A stretch of 64,000 nt of DNA, from the NCBI GenBank assembly GCA_030248295.1, contig JASANH010001677.1, positions 186,001-250,000 of the forward strand. Direction: 5' to 3'. Within the stretch, counting starts at the first letter, position 1. Every line of letters begins with the position of its first letter. The notes under the pieces are model-generated. The model was not told where the DNA came from and made no database searches. It saw nothing but the letters and a program-made list of their open reading frames with translations. The translations under genes were made by a program, and so were the position numbers. This document shows, one piece after another, positions 1 to 64,000 of the stretch. Source of the DNA: Mesodorylaimus sp. YZB2_4. Its lineage: Eukaryota > Nematoda > Enoplea > Dorylaimida > Dorylaimidae.

Positions 1-2610
1 GACGTTTGTCTCGTTTTCTCGACTGTCGACGTAGAACTTGTAAAGCTTTCGTTGAACCGCATCAATATCTGCATGAAAAGGTGTGTTTGAGATAGATAGT
101 CCGTTAGAGGACCTACTGCCAGAATATACAAATGAATGAATGTCCGGGCAACTGTTTATTCAGCTTAGCGGCCATTGAAACGTGCACGTATTTTCAGCAC
201 AAGCATCGATGATCTCGTCAATTGAGTCAGTGTACGAGTATTTATCTGCCGCCATTGAATGAAGAAGTGCGTGAGTAAGGCACCTACTGTAATTTGACAG
301 TGAGGAAAAGTGAAGATCTGCAAGTTTTCAGCGCAAGCAAAGCACAGCTGTATGATCAGCTAATCTGGATTAAAGTCATATGGTCATTGCTGAAGATGAG
401 CTAGTATGGGGGAATGAAGATCATGTTATGCAAATGAGTGCGACCTCGTCTGATGTTTCGGCGTGCTCGGTGATATTTGGTGATTGATGTGTGGAACTGG
501 TCTCCCTTTGTCTGATGTGTGTTGTTGTTTGTTTTGTGCCGGTGCACTATTGCCCTTGGGTAGATGCTCGTTTGACTAATCAGTGTTATGCCTGCGCGTA
601 TTCGGTGCGGTTGAGTAATAAATCTTCTTCTATAGGACACGAGGTCTTATAAGCTCCTTGTGCACTAATTCGGGCTTTCACTACTACACTCTGGACTTTG
701 GTATGATTGATCAGTCGAGGTCAGTACATCTTCGTGTGATTTCTGGTAGTTATTACGGCGACATGCGATGCGGGTATCGACAGCTGTAGATGCAGTATCG
801 CTGTTGGTCCTCTGCAGCGCAAGTGCACTCAATCGTTTTGGACGAACGTGAATAACAATAGCAGTAGTGGGTGTAATATGTTTATGGCTTATGCTATACT
901 CTAAGATAGTAGAGCAATGCATGTCCTTGGCTGCCCATAAAAGACATCGCATTAAACGCATTGCCAGTGATCACGTGGCCGCGAGGCGAAAATGGGTGAA
1001 GCGCCTTACTCCTCAGTCTCGATCACTGCGAACTAGCGACAGCGATGAGACGCCGACAGAGTGCCCACAAAACCAACTCCTGAAACAGCCTGCTATGCGG
1101 GAAGCGACAGGAATAATCTAATAACAGATCATCGAAGAACTATAAAACTCCGCGCCCCTGGCTATTGCCATCAGTGCTCCTATTTCAAAGATTGGAAAGA
1201 CGTAAGTCAGGCTATTAGACAGTCTCGGCCATGGTTGCGCTAGGAATTCTTATGCTCGGAACAGTGCAGTATGCCAAGGTCTTATCATTAGCTGTTGAAC
1301 ACCAGCTGGGTAGATTCATCCTCAACGGTCCGAGGAATTAAAATTGGGGTTCGGATTAACATGCGCGCTCCTAATGTGGACGCACTCAGGTAGGAAGCTG
1401 TCTTGTGACTGTGGGACCAATCCCCAAACAAACTTCAGCTCGACAGACATGTCGTAAGAGGCGACTTTCATCAGCATCAACAAAAGTAGCGAGGCAAACG
1501 CCAATGGTTCTCAGGTTTTCTTGTAAGGTACAGTATGCCCGTTCATTAGATTCCGATGTTGTGTGGTGAGTGTAACTTGGAATACCACTGAAGGAAGCAT
1601 ACTCGTATCTGCCAGGAAGAATCACACAGGGAACGGAGACAATATCAGAGAATGCGGGTAGAGGTGCTCAAGGTCACCAAATATGATTGATGCCATTGCG
1701 CAGAGGTACAACTGACCGTGAGCCATTTGTGTGCTACATTACCATTTGTATACCTTTCTGAGGTAGGATCACTTGGAGGGTTTGGAGGACGCTAGAGGTG
1801 CAGCAGTCGCCACCATTTATTATGTTGCTGCATAATTTTCGCGCGTAATACTAAGCGAGAACCGCTTTGCAATGACGATGCAATATCTTCGCCGCAGTCT
1901 ATTGCAGTGCAAGAATAGCCCTTCTAACTTTTCTATTCATCATCGGCTTTTAGCTGTGAGCCAAAACGGCGCTATAAAAAGCTTTTCAAACTCGAGTAGG
2001 ATCTCTTTAATTTGACACTTCTATTGTTTTCTTGGTTTTAAGCCAATAGACGCTCGAAATTTAAATATGCAAAAAGCCAATGCAAAAAATGCATGCCTAA
2101 GTGTTTGCGATATTTGAAAGCAGCTGTGAATTCGATTCAGTGACAAGTGGGTGGCCGTTTTCACTTGTTCTGGCCGCTTACAGGTTTCGTAGTTTTGAAG
2201 AAAACTTTTATCAAACGTCACAGTTTACGTGCAGAGCGACTTTAGCCGAGTGAGAGGGTGTTTGGCTTGGAGTCCGAAAAACTGACGACGACAGCTGCCT
2301 CGTTCTCCAATTCCCTTGCCTTACTGACATTTCGAGCTTTATGATTCGACCACGTGAGTTATATAGCCGGAGGCTTTTGCAGTTCGCTTTTGCAACTCCA
2401 ACCAACCCATTTGACTCCCTAAGCGAACGACACCCATTCAACAGCTACTACATCTGCTGGACAGAAGGGGCGCTGGGTGGCGAAAGGAAAGAGGACACGA
2501 GTTTTTATAATTTTATCCGCGCCTTGCTTTCTCAGAAGCCCGCCAAAGAGCACCACTCGGCAAGTCTGAGAGTCTGGTTCGCAGCAGTGGCTCTATGTTA
2601 TGTTGAGAGG
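1..2610. other. Upstream region without a recognised gene
   Basis: Both strands hold only short open frames with no family resemblance and no convincing splice chain. The last few hundred bases probably contain the promoter and 5' leader of the integrin-beta-like gene that follows. I see no RNA gene or clear repeat here. Confidence 0.4.
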
Positions 2611-2816
2611 AGGTGAGTCCATCTTTCCACCCTCTCCTTCATCCCTCAGTTTATAATTTTTATTTGCTTTGGTTAACACTTTCACTTTTTATTTCAGCCT
2701 TACTAAAACCTGCTGGCGAGACTAAGGTGTGTGGCCAGTTACACGAGATGGCCCATTTTACACGTGGAAAACAACCAGATCATCGGCGTGACCAGTCGGA
2801 AAATCCTGGGTCAATT

Positions 2817-4820
2817 ATGCAGTATTGGCGATCCTTTCGAGTCGCATCCATCAGTACTACTCTTACGTGGTCCCTGATTGTATTGACACTCGTGGTTGCA
2901 AACTGCAAAGGTCCTGCTTAATTTCACAGCATGCGAGGTGCTAGGAGTGTGGGCCAGTTCCGGTAGGACAGGACAGTGCCTGCGGCTGTTCCACACCTTA
3001 CCGAATCATCACCCATCATGTGTTCATAAATATAATATTTACCCTATATTTCAGCTCAGGAAGACGTGTCAGCTTTATGCCGAGCTGCAGCCGCTAGCCA
3101 AAGTTGTTCTAAATGTGTTCAAACGCACTCACAATGCGCCTGGTGTACAGATTCTGTAAGGGAATTTTAGCTTTTCCCGTCGCCCTCGATATTACTTTTT
3201 TAATGTTCCAGGCGTTTTCAGCCGATTTTCGATGCGATGACGCCAAGAATTTCCACGCTTCTTGTTCTCCGCAGTATCTGTACCAAGAAGCCTCGCACGC
3301 CCGCGTGACCGAGGTACGCCTCGAAGTCTAGACTCGATGTAAATAATAACAGATCAGCTTTTTAGAATGTGGCCGCAGGCACATACGAGCCTCAATATGG
3401 AAAGGTTAGACAAATCGAGCCTCAGCAAGTGCACGTGCTGGCTCGACCTGGTATGTACTGTATTTTTAGCCATGGGAGTGCCACTCCTGCCACAATATGT
3501 TGTATTCCAGGTGAAAGTGTAAGCTTCACACTCAAATATTATCATTCTGAAACAGAGGAGAAGGACATTCACGTATTGAATAGTGATACAGAGTCAAACG
3601 GAGTATCGTTATCTTATTTCATGGATTGCAAAGGGTGTGTTTACGACTCTCAGGAATGCGCGTGCTGTCATACGAGACACGTGTCTGTCATTTTAGCGTC
3701 CACAGCCGAGGACAGACGTGCCGCCGCGTCCAGAATGCAGAAACTGTCAATTTCAACGTTAGTGTCTCAATAAGAGACTGCGACTCGAATGCTGTTGTCA
3801 GCATCGGTATCGGTGGTGTGCGGGAAGTAGTGGCCCTCTATGTGAGGCCCCAGTGCGGATGTGACTGTGAAAAGCCCGACCGCCTGGTATGTTTTATTTC
3901 GCGCCGCCTTAGCTGTGCCAGTCTGAAAAGTCTGACTAGCTTATATTCATACTGTACAGGAGCATCGATCAGGGCATTGTAGTCACGAAGGGACGTTGTC
4001 GTGTGGTGTGTGTCAATGCAATGATCCTAGAAAGGGTGGTCGTCATTGCGAATGTGATTTGCCTAATGGAGTTACTAGCGCTAGTTTGGAAGGCCAATGC
4101 AGACAAGCACCCGACAAGGCCTCCTGCTCTGGACATGGTTATTGCGCGTGTGGAGTCTGCGTTTGCGAACCGCCTAATCTGGTAAGTAGATTGCAGATGT
4201 GCATCATGAATTGACTTTGTCTTTGCAAGGATCTCTTTAGTACTGCGGACAATTCTGCGAGCGCACCAATACCGAGTGTCCCGAAGTAGCTGGAGGAAAG
4301 TGTAGCGGGCGTGGAAGCTGTGTCTGTGGCGAATGTGAATGTCATCCTGGATGGTCAGGTTCGAACTGCGAGTGTTCACCAGCAAAAGATAGATGCTTTG
4401 CGGATGACGGAGTGAGCCCCGGATGTTTGTCACTTTTTTGGATGGTTCAGGACCCTGGCATCATAGCAGCTTAGACCGCACCTGGCTTTGTATTTTCAGA
4501 GCCTATGCTCCGGACACGGCAGCTGCACGTGCAACAAGTGCAAATGCGACGATGGGTTTGAGGGCGACAAGTGCGAGCGAGGCGTAGAGCCACCATTAGC
4601 TCCATCGGAAGAGACACCAGAAGAGGATGGCGAAAGCGAGGAAACAGCAACTTCACCCGCAGACGTCCCAGACGAGCCGGAAGAATCGACTTCGGCTTCG
4701 GATGCTCATGAAACACCCAAGGCTGAGCAAGCTGCCGAACCTGGTTCTTCAGCTATTATGTATTCCTATTCTATACTTTTAGTGTCATTCTCTTTCCTCT
4801 GTCTTCGATACTCTCCGTAA
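2817..4820 (+). CDS. Integrin beta-like protein lacking the beta-I domain, probable GPI tail
   Basis: Exons read as 2817-2910, 3055-3155, 3212-3313, 3366-3450, 3511-3634, 3697-3886, 3960-4181, 4241-4411 and 4500-4820, giving 469 residues in one frame. A further intron at 2613-2697 probably lies in the 5' leader. The order is: signal peptide (about 1-30), cysteine-rich PSI domain (about 32-80, with CVQTHSQCAWCTD), hybrid domain (about 105-230), four I-EGF modules (about 228-395, repeated CSGxGxCxCxxCxC), an acidic Ser/Glu/Pro linker, and a hydrophobic end (about 450-466) followed only by RYSP. In integrin beta chains the roughly 240-residue beta-I (von Willebrand A-like) domain interrupts the hybrid domain. 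Here the two hybrid halves meet inside one exon (VSFTLKYYHSE running into GVSLSYFMDC). There is no cytoplasmic tail with NPxY motifs. The first donor (GTCCTG) is weak. By family knowledge it should be secreted or surface-bound; it cannot bind ligand or talin in the usual way. Confidence 0.85.
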
Positions 4821-6380
4821 GTCGTGACTTACGCAAGCTTTGATGCTTTCTAAGACACTGTTACTTGCATTCTACGCTTCTTGCCTTCAACCTTTTTATT
4901 ATCATATTCACAGGCTTATTGGGTTTTAATTCGGTAAAAATAAGACAAACTAAAAACTAACGTTAAAAATTGCGGTGAAAACTAAAAGCAGCCAGATAAA
5001 AAATATTCAATATGGGCCAGGGAAATGTCAGACCCAAAGAAAATGAGAATTTTTGGGGCACTCCCACAATATTCGGTGTTTCTACAGGATTCAAAATCTG
5101 GCAGATGGCATCGCTCAGGGCATGGGTTTCATTCAGTCCAGCCAGAAAACCCAAGGACTTCAACAGTCAGTGGACCTTGGTCTCTTGTCGTACCTACCTA
5201 CAAAAATACCTTCCGAATCTCATGGCCGCACTGACGATGAGTCAACAACGCATCACAAAGCATTTTACGCAACTCATTTTCGGTGCTCGCAATAGTAAAA
5301 AATGCACTCCTATTCGATGAGAAAATGACAACAGAAAGAGACGAGCAGGATGAATATCATAATGACAGCAAAATATACCAATATCATTTCGGCATTGCTT
5401 TCATGGCTGCTTGAAACAGGTAATAGTGGTCTGACGACGACTCCATAAAGGCCTTCATTCGAACCCATTTTCTTCCTTCTTAGCCTCCAACTAAGCTAAT
5501 AAGGTTAGACCAGGCGAGAAAAGACATTCGTCCAAGAACGGCACCAGCCTTCCCCAGCCATGACTAGCGAGATAATGCGAAGGCAGCCAGAGTGTACGGG
5601 CCATCTCGGGTAACTGCGCATGAGAGAACGCATCTATTCTCTTGAAATCAAATATCACCCACCCCTTATTTAGCCGATTGGGTCCGCTAGAGGGAGGGAG
5701 TAGTTTTTTGGTTTTCTGCACACGCTGCAAAACTCAAGGCGCGGTCGATTTTTCCATTGAAAACTGATTGGAAGTAGGCTAACACACGATTGGCAGAAGA
5801 GGTAACTGGGCACGTCACTGTGATTGATTCGAGTGAATAGCGCCTGCCTGTGCACTGACTTTTCTGGCTGACACGCCTTTTATGCTGGCATTCGTGAGAA
5901 TGTGTGAACTTTTAGTCATGGCCTTGTATTGTATCTGATAGAATGGGGCAGTGGTGTGTTGGCATCCTTTTCTTCCTGTCATGTCCCCTCACGATGAGTG
6001 GGGGCGAAAGTGGATGATAGTTGTGGACGAACAACAAACTTTTGCTTATATACTTGGACAGGCGGCACAGCGCAATAGAACGAGGTCAGAGCGAAAAACC
6101 GCATACCTAGCTAAACACTCCTAAGGGCTTCCTATCCGTGTCTAGTAGCAGTATTTCAAGCATTCGGCTCGAGTCTTCGGCACAATCACACCGCGATAGA
6201 ACTCGCATCTTGGATAACTGAAGGAAATACAATCATCGATACCTTGGGCCGTCTTGACCTAATAAGCAACGGAAAATGGTTGAGATGAGGACGTGAGAGA
6301 TGGGTGGATCTAGACTTGTCTGGTTGGCGTGAGCTTTGGTGGGAGAGGCACCGAATCAGAGCAGAGTGAGGATTCTTGCC
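4821..6380. other. Intergenic stretch, nothing recognised
   Basis: Short frames on both strands (for example around 5012-5320) show no signal peptide, domain or splice continuity. No inverted repeat or RNA gene was noticed. Confidence 0.4.
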
Positions 6381-7434
6381 TCAAGTGGGCATCTTCCCGA
6401 CAGAAAACCTCATAAACCCTGCCAGACTTATGAGGTTGTATGAACGTACCATGCGTTTGTATCCAACTGCGAATTCGCAGTTTTGTGCCTTCTTGCGGGT
6501 GATGTCGATCAGTTTTGGCAAGTCTTGTTCTTGAACACCAGAGCAACCACTGGATGGGCTACCTGAAAAACCACCCGTATAAGTCTGCTCAGAAGAAAGG
6601 GCTATGAATTTACCTTCAGGGCACTGGCATTCGAAGCAGCCAAAATCCTTTTCGATAGGGGTGCATTCTCCGTAACAACCGGGCATGGCTTTGCAATCTG
6701 AAATCAAACAGCATTAAACGTCTCATAGGAGAGATCGTTCCTGTCTGAAACATACTGTGAGCGCAAACAGTCACATTGACGTAGATGACTTCATCGAAAG
6801 TCAATTGAGCGTCGAAGCCTTGCAGCATAAGCTTAGCGATTGGTGGTTGTTCAGGAAGAGTAGTCTCCAGGGGAATGCGTTTACCAGCCTGCACTTGCTG
6901 AAAGAAATGATCAGAAAGTTTGCAGTTGTGCTTCGGCGATTGGCGTGTCTTGCGTTAATGCACTAAGCATCCCACTGCACGGTTTCTTGAGTCAAGACAT
7001 GGCGAGGAGATGGCAGTAGGCGGGAAATGATTTCGACGGGCTTCTTACTGGGTCTTGTAAAGCTTTAGCACTGATTACACTTACATAGAAGCGTCCCCTC
7101 AAGTTTCCGTTCTCATCATAAGTAATGACTCGGACATCGGGATTGACACGCATTTGAACCGTGATCTTGTACAAGTCGACTGTGCGATTGAAATTGAGAC
7201 GAACGAAGCGTAATGGACCATCGATCACTTGTTCCCAATATGAGCCATCCTCGAAATCACTTCGGCCACGTCCTTTGAGTAACTCGTCGCCAGTCAAGCC
7301 GTATCGACGACAGAAGTCTACAATGAGCAGAACAATGTCGATGCAGCTCGGTGAGCAGATACGCAATTCTTACTTTGAGCAGATACCATATTGAATAGGG
7401 CAATGGCAAGGACGATCAAGTGCTTGATTTCCAT
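6381..7434 (-). CDS. Secreted cysteine-rich protein of unknown family
   Basis: Exons on the minus strand: 7374-7434, 7085-7317, 6756-6897, 6614-6697 and 6381-6562, together 233 residues in one frame with GT-AG borders. The start at 7434 gives a clear signal peptide (MEIKHLIVLAIALFNMVSA). The next 78 residues (DGSYWEQVIDGPLRFVRLNF, then VDLYKITVQMRVNPDVRVI) look like a beta-sandwich and faintly recall a discoidin-type fold. The part after VTVCAH is rich in cysteines (CKAMPGCYGEC, CFECQCPEG). The C-terminus is uncertain: the last exon can run straight to the stop at 6381 or splice again just after YKRM. I do not recognise the family. The signal peptide and cysteines argue for an extracellular role. 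Confidence 0.6.
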
Positions 7435-8570
7435 CTTGGAAGCTGGGATCATGGAGTCAGTGTCGAAAGATGAGTCTGAGAAGAGCGGGCTGATTTTGTG
7501 ACGCAAGAACGAAGATATGCTTGAGTCCAAGACGATTACCAACATTTTATTATGCAGAACGGAGATGACCGTTTGGCCTGAATTGACCTAAATGCAATCT
7601 TCTTTCACAACATTACCAACACGCGTCCTTCTGTATTTCCCATCGTCCAGATCCTTAAACTGGGTCAATTTCTCGACCTACTGTTTCCATTTCTTAAAAC
7701 GACGATGTCACTTTTTGATCAAATGCAAGGACAACATAACTCTTTCCCTTCGAAATTTGCACTTTCGACCAGCACAGAGATGTGCGGTGGACGATAGGAT
7801 TCGTGGCGCCGATGACGACTCGTCTTCTGAGTACTATCTTTCACGACCCAGACCCACCCAGTCGAACGGGTCATACAATGAAAACCACAAAAAAGTGGGC
7901 ATTTATAAGATAAGAAAAGAATGAGGTGCGCGATGGCAGTTTGTTCCACCACAAATAGGACAAAAAGGCACCTTTTTCGTCCCTTTCTGAGTTAAACCGT
8001 TCTGACATTCTCACAGCCGCAAAATTTTGATGCTTGATCACCTTGGTGTTGATAATGATCTGCTCTTTGCGTCAGAGGACATGTAGAATAAGAATATGGA
8101 AGCAGGTGTGGGTGTGATAACCCAGTCTTTGTAGACACCCATCGACTTCAGCAGAAGTGGTACATAAAATACTTCTGTGCTACAATATGCTATGCTTTTT
8201 TTACCTCAACCAAGCACTTTACAGCTCACTTCTATTCTAGTAGCTAATAAAAAATGACATGGTTCTCCTTTCGTGGTTTGCCACGCCATCATATTACTTT
8301 TATTTGCTTCGCCAGTCGATAGCTTGATTTTGACTGGCCGTGGGCGCTACATCACAGTAAGTGCAACCAATAGGTGCAAAGCCTGGTGAACAGGCACGAA
8401 AATCATACCCTTCATTGCCTAACATCGACACCAATACCCGCTTTTTTCCAAAAAAAAACCCAGCCGCCCAACTTTTTTATTAAAATGTATCTGCACGAGA
8501 TATCCTTATTTTGTACACAAACCAGCGCCCATACCAAGTAGGGCAGCGGTATGGGCTTGCAGGACCTGGA
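7435..8570. other. Intergenic stretch, nothing recognised
   Basis: Probably contains the promoter of the secreted-protein gene to the left. Short frames only. Around 8440-8480 there are A- and T-rich runs but no defined element. Confidence 0.35.
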
Positions 8571-8574
8571 TCTG

Positions 8575-8715
8575 GAGAGTATGCGACCGACCGAAGTCGT
8601 AGGGACAGGGACGAAAACTCCAAACCTACTGCAGCAAGGTGAGTCTTATGACCATACCTGGGTTGATGCTTCCCTGGCAGGGAAACGTCAACCCCTTTGA
8701 CGCCTTGGGAGCTAG
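8575..8715 (+). repeat. Dispersed repeat family A, copy 1
   Basis: Shares several blocks with other places in the window: GACCGAAGTCG, then GGGACnnnnACGAAAACTCC, then CTGCAGCAAGGTGAGTCTT, then a GGTTGATG/GTCAACC hairpin block. The same block order occurs near 26.7 kb and 60.8 kb, and in reverse near 13.5, 27.7, 49.2 and 57.7 kb. No coding content is evident. A run of G (about 8718-8728) follows directly. Confidence 0.6.
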
Positions 8716-8779
8716 TGGGGGGGGGGGGACAATAATTCTCTCATTCGCCAACCCTTCCCCCCCCCACCCTAAGCCATAG

Positions 8780-9897
8780 GTTGCAATTGGCATCTTGTCT
8801 GATGTCACCACTAGGGAAGTCTGGAGACGAGTCCTTCTCAGATGTCCTTCGCAACCTTTCACTTACTCCATCTGACCGTACCTTCTTTCTTCGTGTCTGT
8901 CTCAGGCAATCCATAATCCTTCGGACCGCGGTAAGAGCTACCAGAGCACTGACAACACTCGCCACCCTCGCAACCAAAAGCAGACGGTTGAACCTGTCAC
9001 GCAGTCAACACTTGCACAATTACCTGAGATCAGCATAATTCTCTCCATCCATGGCCAGCAGCTAATAAGAAGGAGAGGATGAAAGGAACGACACCAGTCA
9101 ATATTGACACTGGTTGACAGTAATAGCCACACTGTTTCGTACTGCGAGGGCCACTGACATACATCTCTCATCTCCCAGCCCTCCACTCCAGGCCTCCAGA
9201 CCTCAACTACCTAGCACTTTGACGTAAGCGGGCCAACCGCAGCCTTGAGACAAGCCATTCACAAACCATAACTGCAAAGTAGACACTGACAGAGCAAGCA
9301 CCTGGAAAACCATTAACAACCATCGCTCGCTACACGGTCAGGGCAACGCATTTCTTGGTGCTTATGGAAAATAAAGCGTGCGACGGCATCTTAGGAGCGG
9401 GTGCATTCACGCACCCAGGCTAGTGACAGCGCAGTTGCAGCCACCCCAGGCATCCCGAGGGGATTGTAGGAGTCGGGTACTCTGCAGGACAAGCCTTTGT
9501 ACCAGGCTTGGGCTATTGAAGACCTTGGACCCCTCGCTTGTAAGATCAGCCTGAAGCCACCGCCATGTGAGCGTTTGATATAGCGCGTCACAACAACAGA
9601 CTTTTGGATAATAAAAGTTGGTTGAGCCCCGGGGTAACGATTTTTGAAATCCTCGTTTCATTTGCATTAAAACTTTTATTCCACCAAGGCAATTCAGCAC
9701 ACAACCAAAAACTTCGCAAAACTTTCGACCGATTGGATGGCGCTTTTGAAACAGCCCGCTTGGTGGCGCTGTCATCTGCGACCGACGTAATTTAGTTAGC
9801 CGTGGTGTTACTTCTGTCAGCCGTGCCTGTAGCCTCGATTTGAGCTGTTTTCTTTCCATTGCGATCTTTGCGCTATATATGTAATTTTTTTCAAAAA
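8780..9897. other. Gap with a decayed exon relic at about 9337-9411
   Basis: Most of the stretch shows nothing. At about 9337-9411 (+) a frame reads THFLVLMENKACDG and then stops at TAG. It matches the orphan exon near 52.5 kb in both protein and DNA and looks like a decayed paralogous exon. The rest probably includes the Ro60 promoter. Confidence 0.4.
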
Positions 9898-12800
9898 ATG
9901 GCTTCGATTTCGCATCGTCTCGATTCTCCTGCAGTGCGTAAGCGACACGTCAGTTTGACTCGATTATTGCTTTTGGGCAATCCGAATTTGACCTACAACG
10001 CTGATAATTGGAACAAAATTCCTGAGAGCCATCGAAAATGTATCGAAAAAATTGGCGATGAATTCGGAGGTTTGGTGGTGGATGAATTAATCAAGAACGT
10101 TCGCGAACGGTATCGCTTTTTGGACGAATTGCCGACCCGATACGGAATCGCTTTTTGTGCGGCTTATTACTTGCGACGATGCAGCGCGAAAGAAAGGCAT
10201 GTTATCTGTAAGTGAGAGTCTCATTTGATTTAATTTTGGTGACTCAAAGTTTTTAAAAACCCATCGGTAGACCCATGATTTGTTAATTTCAAGACTTTCA
10301 GATCAGGCATTTTTCTCTCACCCGTCGGACTAAAAATTGTTTGGTGGCTCGCTAAAATAGGTTATATGCAATAGCTCGACGTAGGGAAACCAAACCTGGG
10401 CATCTTATCATCATCATTTTTTAAAATTTCTTGCACCCGGTGCACAAAAGTAGATCCGTGGTAGCTGGCATAAAGAAGGAAATGGAGTTGACTGTGGACA
10501 ATTGTCTTTGAAGACGCCGTAGAATATCGATCATTTTCTTAGTAGCCATTACATCAAATCCTTTTTTAGGCCCCGAATATTACTTCTACAACATGGATGA
10601 TCGAATGATGTTCCTGGATATTTATCGCGGCCTGAAACATTTCTCCGAAGATGATCGTCTGACTGAGCTTGGTCGTATGGAAGTTACGGCCGCAGCGAAA
10701 GGATTCGGTCGATTGATTAAACATATTGTGAAGTACTTTTACGATGGAAGAATGCCCGAGAAAATGTACGATCAAGAACGACGATATGAAGAGGAATTTC
10801 GTAAAGTAAGAAAAAATTTCGAAAGTCTGCAGAATTCTAACACGACGGGATTTTATTCCTTTTAGACTTATATAACGAAGAATCCTCGTCAAATAATTAT
10901 CGATATTTGCTCGAATACTTTCGTACACGGTTGGAAACAAAGCGATATCATCAAACTGATTCATGCACCGTCCTCGCCGCCGATTGAACGCTGTAAGATT
11001 ATCTTATTGTTCCTTGACAAATTGTTTTGACTTTTCGTTTTCAGCTGGCCAACTCTTGCCAGTAATTGCATTTCACGGAGAGCGCCGTGCGTTGACGTTG
11101 CTAGAAGATGAAACTACGCCCGCAGTTAAGAATATGGAAATTGTGCAATCTCTGACGAAATTGATTCGAGATATTGATCGAGTGAAACGTTCTGACGATC
11201 TCGATCTCGTTGTTCAAACATTGAAAGAGAATCCTGACTTTTGTCAGCAGATTATTCCGCCAGGAATCGTGCCAGTACGTTATCATATGAACGAGCAAGT
11301 ATGCAATATTTTGTGTTCTCTATCCGTCGCTCTGCTACTCCAGCATTGTTTTCAGGTCTCTGCCATTTTGGCTATTCACTCCCCATTGAGGCAGCTGTTT
11401 CATTATTTACCGTCGTGGAATATTCGAGGTTTTTTAAGCGATGGAAAACCACATTTGCCCGCCATCGTTGGGCGTTTACAAAATGCGGAAAACGTCGTGC
11501 TGGAACGACTATCCCCGGCGGAGGTTAGTGAAAGTAGTTGCATCTTATCTACAGTATCTTGCTTGTGCTTGGGCAAGCGCTTAACGAAAATAAGTTGCTT
11601 TTTCACGCAGGTTTTCATGGCTTGGAGGAATTACGAGCGCTATGGACAAAAAGTGCAACGCGAAATCGACCAGCGTGTTTCCACGAAAATGGCGGTCCTG
11701 AATTTAAGCGACAAGATGTCGGTGTCAACGAAAAAAAGGAAACGTCCTGGTGCTGAGATTTCATCATATCAACCGTCTTCGTTGATCTTGAGCGCATTTT
11801 CTCACGCCTTTGCAACATCTTTTAGAGTAAGGCGTAAAACTGCGCATAATTTTCATTTATTTTTTCCGTTTCTTTTTAGAATTTTCAATCGACACGTGAC
11901 TCGAAGATGATAATCGCAGTCGATGTACGACCTTCGCTGATGCAACAACCAATTTTTGGTGCTAAATATTTGAAAGGTGTCGATGCAATCGCTTGTTTGT
12001 TGGTGATCGCCGCTCGTCGAGAACAAAACGTTCAAATCCAGACATTTTCATCGAATGGATTGGTCCCGCTGGATTTGTCGAACAATGTCGAGGTTGGCGA
12101 TGTGGCCACACGTTTATTAGAGGTGAGCGAGTGCGTTTTCAGGGCCATGATGTAATTTGGTGGTTCGTGGGCATTCGCGTTTGGAAAGTGGCAAAAAGGA
12201 GTGCAGTATATTAGCATGAGCAGTTGCTAGCGAGTTGTGAGCATGAGCATTTATGAGCAGTGTTAGCATGGGCAGCAGAGCAAAGGAGATCGTCCGCTCG
12301 GGACAGCAGGGGCCAGTTTCACAATCAGCTAGGACGTGTCCTAACGTTAGGACTATCAAATCACAACGATGTAGGATAGATAAAAAATGGCAAATACTTG
12401 TAAAAATTATTGCATCGGAAGGCACTTGTCGTATCGCAAGAGCCATGCGATATGAATGCATTTGAGTGATCGCATCGGATGCGAGTATACTTCAGCCATT
12501 AGGGCGTCCTAATATTTAGGACATGTAGGTGATTGTGAAACCACGTCAGTTTATCGGGACTGGGCCCGGTTTCACACTAGGACAAGGACGAGGGACTGGG
12601 CAAGGATCCATTTTATGAGGTTTTTTTGGGTTAGAGCCCGTGACCCCCCCCCCCCCCCCCCCCAGTTCCCCACGGGACTTTCAACCTGTGCACCTCCACA
12701 CGAGGGCATCCTGTGCCAGCACCAGCCTCCCAGGATGATAGTGGGCGAGAATGGAGCGACTTCCCGACTGGTGATCGAGAACCAGTTTCCTGATTCTCTA

Positions 12801-14220
12801 CTCGTTCAGCGTCCCCCTCTTGACGGGTACCAGGGGAGTCGTCCAGAGCCAGGTGTGCAAGGCCAGCGACAGACTTACTAAATCACCGTCAAAGCTGGTT
12901 CCTACTCTGAGAACGGGCTTATCAAACTACCGTCCTCAGCCGAACAGAATCGCGGCCTCCCGGTCAGGGCTGCTGACCCAAGCAATGCGGGACCAACGCC
13001 TTAACCAACTGAGCCACCGCGGCTCCGAAACAGGGATTAAGCTAAGGCTGGTCAAACGGGCCCGGGGCTATCTCTGTAGCTATATACATAGGGTTTTGGA
13101 GTTGTAACAAAGACCTGTAGTGCCAAGTCTCATCTGAATTTGTGATGGTACCAATGTTATGCCAGCAACAGATCGTATATAAAACTTGCTCACGACCTAC
13201 GCACATTCAACTTGAGGGCGTTAGGATATCCCTCAGTCCAAAGGTAGCGATAGCTGGGATTAGTCATGAGTGGCTTCGGCTTATTTGAAGGTCAAGGTCC
13301 TCAACCGAACGCTACAAAGGAGACTTGCAAAATGGCAGAGTGAACGTTGTTGCAATGGCGTCAGGGAGACAGAAGGGGAAGTGTAGTGGAACCCTTGTGT
13401 TTGCTAGGCCATGGCGAGTGATCGATCTCCCCAAGCTAGGAGAGGCCAACCTCTCGGGTTGATGTTTCAGCCATAGCAGCAGGTACAGAGTTCGTAGTCC
13501 CAAGACTTGTATACTGTCTGCTCCAGTCAAAATTGTTGTCCCGCCGACTTCGATCTGTCACACTTCCTCCTACGCCTGCCAGGCTTGGTTACAAAGTGAC
13601 AGTGAGGACGGTCGATTCGCATGATTTCACAAGATTATCTAACCTGGGAAAGCAGATGAGTTTTAAACTACCGCCTATTATGGCCATTAGCAGCCTAAAA
13701 CCTGCGGGCCAAAACTCATCTGATCTCCTAGGCAGGCGGCACTTAATTCTGGTACTTCTCTCGTAAGCCGCAAGTGTTGTACTTCTTTTGTTCATCGATG
13801 TGCCAGCAGCATGATCTCAACGTGCGGTTAAATGGGTCTCATTTCTTTCAGACTTCAGCCGCCACTGTGTCATTGAGCATGCCATTAACGAAAGCTAGCA
13901 AAAGTGGATCGAACTTTTTCATTATCGTCACTGATCGAATGCCTGCTGATGGTGATTGGTATCAAGGACTTCGACAGTCGGTTGAGCAATACGAGAAACG
14001 AGAGCAGTGTCACGGAGTGAAGTAAGTATTGGGTTTGCGGTTGCGAGACAACATGACCAGGATTCGTTTCAGGATTGCCTTATGGTTTTTGAATGGTCGC
14101 CATGACAATTTCCAACCACCGTCTAGTGGCGATAATATCTTTATCGCAAATGGTTGGAATTGCCACGTTCCTGAAGTCATCTGGAGCTTTGCGCGTGGAC
14201 AATTGGACGAAATGCCCTAG
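9898..14220 (+). CDS. RO60: Ro60 ribonucleoprotein (TROVE domain plus vWA)
   Basis: Nine exons: 9898-10207, 10570-10805, 10866-10992, 11045-11274, 11356-11523, 11611-11826, 11880-12122, 13852-14021 and 14073-14220, giving 615 residues (human is about 538). Ro60 is a ring-shaped protein that binds Y RNAs and misfolded small RNAs. The HEAT-like TROVE part (about 15-425) shows recognisable blocks such as IRDIDRVKRSDDLDLVVQTL. The vWA part starts at MIIAVDV and includes GSNFFIIVTD. The start is the first ATG of the open frame. A basic insert (KKRKRPG) lies before the vWA domain. The metal site is altered: DxSxS reads D444-V-R446-P-S448, though T515 and D538 remain. The intron 12123-13851 is far larger than the others and carries a MITE, a poly-C run, a SINE and a family A repeat. 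The gene converges with WDR48, 318 bases away. Confidence 0.9.
12316..12541. mobile_element. MITE-like inverted repeat in the large Ro60 intron
   Basis: GTTTCACAATCA (12316-12327) is answered by its exact reverse complement (12530-12541). Inside each end sits a small palindrome of the form TCCTAAnnnnTTAGGA. A further similar end (CGGTTTCACACTAGGAC) follows near 12571, suggesting nested insertion. No coding capacity is seen. Confidence 0.55.
12644..12663 (+). repeat. Poly-C run of 20
   Basis: An uninterrupted run of C at the edge of the SINE-like copy in the Ro60 intron. Runs of G or C of similar kind recur at 8718, 14519, 16252, 25157 and 51979 or so. Confidence 0.9.
12665..13030 (-). mobile_element. 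tRNA-derived SINE, copy 1
   Basis: Read on the minus strand, the head is GCCGCGGTGGCTCAGTTGG followed by TTAAGGCGTTGGTCCCGCA. This matches the A box of a tRNA promoter (TRGCNNAGYNGG) exactly. The body contains CTGACCGGGAGGCC and GGCTGAGGACGG, shared with the copy at 34.7 kb. The block CACACGAGGGCATCCTG at the far end is shared with the copy at 16.3 kb. It lies inside the Ro60 intron. Confidence 0.65.
13385..13605 (-). repeat. Dispersed repeat family A, copy 2
   Basis: Reverse-oriented copy in the Ro60 intron. It contains GGTTGATGTTTCAGCC, CAAGACTTG, GTCCCGCCGACTTCG and CTACGCCTGCCAGGCTTGG, in the order expected from the copy at 26.6-26.8 kb. Confidence 0.65.
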
Positions 14221-14518
14221 AATTGTCAGAAAGCGAGTTCTTGTAATAGCGCTGGTGAGTCGTCGCACAATTTCACTGATTCTGAGTGACCTGATGCAAA
14301 TTTAGTGGGCCTTAAAAATGTTATGATTTATGGATCACTTTTAATCTATTTATGTTTCACTTTTAATTCGTTTGGTGCAGATGATCTGTTTCACTTCCTC
14401 AAATTTTAATGATCATAAAATCAAAGGAATTTTACGAAACGGGACGAATCACAAGTATCCAGGTACAAAGACATAAAACTTACGGTTTATACATCACAGC
14501 ACGAACAGTGACGAATTA

Positions 14519-14532
14519 GGGGGGGGGGGGGG
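14519..14532 (+). repeat. Poly-G run (poly-C in the WDR48 3' UTR)
   Basis: Fourteen G on the plus strand, five bases beyond the WDR48 stop codon, so the WDR48 messenger should carry a C14 tract at the very start of its 3' UTR. Confidence 0.85.
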
Positions 14533-14537
14533 ACGGA

Positions 14538-17500
14538 TCACTTGATTGGTTTGTAGTGCAATACCAAATCTCCGCCTTGCTTCCAGATAAAATGTTTCAC
14601 AGTTCGCAAATCCATATTTGGATCGAGAAGCTAAAACATCAAAGTGTAATTTACAGGCAAACAAAAAGTGTAAAGTTACCTGATCTTGGCAAAATAGCTC
14701 GATCTTTTCTTCGATGTTGGGTGGTAGAGGTGGTGGGAGAATATGCTGTTGCTGAGATTGAGTGGAATGCGGGTCTTCGGGGTAGCCCATGCCATTCTCG
14801 CCTGGTGGTGGGTACAAAATCTTTTCGTAAACGTGTTCCATCACTTTCCGAACTTGCAGCATATCTGATGCTGATAAGCGATCCCTAAAATACGGAAGCA
14901 ATAAGACTGCGTTCCACTAAGCAGTCGTGGTTCATGTATTGTATAAGCCCTGAGCACGTATCACCATATAATCTCATAGAAAAATAGATTTAGGGCCTTG
15001 AAAGTTCGTAGAAAATTATTGTATTACGAAAAGACAATATTGTTGCAGAAAGTAGCGAGAACTTTGAATTTAAGAAATGGCGGGAAAATTTGCACATTAG
15101 CAAAATTGTCCTTTCAGCATCCGAGCTTTGTACTTGAAGCACTTCCAACACGATCATAGCACAGCTCATGTTTTTAAAATATCACAGCAGTAATATTGCA
15201 GTTTTCTAAAACACTCATTGCCCAGAACACATCCGAACTCCCTGGCTTTCCTTTGTTTCCCGCCACATGTGATCCCTGCCTGGACATAAACCCTGCAAAA
15301 TGTGCGGCTAATTGCGACCAGATGCTCCCGACCATCCTCTTTTCCACACCAAAATCACACTAGAAACTTACTTCTTATACATTTTCAATCCCGAATTGGG
15401 GTGTGGCAACAAGTAGAAGGGTATCTTATTGTACTTGGGCATAGCCTTGTTCACCACGATCTCGACCACCCACGGCGGCACTGTATCGTTCAATATAGCG
15501 CTCTCATTCTCGCCCGCAGCATCTCGACACGGCAGCCGAAACAGCGTCCGGCCATTTGGTTCACTGAAATGGAAACCACAACTAACCTGCTCAGACCCCA
15601 CACCAAACCACAACTCACTTACCAAAATATCAAGGGCATATGATCCGGAACACTGAAATAGCCATTAGCGTATCTCGGATCATAACCACTCTCACTATCT
15701 GGTGGTTCCTGAAGTGTCCTCGCCCGCGGCCAATGTTCCAATAAAGCTTGCAATAGCAGGCCTCCGAAGTTCACTAAAAACGGCCTTGTAAAAAATAATT
15801 TGATTTCTGATTAACTCAATTGCTTACGCTTGACATCATTATTTTCGCCTCGACCAAGACCAGCATCTTTGGCCGACACCCACGCAGAAAAGCAGTCATT
15901 CTCGTCCAGCGTGATTTGAATCATGCCCGTTTTCAAATCGACCGTAAACCAACTCGGTACAAAAAGCATCTTGAACTGATCTTTTACCTTTTGCTCGAAG
16001 CTAACCATTCCGAAATCTTCAACCTTGCGGGCCTGAAAATATTAATCACACATTTATCCTGTCCACTCCGCAAGACAACAGATGCATAGCTTACAAAACT
16101 AACTTGCAATGTTTCAGCCCCAGCCAGGGGTGAGTGCATTTTAGCGATGCTTGGCGACAGTAAAATGACATGACAGGGCTTTTTAGATTTTTTAATCGCA
16201 AGCTGGTTTTTTGCCTAGGCCAGCAGTCAAACATTTTATGCAAGGCTATAAGGGGGGGGGGAGGGAACAGCGCAAACAGCAGGCAGAGTCCATCTGCGTG
16301 TCTCCACTAGGAGCACCTTCACACGAGGGCATCCTGGACGATGGCGGATGGGCTGTGAACCCTGTCGATGTTCGGCAGCCGAGACTATCTGCTCGTTTGT
16401 CTTTCGTCTGTCCACTCGGAGCAACTCGACGGCACTAGGTGAGCGAGGGTTCATGGTTCGCAAACCGGCCTCCATCACCGGGGATCGAACCCGAGACGAG
16501 CCTAGACACTTTCTCCCCAGCAATGCGGATAGACGAATGCCGAGCCGCTGCACCACCGCGGCCGCTGTTCGTGCCATAATGCTGCGCATGGAGACTCCAT
16601 ACATCCGTGCCGTAATGCCATAATGCTCCGCATAGATTGGTTTGCAGAAAATCCCAATCCAATCCAGCTTAGCTCTTGCCCCTACCTCGGCTGCTTGCAA
16701 GCCAGGTCGAAGATACCTACCTGCTTAGGGCTCCTAGCATTGTGAACGTATCCCACCCACAAAAGCCACTCACGACTCACCTGCAGCACATCAAGTAGCG
16801 CCACGTTATTTTCGGTGTCCTTCGTCAGAATGAACCGTTTATCATTCAGTACAGCGTACTGTCGAACGCTAGGTGCCCCTGAAAAAAAACAAAAAGTCAA
16901 GTGAAAAACCAGCTACAGCACCCTCTAAAACTACATTCGTGAATCGCAAAGCTGCTACCCACAGCATTCTTCATTTGCGTTCCTACGCATTTTAAAACTC
17001 AACGAATAGAGCTCTGAAAAAAAGACGATTTTACAGAATTCTCATGGAATTCACACTGCGACAAGACACCACGCTCTTTCTATCAAAACTCTTAGGCCGC
17101 ATCATCAGGTCGATAAGCGTGTTGTTACACACACCGCCAAATCCAGCCAGTTTTCCACCATCCACATGCTTGTCTGTCCACACAAGCGGGGTGCCTTTGC
17201 TAAACACCCTCTTGACCACACCACTGGCACGCGAGCAAGCACGAAGTGTAAAGTACGAACCGACCAGTCAGAGAACGACAAAAAGGACGGCACGTGCGCG
17301 ACCAAAGTAATCGTCATTTCTTGTCAGCTTGGAGCCCGAGTCAGTCGCGTGCTCAGCCATCGAGCGTCAAACAGGAAAGTCGACTGCAGGTGAGAATCGC
17401 TGATCCAAAGAAGTCATCCATGCCCAAATCCAGCAACCAACGAAGTCGATTGTCGTTATCGAGCTCGATACGCCGCCGTGGTCGTACGCAATCGAAATCA

Positions 17501-20022
17501 GGACGCGAACGAGCCATGTCGAAACGACGGCAAAGCAAGAAGACGCCGAAGTCTAAGCCTCGACAAATTCGACCAAAATCAAAAACCCAGTCGACAATAG
17601 GAAAACCAAAATCCAGTCGCAAATCGCTGCCGAAATCTCAGCTTCGACAAATTCGACCGAAATCGAAAATGGGAAAACCAAAATCCGGTCGCGTGCCGCT
17701 GAAGCTAAAAGGCAGTCGATTTCGCGGCATTACCCGAAGCTCGAGGCCATCAAAGCTGAAAGGCATTCGACGTCACGGAGCTTCGATGAGCTCGAGTCAA
17801 AGCTCGTCGTCCACCTCGAATTCCAAACGACCAAAGCAATCCCCTCGGGCGACCACGCGCGTTATCTCCATTTCTTCCGACAGCGAATCATCTTCGCGAT
17901 CATCGTCGTCGGCGGAAAGTCAAGGTCCAAGCGGATCGAGGATGAGTCGAGCAATCAGGAAAAAGGGAAACCTAAAAAATGGCACCTCTCGATCGTCGTT
18001 CCGCAGCGTTCTCAAACGGAAGATCAAAAATAAACAAAAAGAAGCAAAAAGACGCAAGAAATCGATAACAAGCAGAACGAAATCCAAAATGAGGAAACCG
18101 AAGCTCGGTCGCCTTTCGTCAGCCGTGGGTCAAAAGAAATCGTTCTCAACCACCTTGAAATGATCCACCATGTGACAGCAAAAAAATGACTTGTATTCTG
18201 GCGATGCGCTTCGTACTTGTGTGCTAATGGTGAACGCGCGAAACAAAAAGTTGTCTAACCTTTAATGATGAAATCTGGCGCTTCGATCAGAGGGCAATCG
18301 TTGCCATTGTTGTCGTTCACGTCGCCAGCAATTTCGGTCACTTGCGCTTCGCTCGGTATCGGCCATCGTCGAACTGTTGAATCCGTTGTTGCCACCCACA
18401 ATGCGCTCGGTTGCTCAATAAGCTGAAGCTGAAAAAGCGCGGTCTGGTAAGCTTTTCTACGCCGCATAGACGATGCTGGCTGGCTTTTCTTATCTCAAAA
18501 TACACAGGAAATTCTTACTCGAAGAACGGGTGCTTGCTCCTCGAATAAAAGTACCGATTGTTCAAGATTTCTCAAATCAGTAGCCCACACGCGTCGATCT
18601 CGGCCACCAGAGTAGACCACATTAAAGTTATCGTCAGCCTGAAAATATTTCATTAATCCCAACCCTGTGCAGCTCTCGCAAAAAACAGCGGGCGCAAATC
18701 AGTAATAGCACACAGATACGGGTCTACGGATCAGCGAAGATCTTACCTGCAACGTCCAGACACCTTCCTGATGACACCAAATCGTGCCCACGCATCGTTG
18801 CATCCCCAAATGCCACAGACGAATACTGCCGTCTGAGCCAGCCGACAAACATTGAGTGCCATCGCGATTCACACAAATAGCCTTCACATTTTCTGTGTGA
18901 CCACGAAGCTTCATCAATTTCTGACACGTTCGTGGATCCCAAACACGGAGAACTTTTTCAGTCGAGCCAGAAACGATGACTGTACCAGCTGGATTCATGG
19001 CCAATGCGTAAATACTATCTTTGTTGCCGTTGAGCGAGGATGCTGCAACAACGAACAATAAGAGATGGCATGTTCAGACAGGGAGCACTTACTTGTCACA
19101 GTATTGTTCGAGGCTGTCAACGCTGTGAGTGTGTTCACATCCCACAAAAAGATAGCTCGATCGAAACCCGCCGATGCAACTTGCTCTTTGTCTTTGGCGT
19201 ACGACAATGTTTTGACGTAATCCTGAAGGATATCGGATCAAGAGACCAAGTCGGATAATCATCTTCGGTAAGGCTTACCTTATGTGTACGTAGAGTTGAC
19301 ATGCAGAATCCTTTATGAGCATTCCACACCTTGACCGTAGTGTCGCTAGACGCCGAGATTACTGAAATAAAATTTGTGACAGAAAGAAAGTTATCCAAAA
19401 ACCTTTGGGGCCTGCTTACGATGTCGTCCTCCACAGCACAACACAATATCGTTGACCCAGTCCGTGTGATGCTCCATAGACACGATGTAGGGTTCTTGCT
19501 GCAAGAATTTACACATTTCTTCATATATTAATGCAAATTTAAAAATGCATACCCTCGGAGACTTTACATTCCATATCCTAATTATGGAATCGCGACCAGC
19601 CGTGTACAATCGATTCAATGAGGGATCGAACTGAAGTGCATTCACGCCTGATCGATGACGCGGTTCCACTTCATCGCGAATAACAAAGGATGCCTGAAAA
19701 TAAAACTGTGTTGTCGATAGGAAGATCAGAATTCGTCAGAGGCGCCATCACCAAGGCCTTGCACTTCCATCCATTCCTCGCTTATCCAATACGAATCTCA
19801 CGCCCATTCATGGCACTCTTTTACTTTGCTCCCCCAACTATCCCCGTTCCACTTTCTTTCGCATTAGATCGAAGTAAAAGAGCGCCTAATTCATTTCCTA
19901 CCACTGATTGTGAGCTAGATAAACTACTGATCAGGCCACCTCCACCTTTTGTCCTCCAGTTTCCTCACCTGCACTTTCTTTCGAGCAGTAGGATTCGCAA
20001 CCCTCGCTTGCGAATATGCCAT
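14538..20022 (-). CDS. WDR48: WDR48 (UAF1), WD40 activator of USP1-family deubiquitinases
   Basis: Fourteen exons on the minus strand: 19969-20022, 19553-19693, 19420-19498, 19279-19361, 19093-19222, 18747-19042, 18519-18638, 18260-18428, 16781-16878, 16032-15828, 15773-15623, 15563-15372, 14884-14680 and 14630-14538. They give 671 residues (human 677), nearly collinear with the vertebrate protein. The WD40 propeller is clear ([50 protein letters not shown]). The C-terminal part keeps [47 protein letters not shown] and the end [16 protein letters not shown]. Family knowledge: WDR48 binds and activates USP1, USP12 and USP46. A proline/glutamine-rich insert (LPPPLPPN region) lies before the last block. 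The intron 16879-18259 holds a gene on the other strand; the intron 16033-16780 holds a SINE. A run of 14 C follows the stop codon by five bases. Confidence 0.95.
16240..16565 (-). mobile_element. tRNA-derived SINE, copy 2
   Basis: On the minus strand the head reads GCCGCGGTGGTGCAGCGGCT (A box). About 45 bases on is GGGTTCGATCCCCGG, a near-perfect tRNA B box. The distal block CACACGAGGGCATCCTG matches the copy in the Ro60 intron. It sits in an intron of WDR48 in the same orientation as the gene. Confidence 0.7.
17420..18163 (+). CDS. Nested Arg/Ser/Lys-rich basic protein
   Basis: An open frame of 247 residues from the first in-frame ATG, lying wholly inside a WDR48 intron on the opposite strand. 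It contains almost nothing but Arg, Lys, Ser, Pro and a few polar residues, with a repeated RQIRPKSK block, a serine-rich centre ([27 protein letters not shown]), and a strongly basic end ([16 protein letters not shown]). There are no membrane segments or cysteines. Such composition is typical of SR-type nuclear proteins, sperm nuclear basic proteins or spliceosome-associated factors; I cannot choose between them. The frame stays open upstream to about 17294 without an ATG, so a 5' exon is possible. Its length in a 1.38-kb intron and the clean composition argue for a real gene. Confidence 0.6.
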   Translation: MPKSSNQRSRLSLSSSIRRRGRTQSKSGRERAMSKRRQSKKTPKSKPRQIRPKSKTQSTIGKPKSSRKSLPKSQLRQIRPKSKMGKPKSGRVPLKLKGSRFRGITRSSRPSKLKGIRRHGASMSSSQSSSSTSNSKRPKQSPRATTRVISISSDSESSSRSSSSAESQGPSGSRMSRAIRKKGNLKNGTSRSSFRSVLKRKIKNKQKEAKRRKKSITSRTKSKMRKPKLGRLSSAVGQKKSFSTTLK

Positions 20023-20511
20023 GGAGTTAAAAATATCAAAACAGAAAATTCTACAAGAAATCACTAAAATCTTTCCGAAACTTTGATTTATAAAACTTTT
20101 CTTTTTCCCTCGAACAACATTTTGAACCACAAATCCAAGAACTCGTTGACCGGTTACAGTAAACCTGGAAAATTACAATTTGGAATGGTCCACTGTGAAT
20201 GTGTGCGCTTAATACGTCTAGACCAGCCAATCATTCGCTTCGATGCTCCCGACTGTCGTCTTCCTTTTATGGATGTTTGAGTGTGTCAACAGTTCACAGC
20301 TGTTGTATCGAATTATTTTCGTAGAATTTTTCAATGCAAGCAAGCGCCTTGGTCACGAATCCGTCCTAGGCCTATATTCTTTCTAAAAGGTGTTTATTCG
20401 GGGACTCAGTCAATGCTCAGGTCTTTTTTCCTAAACGACGATAATCGAAGTCGTGATAGAATAGCTTGTCTAATTGTCGATTTTATATCAAAACGCTAAT
20501 TGCTATTCGAA

Positions 20512-21066
20512 ATGCGAGAATTCAAAGTTGTCGTTTTGGGAAGCGGTGGTGTCGGCAAGAGCGCATTGACGGTACAATTCGTCTCGAATACGTTCATCGA
20601 AAAGTATGACCCTACGATCGAAGATTTTTATCGTAAAGAGATCGAAGTAGACGGACAACCATGCGTGCTAGAAATATTGGACACTGCTGGTACCGAGCAA
20701 TTTGCTAGCATGCGTGATTTGTATATCAAGAATGGACAAGGCTTCGTTATCGTTTATTCCATCACTAGTCATCAAACATTCCACGATATCAAGGGCATGC
20801 GAGATCAAATACTTCGAGTCAAAGGCGCCGATCAAGTGCCAATACTTTTGGTGGGAAATAAATGCGATTTGGAACATCAAAGACAAGTTCGAAATCAAGA
20901 AGGTTATGCGTTAGCCGAATTTTGGGGTTGTCCATTCGTCGAATGTTCAGCAAAAGTGGCTCAAAATGTCAACACCGTTTTCGCTGAAATTGTACGTGAA
21001 ATGAATTTCGCCCAAAAACAACGACAGCAATTAAAACGAGTATGCGGATGTTGCAATATTCTTTAA
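20512..21066 (+). CDS. RAP2: Ras-family small GTPase Rap2
   Basis: One uninterrupted frame of 184 residues. It has GSGGVGKS (P loop), the effector loop [31 protein letters not shown] (switch II), NKCD and ECSAK. The phenylalanine in the effector loop ([10 protein letters not shown]) and the sequence [14 protein letters not shown] point to Rap2 rather than Rap1. The end CGCCNIL offers a CAAX box (CNIL, leucine end favours geranylgeranylation) with extra cysteines for palmitoylation. Rap2 acts in cell adhesion and cytoskeletal signalling. The start at 20512 is set by MREFK, the conserved N-terminus. There are no introns, unlike its neighbours. It lies head to head with WDR48, with about 490 bases between start codons that may serve both. 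Confidence 0.95.
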
Positions 21067-22120
21067 ACGGCAGCAAATTCGTTGCATAAACTGCACGAAA
21101 TTGACGTTTTGCAATCGACAGGATTTTCTTGTCTTCCTGGCCATTCCTTGTCAATGTTTTTTAGAAACATTCGGTCCTTCACTGCCTTGCATTTTTATCA
21201 TCAGTGTATAATGGCACTTTTGTTCTCGCAGGTATCCTCATATTCTTATGCACTTTTGAACTCTGCATAGTATTTGACCTATTTTCGTTGGCTCTGCTTA
21301 CATTGTATTTTTATCCGGTTGACATATTTCCCTAACCATGTTCAATATGCAAGTATCCATTGTAACATTTGTTTAGCGTGGGAGCGTTAAAGGGGCCGTG
21401 CGACACTGCTACTACTGCAATGCATCTTTGTGAAATGCAGGTCCAATATTACACATTTTTGACCAGCTATTTTGACATGGGTCTAACCTGTCGATGAAAA
21501 AGATGGTTTTTGGTGGTTGTTGACACAATTTTAAAGGCCGTTTACTCAAGGACCGTTGTTACGTGCAAGCAATGTCCTTCAGTTCGTGCGCATTGTCGAC
21601 ACCTGCCACGGCGGCTGGTACACTGGAAATTGTCATTTTTTCTTTGATGGGCACGCGATGTGTCCTCGATTTCTTTACGCCCTTTGATGGTCGAATAAAA
21701 CGATCGGCCACAACACAATGCGCCAACCCCGTACTGAGCGCAGATGGTTGGTTTGACACGGCACGTTTTCGAATGATGGCTTAGCCGCCAGGATGGACTG
21801 ATCATAATGTGCATGATTAACGACATATCCGTGATCAATACATTTATGCCCCGCTTAATTTCCATGAACCTCTTTTTGGCACTTATTTTCACACAGTCTA
21901 AACCGGACTGGAAAAAGGGCACTGGCCGCTGAGTCGAGTGTGCAAGGAAATTCTATGTACTGGCCTTTGCTGGTCGAAAGGGAATAAAGTGCAATGAAAG
22001 CCTCAATTCAGGAGTAACAATGTCGGAAAGAACAGAGGACTCATACTACCAGGTTTTGCTGTCATCTTTTAGAAAAGCTAACGAGCCATGAGCTGGCTGA
22101 TAATAATTGCAATTGCTCAT
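21067..22120. other. Intergenic stretch downstream of Rap2
   Basis: Should contain the Rap2 3' UTR. A minus-strand frame at 21542-21922 has no recognised family and no splice chain. Nothing else noticed. Confidence 0.35.
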
Positions 22121-22121
22121 T

Positions 22122-22572
22122 TGCCTGATTACGCAACATACAGGACAAACCACCAAACGCTCATGCAATGCTGAAATGTAAAAGCAGAAATGTGTTAGAG
22201 CAGGCAGGTTCTAATCAGAGAAATACGCAGATTTCTGCTTTCTAGCGCCAGACAGATTGAACAGATTTCTCTGATTGGAACCTGCCTGCTCTCACGCATT
22301 TCTGCTTTTACATTTCAGCATTGCATGAGCGTCTGGTGTTTCGCCAGATTTAGAAAAAAGATAATAACAAAACCTAATATTAAGAGGCCACTATTCTTTC
22401 CAGCATCATTACTCCAGAGTATAGCTCGCTGAATTAAGTCTTTCTGTCTGGCGCTAGAAAGCGGAAATTTGTTGATTTCTCTGCTCAGAACCTGCCTGCT
22501 CATTTCTACTTTTACATTTCCGCATTGCATGCACATCTAGTGGTTTGTCCTGTACGTTGCGTAATTAGGCAA
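22122..22572. mobile_element. Foldback element with arms of about 130 bases
   Basis: The left arm (22122-22258) starts GCCTGATTACGCAACATACA and the right arm (22442-22572) is its inverted, roughly 85-90 percent similar partner ending TGTACGTTGCGTAATTAGGC. A third, inner arm (about 22262-22345) repeats part of the same sequence in the inverted sense, so the left side alone can also fold. The centre (about 22346-22440) holds no gene. This is the structure of a non-autonomous foldback or MITE element. Confidence 0.75.
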
Positions 22573-22600
22573 TTACATACAATATTACTGCCGGTCAGAT

Positions 22601-22650
22601 CTAGCTGACAATATTGTAACGGCTCGGCCCATTACAATATTGTCAGCTAG
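22601..22650. repeat. Perfect 19-base hairpin
   Basis: CTAGCTGACAATATTGTAA (22601-22619) and its exact reverse complement (22632-22650) are separated by 12 bases. It sits just beyond the foldback element and may be a separate small insertion or its footprint. Confidence 0.85.
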
Positions 22651-23197
22651 GCATTTGCACCCCCCAATCGATTGAGAACGAGTCAGTGCCAGGCACACCT
22701 CGCAAGTGATATGGGCTACCCAACCAGACTCGGCACTAACGAGCAGGACATGTTTCCGACCTGAAACTTGCTCTATCCGTTTCTTTGTTTATTTTTGCGT
22801 GTCTTATCACTTTTTATCTAATCCTAGGCTTCGGCTCAGTATAGCGCTTCCTTGATTGCAGATTCGTCTGATTAAAAAATGCGTGTCTCCGTTAGCCGTG
22901 TCTTATAAAGCGTGCGGGGATAGTAAACACATCCTGCTCGTTAGTGCCGCGTCCCAACCGGAGTCGGACATCAACTACTGTAGACTGCCGTCTGACCAGA
23001 GTGGTACGGCCGCCTGGTGCAAGGAGGGAGCCTTGGCGTACTGTACGCTGATTTCTGGGACTCCCCTCTACCTGAGCCACAGGAACATCTAGCCTCTGGC
23101 ACCTGACATAATACGCAGGAATGAGCAAGACTTATAAGGAATAATCTTGAAATCCCTCAACAGTGGAAACGAAATATGCTTCTTGAACAGCATCATA
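22651..23197. other. Spacer before the IMP3 stop codon
   Basis: Short frames only. On the minus strand it includes the IMP3 3' UTR. Nothing else recognised. Confidence 0.35.
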
Positions 23198-25123
23198 CTA
23201 GGCGGCTAAATCAAAATCGTCCCTCATATCATTGTACTCTTGAACGTGTTTTTTGATGGCTGATGCATTCGTCCATGTAATGAAATCTTCCAAATTCCTG
23301 CAAAAACGATATAAGCTAGTCCAATATAAAAAAGGTGCAGACAATTTAGTCAGTCGAAAATTCCATTCAAGCCTGAATCGAACACACGCATGCGCGGCGC
23401 GGACAGTGCTTTCCCTGATTTTTTCACGTTTTGAAGACATAAAATTTTTCCCCCCAGTTATTTTCACGCTTTTGCAGCACGAGTAAAGTAATTTCAACTG
23501 ATGTGTTTATTTACGACATCGACCGATCCCGTCTATCCAATCCGACTGGTGGACCGGCCGGATCAGAAAGATAAACTTTTCTCGCTTTATCTGCTGGAAA
23601 ATGATAAGGTGCAAATGATTGGAAAATCCCGTATTTTTCTCTAAAATTAGCACTTAATCCTGCTTTAGGCGCCGGTTAGCTCTCCTGTGTCCTTTGAAGT
23701 GGTCTGACAAGAGAGTGACAACAAGGACTCTGCAAAACGCGTCATCCCCATCAATCTTATTTTTCAAGCTGATCGAGGTTGGATCTGGCGATGCTGGTCC
23801 TCAGAGAAGGCGGGTGATTCAAAATTTGAACCCTCAAAAATGCAACCGCTCACAACTTTCCATAATTTTGGCTTCAAATTTCCAATTCCCCTGATTTTTC
23901 AAACACTTCACGGGCTCCCTGACTTTTCCAGCTTTTCCTACCTTGTATGAATCAGTTGGGATATACTGCAGCTGTATCCTCAGAGTTCCAGTTTCAGGAG
24001 GACGAGTAAAGAAAAATTCAGAGATATCTTGCTTTAACCATGATTTTTATCGTTAAATTCACCTTTTATTTGCTTTGTAAATTCCACAAAAAATCGGGAC
24101 AAAGCTTTCTTCAGAAACGCAAGCCGAAGAGCACCTTCCGAAAGAAAACATCATGATTTACCTGGGGACTAAAAAAGCGGGGTCCGTGATCAATTCGGGT
24201 CCAACTCGTACATGGCCATGTTCCACAAATCTTGTCGCTGCTTTCAGATTCTCGGCCATTTGAGTTCGAACCATAACAACTGGCAGACGACGTCTAAAAA
24301 AGCAAAAGAATTGTCTCCGAAGGCCTAAACGAAACGATGACTCATTCACGATATGTCTCCAGGCAAAATAGGTGGGTAATAAATGTCCATGAAATTTGCC
24401 TCACCCTAGTTTCTAAGGCTTCCACATTCTAACCTTGATTGCCGCACCGCAGCACACTGCAGCTTAATCTGATAATGGGCAGATGCTTTGTTCAAACGGA
24501 TGTTCTTTCCTCACCCCTCCCTGGCCCCACAAAGGCTACGTTTCCTCAGTCTATGCTAACGATAAGCATGCTCCTTTGAAGAAGTTGGGTGAAAACAAGT
24601 TCATGCGAATAGTAATCATGCGCTCATTCTGGAGCCGTCATAAAATCTTTGATACTCGTACTGCAATCAGCGAAACCAAAGTTCCTTGGCCAAAGATCAA
24701 TTTAAAAAATCGGCGGGAAAACTTGGAGTTCATATTGGTCACTAGGCCTATTCTACAAGGACCTCCTGAATCCCAGAAGCCTACTGTACATGTATACTGC
24801 ACTTACCTGCAAAACGACGAAGCTGTAACTTTATCGCACAAATCTAAGCCTCGTTTGGTCGGTATCAATCCAATATTGTACAACTTTTCGATCAATTGCC
24901 CACCAACGTCCGTTCGAAATGGGTCTTTTGGATCTAGATCACGAATTTTTCTCGCCAATTCACGAATTTCTCTGGCCAATTTATTGTAAGAAACGTATTC
25001 GTCCTGATTTCGCAGACGAAATCGTTGAATAATTTGACTCACATGAACATTATTGTCTAAATCCCAGTTTATAAAGTCAACTTTTTTCAATAATTTACGC
25101 TCGTGAAAACGTAATTTTCGCAT
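23198..25123 (-). CDS. IMP3: U3 snoRNP protein IMP3
   Basis: Three exons on the minus strand: 24807-25123, 24162-24293 and 23198-23297, giving 182 residues (human 184). The sequence follows the family from end to end: [60 protein letters not shown], then the S4 RNA-binding part ([20 protein letters not shown]) and the end [14 protein letters not shown]3 binds U3 snoRNA and helps its pairing with pre-18S rRNA in the small-subunit processome in the nucleolus. The start chosen gives the conserved N-terminus. It lies upstream of the chitinase gene's 3' end on the same strand with about 340 bases between. Confidence 0.95.
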
Positions 25124-25466
25124 TTCGATGCTTCGTGAATGCAATTCACGCGAAACTTGTGGATGGGGGGGGGGGGGGAGACGATTATGTAAATCAGTAC
25201 ATCGATTTCACATACTTACCGCTACTAGCAGACAAACCAATTTGCAACACAAATCCGCGCGTAATTCAAATCATCCGCACAGTTTGCACCACATTACCCG
25301 TTTGATAAAATCCTTTTATTTTCATCATCAGCACCTTAAAGCGTACGCAATTGCACATCACATTCAATACGCATAATTTGATCAAAATACATTTATAAAA
25401 GAGAGCTGCACTGCATAAAATTCGCTACCAAAAGCATCAAATCCTAGATACCAAAAATTTCACATT

Positions 25467-28400
25467 TTATTTTACAATAACTTTACTTTTCGATTTATCA
25501 CAGCCGGCAGAGTTTGGCCAATCGCACACCAATGCATCTTTGTTGAAGTGGAGACCAGCTGGACAACCGTGTTTGTACACGATACCAGAATCATCGCATT
25601 GGAGAAATGAAGTGCATGATGATGGATCAGGATGCAGACCAGCTTCATGGCATTCGAAGGGGCCACTCGAAGTTGTCGAAGAGATGGGAACGGGCGGCGG
25701 TGTACTCGTTGATCGATCAGGGAGAGGGGGCGAGATCGACGATTGCAATGGCACGGACTGATGTACAGTGGTGGTGGATGCAACGTGGGGCGTTGCTGGT
25801 TGACTGCCTCCTGGTGGCTGCTGATTAGTCTAAAGCGGAGGGATTACAGCCAAGTGTCAGGGAGAGAGCCAGCATCACTTACACCCGAGATTGCCTCGCC
25901 ACCTTGCAATTTGGTCTTTATAGCCGATATCATTGGATACTTCTTGCCAGCACTCGATGAGCAACGGCCAAGGAAGTCGTCCATGTCCAACGACCACACA
26001 AAAGCCCCCGCGTATCCGTTGTCTATCAGCCAATCCAACTAAAGTACACTGGGTTGTACTGGCAGTCACAGAAGGAGGCTCAAGGGGTGCATACCTTTTC
26101 ATTAAAGCTTCTCACGTCGTCGTACCCAATCCATACACCGTCCTTATACACGTACGGAACCCGTTGCACCGAATCGTATTGATAAGTGAACTGCTTATTT
26201 CCTATCATATCGCAGATTTCGTAGTAAGAGGCCACTCCAGCCTCGCGAGTAAACGTCTGCGGGAGAGATGGACCATTAGCTGGAGATCCGATCTCGGTAG
26301 GAGACGAAGAAGCTGGCACTGCCCAACCACGACCATATGTGGCAAAACCGACCACCAACTTGTCCTTCGGAAAGCCTTGTTTCGTACTCCAATATGTCAT
26401 GGCTGAACTGAGCGAAAGACGGTCGTTGTTACGATCAAACAACGGAGAGCTGAATCCAGTCTTCCTCTCCCAGCCACCATGGAAATCATAGGTCATGACA
26501 TTGATGAAATCGAACCAGCTAAAACAAAAAGAGCACAGTAAGCGATGAGGTCACGACACAGGCCATGTATGGAATAGCCAAGTATTTTAGGTTTAGCTGG
26601 CATTGGAGGACCAGTGTAACCAAGCCTGGCAGGCGTAGGAGGGAGATTGTCGGATGGAGATTGAAGATTGGCTATGGATAAAGGGTCACATGTCACATGT
26701 CGACCGAAGTCGGCGGGACAAAAACTCCGACTGCAGCAGGTAAGTCTTGCGACTGCATACGGCTGAAGCATCAACCCGAGGGGTTGACGTATCCCAGCCA
26801 GTGAAGAGTATAAATTAGTCTATCCCACTCGCCATGCTCCACCAGGCACGAGGGTTACACCAGTGCTGACTGCATAAATCCAAACAAGGGCTTGCACAGA
26901 AGCCCTAAGCAATGAGGGCACTGATCAGAAAAGGAGAGAGCAACGTAGCCACTTACTTGGCCAGAGCTTTTCCGTTGTATCCTGCAGATATGCGTTCGAT
27001 GCCAGCCGCAACTGCTGCCGTCAACAGAAGCCGAGGTCTACCTGTCGTGGCCGACTCAGCATCGAAGGCTTCGCGCATTTCCTGAAAAATAGTTTTATTC
27101 TAACCACATGCCCAGCAGAGGCACAACTGTATTTTTGTTACCACTAGCTCTGCTTACATATATGCATGGTTGCAGAGCTCATTATAAAATCCTTGGCTCG
27201 CCCAAGGGCGGACTAGAACTGACCTGAAGAAGGCCTTCTACAGTGTAAAAGGCGTGGATGGACCTATCAGTGCACTGGTTCAGGGAGCTGGTCGGCCTAT
27301 CCTAAGTCAGTCCCAAGCTCGAGTTACTGGTCCAATTTTGTAGGCATCGGTTGACGACTGCTGGTCTTGAGTTCCTCGCCTGAACTTGCTCTGTGAGCAC
27401 TTCGGGGTCAGGTCTGTCAGAACCCTGTTTACGGCAAACACGTGCGGCTGCCCCCAATCGAGAGTCTATAAGAGCCGGTCGTTCCCTTCAGTAACACGGA
27501 CCCAGCCGTACTACAATGAGGGGCGTTCGCAAAATGCGGCACGAGAAGTAGTGGACTGCGTGGGGGCGTTCCTGGCTTGAGCTATCCTCTGGTCAGTGTA
27601 GCCAGCACCCTTAGCGGTTGGGAGTAATCGATACGCTCTCCTGGCTGGGACGCCAACCTCTTCGGTTAATGTTTCTAGGTCAGGTATAGTCGCGAGACTT
27701 GCCTACCTTTAGTCGGAGATTTTTTGCCTTGAGATTTCGGTCTCGACTACCTCCCGCCGCCTGGGTGCGCTGGTTACATTAGCCCTAGTTGGCCCTTGCA
27801 CGAGCCGAGGATTTTCACAGGAACAAGCCCACGCAGTCTACGACACCTCATGTATAGTTTATGATAGTAGCCACAAACAAGGGTCCTTCAGGCAGGCAAT
27901 GCAAGGAGCAACCGGACGTGTCCTAAGGGTCCTAGACCCAAGTTTCTTGAACGGAATTCAGACCAAGAACCCATTACCATTTACCACCGATGCCCGCAAA
28001 CCGAACCAGCCACTCACGACGACAGCCGTGAAGGCGCATTTATAGTCGACAAAATTTCTACTCCTACCCCTAGGGTAGGTGTAATTGCCATATACTTAAG
28101 CGTGTGCTATTACTCCTACCCGAGGGGTAGGTGTAGAAATTTTGTCGACTATAAAGGCGCCTTGAGAGAGCCTCGTGTCTGGTCCTACGAGGGGCAGACC
28201 AGTTCTCTGAACCCATAGATGCAGATAAGATGTGAATGCCTATTACAACAATCCTACTCACTTTTGGTGGCTTCTTACCTTGATGAGGGTAGTATATGCA
28301 CCCTTTGTTCCCCAGTCAGGATACTCCCAGTCGAAATCGAAACCATCAAACCCCAGTCGCCGAACGAAGGCCACCACGGAGTCGATGAAGACACGACGAT

Positions 28401-29084
28401 TTTGAGGATCAGTCGCCATCCGACGCATCAACGCTGCGTGATCTTGTGAGAAGGTGTAGCCACCAAACGACAGCAATACATTCAGGTCAGGTTGCTTCTG
28501 CTTGAGAGCAATGACACGTTTGTACATGCCGACGTTGCCGTCCGTGTCCGCATCGTTCCATTCGAATGATCTGCAAAGACAAACACTATGGCTTCTAGAC
28601 GGTCTGAAGGTGGAAGTTATTGCGCGCTGGCGACAGACCTGGTCTGTCGCCTGTGCCTTCAGTATCCCCTTCCCTCCTAGCTGTAAAAACAATTCTCAAA
28701 AAACTTGGTCCCAAATCAGCCAGATTCCATGGTCTACTGTGCCAGGAATGACTTCTAAAATCCGAACCCGCAATACCAAAATTCAGTATGCCTTACTTCA
28801 GAGTGAAGTCGTCCTTTATTACCACGAATGCATAGAACAGATGCGTGCACAGCCCGGGTTCGTAGCTTTCTGGCAAGAATTTCCATGGTTCTGGACGATA
28901 CTGCGACCAGTTCGTGTAGTAGCACCCTCGAATATACTGCCTCGATCGAGTCGACGGCCTGGAGTCGACCATGGTCACCTAAACAGTGAAAACCTCGAAT
29001 CATAATAAGAGAAAGAGAGAAGATTACCAGAGCAGTCCTTACCACGACCAAAAAAGCAATAATCAAAGCGATTGCCGACTGCAT
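25467..29084 (-). CDS. GH18 chitinase with C-terminal peritrophin-A (CBM14) domain
   Basis: Seven exons on the minus strand: 29043-29084, 28797-28978, 28279-28570, 26957-27081, 26095-26518, 25883-26038 and 25467-25829, giving 527 residues. A short signal exon ([14 protein letters not shown]) leads into the GH18 barrel: [19 protein letters not shown], the catalytic [10 protein letters not shown] (general acid about E157), [22 protein letters not shown] and [13 protein letters not shown] Ser/Thr/Pro-rich linker follows, then a chitin-binding domain with six cysteines. It should be a secreted endochitinase for cuticle turnover or digestion. All active-site residues I can check are present. The introns 26519-26956 and 27082-28278 carry dispersed repeats and a MITE. 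An AATAAA overlaps the TAA stop codon. Confidence 0.95.
26605..26835 (+). repeat. Dispersed repeat family A, copy 3 (best preserved)
   Basis: Lies in a chitinase intron. Blocks in order: CCAAGCCTGGCAGGCGTAGG, GACCGAAGTCGGCGGGAC, AAAAACTCCGACTGCAGCAG, GTAAGTCTTGCGACTG and CATCAACCCGAGGGGTTGAC, the last forming a hairpin. It is the best reference copy for the family. Confidence 0.7.
27210..28020. repeat. Composite inverted repeat (family B arms around family A)
   Basis: In the large chitinase intron, one arm (about 27255-27600: GGTTCAGGGAGCTGGTC, GTAGGCATCGGTTGACGA, GAGCACTTCGG, GACTGCGTGGG) reappears inverted at about 27785-28010 (CCCACGCAGTC, CACCGATGCCCGCAAACCG). Between them lies a reverse family A copy (27635-27780). 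Related arms occur near 39.1 kb and at 48.8-49.4 kb, so this is a mobile family and not a local accident. Confidence 0.55.
28031..28163. mobile_element. Short palindromic MITE
   Basis: The ends AAGGCGCATTTATAGTCGAC (28031-28050) and GTCGACTATAAAGGCGCCTT (28144-28163) are inverted partners, and the match continues inward through AAAATTTCTACTCCTACCCC to give arms of about 41 bases with only two mismatches. The centre is about 50 bases. No coding capacity. Confidence 0.8.
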
Positions 29085-29585
29085 GCTGACAAATATTGAA
29101 AAAGAAAAACAGCCGTCTCCTAGCAATGATTTGTAGCAACTGAGTGAGCCTGTCGTTGCCTTCTGCTCTTTTCCTCATGCTGGCAGGTTTTGTCTAGAAC
29201 AATTGCCGAAAACAAAGGTAAAATGTGTTGAGTCAAATAACTGGTTTGATGTTGCCAAGGTTATAAAATAGGGCCTTCTGATCCGGGCTGACAATCAAAA
29301 GCGTCTGCGCCAAAAGCAAAGAACAGACCTCTAATTATAACCTGCCATTGGCTTCATGCGTTGTTGTCCTGCTGATGCAATACGACTACTCTTCACTGGC
29401 ACGTTGTGCATGTCCTGAGTGATAAGCATGATAAACAGGTCGTTATGATTATCTTTTCGATGCACCAAAGCGAAAAGTTCTGTGAAGTCTGTTCAATATG
29501 GAACAAAAACTAAACCTCCAAAGAGTTTGTCGTCGCAGACGAGAACTTTTAGTCCAGCGTGCATCACTCACTCACACAGTGGCTG
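29085..29585. other. Region upstream of the chitinase start
   Basis: Likely promoter and 5' leader of the chitinase gene. No other feature noticed before the tandem array begins. Confidence 0.35.
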
Positions 29586-29589
29586 GTCT

Positions 29590-30720
29590 GCTTGAGGACT
29601 GCAATCAGTTTTCCTATTGTGGATCAGACTCCTGTTGTCAGGAGAATTGTGGCCAGTAAAGAACTGCAATCAGATCTTCTATTCCACATCAGAGTAAAGG
29701 TTTATGGGATAACATTTGTAAAAGATAACAAATTTCTCATTTCTACAGCCATCAAATTGGTAAAAATGTAGCGATAAAGAACTGCAATCAGACCTTCTAT
29801 TGTGGATCAGACTATTGTTAATTCATGGGTTAACATTTGTGCTAGATAACAGATTTCTCATTTTCACAGCCGTCAAATTAGTAGGATTATAGTCAGTAAA
29901 GAACTGCAATCAGATCTTTCATTTCACATGAGATTATAGGTGCAATGAATAGCTTTTGTGATAGATGACAGATTTCTCTTTTATGCAGCCGTGAAATCGG
30001 TGAAAAAAGTAGCAATAAGAACTGCCATCAGATATCATATTGTGAATCAGACTGTTGTTGGTTCATGGGTTAACATTTGTGCTAGATAACAAATTTCTCA
30101 ATTTTACTGCTGTCGAATCGTTAGTATTGGAGCCAGTAGAGAACTGCAGTCAGATCTTCTATTTCACGTCAGATTATATGATCATGAAATAACATTTGTG
30201 GAAGATACCAAATTTTTCATTTTCATTGCTGTCAAACCAATAGGATTGTAGCAAGTAGACAACTGCAGTCATGCCTTCTATTCCACATCAGATTATAGGT
30301 TTAGAGAATAACATTTGTGATTAATGACAACTTTCTCATTAATAAAGCCATCAAATCTGCAGGATTAAAGCCCATGAAGAAAAGTGGATCAGCTTTTCTT
30401 TTTCACACCAGATTATATGATCATAAATTTCTATTTCATACAGCCGTCAAATCAGTAGAAAAGGCAGCAATAAAGAATTGCAGATTGTAATATATTGTAA
30501 ATCAGACTGTTGTTGGTTCATGGGTTAACATTTGTGCTGAATAACAAATTTCTCAATTTTACAGCCCTCAAATCAGTGATGTTGGAGAAAGTAAAAAACT
30601 GCAATCACATCTTTTATCCCACATCGGATTATATGTTCACGGAATAACATTTGTGAAAGATAAAATTTTTTTTTACAGCTGCCAAATCAGTAGGATTGTA
30701 GCCAGTAAAGCGCTAGAAAG
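29590..30720 (+). repeat. Tandem array, about nine or ten copies of a ~118-base unit
   Basis: The unit contains AAAGAACTGCAATCAGATCT, then ATTCCACATCAGATTATAGG, then GGATAACATTTGTGNNAGAT, then AACAAATTTCTCATTTTNACAGCC and GTCAAATCAGTAGGATTGTAGC. Unit starts fall near 29660, 29775, 29895, 30010, 30138, 30255, 30375, 30470 and 30590. Two subtypes differ after the first block (TTCCACATCAGATTA against TTGTGAATCAGACTGTTG) and partly alternate. The copies have drifted by perhaps 15-25 percent, so the array is old. Confidence 0.85.
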
Positions 30721-31627
30721 GAAAAAAGTCTTCCGGCTCATTCTTCTACAAACTTATAATTGCATCGAGTTTGCCATGCCAAGTAATCACCAACACCGTC
30801 TTTTCACAAGCTTTTACACATGTTCGAACCAATTTTGCAGGAGGGAATGCGATCGCCTTTGAAAAGAACACCTTCTTAGGCACCTTAACTCATTCTCGCT
30901 GCAAGAAGCCCTTTGGACTTGCACGTTGCTGTCGCTGCTGCCAGCAATAACAGACTTCCGGCTAGCACCTGCACGGCTTCCCCCCATCCTTTCCCTGAGC
31001 GTCTCTCTTGAGCTCGTCTTTGGTCTTCGTGCTGAATTCCTCTTGCTTTCCCCTTGAGATCGTTCCAGCCTAAAACACGAACTTCCAGCCAAGTAGAGTG
31101 TTCTGAATACGAATTTTTGCCTGGTAGGTTTGCAGTGAGTATAACCGCACGGCCATAGAAGTATGTATATAGCAGGAGCGATCTGTTTTGTGCGTTTTTT
31201 TTTCAATTCTTCACTGTTATCGAGACATTAAAAAAAAGTGTGTGTTAGTGTGGCCTTCAGCAAAAAGTCATATTCAGTCGAGAGCGCACATAAAATAGCA
31301 TAGAAGGAGGCAGACAAAAGGATACGATAAGACCAGGCCTGGGAACTCGTTCAATGCGCTTCACCTCCACTCCCCTCTCCGAGTGCGCCAGTTATCATCG
31401 TAGAGCGGATACATCATGAGTTACAGCCGGAGCGTTGACTGCCATAGACAGTGCACTTTACTGCTTCCCATGATCACATCCAACTGGGATGTTAGCTCAG
31501 ATCGGGTAAATTTGGATCCCCTTGTATCACAAGCACTTAAGTGCAAGTCACATGAATCATCAGTGGGTGTTAAAACAAAAGGTATTACAGTAACTCCACT
31601 GTCTACAGAGCAAACTAATCTTGTCTA
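30721..31627. other. Gap, nothing recognised
   Basis: Only short frames without family resemblance. A minus-strand frame at 30814-31206 has low complexity and no supported function. Confidence 0.35.
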
Positions 31628-32230
31628 TCAATAAAAAAAGTTAACGAAGGGTTTCCATTGGTTTTTGAAAAGCTCCTGCTCGCCACGATTATATGACACA
31701 AAAAAGGCTACATTATACCCGTAGTAACTTCTGATTGTCCCTAAGAAGGCACTGAAGCATGGGTTTTCCTGCTGACGTTTGTGCTGATAAAGAAAAAATT
31801 GAGCCCACAAAAGAAGCATATTAACTGCAGCTGGAACATCCAGCGACCCAAGAAGTACCATTTCAGACGACACTTCACCAGAAAACGAGCACGACGCTAA
31901 TTTATTCTGAAAGAGCTCCCAAAAGTCTGTCAGGCATCTATTTTTACATTCAAAAAAGTTATGCGTTATCTGGAATTACCTGGCACACTGACAGGTCTCA
32001 GAGTTCCGAATTTTCCTGATAAAAAAATCGAGCTGTTGGTGATTCGATGCAAAAGTTTTCATTGGAAGCTTTTGAGTTGCGGGGTGATCTGCATGTTGTG
32101 CAACAGTTGAAAGAATGGCGTGATCTCTGGAGTAGAAAAATCTCTATCTTAGGCTTCCTGGGCAGTTGGTGGGACGTACTGTGTGGAGATCATCTCAGAA
32201 TAAAATATTTTACATCTAGCACTGCGAAGC
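31628..32230 (-). mobile_element. LINE remnant: C-terminal end of a reverse-transcriptase ORF
   Basis: On the minus strand a broken frame reads LKSFQ, KLLHRITNSSIFL, then ITHNFFECKNRCLTDFWELF and LLWAQFFLYQHKRQQ before a stop at 31628. The layout (LKSFxWKLLHRI, a Cys/His cluster with H-F-FEC, then FW) is typical of the tail of L1-type LINE ORF2 proteins. In-frame stops and shifts between the blocks show it is dead. I see no 5' part. Confidence 0.55.
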
Positions 32231-32364
32231 TGTATATAAGACCTAGACTCGTTACTGTTTTGTGCCTTGCTGCGGAGTACTTTTTTGCGGGTCAAAAATT
32301 TGATAGTTGACTGACTTGACTAATTTTAGCAAGGTTGTAGATAAAAGTTTTTGCGGATGGCGAC

Positions 32365-32773
32365 TAGGGATAGGTCGGGATCCCGACATTGAGGCATCGG
32401 GATTATGCATATATATAAGCGCAAAAGGACGCTAGGTACACTCTGAACCATCGCATCATGTCTTGCCAGATGAAGCAGGAGATATTGGCTGAGTCATGGT
32501 TCGAGGAGACTACAATTGAGAGTCTGAAAGCAGGATCGATGAAGAGGCAACAACAAGGCTAACCTCGCTAGACGTGCATCGAAGCTGCAAATGTACTCAT
32601 CAATTTCAGTTTATACGAGTATATAATGATTTAAAATCGACCGGAGAAAAATATGAAAAAATCTGGATGCCTAAATAGCGTGCTTTAGTGCGGAAAATAG
32701 GTTCGGCTCATAGGCAAAACGACAGAAAAATGCAAAAAATCCCAATCCCGATCATGATCCCGGTCTATCCCTA
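32365..32773. mobile_element. Non-autonomous hAT-like element
   Basis: TAGGGATAGGTCGGGATCCC at the left end is answered by CCGGTCTATCCCTA at the right end as an imperfect inverted repeat. The flanks ATGGCGAC (32357-32364) and ATGAGGAC (32774-32781) agree at six of eight positions, as expected for an old 8-base target duplication. TAGGG-type ends and 8-base duplications are features of the hAT superfamily. The 409-base interior has no transposase. Confidence 0.55.
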
Positions 32774-32781
32774 ATGAGGAC

Positions 32782-33890
32782 ATTTTACTGTGCAGATCGC
32801 CAGAATGAAGAGATGGCACAAAAAGAATATTGTGAGACTGCAGCGCTGTGAGGCTTCCCTGTACCAGTCTAACATGCAAATGCATCAGATCAGTATCGTC
32901 ATGCAACCGGTCTTCGAAAAAATTGGCATGTGATAAGTAGAATCGTATTTCTGACGTGAGCCCGGGCAGAGCAGAGCGATGAGAGATTAGAGGGACAAGT
33001 GGGCAGGGGCACATAGCACCAAGAAACGCAACATGACAGGGGCAGTGTCAATGGCAGGCATAAAGATCTAATCACATGATAACTCGAACACTATATAGCT
33101 CACATGGGCTATCTTGCCGAAACCCAGCGGACTCCCACTGTCCACCAATTCGCACCGATCGATAATCGAACGCCACTAATAAAGCTTCGGATAAGGCTTC
33201 TGATACGTTATCACTGCCATGAATACCATACGCAACTCGATGAGCTGAGCTCAGACAGTCCAGTTCAGTTCAATCAATACGAAACGCGACATTTCTATAG
33301 AGCTTATACACTGGCCAGGTACACAAAAATATCCAACACTATATCCCTCAATACACAAGGGTGCCCTTATGCGGCTGATAAGATACAAGATATAATATGA
33401 CGCACACGTATGTACATCATACAGTAAAATACGATATGACGAGGGCCACGAGGACTGAAAAACTATGACCTGCCAAAAAGTCCTATCAAAATAACAAACA
33501 TCCCACGTAAGGGCTAAGAATTCGCGTACATACCCTAAACTTAAAAAAGATCAAAATTTAAAACATTGAAAACGTCTCGGTGGCTCAAAACACGAAAAAA
33601 AATTCCGAAAAAACAAATGTAGTGTGAATCTCTCTCCAAATATCCAACACGAATCAAGAAATTGGTATAAGCCCCCGAGGGGGCATGAAAATTCCACATC
33701 CGAGTGTTCAGCCCTCTCTGGCATAGGATCAGATCGAGCCAAAACTGGCTGTCTCCTATCGCCTTGGATTTGAAAATCAATTCGAATCGATTCGATTTCG
33801 AATTTGATTCGAATCGATTCGATTTTCGTTTTTTCGATTTCAATCGATTGGATCTCAAAATTGATTCGTAAAATCGGTTGCATTGTCAAT
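32782..33890. other. Gap with a self-complementary TTCGAATCGA tract
   Basis: No gene recognised. At about 33775-33850 the sequence is a loose repeat of TTCGAATCGATTCGA-like words, each self-complementary. The minus-strand frames there are a consequence of this simple sequence. Confidence 0.4.
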
Positions 33891-33899
33891 CTCGACTTG

Positions 33900-34430
33900 A
33901 ATTGGTATGAATTTTTACAAGGATTTAGCGAACTTCTTCATTGGAAAGACAAAAAACATACGATTTTAATATGATCCGAGCAGATATTGAATAAGAAGCG
34001 AATCGGAACTGGAACGAAGAAAGGAACTTCACCCATACCAATCAATTTACGAATTTTTCCACCTAGTAATAAGAAAATTTTTAATGGTTTTACATTTTCA
34101 AAATATTTTTGTATAGTTTTGAATTTGACTTTGATCGATTTGCCTGGTTTGACGAAAGTACCAGTCAGTGATCAGCCCCGCGATATCGAGCATCAAATTC
34201 GCGATATGATTTTGACGAATATAACGAAAGCGAATTGTTTAATTTTGGCTGCAACATCGGCGAATATGGATTTTGTCACATCGGACGCGGTGAAAATGGC
34301 AAAAGAAGTTGATCCGGTTAGAATGAGAACTTTGGACGGTTTGACTAAATTAGATTTGATGGACAAAGGAGCCGATGCCAGGGGAGTGCTTACGAATCGA
34401 TTACTGCCTTTTAAAAGAGGTGAGCTCACG
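33900..34430 (+). pseudogene. Dynamin GTPase-domain pseudogene
   Basis: From about 34122 the frame reads [50 protein letters not shown] and [17 protein letters not shown], which is the dynamin G3-G4 region (DLPG and TKLD). Before a probable intron (34067-34121) lies [12 protein letters not shown], also dynamin. Upstream, matches to the family (LLHWKDKK, MIRADIE) fall in different frames with a stop near 33971 and another after ADIE. The P loop is missing and the frame ends soon after RLLPFKR. The retained intron suggests a decayed gene duplicate and not a processed copy. Confidence 0.65.
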
Positions 34431-34654
34431 AGTTGACGGCTTCAGGTTTTGTGTCCTAGTCAGTCCAAAGGATGGTGTCAGACCCAGCATAGACCCAGTT
34501 GGATCGAAAGTTTTTATTCCCGCCAAAACATCTTGCGTTGGCGTTATTCACGCAGACAGCTTGAATGCAGTTGACTACTAGAGGAACCGTTTGTGAATAA
34601 CATTGGCACTTTTTTCGATCCTTTGAACTTTTGACCCCTGCCCTGCCAAGCATC

Positions 34655-34760
34655 TGATCGCGCGGGGAGGTTCAGTCGGTTGCATCTGTATTGCTAGGGC
34701 CAGCAGTCTTGACCGGGAGGCCTCAGCTATGCTCTAGCTGAGGACGGCAGTTGAGGAAAC
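34655..34760 (+). mobile_element. tRNA-derived SINE fragment, copy 3
   Basis: Contains GGTTCAGTCGGTTGCATCTG (decayed A box), CTTGACCGGGAGGCCTCAG and CTGAGGACGGCAGTTGAGG, matching the minus-strand body of the copy in the Ro60 intron. Confidence 0.6.
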
Positions 34761-34961
34761 CCAGTCTCATCGTCAGTCAGGATGGCATGCATGCCATGCA
34801 ATAAAGTTCGGTGTTTTTTCATTGGTCGGCCTGAGCCACAGTGAGGCGAACTCTGGCTCAAGCTCAACAAGCTCAAGCTCAAGCTTTACTGCGACCCAAA
34901 GCAGCAAGAGCGCACTTACTGGGGCAGACACAAACTGGATAAAAAAAAAGAGAAAAGAGAA

Positions 34962-35288
34962 TCATGCGTTGAAAGTCATCGAACGAACAGTCGAATTAAA
35001 ATTACTGAGAGAAGAAAAACCAACATCCTCAGATAACGAATTCCATAAAGACATAGTCGAATATTCGAAAGACTGCGTAAAAGACACAGTACGATGTTTC
35101 TGTAAAACCAAATGATGACTGCCAGTAAGACGGGTGCTGCAGCGTTGACCAGTATTTTGCTCGTGAACAAAATTGATGTTTGGGTAGTCGTGGTGGCCAT
35201 GGTAAAATTTGTAGAATTGGGAAAGCTTCAAATGTCTCGACCATTCGGCTCGACCATTCATCACCCATTCTGTGTTGAAGAGTACCAC
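34962..35288 (-). mobile_element. LINE remnant: end of a non-LTR reverse transcriptase
   Basis: The frame reads RTVSFTQSFEYSTMSLWNSL followed by SEDVGFSSLSNFNSTVRSM. The pattern R(T)xSF...S..LWNSLP/S...LS.FK..L is the usual last segment of CR1/L2/Jockey-type reverse transcriptases. Different from the L1-type piece at 31.6-32.2 kb. No upstream RT motifs are seen nearby. Confidence 0.55.
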
Positions 35289-37925
35289 CGCGAAATTTCT
35301 ACAATGTTAGAGCTGCCAAAAACCATAGTACCATTTTTTAAAACTCGGTAATTCCAGCATAGTTCTGCTGCTCGAGCTGCGAGCATCAGTTCCCTTCCCT
35401 ATAGCCGCCACCTACATGTTCGCAAAATTTGAATTTCGCGCGCAGTCGGCAATTGTCCAGGCGGGCAATTATCCGTGATTCGTGGTGACGAAAAATCAAT
35501 AATTTTCCACGAGCAAGTCAAAGGTTTCCGTCTTCGAAATCGAAAACTTTCGTGCATGAAAGGTTTGAGAATTTCGGTGTAGATTCGCGGCAGGTGAGCC
35601 TAAATCACATTTCCATAGGAGCCTGCTCGATGAGTATCGTGCAAATCTTTTTATTCTGCTTCCGTGCTGCTTTATTGAACGGAGCTTATAAAAAAAATTT
35701 GAAAGCGAGAATATGATGCTGCTTTTCCGAATTCTCTGTTCGGAAGGAGCTCTTGAATTACTTGATTAAAACCATCATCAAAAAAGTCAAAAAATTTAAA
35801 ACGATGGAAAAATTTTTTGTTGAGTCAAGCCTCGCACGCAAATCGAAACAATTTATTGATCGAAAAACAATTTTGATGAAACGCATTTCTAAAAAGAAAA
35901 TTTTTTCGATCGAAGTTAGTTTTTTTAAAGGTTCTCGATGAAATTAAACTTTTTCTGAAATCAAAGAAAATTTTCAAATTCGATAACTTCGAAAATCGCA
36001 AAATCGCGAATCGCAAAATCGAAAAAATATTCGAAATTTGATCATTGAAGAAAGCTCTGCTCGTACCTGTTCTTGTGCGAAACTCGACTCCTTTTTTCAG
36101 ATGGAGTTTTCAACACTCCATTTAACTGTCAGACATTCTTTTGTAGAAATGGACAAAACAGACGATAGACGGCCCGAAAACAAGCCGATCGCTGACCAAA
36201 TGTATGAAAGAAGTCGTTAATCCGGCGGCCGTCGCAAAGCAAGACCCGGGCAAGGCAAAGCTGCCTCCTCCAGGTCCGGATGCTCTTCATCCAGCTACCG
36301 ATAATGGCGAGCCAGAAGAGGAAAACGAAAATCAAGTGGACAATGACGTGTAAGTTGTGGGATTGTTACAAGTATTAAAACAGTGTCGGAAAATTATCAA
36401 TTGTTGCATCTGAGACCAGCCGCTTCAAAGCGGGAAATTCAAATTGTGCGCCATGAATATTCAAAAACTTTCTTTTTAAAAATTACTTCTGCCATGGAGG
36501 TAATATTAAAATCATGGGGTCTCGTGATGCGAACCTTGAAAGTGGGAATCTTGAATTTTATGCCATTGAAAAGTTCGGAAAGCCGGGTCGTCGGGTATTG
36601 GAAGCAAAGGTTTTAGAGGATCAAGAACAAGGTAGAAACCCTGCTTTTAAATTGTATCGCAGAAAATGTAACATACGCGGGTTTTCCAGGCAGATAATGC
36701 GCGGTAAATTGAATTGCCGATCCAGCAGTCGGATCAGCAATTCAAATTTTCCTATCCTGACCCTTATTCACCCCCTGAATTGGCTTGGCTCGGCCCGATC
36801 GGTGGCTCGGTCGATGCTGGCCGCTAGATAGGGAAGGCTCAAATTTATTTCCAAACTGAGATTATAAAATTGAGTATTTTCCTGGCAGTAGAGACAGGTC
36901 ATATACAGTAGTAGGTTTTCTGACGATTTTTCTTTCCGATGTCTTGTGTCGCAACCGTTAGGTGGGGCATAGACGACTTGCTATTTGGATGCCCCCCATG
37001 CAGACTAAATAAAGGTCCTCCAAATATCATGGATACTGTAGTATCAAAATGCTATCAACAGGCACGGTAGTTGCCTGTTTAGCCCAGCCACACAGACGCG
37101 CGATGTTAAGTGGGCAACTTTGATCGTTCATAACTCGACTACAAATCAACAAAAATGCACAAAATTTTGGAGATGACCGTTGTTTGCCGTGGCCAATAGA
37201 TCGTGCAAAATTTTGTTGGAAATGGCTCAGCCGTTCTCGAGATCCAAAATGCACGTTTTGCTGTTCCAGAGGTGATCACGGAAGACGACGACGGCGGAAG
37301 ACGACGACGGCGGAAGACGACGACGAAGTACTTCAGCGGTTATTGTTGTGGTTATTGTTGTGTGGTTATTGTTGTGGGCAGGTTTTGTCCACAACAATAA
37401 CCACTGAAGCTACAGATGAAAAGTTTGGTTTTTCTGAAAGTTCTCATATCAGGAGTTATTCTTTTGAGGGTGTTCTGTGTGATATTATGCGATAAGAGAA
37501 AAATTCGTCGCTGGAATCTTTTGCGTGTTGAGATTTAAAAGGGTCTGGTCGGGTCGGGTCGGATTGGATTAAGAGTGCTGTGCCAGGGTCGACCGGTTCT
37601 TTGTGGACGTTCGCGTGAACTTCCTCCGATTTGGTGGCTACTGAGGCTGCTAAGCTGTGGTTGTGCATCAGTATTTGACGAGTGCGTCCTTGCTGGACGC
37701 TCTAGAAGCGGAGCCATTGTCGGGATAAGCGCGGCACCGGAATGCCTTACCAATGTGAAAACTCCCTACCTATGTATAGAAGTCATATGCAACAGACTAC
37801 AAAGAGTATAACGTGGGAACCTTTTTTGCAAGAGATTTGCGTCAGCTAAGGAGGGACTAGACGGCAAATTTCTTGTATGTATTCTGAATTCTCAACCAAA
37901 ATACAGGTGCGAAAAAGTATTGGTA
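35289..37925. other. Gap with weak coding candidates near 36.2-36.6 kb
   Basis: On the plus strand at about 36200-36350 a frame reads KLPPPGPDALHPATDNGEPE and is followed by a donor-like GTAAGTTG. At 36513-36630 another reads GNLEFYAIEKFGKPGRRVLE before a GTAGAA donor. These could be exons of one gene, but I could not join them with confidence and do not recognise a family. At 37281-37330 there is a short GACGACGGCGGAA tandem repeat. Nothing else noted. Confidence 0.3.
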
Positions 37926-37929
37926 TTTC

Positions 37930-38564
37930 TAAAAAAATCTGTTATCAGACACCCACAAAGTTAGCCCAGCCACTGTACTCTGAGTAAATTCACGGCAAGA
38001 CTAGGTTGGCTGGGCTCCCTCGGCGGCGTTTGTAAATAAATTGCGATCAAACAGAATCCCGAGTGATAAAAAGTGCAACAGGGCATCCCCTGCCTCAGCT
38101 ACTTCATTCAGGCAATTAAGAGATGGTAAACAGGCTGACAGTCATGAGTTCTATTGCAGTAGGTTGGTCGCCTAAAAAGATGCTATTAGCAAGCTGGCTC
38201 CACAGCAGCTAAATTTCCAGTGTCGCTTGCTAAGCTAAACATAAAGTACTCATACCCTCCTATGACAGCTGCGACCTTACTGCAACGAGTCCTCACTGTT
38301 TCCCAGCTCTCAAGGCAACAGAGGGTCGCGTTGCATTCGTCTAAAGTACGAATAAAGATGTGCATGCGGTACTAGCCTTTGGTGTAAAACAGAAAGTATA
38401 AAATCCGACAGGAAGTCGACCCCACGACCTTACGATTTTACAAAAGTGTAGAGCATCCAAGCATGCGTCGCCGAGGAAGCCCAGCCAACCTAGTCTCGCC
38501 CTGCATTTACTAAGAGTACAGTGGCTGGGCTAACTTTGTGGGTGTCTGATAACAGATTTTTTTA
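37930..38564. mobile_element. MITE with ~93-base terminal inverted repeats and TA flanks
   Basis: The left end reads AAAAAATCTGTTATCAGACA and continues CCCACAAAGTTAGCCCAGCC; the right end is the inverse, closing in GATAACAGATTTTTT. Arms run about 37932-38026 and 38470-38562 and match closely (GGTTGGCTGGGC inner block). The element is bounded by TA on both sides, as for Tc1/mariner insertions. The 440-base centre has no transposase. Confidence 0.8.
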
Positions 38565-39600
38565 AGAAATTGAGAGGGTATTAGACCATCCGCCTGAACC
38601 CGCTACCTGGCTAGCGTTTCAGGAACTTTGTATCAAGATAGAAGCTACCCGCACATTTTTTTCCGAAATCATCCCAGAAGTCAGCCAAGTTTAGACCCCC
38701 GGCAGGAGTCAAATTATTGTAAGCCAGGAAATAGCGAGCGAAGCTACCATCCACTGCCAGACTCCCACGAAGTACTTCCCATAAGCCACCCTTTTCGTCT
38801 GCAAAAATTCTCACCAGGATCATTTTTTGAAAGTTGGCCACTTTTGTGGTGAATTAGTCAGTTGTAGGGACTTATCAGCAACCTAATTATCTGCAGCAGT
38901 TGTTTGCTTATTTCAGTTTAGAAACGTCTAGAACGGGACGCCGCTATCAATGCATTTTGGATATTCGAAAACATGATTTTTCATCTGAAAACAGCTAAAA
39001 GAAGAAATGTTAAAAACTGATTTTTTGCTAGTGCTCTGTGAGTATTTCGGTCCTAGGTCCATCAGAACCCCGTCTGTACGCCCCTTGTGATGAGTTGACT
39101 GAATAAGCCCAACACGAGGTGTCGTGAGCTGCGTGGGACTTTTCCTGGCTTAAGCCATTCTCTGGTCAGCCCAGATGGTCCTAGATAGCCCAAGAGCGAG
39201 CCAAGGTTCTCAAGAACCTGAGCGTATGCGTATGTGGTGCTTTCGCCGTGGCGCGGGGGCGTTTCCTGGTATATTGCTGTGACGTGATAAATATGGATCC
39301 AGCTGTTAGCTCATTGACTGCATCTAGAGAACAGCGAACAGATAATTATTAAAGAAACCTTTGATTTTCAGCCTGTTTTAACTATTAAATTATGCCTACA
39401 TTCAATGGCAATGTTTGAAATGTGATCGTGAGCAAGCAAAAGGGATCCATAAGCGGAACTCCGCAACTTCTGGTCAATATTTGGCTCGTTTCAAGCTTTG
39501 CATAAGCCATAGTGCCAAAGTCGAGTCTGATGAAAACATGCAAATCATATGCAACCACTATTTGGGTTGGAAAAGCATGAAATGCTGATGCCTGCTCTAT
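38565..39600. repeat. Spacer with a family B repeat copy (about 39030-39270)
   Basis: GTGCTCTGTGAGTATTTCGG, CATCAGAACCCCGTCTGTAC, GAGCTGCGTGGGACTTTTCC and CATTCTCTGGTCAGCC match the arm near 27.38-27.60 kb. The remainder shows nothing recognisable; the last 300 bases should hold the promoter of the glycine-rich gene. Confidence 0.5.
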
Positions 39601-39605
39601 GTTCC

Positions 39606-39613
39606 TATAAAAA
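39606..39613 (+). promoter_or_regulatory. TATA box of the glycine-rich gene
   Basis: TATAAAAA, 62 bases before the ATG. A similar TATA box at the same relative place precedes the broken copy at 53.7 kb, so the duplication carried the promoter. Confidence 0.75.
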
Positions 39614-39667
39614 CCGAACGATTTGGAGACCTAGTCATTAGTGGCATCGACGACAAAGAAAGAAAAG

Positions 39668-40477
39668 ATGAAGATCGCGGTCGTTTTCCTCGCAGTGTTC
39701 GTCATTGGAGCCTTGGCTAGACGGCCAGGCGGTGGACAAGGAGGACAGGGCGGTCAAGGTGGTGGAAGACCAGGCGGTGGACAAGGAGGCCAAGGCGGCG
39801 GACGACCAGGCGGTGGACAAGGAGGCCAAGGCGGCGGACGACCAGGCGGTGGACAAGGCGGCCAAGGTGGCCCTGGCGGTGATGAAGGCGAAGGTGGCTT
39901 TGGTGGTCCAGGCGGTCAAGGTGGTCAAGGTGGTGGACGACCAGGCGGTGGACAAGGAGGCCAAGGCGGTGGACGACCAGGCGGTGGACAAGGTGGCCAA
40001 GGCGGTGGACGACCAGGCGGTGGACAAGGAGGGCAAGGCGGTGGACGACCAGGCGGTGGACAAGGAGGGCAAGGCGGTGGACGACCAGGCGGTGGACAAG
40101 GTGGTCAAGGCGGTGGACGACCAGGAGGTGGACAAGGTGGCCAAGGCGGTGGACGACCAGGCGGTGGACAAGGAGGGCAAGGCGGTGGACGACCAGGCGG
40201 TGGACAAGGTGGTCAAGGCGGTGGACGACCAGGAGGTGGCCAAGGAGGTCAGGGTGGCCAGGGTGGTGAAGAAGGCGAAGGCGGATTTGGCGGTCCTGGC
40301 GGCCAAGGTGGCTTCGGGGGTCAGGGAGGCTTTGGTGGACCCAGCGGCCAAGGTGGCTTTGGCGGTCAGGGAGGCTTTGGCGGACCCGGCGGCCAAGGTG
40401 GCTTCGGTGGTCAGGGCGGCTTTGGTGGCCCTGGTGGTCAAGAAGGCGGATTCAGCCAGGAAGACGGCGACTTCTAA
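39668..40477 (+). CDS. Secreted glycine-rich repeat protein
   Basis: 269 residues in one exon. The ATG at 39668 begins a clean signal peptide (MKIAVVFLAVFVIGALA). The mature part is almost wholly Gly, Gln, Arg and Pro: tandem copies of a 12-residue unit GRPGGGQGGQGG, broken by acidic segments (GGDEGEGGFGGPGG and EEGEGGFGG), then GGFGGQGGFGGP repeats and an acidic end EDGDF. Such proteins occur in cuticles, silks, adhesives and mucus, and some invertebrate Gly-rich secreted peptides are antimicrobial; the sequence does not decide. The TATA box is close and an AATAAA follows. A broken paralogue with the same leader lies 14 kb away. Confidence 0.85.
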   Translation: MKIAVVFLAVFVIGALARRPGGGQGGQGGQGGGRPGGGQGGQGGGRPGGGQGGQGGGRPGGGQGGQGGPGGDEGEGGFGGPGGQGGQGGGRPGGGQGGQGGGRPGGGQGGQGGGRPGGGQGGQGGGRPGGGQGGQGGGRPGGGQGGQGGGRPGGGQGGQGGGRPGGGQGGQGGGRPGGGQGGQGGGRPGGGQGGQGGQGGEEGEGGFGGPGGQGGFGGQGGFGGPSGQGGFGGQGGFGGPGGQGGFGGQGGFGGPGGQEGGFSQEDGDF

Positions 40478-40563
40478 ACCTAGTTTGATAAACTAGGCTT
40501 GTATTTTTAACATACAGTAGTAACGCACTAGTTGCTGGTGACCTTGAGTTTTAAAATATATGC

Positions 40564-40569
40564 AATAAA
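40564..40569 (+). terminator. Polyadenylation signal of the glycine-rich gene
   Basis: AATAAA, about 87 bases after the stop codon. Confidence 0.7.
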
Positions 40570-43936
<3,367 letters not shown>

Positions 43937-43939
43937 TAA

Positions 43940-46290
43940 AAACAGGTTCCTTAGCTCTGATCTTTCCTTGGTCTGCTAGCAAACGAATAAAACTCTCAGC
44001 TGTGGCACTAGTTGGGGAGAAAGAGGCTACTTCCGAATATATCGAAGGTATGAATACTGTAGTTGTGGCATCGCTTTGGACGCCAGCTACCCGTTCAGAG
44101 TGCGCGCGAGGCAGCGCGTGTTATCCGGCTAAGAAAGGACATGAAACATATTTTATTGCTCGCTGAATAGTAATTTACAGCCTTGATATCTGAGGGTGTG
44201 ACAAGATTGCAGATTTTTATTTTTACTGTAGAATTAGAATGTTTAACTTGCTATAAGAGAGCTATTTGGTTTTTTGATGCGTGTATTGTTGAGATAGAGT
44301 GGTTCGACAGAGCAATGATGGCCTATGCATGCTTCACCTACTGACACGCAGAAAGGTTTCTTAGACGACCTGGCCAGGTACAGTAATCTCTAACTAGAGA
44401 AATCGAGTGGTCTTATTTTTCAGCATGGTCATGTACGGCCTGCACATACAAGTATCGATGTAAGGTCGAAATAGCTCCTTGACTCGCTCATACGCCCTAT
44501 GCTGTTTGACAAGGCGCTATATGTGACTGCTATACCTACTGTACATGAGTCCTGCCTGCACAAATCAGCCATTCTGGTTGTGCAGCTTTGGCCTTGGTCT
44601 TTATGCTCGTTTTCTTCAACCAACGAGCACATCGAGGCGCAGCATTTCGGATAGATTGCAGGTAAAGCTTCCCAGTAGCAGAGGAATTCCCAGCCGAAAA
44701 AATTGCCCAATTTACACCTCTTATCCTGACGTAATGAATTGAGGCAGATTTTTTTGCCAAGAATGTTGTATTGATTTCCCGCGCCAGATCTTTCGATCGA
44801 GACTTGCACAAAATTTAATTGTAGCTTGGCCCTCAAGAAATGCTAAAAAAAAGACTATACGTAGACCACTCAGACTCGGAAAAGCAGCCAAGCTGACGTC
44901 TCATTAGACTTGCTTGCAACTCCAAATTGTACTCGCAGGAATCGATTTGCCGCAATCGGTAGTGCTCCAGCCTGGTGACGCGCGTAGGTGTCCTTTGAAA
45001 GAATGTGTATGAGGGTGCGGTGAAAAGAAATTTGGGGGCGGCAAAGCGAGTCAGTCTCTATTTGTCGCGAAGCAGGATGCAAGTCTCATGATCATGTTTA
45101 CTCATGTTCCTAGGCCCTGCAGCACACACACACACACACACTGTGCACAGCACAGTAGGTAGGTATCTACATAGTCAGCATTTCTGCCCAAGTCGGCAAT
45201 ACCTTATCGACCACGCCCATCAAGCGGATAATGATCCGGAGTAGAGATCTAATCCATATCACATGAGTCATACTGTATGAGCGATGCATCCGTCGTTACG
45301 GATGTGCAAAAACAATGTGCGTGATCAGTGGCTGGGAAATGGCGAAATGAAAAATACATTCGCCCTTTCACCCGGACCTCGTCTTTGGCTCTGCACTTAG
45401 GTGTGAGAGATGATGGATCAGTCAGTGCTGTAGGTTAGAATGATCTCGACTTTGGTACGGAGGCAAGGACGTCAGTGTCTGGCAACATTATCAATGTGGG
45501 GCAAATTTTATTTTTATACTAGTCGCTTCAATGCACCACTGGCTTCGGGATGTTTGCCAAAGTTATAAGTTTAAAGAAAGCTTTGTAGGAGTCGTAAATC
45601 AGTTCAGGCACTCTCCCTGACTTTGTGATAGGCCTGTGGTTAACCTCCTTATAGTAAACATAGATACGCCCATTCAATGAGTCTATGTAGTGCACAGCAG
45701 TGCTAGTCTGTCGACTTCTCCTACAAAGTTTCCATTGGGACAAAAACTCTCTGAAAACCTGTTCGTACAAAGTGTCTCGCTGTAAAACACGTCATGTTTT
45801 GTCCGAAAAGTTCGAAGTCCGCAACGTGACTACAACGTTAAACCTAGTTCGCCCACGCTGCCCTAATACGGTATCGACGTTCTGGCAAGAATCTCTGGCG
45901 AGGGAGCGACGCTGACGCACGTACGGGCATCAAATCCAGTACAATCTCGTTTCGATTTTTCTTCTGGGCGAAACACGTCTATATGTACATGTCAGAGACG
46001 GGCAGAGACGGCGGCTGGGCGGGGTGGAGCAGCGGCGGCAGTTGGCAGTGGTGCCAACGCGGTACCCTCGTGTTTGGACTTTGTCCCTTGTACGTGCGTT
46101 GGAGTAAAATTACGTCTGGCAGAGTCCAAAGTTGAAGATTCGAGGCGTAAACTTTTAAGTTGTGTTATGGCATACCTATGCGCGTACAGATTCTGGGCCC
46201 TCTCCCACATATTCATTGTACACGTTCTGGTTTTGCGAAACATTGAATGCGCAAACAAAATATATTTTAGCGCCATGTGACGTTGCCGGG
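43940..46290. other. Gap; CA microsatellite at 45122-45141
   Basis: No recognised gene. Minus-strand frames at 44429-44836 and 45528-45770 lack family resemblance and splice support. A run of about ten CA units lies at 45122-45141. The last part leads into the TATA box of the microprotein gene. Confidence 0.4.
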
Positions 46291-46297
46291 TTGGATC

Positions 46298-46305
46298 TAT
46301 ATAAG
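46298..46305 (+). promoter_or_regulatory. TATA box upstream of the 49-residue microprotein
   Basis: TATATAAG, about 220 bases before the ATG at 46527. Predicts transcription from about 46330. Confidence 0.55.
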
Positions 46306-46526
46306 CCGCGCTCCCACTAGTCCCTTCTCATAACACCAGTCCTGGTGCTTTTACTTGGCTTCAGGTGGATTTCATTTTTCAGTACTTTATTCTCTCCCAA
46401 CCAATCGACCAGTGATCGTGTGAGTTCTGTGCAAGGATCAAAGCGTCGACTTTGAACTTGGTGGCCGATATCGTTCATTAAACTGATCACCTCGCTTTTA
46501 TCTCTTCGATTCAAACCAAATCGAAA

Positions 46527-46756
46527 ATGAACACGTTCGATTACATGATCGTTGGTTTCTTCCTCGTCTTGGGTTTCTACAAAGTAAGTCCTCCCCTTTC
46601 GTTTACACTGATGTATCTCTCTGACATTTTTATGTTCACGAATCTAACGACACGTTTTTTCAGTTCACTCAATCCGATATGATCGGACCGGTTGCAGAGG
46701 CGGCCGAGCAATCGATTCAAAATGCAATGGGCGAGTCAGCATCCTTATTCCAATGA
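46527..46756 (+). CDS. 49-residue single-pass membrane or secreted microprotein
   Basis: Two exons, 46527-46583 and 46664-46756, with a GTAAGT donor and TTTTTTCAG acceptor in phase. The product starts MNTFDYMIVGFFLVLGFYK (one hydrophobic helix) and ends in an amphipathic, acidic tail (VAEAAEQSIQNAMGESASLF). No cleavage site is obvious after the hydrophobic part, so a small membrane-anchored protein is more likely than a secreted peptide. I do not recognise the family. The clean splice junction, the TATA box upstream and the poor fit of other frames support a real gene. Confidence 0.55.
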
Positions 46757-48570
46757 GAAGCTTTGCCTGCGTTGTAAATAAGATGATTTGGTGATATGGG
46801 TAACTTCGCTTTGTCCCAGATTTGTTGTGCATGGCACAAGCTACAGTCATGTTGTATTTTATGAAACGTGCTCGGTGAGATTCGAAAAGGAAAGTAAGAA
46901 GTCCTTGGAAAAAGAGTGTTCTCATTTGCGGCTAGACAGCAGAGACAGACTAGAAGTGTGGTGTATAATCAGGTGTCACATTACTAGGAAAGAAGCCAGT
47001 CGCATCACCAAGTCAAAAACCACATGGGGAAATGGGAACTGGTATTTGTGCTTATAAATTTTCCCTTCCAAAGTGCGCTATGCATGTGCAAGTAGACTTG
47101 GCTGAGTAGACAGCGTGGGCGTAAATCAGTGCGTCAGTGAAGCAGAACTTTCGAACATGCGAAGAAATCCTATTACCAAGTCAGCATGATGTCCCTGTTT
47201 GCTTCACCAGCTCAGAGAACTAACATTCGCTTGTCAACATACCTACGCCGAGTTTCGCAAAATCGAACTTGCCCACATTTGCAACGTGGGAATAGACTGT
47301 ACTTTGACCCGGCAACGTGCGAGTTCCACGAGCCAGGTGCATCAGCTATATTTATGCTGGCGCGCGGAAATAGAAATTCTTGCGCCATGACAAGGCCTAT
47401 CTTCTATGAGAGTGGTGCTGGCATGACAAGAACGGTAGTTTCGTCTGATCGTGAGACCCACTCCCCGCCTGACATGACTTATACGGTAGTAATTCTGTAA
47501 ACAGATACGTACATGAAGACAACAGGGCAAAGTACAGTCCTGAAAAGCCAGTAAGTCGAAAACAAGGTGATAAGCTGCCGACTCTGAGTGCCAACATGGC
47601 TTGCGTTTATTGAGAGCCATTTAACTCTAGCTCTGACGTAGGCAAGTAAAAAATGATGATAAGAAGGGTTCTAGTTTGCGTAATACAAGTCGAATAGGAG
47701 ATACTCCAGTTCATCGAAGTTGGGACGGGCCGCAAGTTTTTCTTTCAGCGTTTTGAGAGGTCTCTTTGAGGGCTCTCTGGTTCTGCAGGCAACTTGATGC
47801 ATCGTATGGCCTAAAGTCGTCAAACACTGAATCAAAAAACAAGCTTTTGAAACGCTGTTAATTCATGCCAAAAGGTCGTTTTAGCAAAAAATGATCAAAT
47901 TTTTTATCCCGAGATGCCACTGTGACCATAGAAATAAGTGATGCGCGAGAAGACATTGTTGTGTGAGTCCACAGACACTATCACACCAGTCTATGTTGCA
48001 ACCTTCTAATCGAACACAACCTGGCATACGAGCGCTACAGTTTACGATAAGTTTTTGGCTGACAGCATGTGATCGCGGACAGCTACATTAGTTTTTGAAA
48101 GATTGTTCTACTGCCAGTTTGCATAAGCCCTTGCTGTCAGATACATACTGTACAACATATCGCATTACCGCTCTGCTTTCGCACATTTGGAAAAAGTTTT
48201 TTAAAATTATTTACATAAACTCTATCTGATTCATCGTTGCACTCTTCGATACATGTCATTTTGAGTCTTCAAAGAGAGAGCGAGAGCGTAACAATCGTTT
48301 GTTAGTTAGACATCAGTCGACAAGTATCGTGGTGGGAATTTTAACCCATCCCTCACGATCAGAGGAGTGCAAGCAGACCATTCTAGAAAATTCATGAGAA
48401 ACGAGAAGTTAGTTCTGGAATGATAGGGACAGGTTGGGTGAGCTTTGATCCTACGGCCGCCGTTTTCGCCATTACTCCGACTGCCATTAGTCATTGTCCT
48501 CTATGTACTGTATCCCCGCGCGTGTTCTTGTAACTTATTCCCGACCTGACCACTTCGACATCCGCCCAAC
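46757..48570. other. Gap, nothing recognised
   Basis: Short frames on both strands (for example 47186-47500) without domain, signal peptide or splice evidence. No repeats were noticed before the SINE that follows. Confidence 0.35.
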
Positions 48571-48574
48571 CCGC

Positions 48575-48740
48575 CGGGCTCGTGGCCTGGCGGGTTGGGT
48601 GATTGCCTTTCACGCCAGGTGCGCAGTTACGGGCGAGTGTTCGACTCGCGGTCTGGTATATCACTTCGTGTGAAATGTGTCCCTTCACCCCCGAGTGCGC
48701 ATAAGCGTTTGGTGATGTGGTAAAACATAAACATGAACAT
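48575..48740 (+). mobile_element. tRNA-derived SINE of a second type
   Basis: CTGGCGGGTTGGGTGATTGC followed by CTTTCACGCCAGGTGCGCAG and GCGAGTGTTCGACTCGCGGT has the spacing of a tRNA A box, anticodon loop and B box (GTTCGACTC). A non-tRNA body follows and ends near an A-rich stretch (AAACATAAACATGAACATGAA). Unlike the other SINE family in this window. Confidence 0.55.
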
Positions 48741-48769
48741 GAATCCTACGGTATATCGCCCTCACTTGT

Positions 48770-49430
48770 GAAATCCTTGGCTCGCCCTAGGATAAAACTA
48801 GGGCTGACCAGAGGATGGATCAAGCCACAGGAACCAACCCACGCAGTCCACGGACACTCCTAGATATGTTTTACTATCCCACACCAATAAGGCCGTGTAG
48901 ACTCACAATTTGGGGAGCAGCCGCACGTGCCGGCCGTCAAAGGGGTTCTGACGGACCTGAGCCCGAAGTGCTCACAGAGCAAGTTCGGACCAGGAACTCA
49001 AGACTCGTTCTCCACCGATGCCTGCAATCAGACCAGTCATTCGACCTCGACCTCGCTCTCGGTCTCGTGCTGGTGTAGTAGGCGTGTTTGGCCTGTGGAG
49101 AAGGTAGTGCATTTGGTTGCCTTAACTGGCCGCCTTATGCACGGAGCAGTATGTGGTTGCCTTGACTGGCCGCCGCATACAGCGCATCAGTTGCCTTCGT
49201 TGGCCGCTCGATACGCTCCTCCAGGCGAGGCTGAAACCCGTCGGGTTGATGTCTCGGGCACCTACGACTAGGTGACCTGCCTAGAGGATTTTTGAGTCTA
49301 TCCGCTCCCCGCGGTATCTTCTCCAATGTAGGTCTATTCTGGCTATTACACTGGCCCTGACTTAGGAGAGGCGGACCAGTTCCCTGAACCAGTGCACTCA
49401 TAGGCCAGAGGGCATAGTACATGCCTATTA
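48770..49430. repeat. Composite repeat, second copy (families B and A)
   Basis: CCCACGCAGTCCACGGACAC, GGTTCTGACGGACCTGAGC, GTGCTCACAGAGCAAG and CACCGATGCCTGCAATCAGA match the inverted arm at 27.8-28.0 kb and, reversed, the arm at 27.4 kb. A family A block (CGTCGGGTTGATGTCTCGGG) lies at about 49228, and GACCAGTTCCCTGAACCAGT at 49376 matches the 27.26-kb arm reversed. GGTTGCCTTxACTGGCCGCC is repeated three times around 49115-49205. Confidence 0.55.
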
Positions 49431-50615
49431 CACTTGCAGTACTTGCATTTGTGTACCCCAGGTGAGACCCTTAAAACCAGCAGCCTTTGGGGTAGCAGGT
49501 GAGGACTCACAGTATCTATTTCCACTGTAGGGGTCCCCTAAAACTGTCCTAAGCCAATTTGTATCGTCTGTTTTGAATATTCATCACAGCCCCGCACATT
49601 CTCCTCTCGAACAATGAATGGACTACACACAAGACCGCTTGCTCTTGATGGCGGACATCATCAACAGCGAGTGGAGGTGTCCAAATGTAGGGGCCAAACT
49701 TACGTGATAGCGAAATTCCTTTAGCCGAATTATGATTTGTGAGCTCGTTGACTGTCAAAGACCAATACGATCTGCGTTGTCCATACTCTCACATGTATCT
49801 GAGTCATGCCCGAAATGTACTCGATGAAGCAAAAAGAAATATTTACAGGAAAAAGTCGAATTCTGATTCGAGGCTCAATAATAAAGAACCGCTCTGTCTG
49901 GCATTCTCTCACATAGAGTAAACCAAATTAGCTTCTGTTCGTGCCCACCATTTTTGTGTCCTGTAAAGTCACCATCCACTGCTTTGCTGATCGAGTGGCT
50001 AACGAGTGGACCGCCATTATGCTTTTTTGCCATCGAGCTAAAATCATTCAAGGCTTAACATTGTGGCCAATAAGTACCAAATCAGCTTTTTTTAGAATCC
50101 ATTTTCCCGCTCTAACATTAGTCTCTTTGTTTCAAAACTAGATCTCGGCCAGAGTCCATTTCAGACTGGCAATAAAAGTGTCCACGATTCAATGTACAAT
50201 GCTTTCATAAACATGATGGATGGACGAAACGGGGCAAAGGAGAGTGTCCTATCGTGGTTCGAGGACACGAGGCGGGTACGGTCAGGAGAAAAACCAACGA
50301 AAACTACTGTACTAGTCCGATGAAGTGTGAGAAAAATGAATAGAGTTTTGTTGATTTTAGACTTGGCTGTGGTCAGTAAAAACAACCCAAATTTACCCAC
50401 TCCAACTCGTATTTTAGACGATAACCACCAGAGGTTGGCTTTTAGGACTTTAGTGAAAAGTAAAAAGTTTTCTCAAGTTGCCTTTCCCAACTGGCCTGTG
50501 TGCACGCTTTCCATTTTCGAGTAGACAGTTCGTGACCCCGTGTTTGTCTATCGTAGTGCACTTTCCAGCCCCTCACATTTTCATTATGGCATAAGACCAA
50601 AGGACAACATTTGGT
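49431..50615. other. Gap, nothing recognised
   Basis: Short frames only. The right end is the probable promoter region of the cysteine-rich secreted gene. Confidence 0.35.
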
Positions 50616-50619
50616 TGCC

Positions 50620-50627
50620 TATATAAA
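50620..50627 (+). promoter_or_regulatory. TATA box that decides the start of the next gene
   Basis: TATATAAA lies three bases before an in-frame ATG at 50630. Transcription normally begins about 30 bases downstream of a TATA box, so that ATG should not be in the messenger. The next in-frame ATG (50684) also begins a good signal peptide. Confidence 0.65.
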
Positions 50628-50683
50628 CTATGACCTCACCCAAAGTTCTTTCGACACCGCCATCGCCCAACCTCGCTACTGTC

Positions 50684-51693
50684 ATGTGTCCACTCGGTTT
50701 CGCACTCGTGATCATATCGATCATAGTCATTGCATGCCCATCAACCAAGGCCCATCATAATGGCACGTGCGAGGAGGAGGAAGATACTGTACGTTCTTGT
50801 TTGAGACGTTTTTTCGATTCAAAAAGAACAACGACACCTGATTCACCACCAGCCGCCAACACCACTGTAACTCGTCAAGATGAGGCTGAACGGTGTTTCG
50901 TCAGGTAGGCTGTTTACATTTAAGCCAAAGTTTTTTGAATCGATTTTAGGACTAACATTTTAGCAATGGTTGCCAAAAGCCATTATTCCAAGGCCAACAA
51001 TTCGAAGCCGATATCGAACGTGTCAAGGTATGCAAACAACAGCTGCGTCAGAAAATGCAATCGGCCATAAAAGAATGTATTGAAAAGAAGGCACCCGATC
51101 ACGTCCTACCCGACAACAACCACCATCATGACGACGATCGATGGGTTGGGCACGATAAAGACGAAAATGAAAAACGGTCAGATATATTGCACAGTGTCTG
51201 ACTTGGGTCCTTTTTTACGCGTCTCAGACGCTGCGTTCTTTGATTGGTCTATGGCCTTTTTTAGTCAACATTATCAACGATGGGCATTGGGCAAACAATC
51301 GCAAGACATAACCATTTGTCCTGTTGCTGCCAATGGTGAAAAAGTGAGAAACTGTTTGCGAGACGCGTGGAAACGTCCGGCCGACCAGAGCGAGAAATGG
51401 CATAAGGAGGTGTGCGGTGCCAAACGAGATTGCATCAAAGGGTATGCTACAGTGATTCTTGCCCAACGAATACATCACCGACATTTCTTATTCTTTGGCA
51501 CAGTATCTCAGCCATTTGCCAAGAACATATGAATATCACTCGTTCATTGAAATGCGAATGTTCGCGCGAGCGTGGCCCAGCTTTGGAAAAAGAATTCTAC
51601 GACTGTATCGGTGTGACCCCCACGATCAAAGATAACCAACAAGAGCACATTTGGGAATGGCATCATTGCAAGAATGTATGCGCCCAAGAATAA
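50684..51693 (+). CDS. Secreted cysteine-rich protein of unknown family
   Basis: Four exons: 50684-50904, 50964-51176, 51265-51441 and 51504-51693, giving 266 residues. The second exon-intron border uses a weak donor (GTCAGA), so that junction is the least sure. The start at 50684 gives a strong signal peptide (MCPLGFALVIISIIVIACPS). The mature part is polar, with about a dozen cysteines spread in pairs (VRSCLRRFF, CQKPLFQG, IKECIEKK, ICPVAANGEKVRNCL, KCECSRERG, HCKNVC) and long predicted helices, plus a His/Asp-rich patch (NNHHHDDDRW). I do not recognise the family; helical cysteine-paired proteins of this kind are often secreted binding proteins. An AATAAA follows at 51844. Confidence 0.65.
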
Positions 51694-51843
51694 GGATTCT
51701 CCCATATATGTCTGTATCTCTCTAGGATGCGTTCGTTGCATCAGTTGTGCCTCGTACTGTGCTTTAGCTAATGCTTTAGGTGTAGCTGACAGCCATGCTA
51801 TGCTTTATTCGACTCTACAGTACGCAAACGTCATACAGTAGCT

Positions 51844-51849
51844 AATAAA
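51844..51849 (+). terminator. Polyadenylation signal of the cysteine-rich gene
   Basis: AATAAA, about 150 bases after the stop codon. Confidence 0.55.
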
Positions 51850-52402
51850 AGCTACGTTTTTCCCCGTTTGGCACCTTCGGGTACTAGAATTCGAAAAAGG
51901 TACGCATTATCCAAAGTGGTCATGGAATGGAAAGCAACCAGACGGACGGGAGGCAGGACGAAGGACCGGCAGGAAAGGGGGGGGGGAGACAGGTCAGTGT
52001 TTGAAACGAAAAAACGTTTCACGCATCGGCTTCTCGCAATTTGCGCACGCGGATGGGGCAAAAAAGTGTCTGTTTTACACGTTCGGTTAGAGATGCGTAC
52101 ATGTCGTACCTGGCTAGTTGGCAGAATCGTAACAGTACGAGCTATGGATACACGTCGTACAAGGAATAGCACACGTGGCACCGTTCGAGCCATCGGCTCC
52201 TTCCGCGCCACGCCGACTGTCTGCCATTCGGATTCATTACAAATACACCAGACGAACCAACAATCCTGCTTCTCTCTTCCATCCTCTTTCCTGTTCAGTC
52301 GTTCTTTGCTACTTGGTCCGTTCGGTTACGACCGCTCGCCAAGCTGGCTCGGCTACGATACAGCTGCTAAGCCTATATCCCAGTCTATTATCAATTAGGC
52401 TA

Positions 52403-52597
52403 GCATTTTGGTGGAAGATACGAGAGCCCTGTACGTCGATAGAGGAGCGACCAGAGGATCCGGGCAGTGATTGTCCAACGCATTTCTTGGTAGTTATGAA
52501 AACCAAGGCGTGCGACGGACAATCCGTGTCGGCTCCTTATACAGTTCCAACCAACAAACGGGATTGGCGAAGCAGACGTTTCAATCATAGGTTGAAG
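52403..52597 (+). CDS. Orphan exon of an unrecognised gene (partial)
   Basis: A frame bounded by an acceptor (CAATTAG or GCTAG) and a GTATGT donor reads WKIREPCTSIEERPEDPG, then CPTHFLVVMKTKACDG, then SAPYTVPTNKRDWRSRR. Its cysteines and HFLVVM core resemble an extracellular module. A similar stretch with a premature stop (THFLVLMENKACDG) lies at about 9337-9411. Protein similarity extends past the DNA similarity, which argues for coding history. I found neither the other exons nor the family; the 530-base open frame just upstream (51868-52398) has no ATG and is not clearly part of it. Confidence 0.4.
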
Positions 52598-53700
52598 GTA
52601 TGTAAGACGTGTGCGGCGTGGCAGTCATTTACATAGGTACAAGTTATTCGTATGTACCTTTCTCACTGTGCTTCTACAGCCTTTTGTTGGTGAGCGTGAG
52701 TAGACGAGGTTACGGCATACTGTAGCCCGGCCGATTGGTCTTGGTCACACTCTAGGAGATCAGTGAGACGGAGTAACAGCTACATACAGCACTGGAAAAA
52801 CTGAGCGGCAAGGGTCATCTATGCTAAAGTTCGTGCTCTGTCTGCACAAGCTGTTACCCAAGCCACTGGTATCGGTATGCTCTCTTGGTGATTCCAGGCC
52901 GTCAAGGAAACATGGTATTTTTGGGAGAGTAAAATTTACTCTGACTTACTCATGACATAAACCGTACGAGTGTGCTAAGATTCTCCCACGAAGTCTAGGC
53001 TTGCTCTTCCATCAAACAAGTATTGCCACCAGTAGAGAGTGAATGTAGGACTGGTTTGGGCTGCTTGTCCACTGCCACTAGCAAGATGAATCCAAGCAAG
53101 CCTAATCCTAGACAGTCACACATTCTTAACGAAGGGTCGACATCAGAAGCCCATACGAGGAGCTACTGACAAACCAAAGATTGCTGTCTTCAAATTTAGT
53201 ACAGTGTGGTGAGGGCTCGAAGGTGTGTTTCATGTATGGAAATGACATTATGCCTTGAGACCTCCGGCGCTCTCTGCACTCTCCAGCAATATGGAACACT
53301 CAATAGTATGTGAAACTAGCACTAGCTACTGCATTTGTGAAGGCATGGATTCTCTCTACGTATGACAGTGGCATGAGAATCTAAACCCGCCAGACAAGTG
53401 GAACATGGCTCGTAGTGCACTTGTCCGTAGAAGGGCTGTATGATGCAAGCTCAAACAAATCCTGTCGGATTTAACAGGTAAGCAAAGTTTACATTTTAAA
53501 GCAGCTTAGTGCTCATGAATATGATAGCAAAGGCGCCATTGAACCAAGGTCGAATTCAGGTTTGAGCACAGTGGGTCAAAATCAGGATACACAGCTAAAT
53601 CTTTGACCACCCGGCATACTCAAAGACGCAGCAAATATGTAAATTAGTAAAACTGAAGTTATTTAGGGAAGGCATGTCAAGTGCCGGTTTGTCTGGGTCC
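52598..53700. other. Gap, nothing recognised
   Basis: Only short frames. Could contain further exons of the orphan-exon gene, but none can be supported. Confidence 0.3.
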
Positions 53701-53701
53701 C

Positions 53702-53708
53702 TATAAAA
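53702..53708 (+). promoter_or_regulatory. TATA box of the broken glycine-rich copy
   Basis: TATAAAA, placed 62 bases before the lost start codon exactly as in the intact gene. Confidence 0.7.
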
Positions 53709-53763
53709 GGGTCCGCCTTTGCGAATCAGCCAGATCACTGGTATCGACGATAAGAAAGAAAAG

Positions 53764-54148
53764 ACGAAAATCGCAGTCGTTTTCCTCGCAGTGTTCGTCA
53801 TTGGAGCCTTGGCTAGAAGGCCAGGCGGTGGACAAGGAGGCCAGGGTGGTGGACAAGGAGGCCAAGGCGGCCAGGGCGATGGACGACCAGGCGGTGGCCA
53901 AGGAGGCCAAGGCGGTGGTCAAGGCGGCGGACGACCAGGCGGTGGACAAGGAGGCCAAGGCGGTCAAGGTGGCCAAGGGGGTAAGGATGTTATTTATGGA
54001 AGAGTGCTGTAATATCTCCAAGCCAACAGGAGCAAGTAAGCCTAAGCCGCACTCTGACATGACACTTCTTCCCCTTTTTTAAGGCGGTCGTCCAAGCGGC
54101 CAAGGAGGTTAAGGTGGATCCAATGGCGAGGAAGGCGGCGACTTTTGA
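53764..54148 (+). pseudogene. Glycine-rich protein paralogue, disabled
   Basis: Near-identical to the intact gene at 39.67 kb from the 5' leader through the signal sequence (TKIAVVFLAVFVIGALA), but the start codon is ACG instead of ATG and no other in-frame ATG precedes the signal. The repeat region is much shorter. After GGQGG a 103-base interruption with GTAAGG and TTTTTTAAG ends (53981-54083) may be an intron; beyond it GRPSGQGG runs into TAA where the pattern predicts CAA, and then GGSNGEEGGDF and a stop complete the original C-terminus. Two single-base transitions therefore account for both lesions. Confidence 0.75.
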
Positions 54149-54895
54149 ATGCTTGTTTGATTAGCTAGATAGCTAATAATTGTTTTTTTAACTGGTTCTT
54201 TGGTAGCTGAATAACAGTGTACAATATTCAGAACATTACAGGCGTGTACACTCTGTTCCTGCTTTGTTCTTGCTACTGATACAGTAAAGCTAGTTCCACA
54301 TTTTGTACACTGTTTTCAAAGAAGTCTAATTTAAGGTCATCCAGTTTCAAATGGTCCAAAATGACAATTGCGTAATTTTTAAGAGACTTATCGTTTTTCT
54401 GGACTTGCACTTCCTTCTTCCGTGTTTGAAATGCATTTGTACTCGAGGAAGCATCTTGAACAGGCATCTGGCTTGATCTCTATCGGTGCACACTGGCTGG
54501 CACGGGCAATTACTCGTGTGTGGTGGGAGTCAAAGAATATGATCTATCACACTCTCACTTTGCCCACACAGTTCATCTTCCTTCCATCCGTGCCAGTCCT
54601 ACTAAATATAGAACTGATCGTGGAGTTCTTTTACCTAATAAAGCGCGTAGCTCAAATTGCCCCCTGTCTCAATTTTTGTCGAGAGCACAGTTTATCTTAT
54701 TTCATCGATTATAACTGAACACTGAGATTTTGTTCCTCGTCTTACACGTCGAGAGCTTGATTGTGATGTTCCTAGCAGGTGCACTTCCGCATTTTTACCT
54801 CCTTTTTGCATCAGCTCCATCCGATTTTTGCTATGCTTTAGGTCTATAGGTACAGTAATTACAGTATGTTCACCCAGAAATGCATACAAAAACAT
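54149..54895. other. Gap, nothing recognised
   Basis: Frames at 54422-54718 show no domain or splice support. Confidence 0.35.
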
Positions 54896-54961
54896 GAGCC
54901 TTGAGCGGGAATCGAATCACCGCCTCTGGGATTCTGGGCTAGCGCTGAGCACTCAAGGCTC
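54896..54961 (-). other. tRNA-like hairpin (tRNA relic or SINE head)
   Basis: On the minus strand GAGCCTTGAG and CTCAAGGCTC form a perfect 10-base terminal stem around 46 bases. Just before the closing stem is GATTCGATTCC, a good tRNA B box, and after the opening stem TGCTCAGCGCTAG resembles an A box. The whole is about seven bases too short for a normal cloverleaf and the T stem is mismatched, so it is probably a decayed tRNA or a tRNA-derived element, not a working tRNA gene. Confidence 0.5.
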
Positions 54962-55340
54962 AAGTTTTTGCATCCTATGTATTTTTGGATGCTTATTCTG
55001 ATCTTGGGCCTCTTTCTATTCAAAGTACGTTAACCCTCTGTATTGTTACAGTAAGTGTTTCTATTTTTCCAAACATCCATCATGAGCGTCTGTTTGAGGG
55101 GGCTAATCTGCACTTTTGATCCAGTCTAATGAGTCTGGATGGATTAAGCGCCATGGCATCTGACTCCCACTTTTTATCCCCAACATAGATACTTGGCATG
55201 AGGGGGTGTATGGAATAGAATAGACAAAGGAATAGGACACTGTCTAATGAACTGTAAGCCAGCCCGAACTGGTACAAAAGGGCAGTTTGGGTGAAGCAAA
55301 GTCATTGCCGAGCTCTATCACCTGAAAGACATCCGAAGCA
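54962..55340. other. Spacer and probable promoter of the PDF-type gene
   Basis: No TATA box or other signal is obvious. A frame on the minus strand (55080-55277) has no support. Confidence 0.35.
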
Positions 55341-55703
55341 ATGGTCTCTCTGGTCGCTCTTCTTGTTTGTCTGATGGTAGCGTCTTCAATGGCATTGAGA
55401 ATCGCTGATCGAGAGAACGCTGTTCGATCGAAAAGCGAAGATAGCAAGGTACTGTAGCTGGTGATATTTATGAGTACACAGCTTCAATCTTTTGCAATGA
55501 TAATTTCATTTTAGCCTTTTCTGGCCCACTCAAACGAAGATTTGAGATTTAATCAAGACTATTCATCATCAGAGGACAGTCCCAAGTACCTGATGCAAGC
55601 CATTATGACCGCGAAGCGAAGTAACGCTGAAGTCATCCAAGGCCTTCTCTCGCTTGGTCATTTCCAACAACTCAAGAAAGCGGGAAAAAGGAGAGCAGAC
55701 TAG
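55341..55703 (+). CDS. PDF-type (pigment-dispersing factor) neuropeptide precursor
   Basis: Two exons, 55341-55448 and 55515-55703, encode 98 residues. The signal peptide is MVSLVALLVCLMVASSMA. One peptide lies near the C-terminus between KR and GKRR sites: it begins SNAEVIQGLLSLGH, is 21 residues long and ends LKKA followed by GKR, so it should be released with an amidated alanine. PDF peptides share N-S/A-E-x-I-N-x-L-L and an amidated C-terminal Ala or Gly; nematode PDFs begin SNAEL, arthropod ones NSELINSLL. In bilaterians PDF signals through a class B GPCR in clock and locomotor circuits. The second asparagine of the usual motif is Gln here. An AATAAA follows at 55756. Precursor length and layout (one peptide per precursor, at the end) fit the family. 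Confidence 0.85.
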
Positions 55704-55755
55704 CCGAGATTCTGACTCACAGCGCACGCTTCGCAAAGTTGAACGAGAAGTGTGC

Positions 55756-55761
55756 AATAAA
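55756..55761 (+). terminator. Polyadenylation signal of the PDF-type gene
   Basis: AATAAA, 53 bases after the stop codon. Confidence 0.7.
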
Positions 55762-56800
55762 GAGACTGTCATGTGTGTGGGGTGCCAGAGTCTACTTTGG
55801 TTGCACGGTCTGTCATGTCAGCAGACCGCACTTCGATTGCCAGTAAGAGACAGCCAAAGACACTGACTTATCATTCCATTTTGGAAAAAGCACCATTTTA
55901 GTTGCGTCAGCTAGTCAGATAGGGGAGGAGCATCAGCAAAGTCGCTCTCATTTAAATGTTTTGACTATATCACCTGTTCAAAGTATAAGCTGATTTTCGC
56001 ATGCTATCTTTTCACTCTTCGTGTTGCCATAACTGACGATGAGAGGCGTGGTCTTATCAGTTCAGCCTGACTCGTTCGAGACGTAAGACGATAGTGCGTG
56101 AGTACTCGGAGTCGTATGTCAGCTGTGTAAAAGGTACAGAGCCAATTTTCTCTACAACAAGGACCAACAGTAATCGAATACAAACTAAACAAGAGGTCTT
56201 TCCTTGCGTTTCCTCTTCACTGCTGTATTAGACCATCGATTTCGTTCAGTCCTCTACGCCTCGTCCACGCTTTCGCCGATTCTGGTCTTTCCCTTCATAA
56301 AGTTTATCGATTATCATTTTCTCGTGACGAAGTCGGACATTATCGCTTTCTTTTCTCAGTTAAAGCTATCCGCTTGCTTTTCGTAGTTCGTAGTAATTGA
56401 GAAACCTGGACTCACATGACTGAAATGAGAAATTTTTTATTAAGGAAATAGACGAGTCCAAGCGGACCCATAACTAAATCTTAACTACTTTCTCCTATTG
56501 TGCAAGCCTGACAAAGTACCTTTTTCGGCTTAGCTTAATGCACTCGAGTATAGGACGGCGATTTTGCCATTTAGGGACACGTTTTCGTAATTGCGGCTGC
56601 CGATCGTTTATTGTACCTTTCTAAAAGGCAGAAAAAGCCATTCTACGCGCCTGACTCGATGATAAGCTTTGTGTGAACGAGTGCATTAGCTATTTTAGCT
56701 TGATAGAGATTATTTTTTCTGTCGAAAACGACCACTGCCTCTTGCCTTTAATGACGCTGATTTTGAGACAGTTTAGAGCTTATCTACAGCATTTATCCTG
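55762..56800. other. Gap, nothing recognised
   Basis: Short frames only. A TATATAT at 56804-56810 may be the TATA element of the transporter gene that starts at 56881. Confidence 0.35.
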
Positions 56801-56880
56801 AGCTATATATTTGCGCGTTTGCTGATAGGAAGTTGTTTTGAGATCTCTGCGACTGGGCGCTGACATCAAAAGTGCATCTG

Positions 56881-59800
56881 ATGGCGGCTGGGAGCAACCC
56901 TGCTATTGAACTGACCGATATAGGGCAAGTCTTGGAGAGCACAAATGATCGAAAGCGACTGACCAAAAAGAAAGAGCATGTGACCATTGTTGATGATGAT
57001 GATTGTGCGACAAGGACATCTAATGCTACGGCCACCGATGGCTCTGCTCTTCCGTCGGCTGCCGTATTCAACATGGATGGACCTTCGATTCGAGGTAGGC
57101 CGATCAATTTGTGATGTTGGTCTATGTAGGTCATGTTACATACTTACATGGCATATAAACTGTAGGTCATATTACTTGAGCAGCACAAGGTGTTAACGGC
57201 GATCCACTTGGTACTTGTATGATTGTGTGCCCATCACGTGATTGCACGATCATCATGACGAGACCATGTGATCATGTGATCATCATGGTTACACAAGGCT
57301 TGAACTCAAATAACTTCACGTGGATGCTCAACAGCGGCTCGTGCGTAGCATCTCGACTAGAAAAGGCTGCAGGGCCAGCAAACAGGCGCGTACCCAAAGG
57401 GGAAAGATTCGATGATTTTGACAGTAATACAACAAACTTATGAGCAGTCAGGACTATTATGCCTTGCCGTGTGAGAGTGATAGTTTGGTTTTTTATGGAA
57501 TGCATTACTAGAAACAAGTTCCTCTTTTGCTTTTGGTGCGAGATGATGTGAAAACGAAAAAAACAGGGAGTGAAAAACCTTCAGTGCTCTATCCGCTGTA
57601 AACCTTGTGCCTGGTAACGTTAGGCAATGGCGAGCAGGAGAGGGCTGACGTTTCACAGCCCCAGGTATAGTCGCAAGACTTGCCATGCTTCAGTCAAAGT
57701 TTTGTCCCCCCCTCCCCCGGGATCTCGGTCAGTCTCATTCTCTCCTGTGCTATATTCGCTTATGATATATTTACTGTGTGTCCAACGATCTTAGTGCTCT
57801 GAAGCGTTTACTTGAGGAATAACAGTGGCAGTGACAGTGACAGTGTGCGCCAGGCCATTACAGAAGAAAATCTCAACATGCCCTTGTGCATTATGTGAAA
57901 CAAATGGTTCTGCGATTTTCAATTTGTTTATGATCAATTGTATTTTCTGAAACAAGACCCAGGGAAATCTCCATTCAGGATATAGCTTATTGGAAAGGCA
58001 AATGTGCGAATGTTCTTATTGTACGAAAGACCCTTCAATGATCTGTTCCAAATCTTGCAAATTTTCTCTGCCCCAATTTAACAACCCTCGTACTATGGCT
58101 TTAATAGTCTTACTTTGCAAGCCAGTTTTAGCCACTTACATTGGTCAAAACGAAAATATGACCATTCCATATTGCTACAAATAACTTGTAGTCCATAAGA
58201 CCGGGGGCGCTTATTTGGGGCATAACCGAGCATTTGCAGTGAATATGTGGGTGTTCTGAAATGTGTATACATAACAGGATTACATAACGGTTGTGTATAC
58301 TGTATAATCTTATCAAAGGTGTAAAAAGTTTAGTGGCAAAAAACAGCACGATTAAGAAAAACTGTCTATGTAGTATTAAATGGTAATAAAAACAGTTTAG
58401 TGACACTAATAAAATGTGTTATTAATCTTGCATTCGTATGTCTAGCCAGCTTATGCTTTTCTTTCAGACGTCTTGTCCCCAAGTTCACCGCGGGAACAAG
58501 ACAAATTTGGAAACGCGTCGACGGACACTCAACAGAGGAACAACCTTTTTGACGTCTGCTCCATTAGTGTGCCAACACATTTGCGTTCCAAGACCAATGC
58601 AAACACGAGTCGTAGTGGAGGAAATGCTGGACTTGGGGCAATGAAACAGGATAGCTTCGATGACGACAATTCAGAGCAGCAGAGGACTGATGACAGCGAA
58701 CCTCAGGAGCAGCAGAAAAAAACGAAGAAAGTAAACAAAAGAAAATGACCAAAGGAGGCATACAGTTGAGCTATGTTAAAATGTTTTAGATCATCATAAG
58801 CCTCATTATTGTGGCTTTGATTGCGGCCACATGGACGGGCAGTACTCAATTCTCAAAATCATCATTGAGCGATACCAAAGCATTCAATGCCCCCTATTTC
58901 CTGGTATGGTTCAATACGAATTGGATGTGCGTGTGCTTCCCGTTCTATGTGCTCCTCATGGCTATTGTACTCGCTTGTTTCAAGAAGAAGCTGTCCAATG
59001 TCAAGTCACCGTATCGAGTCATATGGTAAGTGCACGGGCACCTAATGCATGTTGGCTCCTGCCGTGGGCTGCTGACGACACAACAGGGAAGCAGTGACAG
59101 CAGGCCTTACTCTTCAGTGACGCCTCCTTGGTATTTGGGCCTTCTGGCATAACATTAAAGGCAATCCTCACCAGGAGCGTCCCATTTACCATTTTATGGA
59201 TTGTGGCCAACTATGCCTATAGCCAGGCCTTGGCTCACATAACAGCTGCTGAAACGACCACGGTTTTTTCTTCTAATCTCGCCTTTGTCTACTTACTGTC
59301 ATGGATTTTCTTACACGATGCTTTTGTGGCATTGAGAGTAAGTTTTGATCAATTTACACCATGTTGGATGTTCATTAATTGGCCCTCATGATTTCAGATT
59401 CTAGCCATGTTACTGGCGATTGTTGGCATTGTGTTGATGGTGCATGCCGAGGGACTTGGCAGTTTCACATTCGTGGGTGTGGTGAGTGCTGTTGTGTCGG
59501 CGGCAGTATCAGCCATATACAAAGTATGTTGAAGTCCCTCCATTTTTTATGTCAGTGCCTGCAAGACTCAACTTTTTTACAGGTGCTTTTCAAAAAGATT
59601 GTGGGAGATGCAAATTTTGGTCAGGTTTCCTTGTTTATGACCATGCTGGGCATATGCAATCTGCTGCTGAGCTGGCCCATTGCCTTGGTCCTCATACTGA
59701 CTGGTGCCGAGACGGTCTCTTGGGACCTTATACCTTGGCCATACATCTGCGCATCGGCTCTTCTCAGTTTACGTAAGTTACAGCAGGGGAAAATAACTGG

Positions 59801-60193
59801 TCATTACCACCTGGAAGTTGCTTATTTGGAATCGCACTCTTTTTAGTATTTAACTTATTTATTAATGTTGGTATTGCTTATACGCACCCATGCTACATCT
59901 CGCTAGGACTGTTCCTTGGTTTACCCTTGAATGCAGGTAAGCCTATGACTGGTTGCCCTCGCCCTGTGCCCATTATCCACCAACCTTCCTCTTCAGTCGT
60001 GGATGCAATTTGGAGAAAGGAGGTTTTGAAAGATTTACAAATCGTGGGTGGAGTTTGTATTCTAGTTAGTTTCCTGTTCCTCATGCTGCCAGAAGATTTT
60101 GCTTCATCTGTGCTGCGATGGTTAGGCATTAGTCGGCACCATCGTGATGTCTATATTATCACAAGACCAGAAACTCAGACTAAACGAGGATAA
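56881..60193 (+). CDS. SLC35F3/F4-type transporter (drug/metabolite transporter superfamily)
   Basis: Eight exons: 56881-57094, 58468-58730, 58790-59025, 59118-59337, 59398-59523, 59583-59772, 59847-59936 and 59997-60193, giving 511 residues. The first 160 residues are hydrophilic with Asp, Glu, Gln and Lys runs. About ten membrane helices follow. The best family blocks are APYFLVWFNTNWMCVCFPFY, LTRSVPFTILWIVANYAYSQ, TTVFSSNLAFVYLLSWIFLH, IVGIVLMVHAEG, AVSAIYKVLFKKIVGDANFG and PCYISLGLFLGLPLNAV, which track SLC35F3 and F4. SLC35F3 has been linked to thiamine transport; the substrate here is unknown. The first intron (1.37 kb) holds a family A repeat. The last loop near the C-terminus ends in a basic cytosolic tail. 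An AATAAA follows at 60317. Confidence 0.9.
57600..57740 (-). repeat. Dispersed repeat family A, copy in the transporter intron
   Basis: GCTGACGTTTCACAGCC, GTATAGTCGCAAGACTTGCC and TTCAGTCAAAGTTTTGTCCC follow the reverse order seen at 13.4 and 27.7 kb. Confidence 0.6.
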
Positions 60194-60316
60194 GACAAGA
60201 TTGTCTGGTTTTCTTAGATTTAGCCAGAAGAGATTTAGTGGTCAGATTGATTCTATAATGAGTGCTAAACTGATGAATGACTTCACGGTGGACTTGAGAT
60301 TGTTGACTGGGTACAA

Positions 60317-60322
60317 ATAAAG
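60317..60322 (+). terminator. Polyadenylation signal of the transporter gene
   Basis: AATAAA, about 125 bases after the stop codon. Confidence 0.6.
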
Positions 60323-60699
60323 TGCTACGAAGCAAAGGAATACAGAATGTTTAAACATGGATGTTTCGACCACACAGGTCATGTATGGCACACAGGATGG
60401 AAAGGACGAGCGAGTGTACAAGGCTGCTGTTTTTCATCGTGTGCTGCAGGCTGGCGCATGACCAAGTGCTCGCCGCGGCACAGCACACCAGCACCAGCAC
60501 GCCTTCACAGCAAAGAGTTAAGGCTTGGCTAACGTCAGTTTGGCCCTGTCTGATTAGGCTGAAAAACCTCGCTCAGGTGGTTGTGGTTTTACTTTAGCTG
60601 AACTCGAAAGATTTGTAAATCAGACCCTTACCTTGGCAGACCTTACACCTGGCACCCGATGACTCACAGTACTGTCGAGGAAAGGACGCCAAGCTTGAA

Positions 60700-60955
60700 A
60701 CCAGGAAACCGATTCTCCGTCAGGTAGTGCAGCCAAGCCTGGCAGGTGAGGGAATGTCGGCGAGACAAAAAATTCAGACAAACAATTGAGGAGTCCATGT
60801 AGGACTGCACCCTGCGGCTGAAACATCAACCCAATGGGTTGACGTCCCACCGCCAGGGAAGATCAATGATTTTCCCCCACTCGCCACGATTCCAGCAATG
60901 TTCACATGCTTGTAGGATGCCGTCGGCGGAGGTGCTCCTAGCAAAAATGAGGGAA
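60700..60955 (+). repeat. Dispersed repeat family A copy next to a SINE tail fragment
   Basis: CAGCCAAGCCTGGCAGGTGA, GTCGGCGAGACAAAAAATTC, GCTGAAACATCAACCCAATG and GGTTGACGTCCCACCGCCAGG match the 26.6-kb copy in order. At 60912-60950 GGATGCCGTCGGCGGAGG and GGTGCTCCTAGC resemble the distal block of the SINE at 16.3 kb, inverted. Confidence 0.6.
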
Positions 60956-62340
60956 GCTGTCACGTGAGTTGGCTGTCAGGGGATCGGAAATCGGAAATCT
61001 CGGAAAAATTTGGGGAGCCGTGAAACCCTGCCCATAAAAACGGAAACAATGTGAGCTGGAACAGTTGAAGCACAGCCAGCAATGACCCTCGAAATGTCGA
61101 GCCTAAGGACGTGTGAAGCTACGGGGCAGTTATACTGCATCCCCAGCCGCAGGCCTCAGCTATGCCAATGCTCCGGATTATTTCGTCCCTTGAACCAGCC
61201 TTTGACAAAACCGACTCTAGCACGATCACTGACTCACTAAATACATTTAGCAAAGCTCATGCTAATCCATCACGGTTCAAAAACAGCGGCAATGTCGGCC
61301 CGAAAAACTTGTTTGCCGAGTTTAGAGTTTACAAAAGTAAAATCGAAAAGCGATGTTTTTCGAAACGCGAGTCAACTATTGAAAAGGGCCCTTTGCGTAT
61401 CTGGCACAAAAAGCACTGCGAACTCGAGCGGCGCCACACAAGGCACTCTAAAGAATGAATTATAAAATAGAGATATCAGATAAATGGGGCCGAGTGACTC
61501 GGCCCTCCTTATGTCATGTGGCAGGTATGATAAAATAGAAATTCAAACTATTGTATACTTTAAACCGGAATCGAGGACGGTCTGCATGCAATGTGTTGCC
61601 AAGAAACCAGTCGTGGCGGAGTTGTTGCGCAGGAACCTCGCATAGGTACACAATGGCGGGGAGAATGCTAACACAATACACATTCATGTTTCCCTTAGTC
61701 GCATAGAATATTTGTGCTAACATTTACGAGACCATTTCGGAAATGTGGTTAAAAAAGGTTATCACCAGCTTGTCCGCCCATTCGTGACGGGGCGTTAACA
61801 ACCACTCGGCGCGTCGGCATAGGTGACATCACGTGTGTACTTTCTTGCTGGGTTAGCTTGAAACATTCTTTCGCCTAGCAAGGAGGTTTGGGCTGGAATA
61901 GGCCAGAGCGGGCTGTGTACATACGCACGCTTTACCTGTTCGTACCTATCCGAAGGCCATCGACCGTTAGCGCGTGTGACGAGCTACGCCGGGCAGCTTC
62001 TACTATCTAGTTGCCAGTATAAAGCTGAAATTGCTGCGCCTAGGCATTCGCCTATCTCGACCGCCCCTAGTCGCGTAGACTAGCTCCGACGACTCACATT
62101 TGCGATCACATTCTTCTATGGCCATTGTTGGATGAAACCGCGTTTATGGCTTTGATTTTGGTAAGCTATTCGGCTTTTTCGCGCTATGAAACGGGAGCAA
62201 AAGGCGATTTCAGGTTCCACATGCGTGAAACTGGTTAAAAAGGCCATGATTCTAAAACGGCAGCCAGTTATTACTAAACGCTTGGCACAGTCATATCCTT
62301 GTAACTTTCCCTGATTTGAGATACCAGTCATCTAAGCTGA
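60956..62340. other. Gap upstream of the Crumbs-like gene
   Basis: A plus-strand frame at 61162-61458 has no family match. AGTATAAAG at about 62018 could be a TATA element, and MALIL before a GTAAGC donor at about 62162 could be a short first exon of the Crumbs-like gene; neither is proven. Confidence 0.3.
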
Positions 62341-62440
62341 AGATCAGTGACCACAATCGAAATCCTGTTTGTCCACGTTAACTCTTGGTCCAAGTGGCCT
62401 TATCACTCCCGGGTTGTTATCACTAAATCTTATCCCAAAG

Positions 62441-62782
62441 ATGGCTTCTCTATCGACCCCCCTCTCAAATACTACATTTGCCCCAGTGGCTAACTCTTCA
62501 GCAACAATGACTTCCACGCCTTTTCCAATTCAAAATGGTAATGCAAGTTCAACACTGGCTCCTCATGGTGGTTCTGGTTTACCGGTGGGTGGAATAATCG
62601 GTATTGTGGTGGCATGTGTGATCGTTGTGGGCGCCCTGGTTGCTCTCGGTGTATGGTTGGGATTAAAATGGAAAAAGAAAAGGAAGTTGGAAGGCAAATA
62701 TTGTCCCGCTGCTGAAGAACAAAAAAGTAATGTCAAGAATTTACCGCCTTTACCAAATGCGCCTCCGGAGAGACTAATATAA
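62441..62782 (+). CDS. Crumbs3-like apical polarity membrane protein (N-terminus uncertain)
   Basis: 113 residues from the ATG at 62441; the frame is open from 62351, so more N-terminal sequence may be spliced on. There is a short Ser/Thr/Asn-rich outside part with possible N-glycosylation sites (SNTT, ANSS, GNAS), one membrane helix (about 51-74), and a tail of about 38 residues. The tail has the two Crumbs motifs in place: a FERM-binding block EGKYCPAAEEQ (compare EGTYRPSSEEQ in human CRB3) and the exact C-terminal ERLI that binds the PDZ domain of Pals1/Stardust and Par6. PPLPNAPP before it also matches CRB3A. No EGF or laminin-G modules are present. No signal peptide is visible in this exon, so a first exon is likely missing. 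An AATAAA follows at 62993. Confidence 0.75.
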   Translation: MASLSTPLSNTTFAPVANSSATMTSTPFPIQNGNASSTLAPHGGSGLPVGGIIGIVVACVIVVGALVALGVWLGLKWKKKRKLEGKYCPAAEEQKSNVKNLPPLPNAPPERLI

Positions 62783-63430
62783 TCAGTTGTGCCCCTTATT
62801 CGCTTTGTACAAAATGTGGGAGGGTGAATTTGTTGAATGCGATGAGAGGAATGTGATGACGATGTGTATAGGTGTGCCTTGCGACTGTAATTCCGAGTCT
62901 ATGAGTGAACGGATCTAGTCCTGTGTGAAAAATTTTGGCTACAATGTTAGAAGGAGTTGAATATGGATGTACAGTATATTGTATAAAACGAAAATAAATC
63001 AAGCCTCATTGTCAGATGGAGGTACAGCAGATCGCACCGATGTTTCAATTTGAATTTCCCGCTTATTTAAGTAAGAATTTGTACCTGCAGTTTAGGCTGT
63101 AGGCTGAAGTATTTATCACTATTTTAATCGTCAATTTTTAGCATACTTTAGCTATTTTATTTAATTAAATAGAGCAGCAACAAGCTTTTATGCTTTAGAT
63201 TAGTGAAGCTTCTGTAAAAAAATATTCACCAGCTATTATAGGCAATTTTTCTCACTAAGTGCTAAATAAGCTCAGACAAGGTCCTTTTTCAAGGTAGTAC
63301 GTAGTACTGTACTTGCTTCCGTTTTCGCGTTGTTGGGCATTCCTCTCACTACTCCATTGCTTGATTATAACATAGATATATATCGATTTAGGGTTAAGCA
63401 GATTCGGGTGCTACTGGCCTGTCATTTTTT
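62783..63430. other. Spacer between the Crumbs-like gene and MED22
   Basis: Contains the 3' UTR and AATAAA (62993-62998) of the Crumbs-like gene and the promoter region of MED22. A/T-rich, with no further feature seen. Confidence 0.5.
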
Positions 63431-64000
63431 ATGGCCTCATTTGGTAGTGCATCGAAACCATTATCGTCCGGCTCTCAACAGCGGCAACAAAAAACCAAAG
63501 CGGCCGGTGGTGCTGCGATTACGAAAGCACTCGCTCTGAAAGATTACCGGCTTCGATTACGAGACAATATCAAAACGTTACGAGATAATTTTTCGGAAAT
63601 CATCAAGTTGTCTAAGGTACGGGGATTTTGTGTTCAACCTGTTGCCGATGTGGGATTCATAAACTAGCCTATATACAGGGGTGGGTACGTGGCCTTTTCG
63701 AGACGGTATCTAGGCTGCATATGAGATATTTTTTCTCCTCTCTGTCTGTCGGGTTCAATGGTTTTACTGCTAATACAGTAGTCGCTCGGGTCAGAAATGC
63801 CTGAAACTTTCGAAGAATCCCCTGCACACTTATTTAGGCTGTCTTCTGTGTTGGGCCTAAATCTTGCTATTTTTAGGTCGAAGACGATTCTCAGGTGTAT
63901 CGTTTAACGCAATTTGAACACGAGCAATATGAGTTACATGTTCGTTCTGCGAATATGGTTCGAGCAGCCGAAGCTATCATAAAGCTAATTTCGGATGTGA
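63431..64000 (+). CDS. MED22: Mediator complex subunit 22 (partial, runs off the window)
   Basis: Exon 1 is 63431-63616 and exon 2 starts at 63877 and is open to the window edge (64000), giving the first 103 residues. After a Ser/Gln-rich start the sequence follows MED22 (Surf5): LRLRDNIKTLRDNFSEIIKL, then VEDDSQVYRLTQFEHEQYEL and HVRSANMVRAAEAIIKLISD. MED22 is a head-module subunit of the Mediator complex that links activators to RNA polymerase II. The junction between K (AAG) and V (GTC) matches the known position of K-I/V in the family. The N-terminus is about 20 residues longer than in mammals. Confidence 0.9.

Follow-up and report, generated by a model that had tools for sequence, protein, structure and literature searches.

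The window, a stretch of 64,000 nucleotides equivalent to positions 186001-250000 of contig C122 in a genome of 145 Mb and 1067 contigs, encodes on its forward strand (2817-4820) a relative of the integrin beta chains. Rebuilding the gene via GT-AG splice sites gave nine exons (Table 1) and a protein of 469 residues, the same length as in the preliminary description of this DNA. Least secure is the junction 3' of exon 1, whose donor (AAG/GTCCTG at 2911) scores -2.5 bits, the lowest among the 24 donors from which the donor matrix was made (leave-one-out scores -2.5 to 10.2). Because of this weak donor, and because exon 1 of the paralog described below is itself only a candidate, the putative signal peptide is not firm.

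Table 1. Features of the integrin beta-related gene, in window coordinates
Feature	Position	Strand	Basis or remark
Exon 1	2817..2910	+	ATG at 2817; signal-like peptide MQYWRSFRVASISTTLTWSLIVLTLVVANCK by reading; donor weak
Exons 2 (3055-3155) and 3 (3212-3313): PSI, seven Cys including the first	3055..3313	+	PF17205 in exon 2; aligned to paralog and C1 beta
Exon 4: opening part of hybrid domain; last residues ..EPQQVHVLARP(G), phase 1	3366..3450	+	Intron position and phase as in C1 and C23 (acceptor side)
Exon 5: join exon, 124 bases	3511..3634	+	Flanking introns common to C1, C23 and paralog
Approximate site at which beta-I is missing, flanked by YYHS and IHVLNS	3549..3566	+	Alignments with C1 beta minus beta-I and with PDB 2p26
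Exon 6: remainder of hybrid domain, first Cys of I-EGF1	3697..3886	+	phmmer and alignment
Exon 7: I-EGF1 and I-EGF2	3960..4181	+	PF18372, PF23105; alignment
Exon 8: I-EGF3 and start of I-EGF4	4241..4411	+	Alignment
Exon 9 (4500-4820), first part: remainder of I-EGF4	4500..4581	+	PF07974 at residues 358-388; alignment
Acidic, Pro/Ser-rich linker, at the usual place of the beta-tail domain	4582..4733	+	No Pfam match; similar linker in paralog
C-terminal tail, AEPGSSA-hydrophobic-RYSP	4734..4817	+	Alignment; hydropathy
Donor-like GTAAGT enclosing the TAA stop (4818-4820), phase 2	4817..4822	+	4.0 bits
Nearest possible acceptor AG	4912..4913	+	6.2 bits; splicing 4817-4913 would give ..RYSPLIGF

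Domain content and fold

When compared with the PDB by phmmer, the window protein matches integrin beta-1 best (E 1.1e-49), in two overlapping stretches that cover residues 19-149 (ending where beta-I begins) and 321-632 (late beta-I onwards) of that chain. A Pfam scan of the protein returned five families, with EGF_2 (37.5 bits), EGF_integrin (34.9 bits) and I-EGF_1 (26.2 bits, against a cut-off of 26.1 bits) over their cut-offs and two teneurin-EGF models below theirs; an NCBIfam scan, whose models are prokaryotic, gave no match. PSI_integrin (PF17205) is unlisted by hmmscan of the whole protein and scores 29.9 bits, over its cut-off, in a six-frame search of exon 2; the paralog scores 43.7 bits. 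The hybrid domain is present in phmmer alignments spanning the region, and four I-EGF modules are recognized by Pfam, phmmer and alignment. With PSI and hybrid domains present, the protein is more than an EGF-only stalk of the ITGBL1 kind.

Integrin beta chains are generally defined by their beta-I domain. The model of this domain (PF00362) has no match in the window protein, nor on C122 or on C137, the contig that carries the paralog; contigs C1 and C23 account for all nine matches found in the genome and likewise for all four matches to the cytoplasmic domain (PF08725), and because of this distribution the genome can be said to hold two ordinary integrin betas. C. elegans has one integrin beta. 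No NPxY motif was found in window positions 4821-6400 or in the 0.8 kb downstream of the paralog. The search with the beta-tail model (PF07965) was insensitive: it gave a single match, below cut-off and on C23, and missed the ordinary C1 beta too; by reading, the linker of the window protein directly follows I-EGF4, and no beta-tail domain was seen.

Like the C1, C23 and human beta-1 chains, the window protein has a signal-like start, PSI, hybrid and I-EGF1-4 in this order; unlike them, it shows no beta-I domain, no NPxY tail and no true membrane helix. These results bear out the preliminary description where it stated that beta-I is cleanly absent, that the transmembrane-cytoplasmic NPxY module is missing, and that PSI, hybrid and four I-EGF modules are retained, and we are close to certain of this predicted anatomy of a beta-I-less, NPxY-less integrin beta relative. 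Lacking beta-I, the protein falls outside the integrin beta subunits as defined by that domain; beta-I-less, anchor-swapped integrin beta paralog would be the most apt name for it.

Outside beta-I, 41 of 44 Cys columns are conserved across the C1 beta, the window protein and the paralog. Of the three exceptions, two stem from a single shift in I-EGF3 (4241-4411) of the window protein, where a conserved Cys is lost and another gained six alignment columns upstream; the paralog differs in this respect. When only the hybrid region served as query, PDB 2p26 gave the highest-scoring single alignment spanning the join among those shown, an unbroken one of 36.8 bits. The four displayed beta-1 chains each cover the join in two pieces (13-14 and 21-23 bits) and by whole-sequence score stand slightly above 2p26 (39.1 versus 37.7 bits). 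The 2p26 entry comprises 280 residues of integrin beta-2, a length from which it follows that beta-I was removed by design. In the alignment, the 2p26 join and the natural join nearly coincide, and the table rows for PDB 5e6w and 5e6v give matches over the same range. These three entries are described as crystal structures of PSI/hybrid/I-EGF pieces, 2p26 comprising PSI, hybrid and I-EGF1-2 (PMC10518620). They resemble the window protein in these domains, and 2p26 also in the place where its hybrid halves meet without beta-I, but they are pieces of a human chain and have neither linker nor tail. The conserved cysteines and these alignments argue strongly that the PSI-hybrid-I-EGF leg of the window protein would still fold.

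The join exon and a second gene

As the preliminary description proposed, the join lies inside a single exon. In the C1 beta gene, a phase 1 intron precedes ..NETGQ.. and a phase 2 intron follows ..AICK(N).., and both are the same in the window gene and the paralog; both boundaries also agree in C23, each read from one side (acceptor, then donor). Between these two introns lie seven exons in C1, which we number 5 to 11, and only the join exon in the window gene; this exon looks like a fusion of the 5' end of ordinary exon 5 with the 3' end of ordinary exon 11. Because the introns on either side are at the same places and in the same phases as in C1 and C23, beta-I was very probably lost through an internal, frame-keeping genomic deletion that fused ordinary exons 5 and 11. 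Within the beta-I region of the C1 gene, an intron after VAEYN is apparently of the GC-AG type (AAT/GCAAGT).

The paralog on C137 likewise spans the join without a break (65% identity to residues 127-174 of the window protein), and because this independent gene does so, the join is beyond chance. The single in-frame TAA in the C137 match is at an exon donor, the match extending beyond the exon end. Exons 2-9 of the paralog have the order and phases of the window gene, and from PSI to I-EGF4 the two proteins are identical at 202 of 357 positions (57%). Over 355 codons of this region, the proportions of differing sites are 0.75 for synonymous and 0.285 for non-synonymous sites, for which no ratio is given because synonymous change is saturated; amino-acid change is strongly held back, and neither gene looks decayed. 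Conservation between the two genes peaks in the join exon, where 29 of 41 residues are identical; with Cys set aside, the figure is 28 of 40 positions versus 133 of 271 elsewhere (p 0.017 in an unplanned, uncorrected comparison), nearly equalled by exon 4 (19/29). Genome searches with the window protein and the paralog as queries, in which only the best candidates were scored, place at least two copies of this layout in the genome, on C122 and C137 only; the other matches were to the C1 and C23 betas and to EGF stretches on C520 and C415 that by eye are teneurin-like and nidogen-like. Together the two genes make up a conserved integrin beta paralog family within a single nematode.

Two other accounts of the missing domain were considered. 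An artefact, whether a missed exon, a misassembly or a pseudogene, is hardly credible: two contigs carry the same layout with open frames and constraint, neither has a beta-I match, and no point in its favour was found. A missed beta-I exon was accordingly rejected because PF00362 has no match on either contig and the paralog repeats the join, and a pseudogene because of the open frames and the constraint on amino acids. The layout could alternatively be an ancestral state that predates the insertion of beta-I. An unrooted tree of five sequences (window gene, paralog, C1, C23 and human beta-1) is compatible with this idea in that a long branch with support of 100 parts both genes from the other three, but the introns on either side of beta-I and nearly all Cys are shared with ordinary betas, and to our knowledge integrin betas generally carry beta-I, so that we regard an ancestral origin as very improbable. 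In the same tree C1 and C23 pair with support of 90; if the root lies outside this pair, the split would be older than the C1/C23 duplication, and the tree gives no age of the split relative to nematodes.

C-terminal tail and possible mode of action

In both genes, an acidic linker (of the same kind in the paralog, with an Asp run) leads to a shared EPG(S/N), which may hold a GPI attachment residue, and then to a short hydrophobic run: EPGSSA and about 18 residues in the window protein, EPGNTT and about 15 in the paralog. Over the best 19 residues, hydropathy is 1.77 and 1.78 in the two tails, whereas the C1 and C23 beta membrane helices reach 3.32 and 3.23; the lower values would fit a GPI signal more readily than a membrane-spanning helix. 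The positive residues after the hydrophobic run (RYSP in the window protein, NRR in the paralog) would suit a short membrane anchor too, and overall we put the chance of a GPI anchor at about even. The last residues are not settled, because the TAA stop is embedded in GTAAGT; the paralog likewise has its stop in a donor-like GTAA (C137:106132-106135, the start of GTAAAT) in the same phase 2, scoring 7.1 bits versus 4.0 bits in the window gene.

These sites raise a less probable but substantial alternative, that the stop-overlapping intron is spliced and the same leg is secreted or held by a short single-pass anchor, with no GPI. Behind the window gene, 12 acceptor-like sites above 3 bits, as far as 6223, would add 5 to 69 residues; besides the acceptor at 4913 they include the best-scoring one at 5483 (8.5 bits), with which the protein would end in RYSPLQLS. 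Several observations speak against such splicing: tail hydropathy is far under that of true membrane helices, the window donor is mediocre, and the three best acceptors of the paralog, whose own 12 sites would add 3 to at least 30 residues, give the ends SGI, SFV and RGF, unlike PLIGF or PLQLS in the window protein. Moreover, a translated search of the two downstream stretches revealed no exon common to both genes, its one match (E 0.72) being taken as chance. The GPI-type tail of the preliminary description therefore remains the best-fitting reading, given the low hydropathy and EPG(S/N), while the exact end that it assigned is uncertain, with the stop inside a donor-like site. Whatever the final residues, no signalling tail of known kind was found.

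In integrins, ligand is bound by the beta-I domain, which also makes the principal contact to the alpha propeller; the membrane/tail pair provides a second alpha-beta contact, and the tail binds talin and kindlin. With beta-I lost, there would be no ligand site or propeller contact, and with the membrane and tail parts lost, no binding of talin or kindlin. The domain content thus strongly suggests a chain incapable of MIDAS ligand binding, of forming a normal head with an alpha chain, and of talin/kindlin binding. Taken as a whole, the best explanation, which we consider probable, is a ligand-blind integrin beta leg at the cell surface that works through side contacts. Such a chain would be exported, its tail would be cleaved off, and it may be held on the outer face of the membrane by GPI near EPG(S/N), as a disulfide-braced, rigid leg atop a flexible acidic stem. 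Our guess is that PSI, hybrid and I-EGF make contacts through their sides, and that the leg most likely touches the legs of ordinary integrins and restrains or competes with them.

The function of such a leg can be narrowed less well, as its sequence would fit decoy or regulatory and structural roles equally, and these cannot be told apart. We tentatively suggest regulation of ordinary integrins, though it is on balance unlikely; the leaning to a cell-surface integrin modulator comes from ITGBL1 and zebrafish beta1tr being the nearest precedents. More doubtful still is the specific proposal that the remade top of the hybrid domain is a new binding face, through which a GPI-anchored, signal-dead leg tunes ordinary integrins in the same membrane. 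The leg could instead be a structural or adhesive stalk, either a spacer or a cell-cell or matrix adhesion protein, unrelated to integrin regulation. The EGF stalk, the acidic stem and the lack of any detected signalling part are all in keeping with this role, as is the join exon, conserved in both copies as a new contact face would be; nothing specific speaks against it, and we count it as about as probable as integrin regulation, short of an even chance. Leg-mediated pairing with an alpha chain, which would make the protein a ligand-dead, dominant-negative beta, could draw on the retained hybrid, PSI and I-EGF1-4 with nearly all Cys, but beta-I, with its propeller contact, and the membrane/tail pair are both missing. 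Because both main alpha-beta contacts are gone, partnership with an alpha chain is the least likely of the three roles offered in the preliminary description (decoy, structural protein or alpha-chain partner), and we judge it improbable. A genome search for the alpha-chain family (PF08441) returned zero matches and, having no positive control, is uninformative on absence.

Known proteins offer partial likenesses to a leg of this kind. ITGBL1 (TIED) is not known to have a PSI or a hybrid domain. It is reported as a secreted inhibitor of integrins with ten EGF repeats (PMC8921176); it is alike in being a stand-alone integrin-type EGF stalk, and unlike in that repeat number and in being secreted rather than anchored. 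The zebrafish beta1tr paralogs are also truncated after I-EGF4, ending four residues past it with no membrane or cytoplasmic part, and a role as secreted regulators of integrins is their authors' speculation; they retain the A (beta-I) domain and lack any anchor-like tail (PMC1538996). Smbeta-Int1, a platyhelminth beta integrin, is another worm-specific form, with PSI and one annotated EGF domain, but it retains the VWA (beta-I) domain and the membrane helix (PMC3531407). Searches of an open-access library brought up no natural beta-I-less beta chain, which is weak evidence of absence.

A conserved gene pair that drops beta-I and the signalling tail and keeps the leg with its disulfides suggests that the leg alone may be worth keeping. 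The pair is a natural test of PSI, hybrid and I-EGF by themselves, which are otherwise studied via fragments; if our reading is true, it would be the natural counterpart of the beta-I-less laboratory fragments, the integrin leg having been separated from the head in some nematodes.

Other features of the window and genome

On the reverse strand at about 6384-7434, a neighbouring gene encodes a Cys-containing, secreted-looking protein that starts with MEIKHLIVLAIALFNMVSAQ and has no Pfam match in the pieces 6384-6713 and 6995-7369 or in its first 38 residues. Two forward-strand ORFs (39635-40474 and 53707-54009) have a common signal-like start, KIAVVFLAVFVIGALARRPG; the former is Gly-rich, with no Pfam match. 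The window also contains a Ras-family GTPase ORF (20500-21063, forward strand; PF00071, 200.2 bits), a glycosyl hydrolase 18 stretch (26083-26550, reverse strand) and a papain-family peptidase stretch (43504-43800, forward strand). An arthropod host was considered as well: the RR cuticle domain of arthropods (Chitin_bind_4) had no match, but the search was silent on its controls too and so carries little weight. That the host is a nematode follows from 133 matches across the genome to Col_cuticle_N, the N-domain of nematode cuticle collagens.
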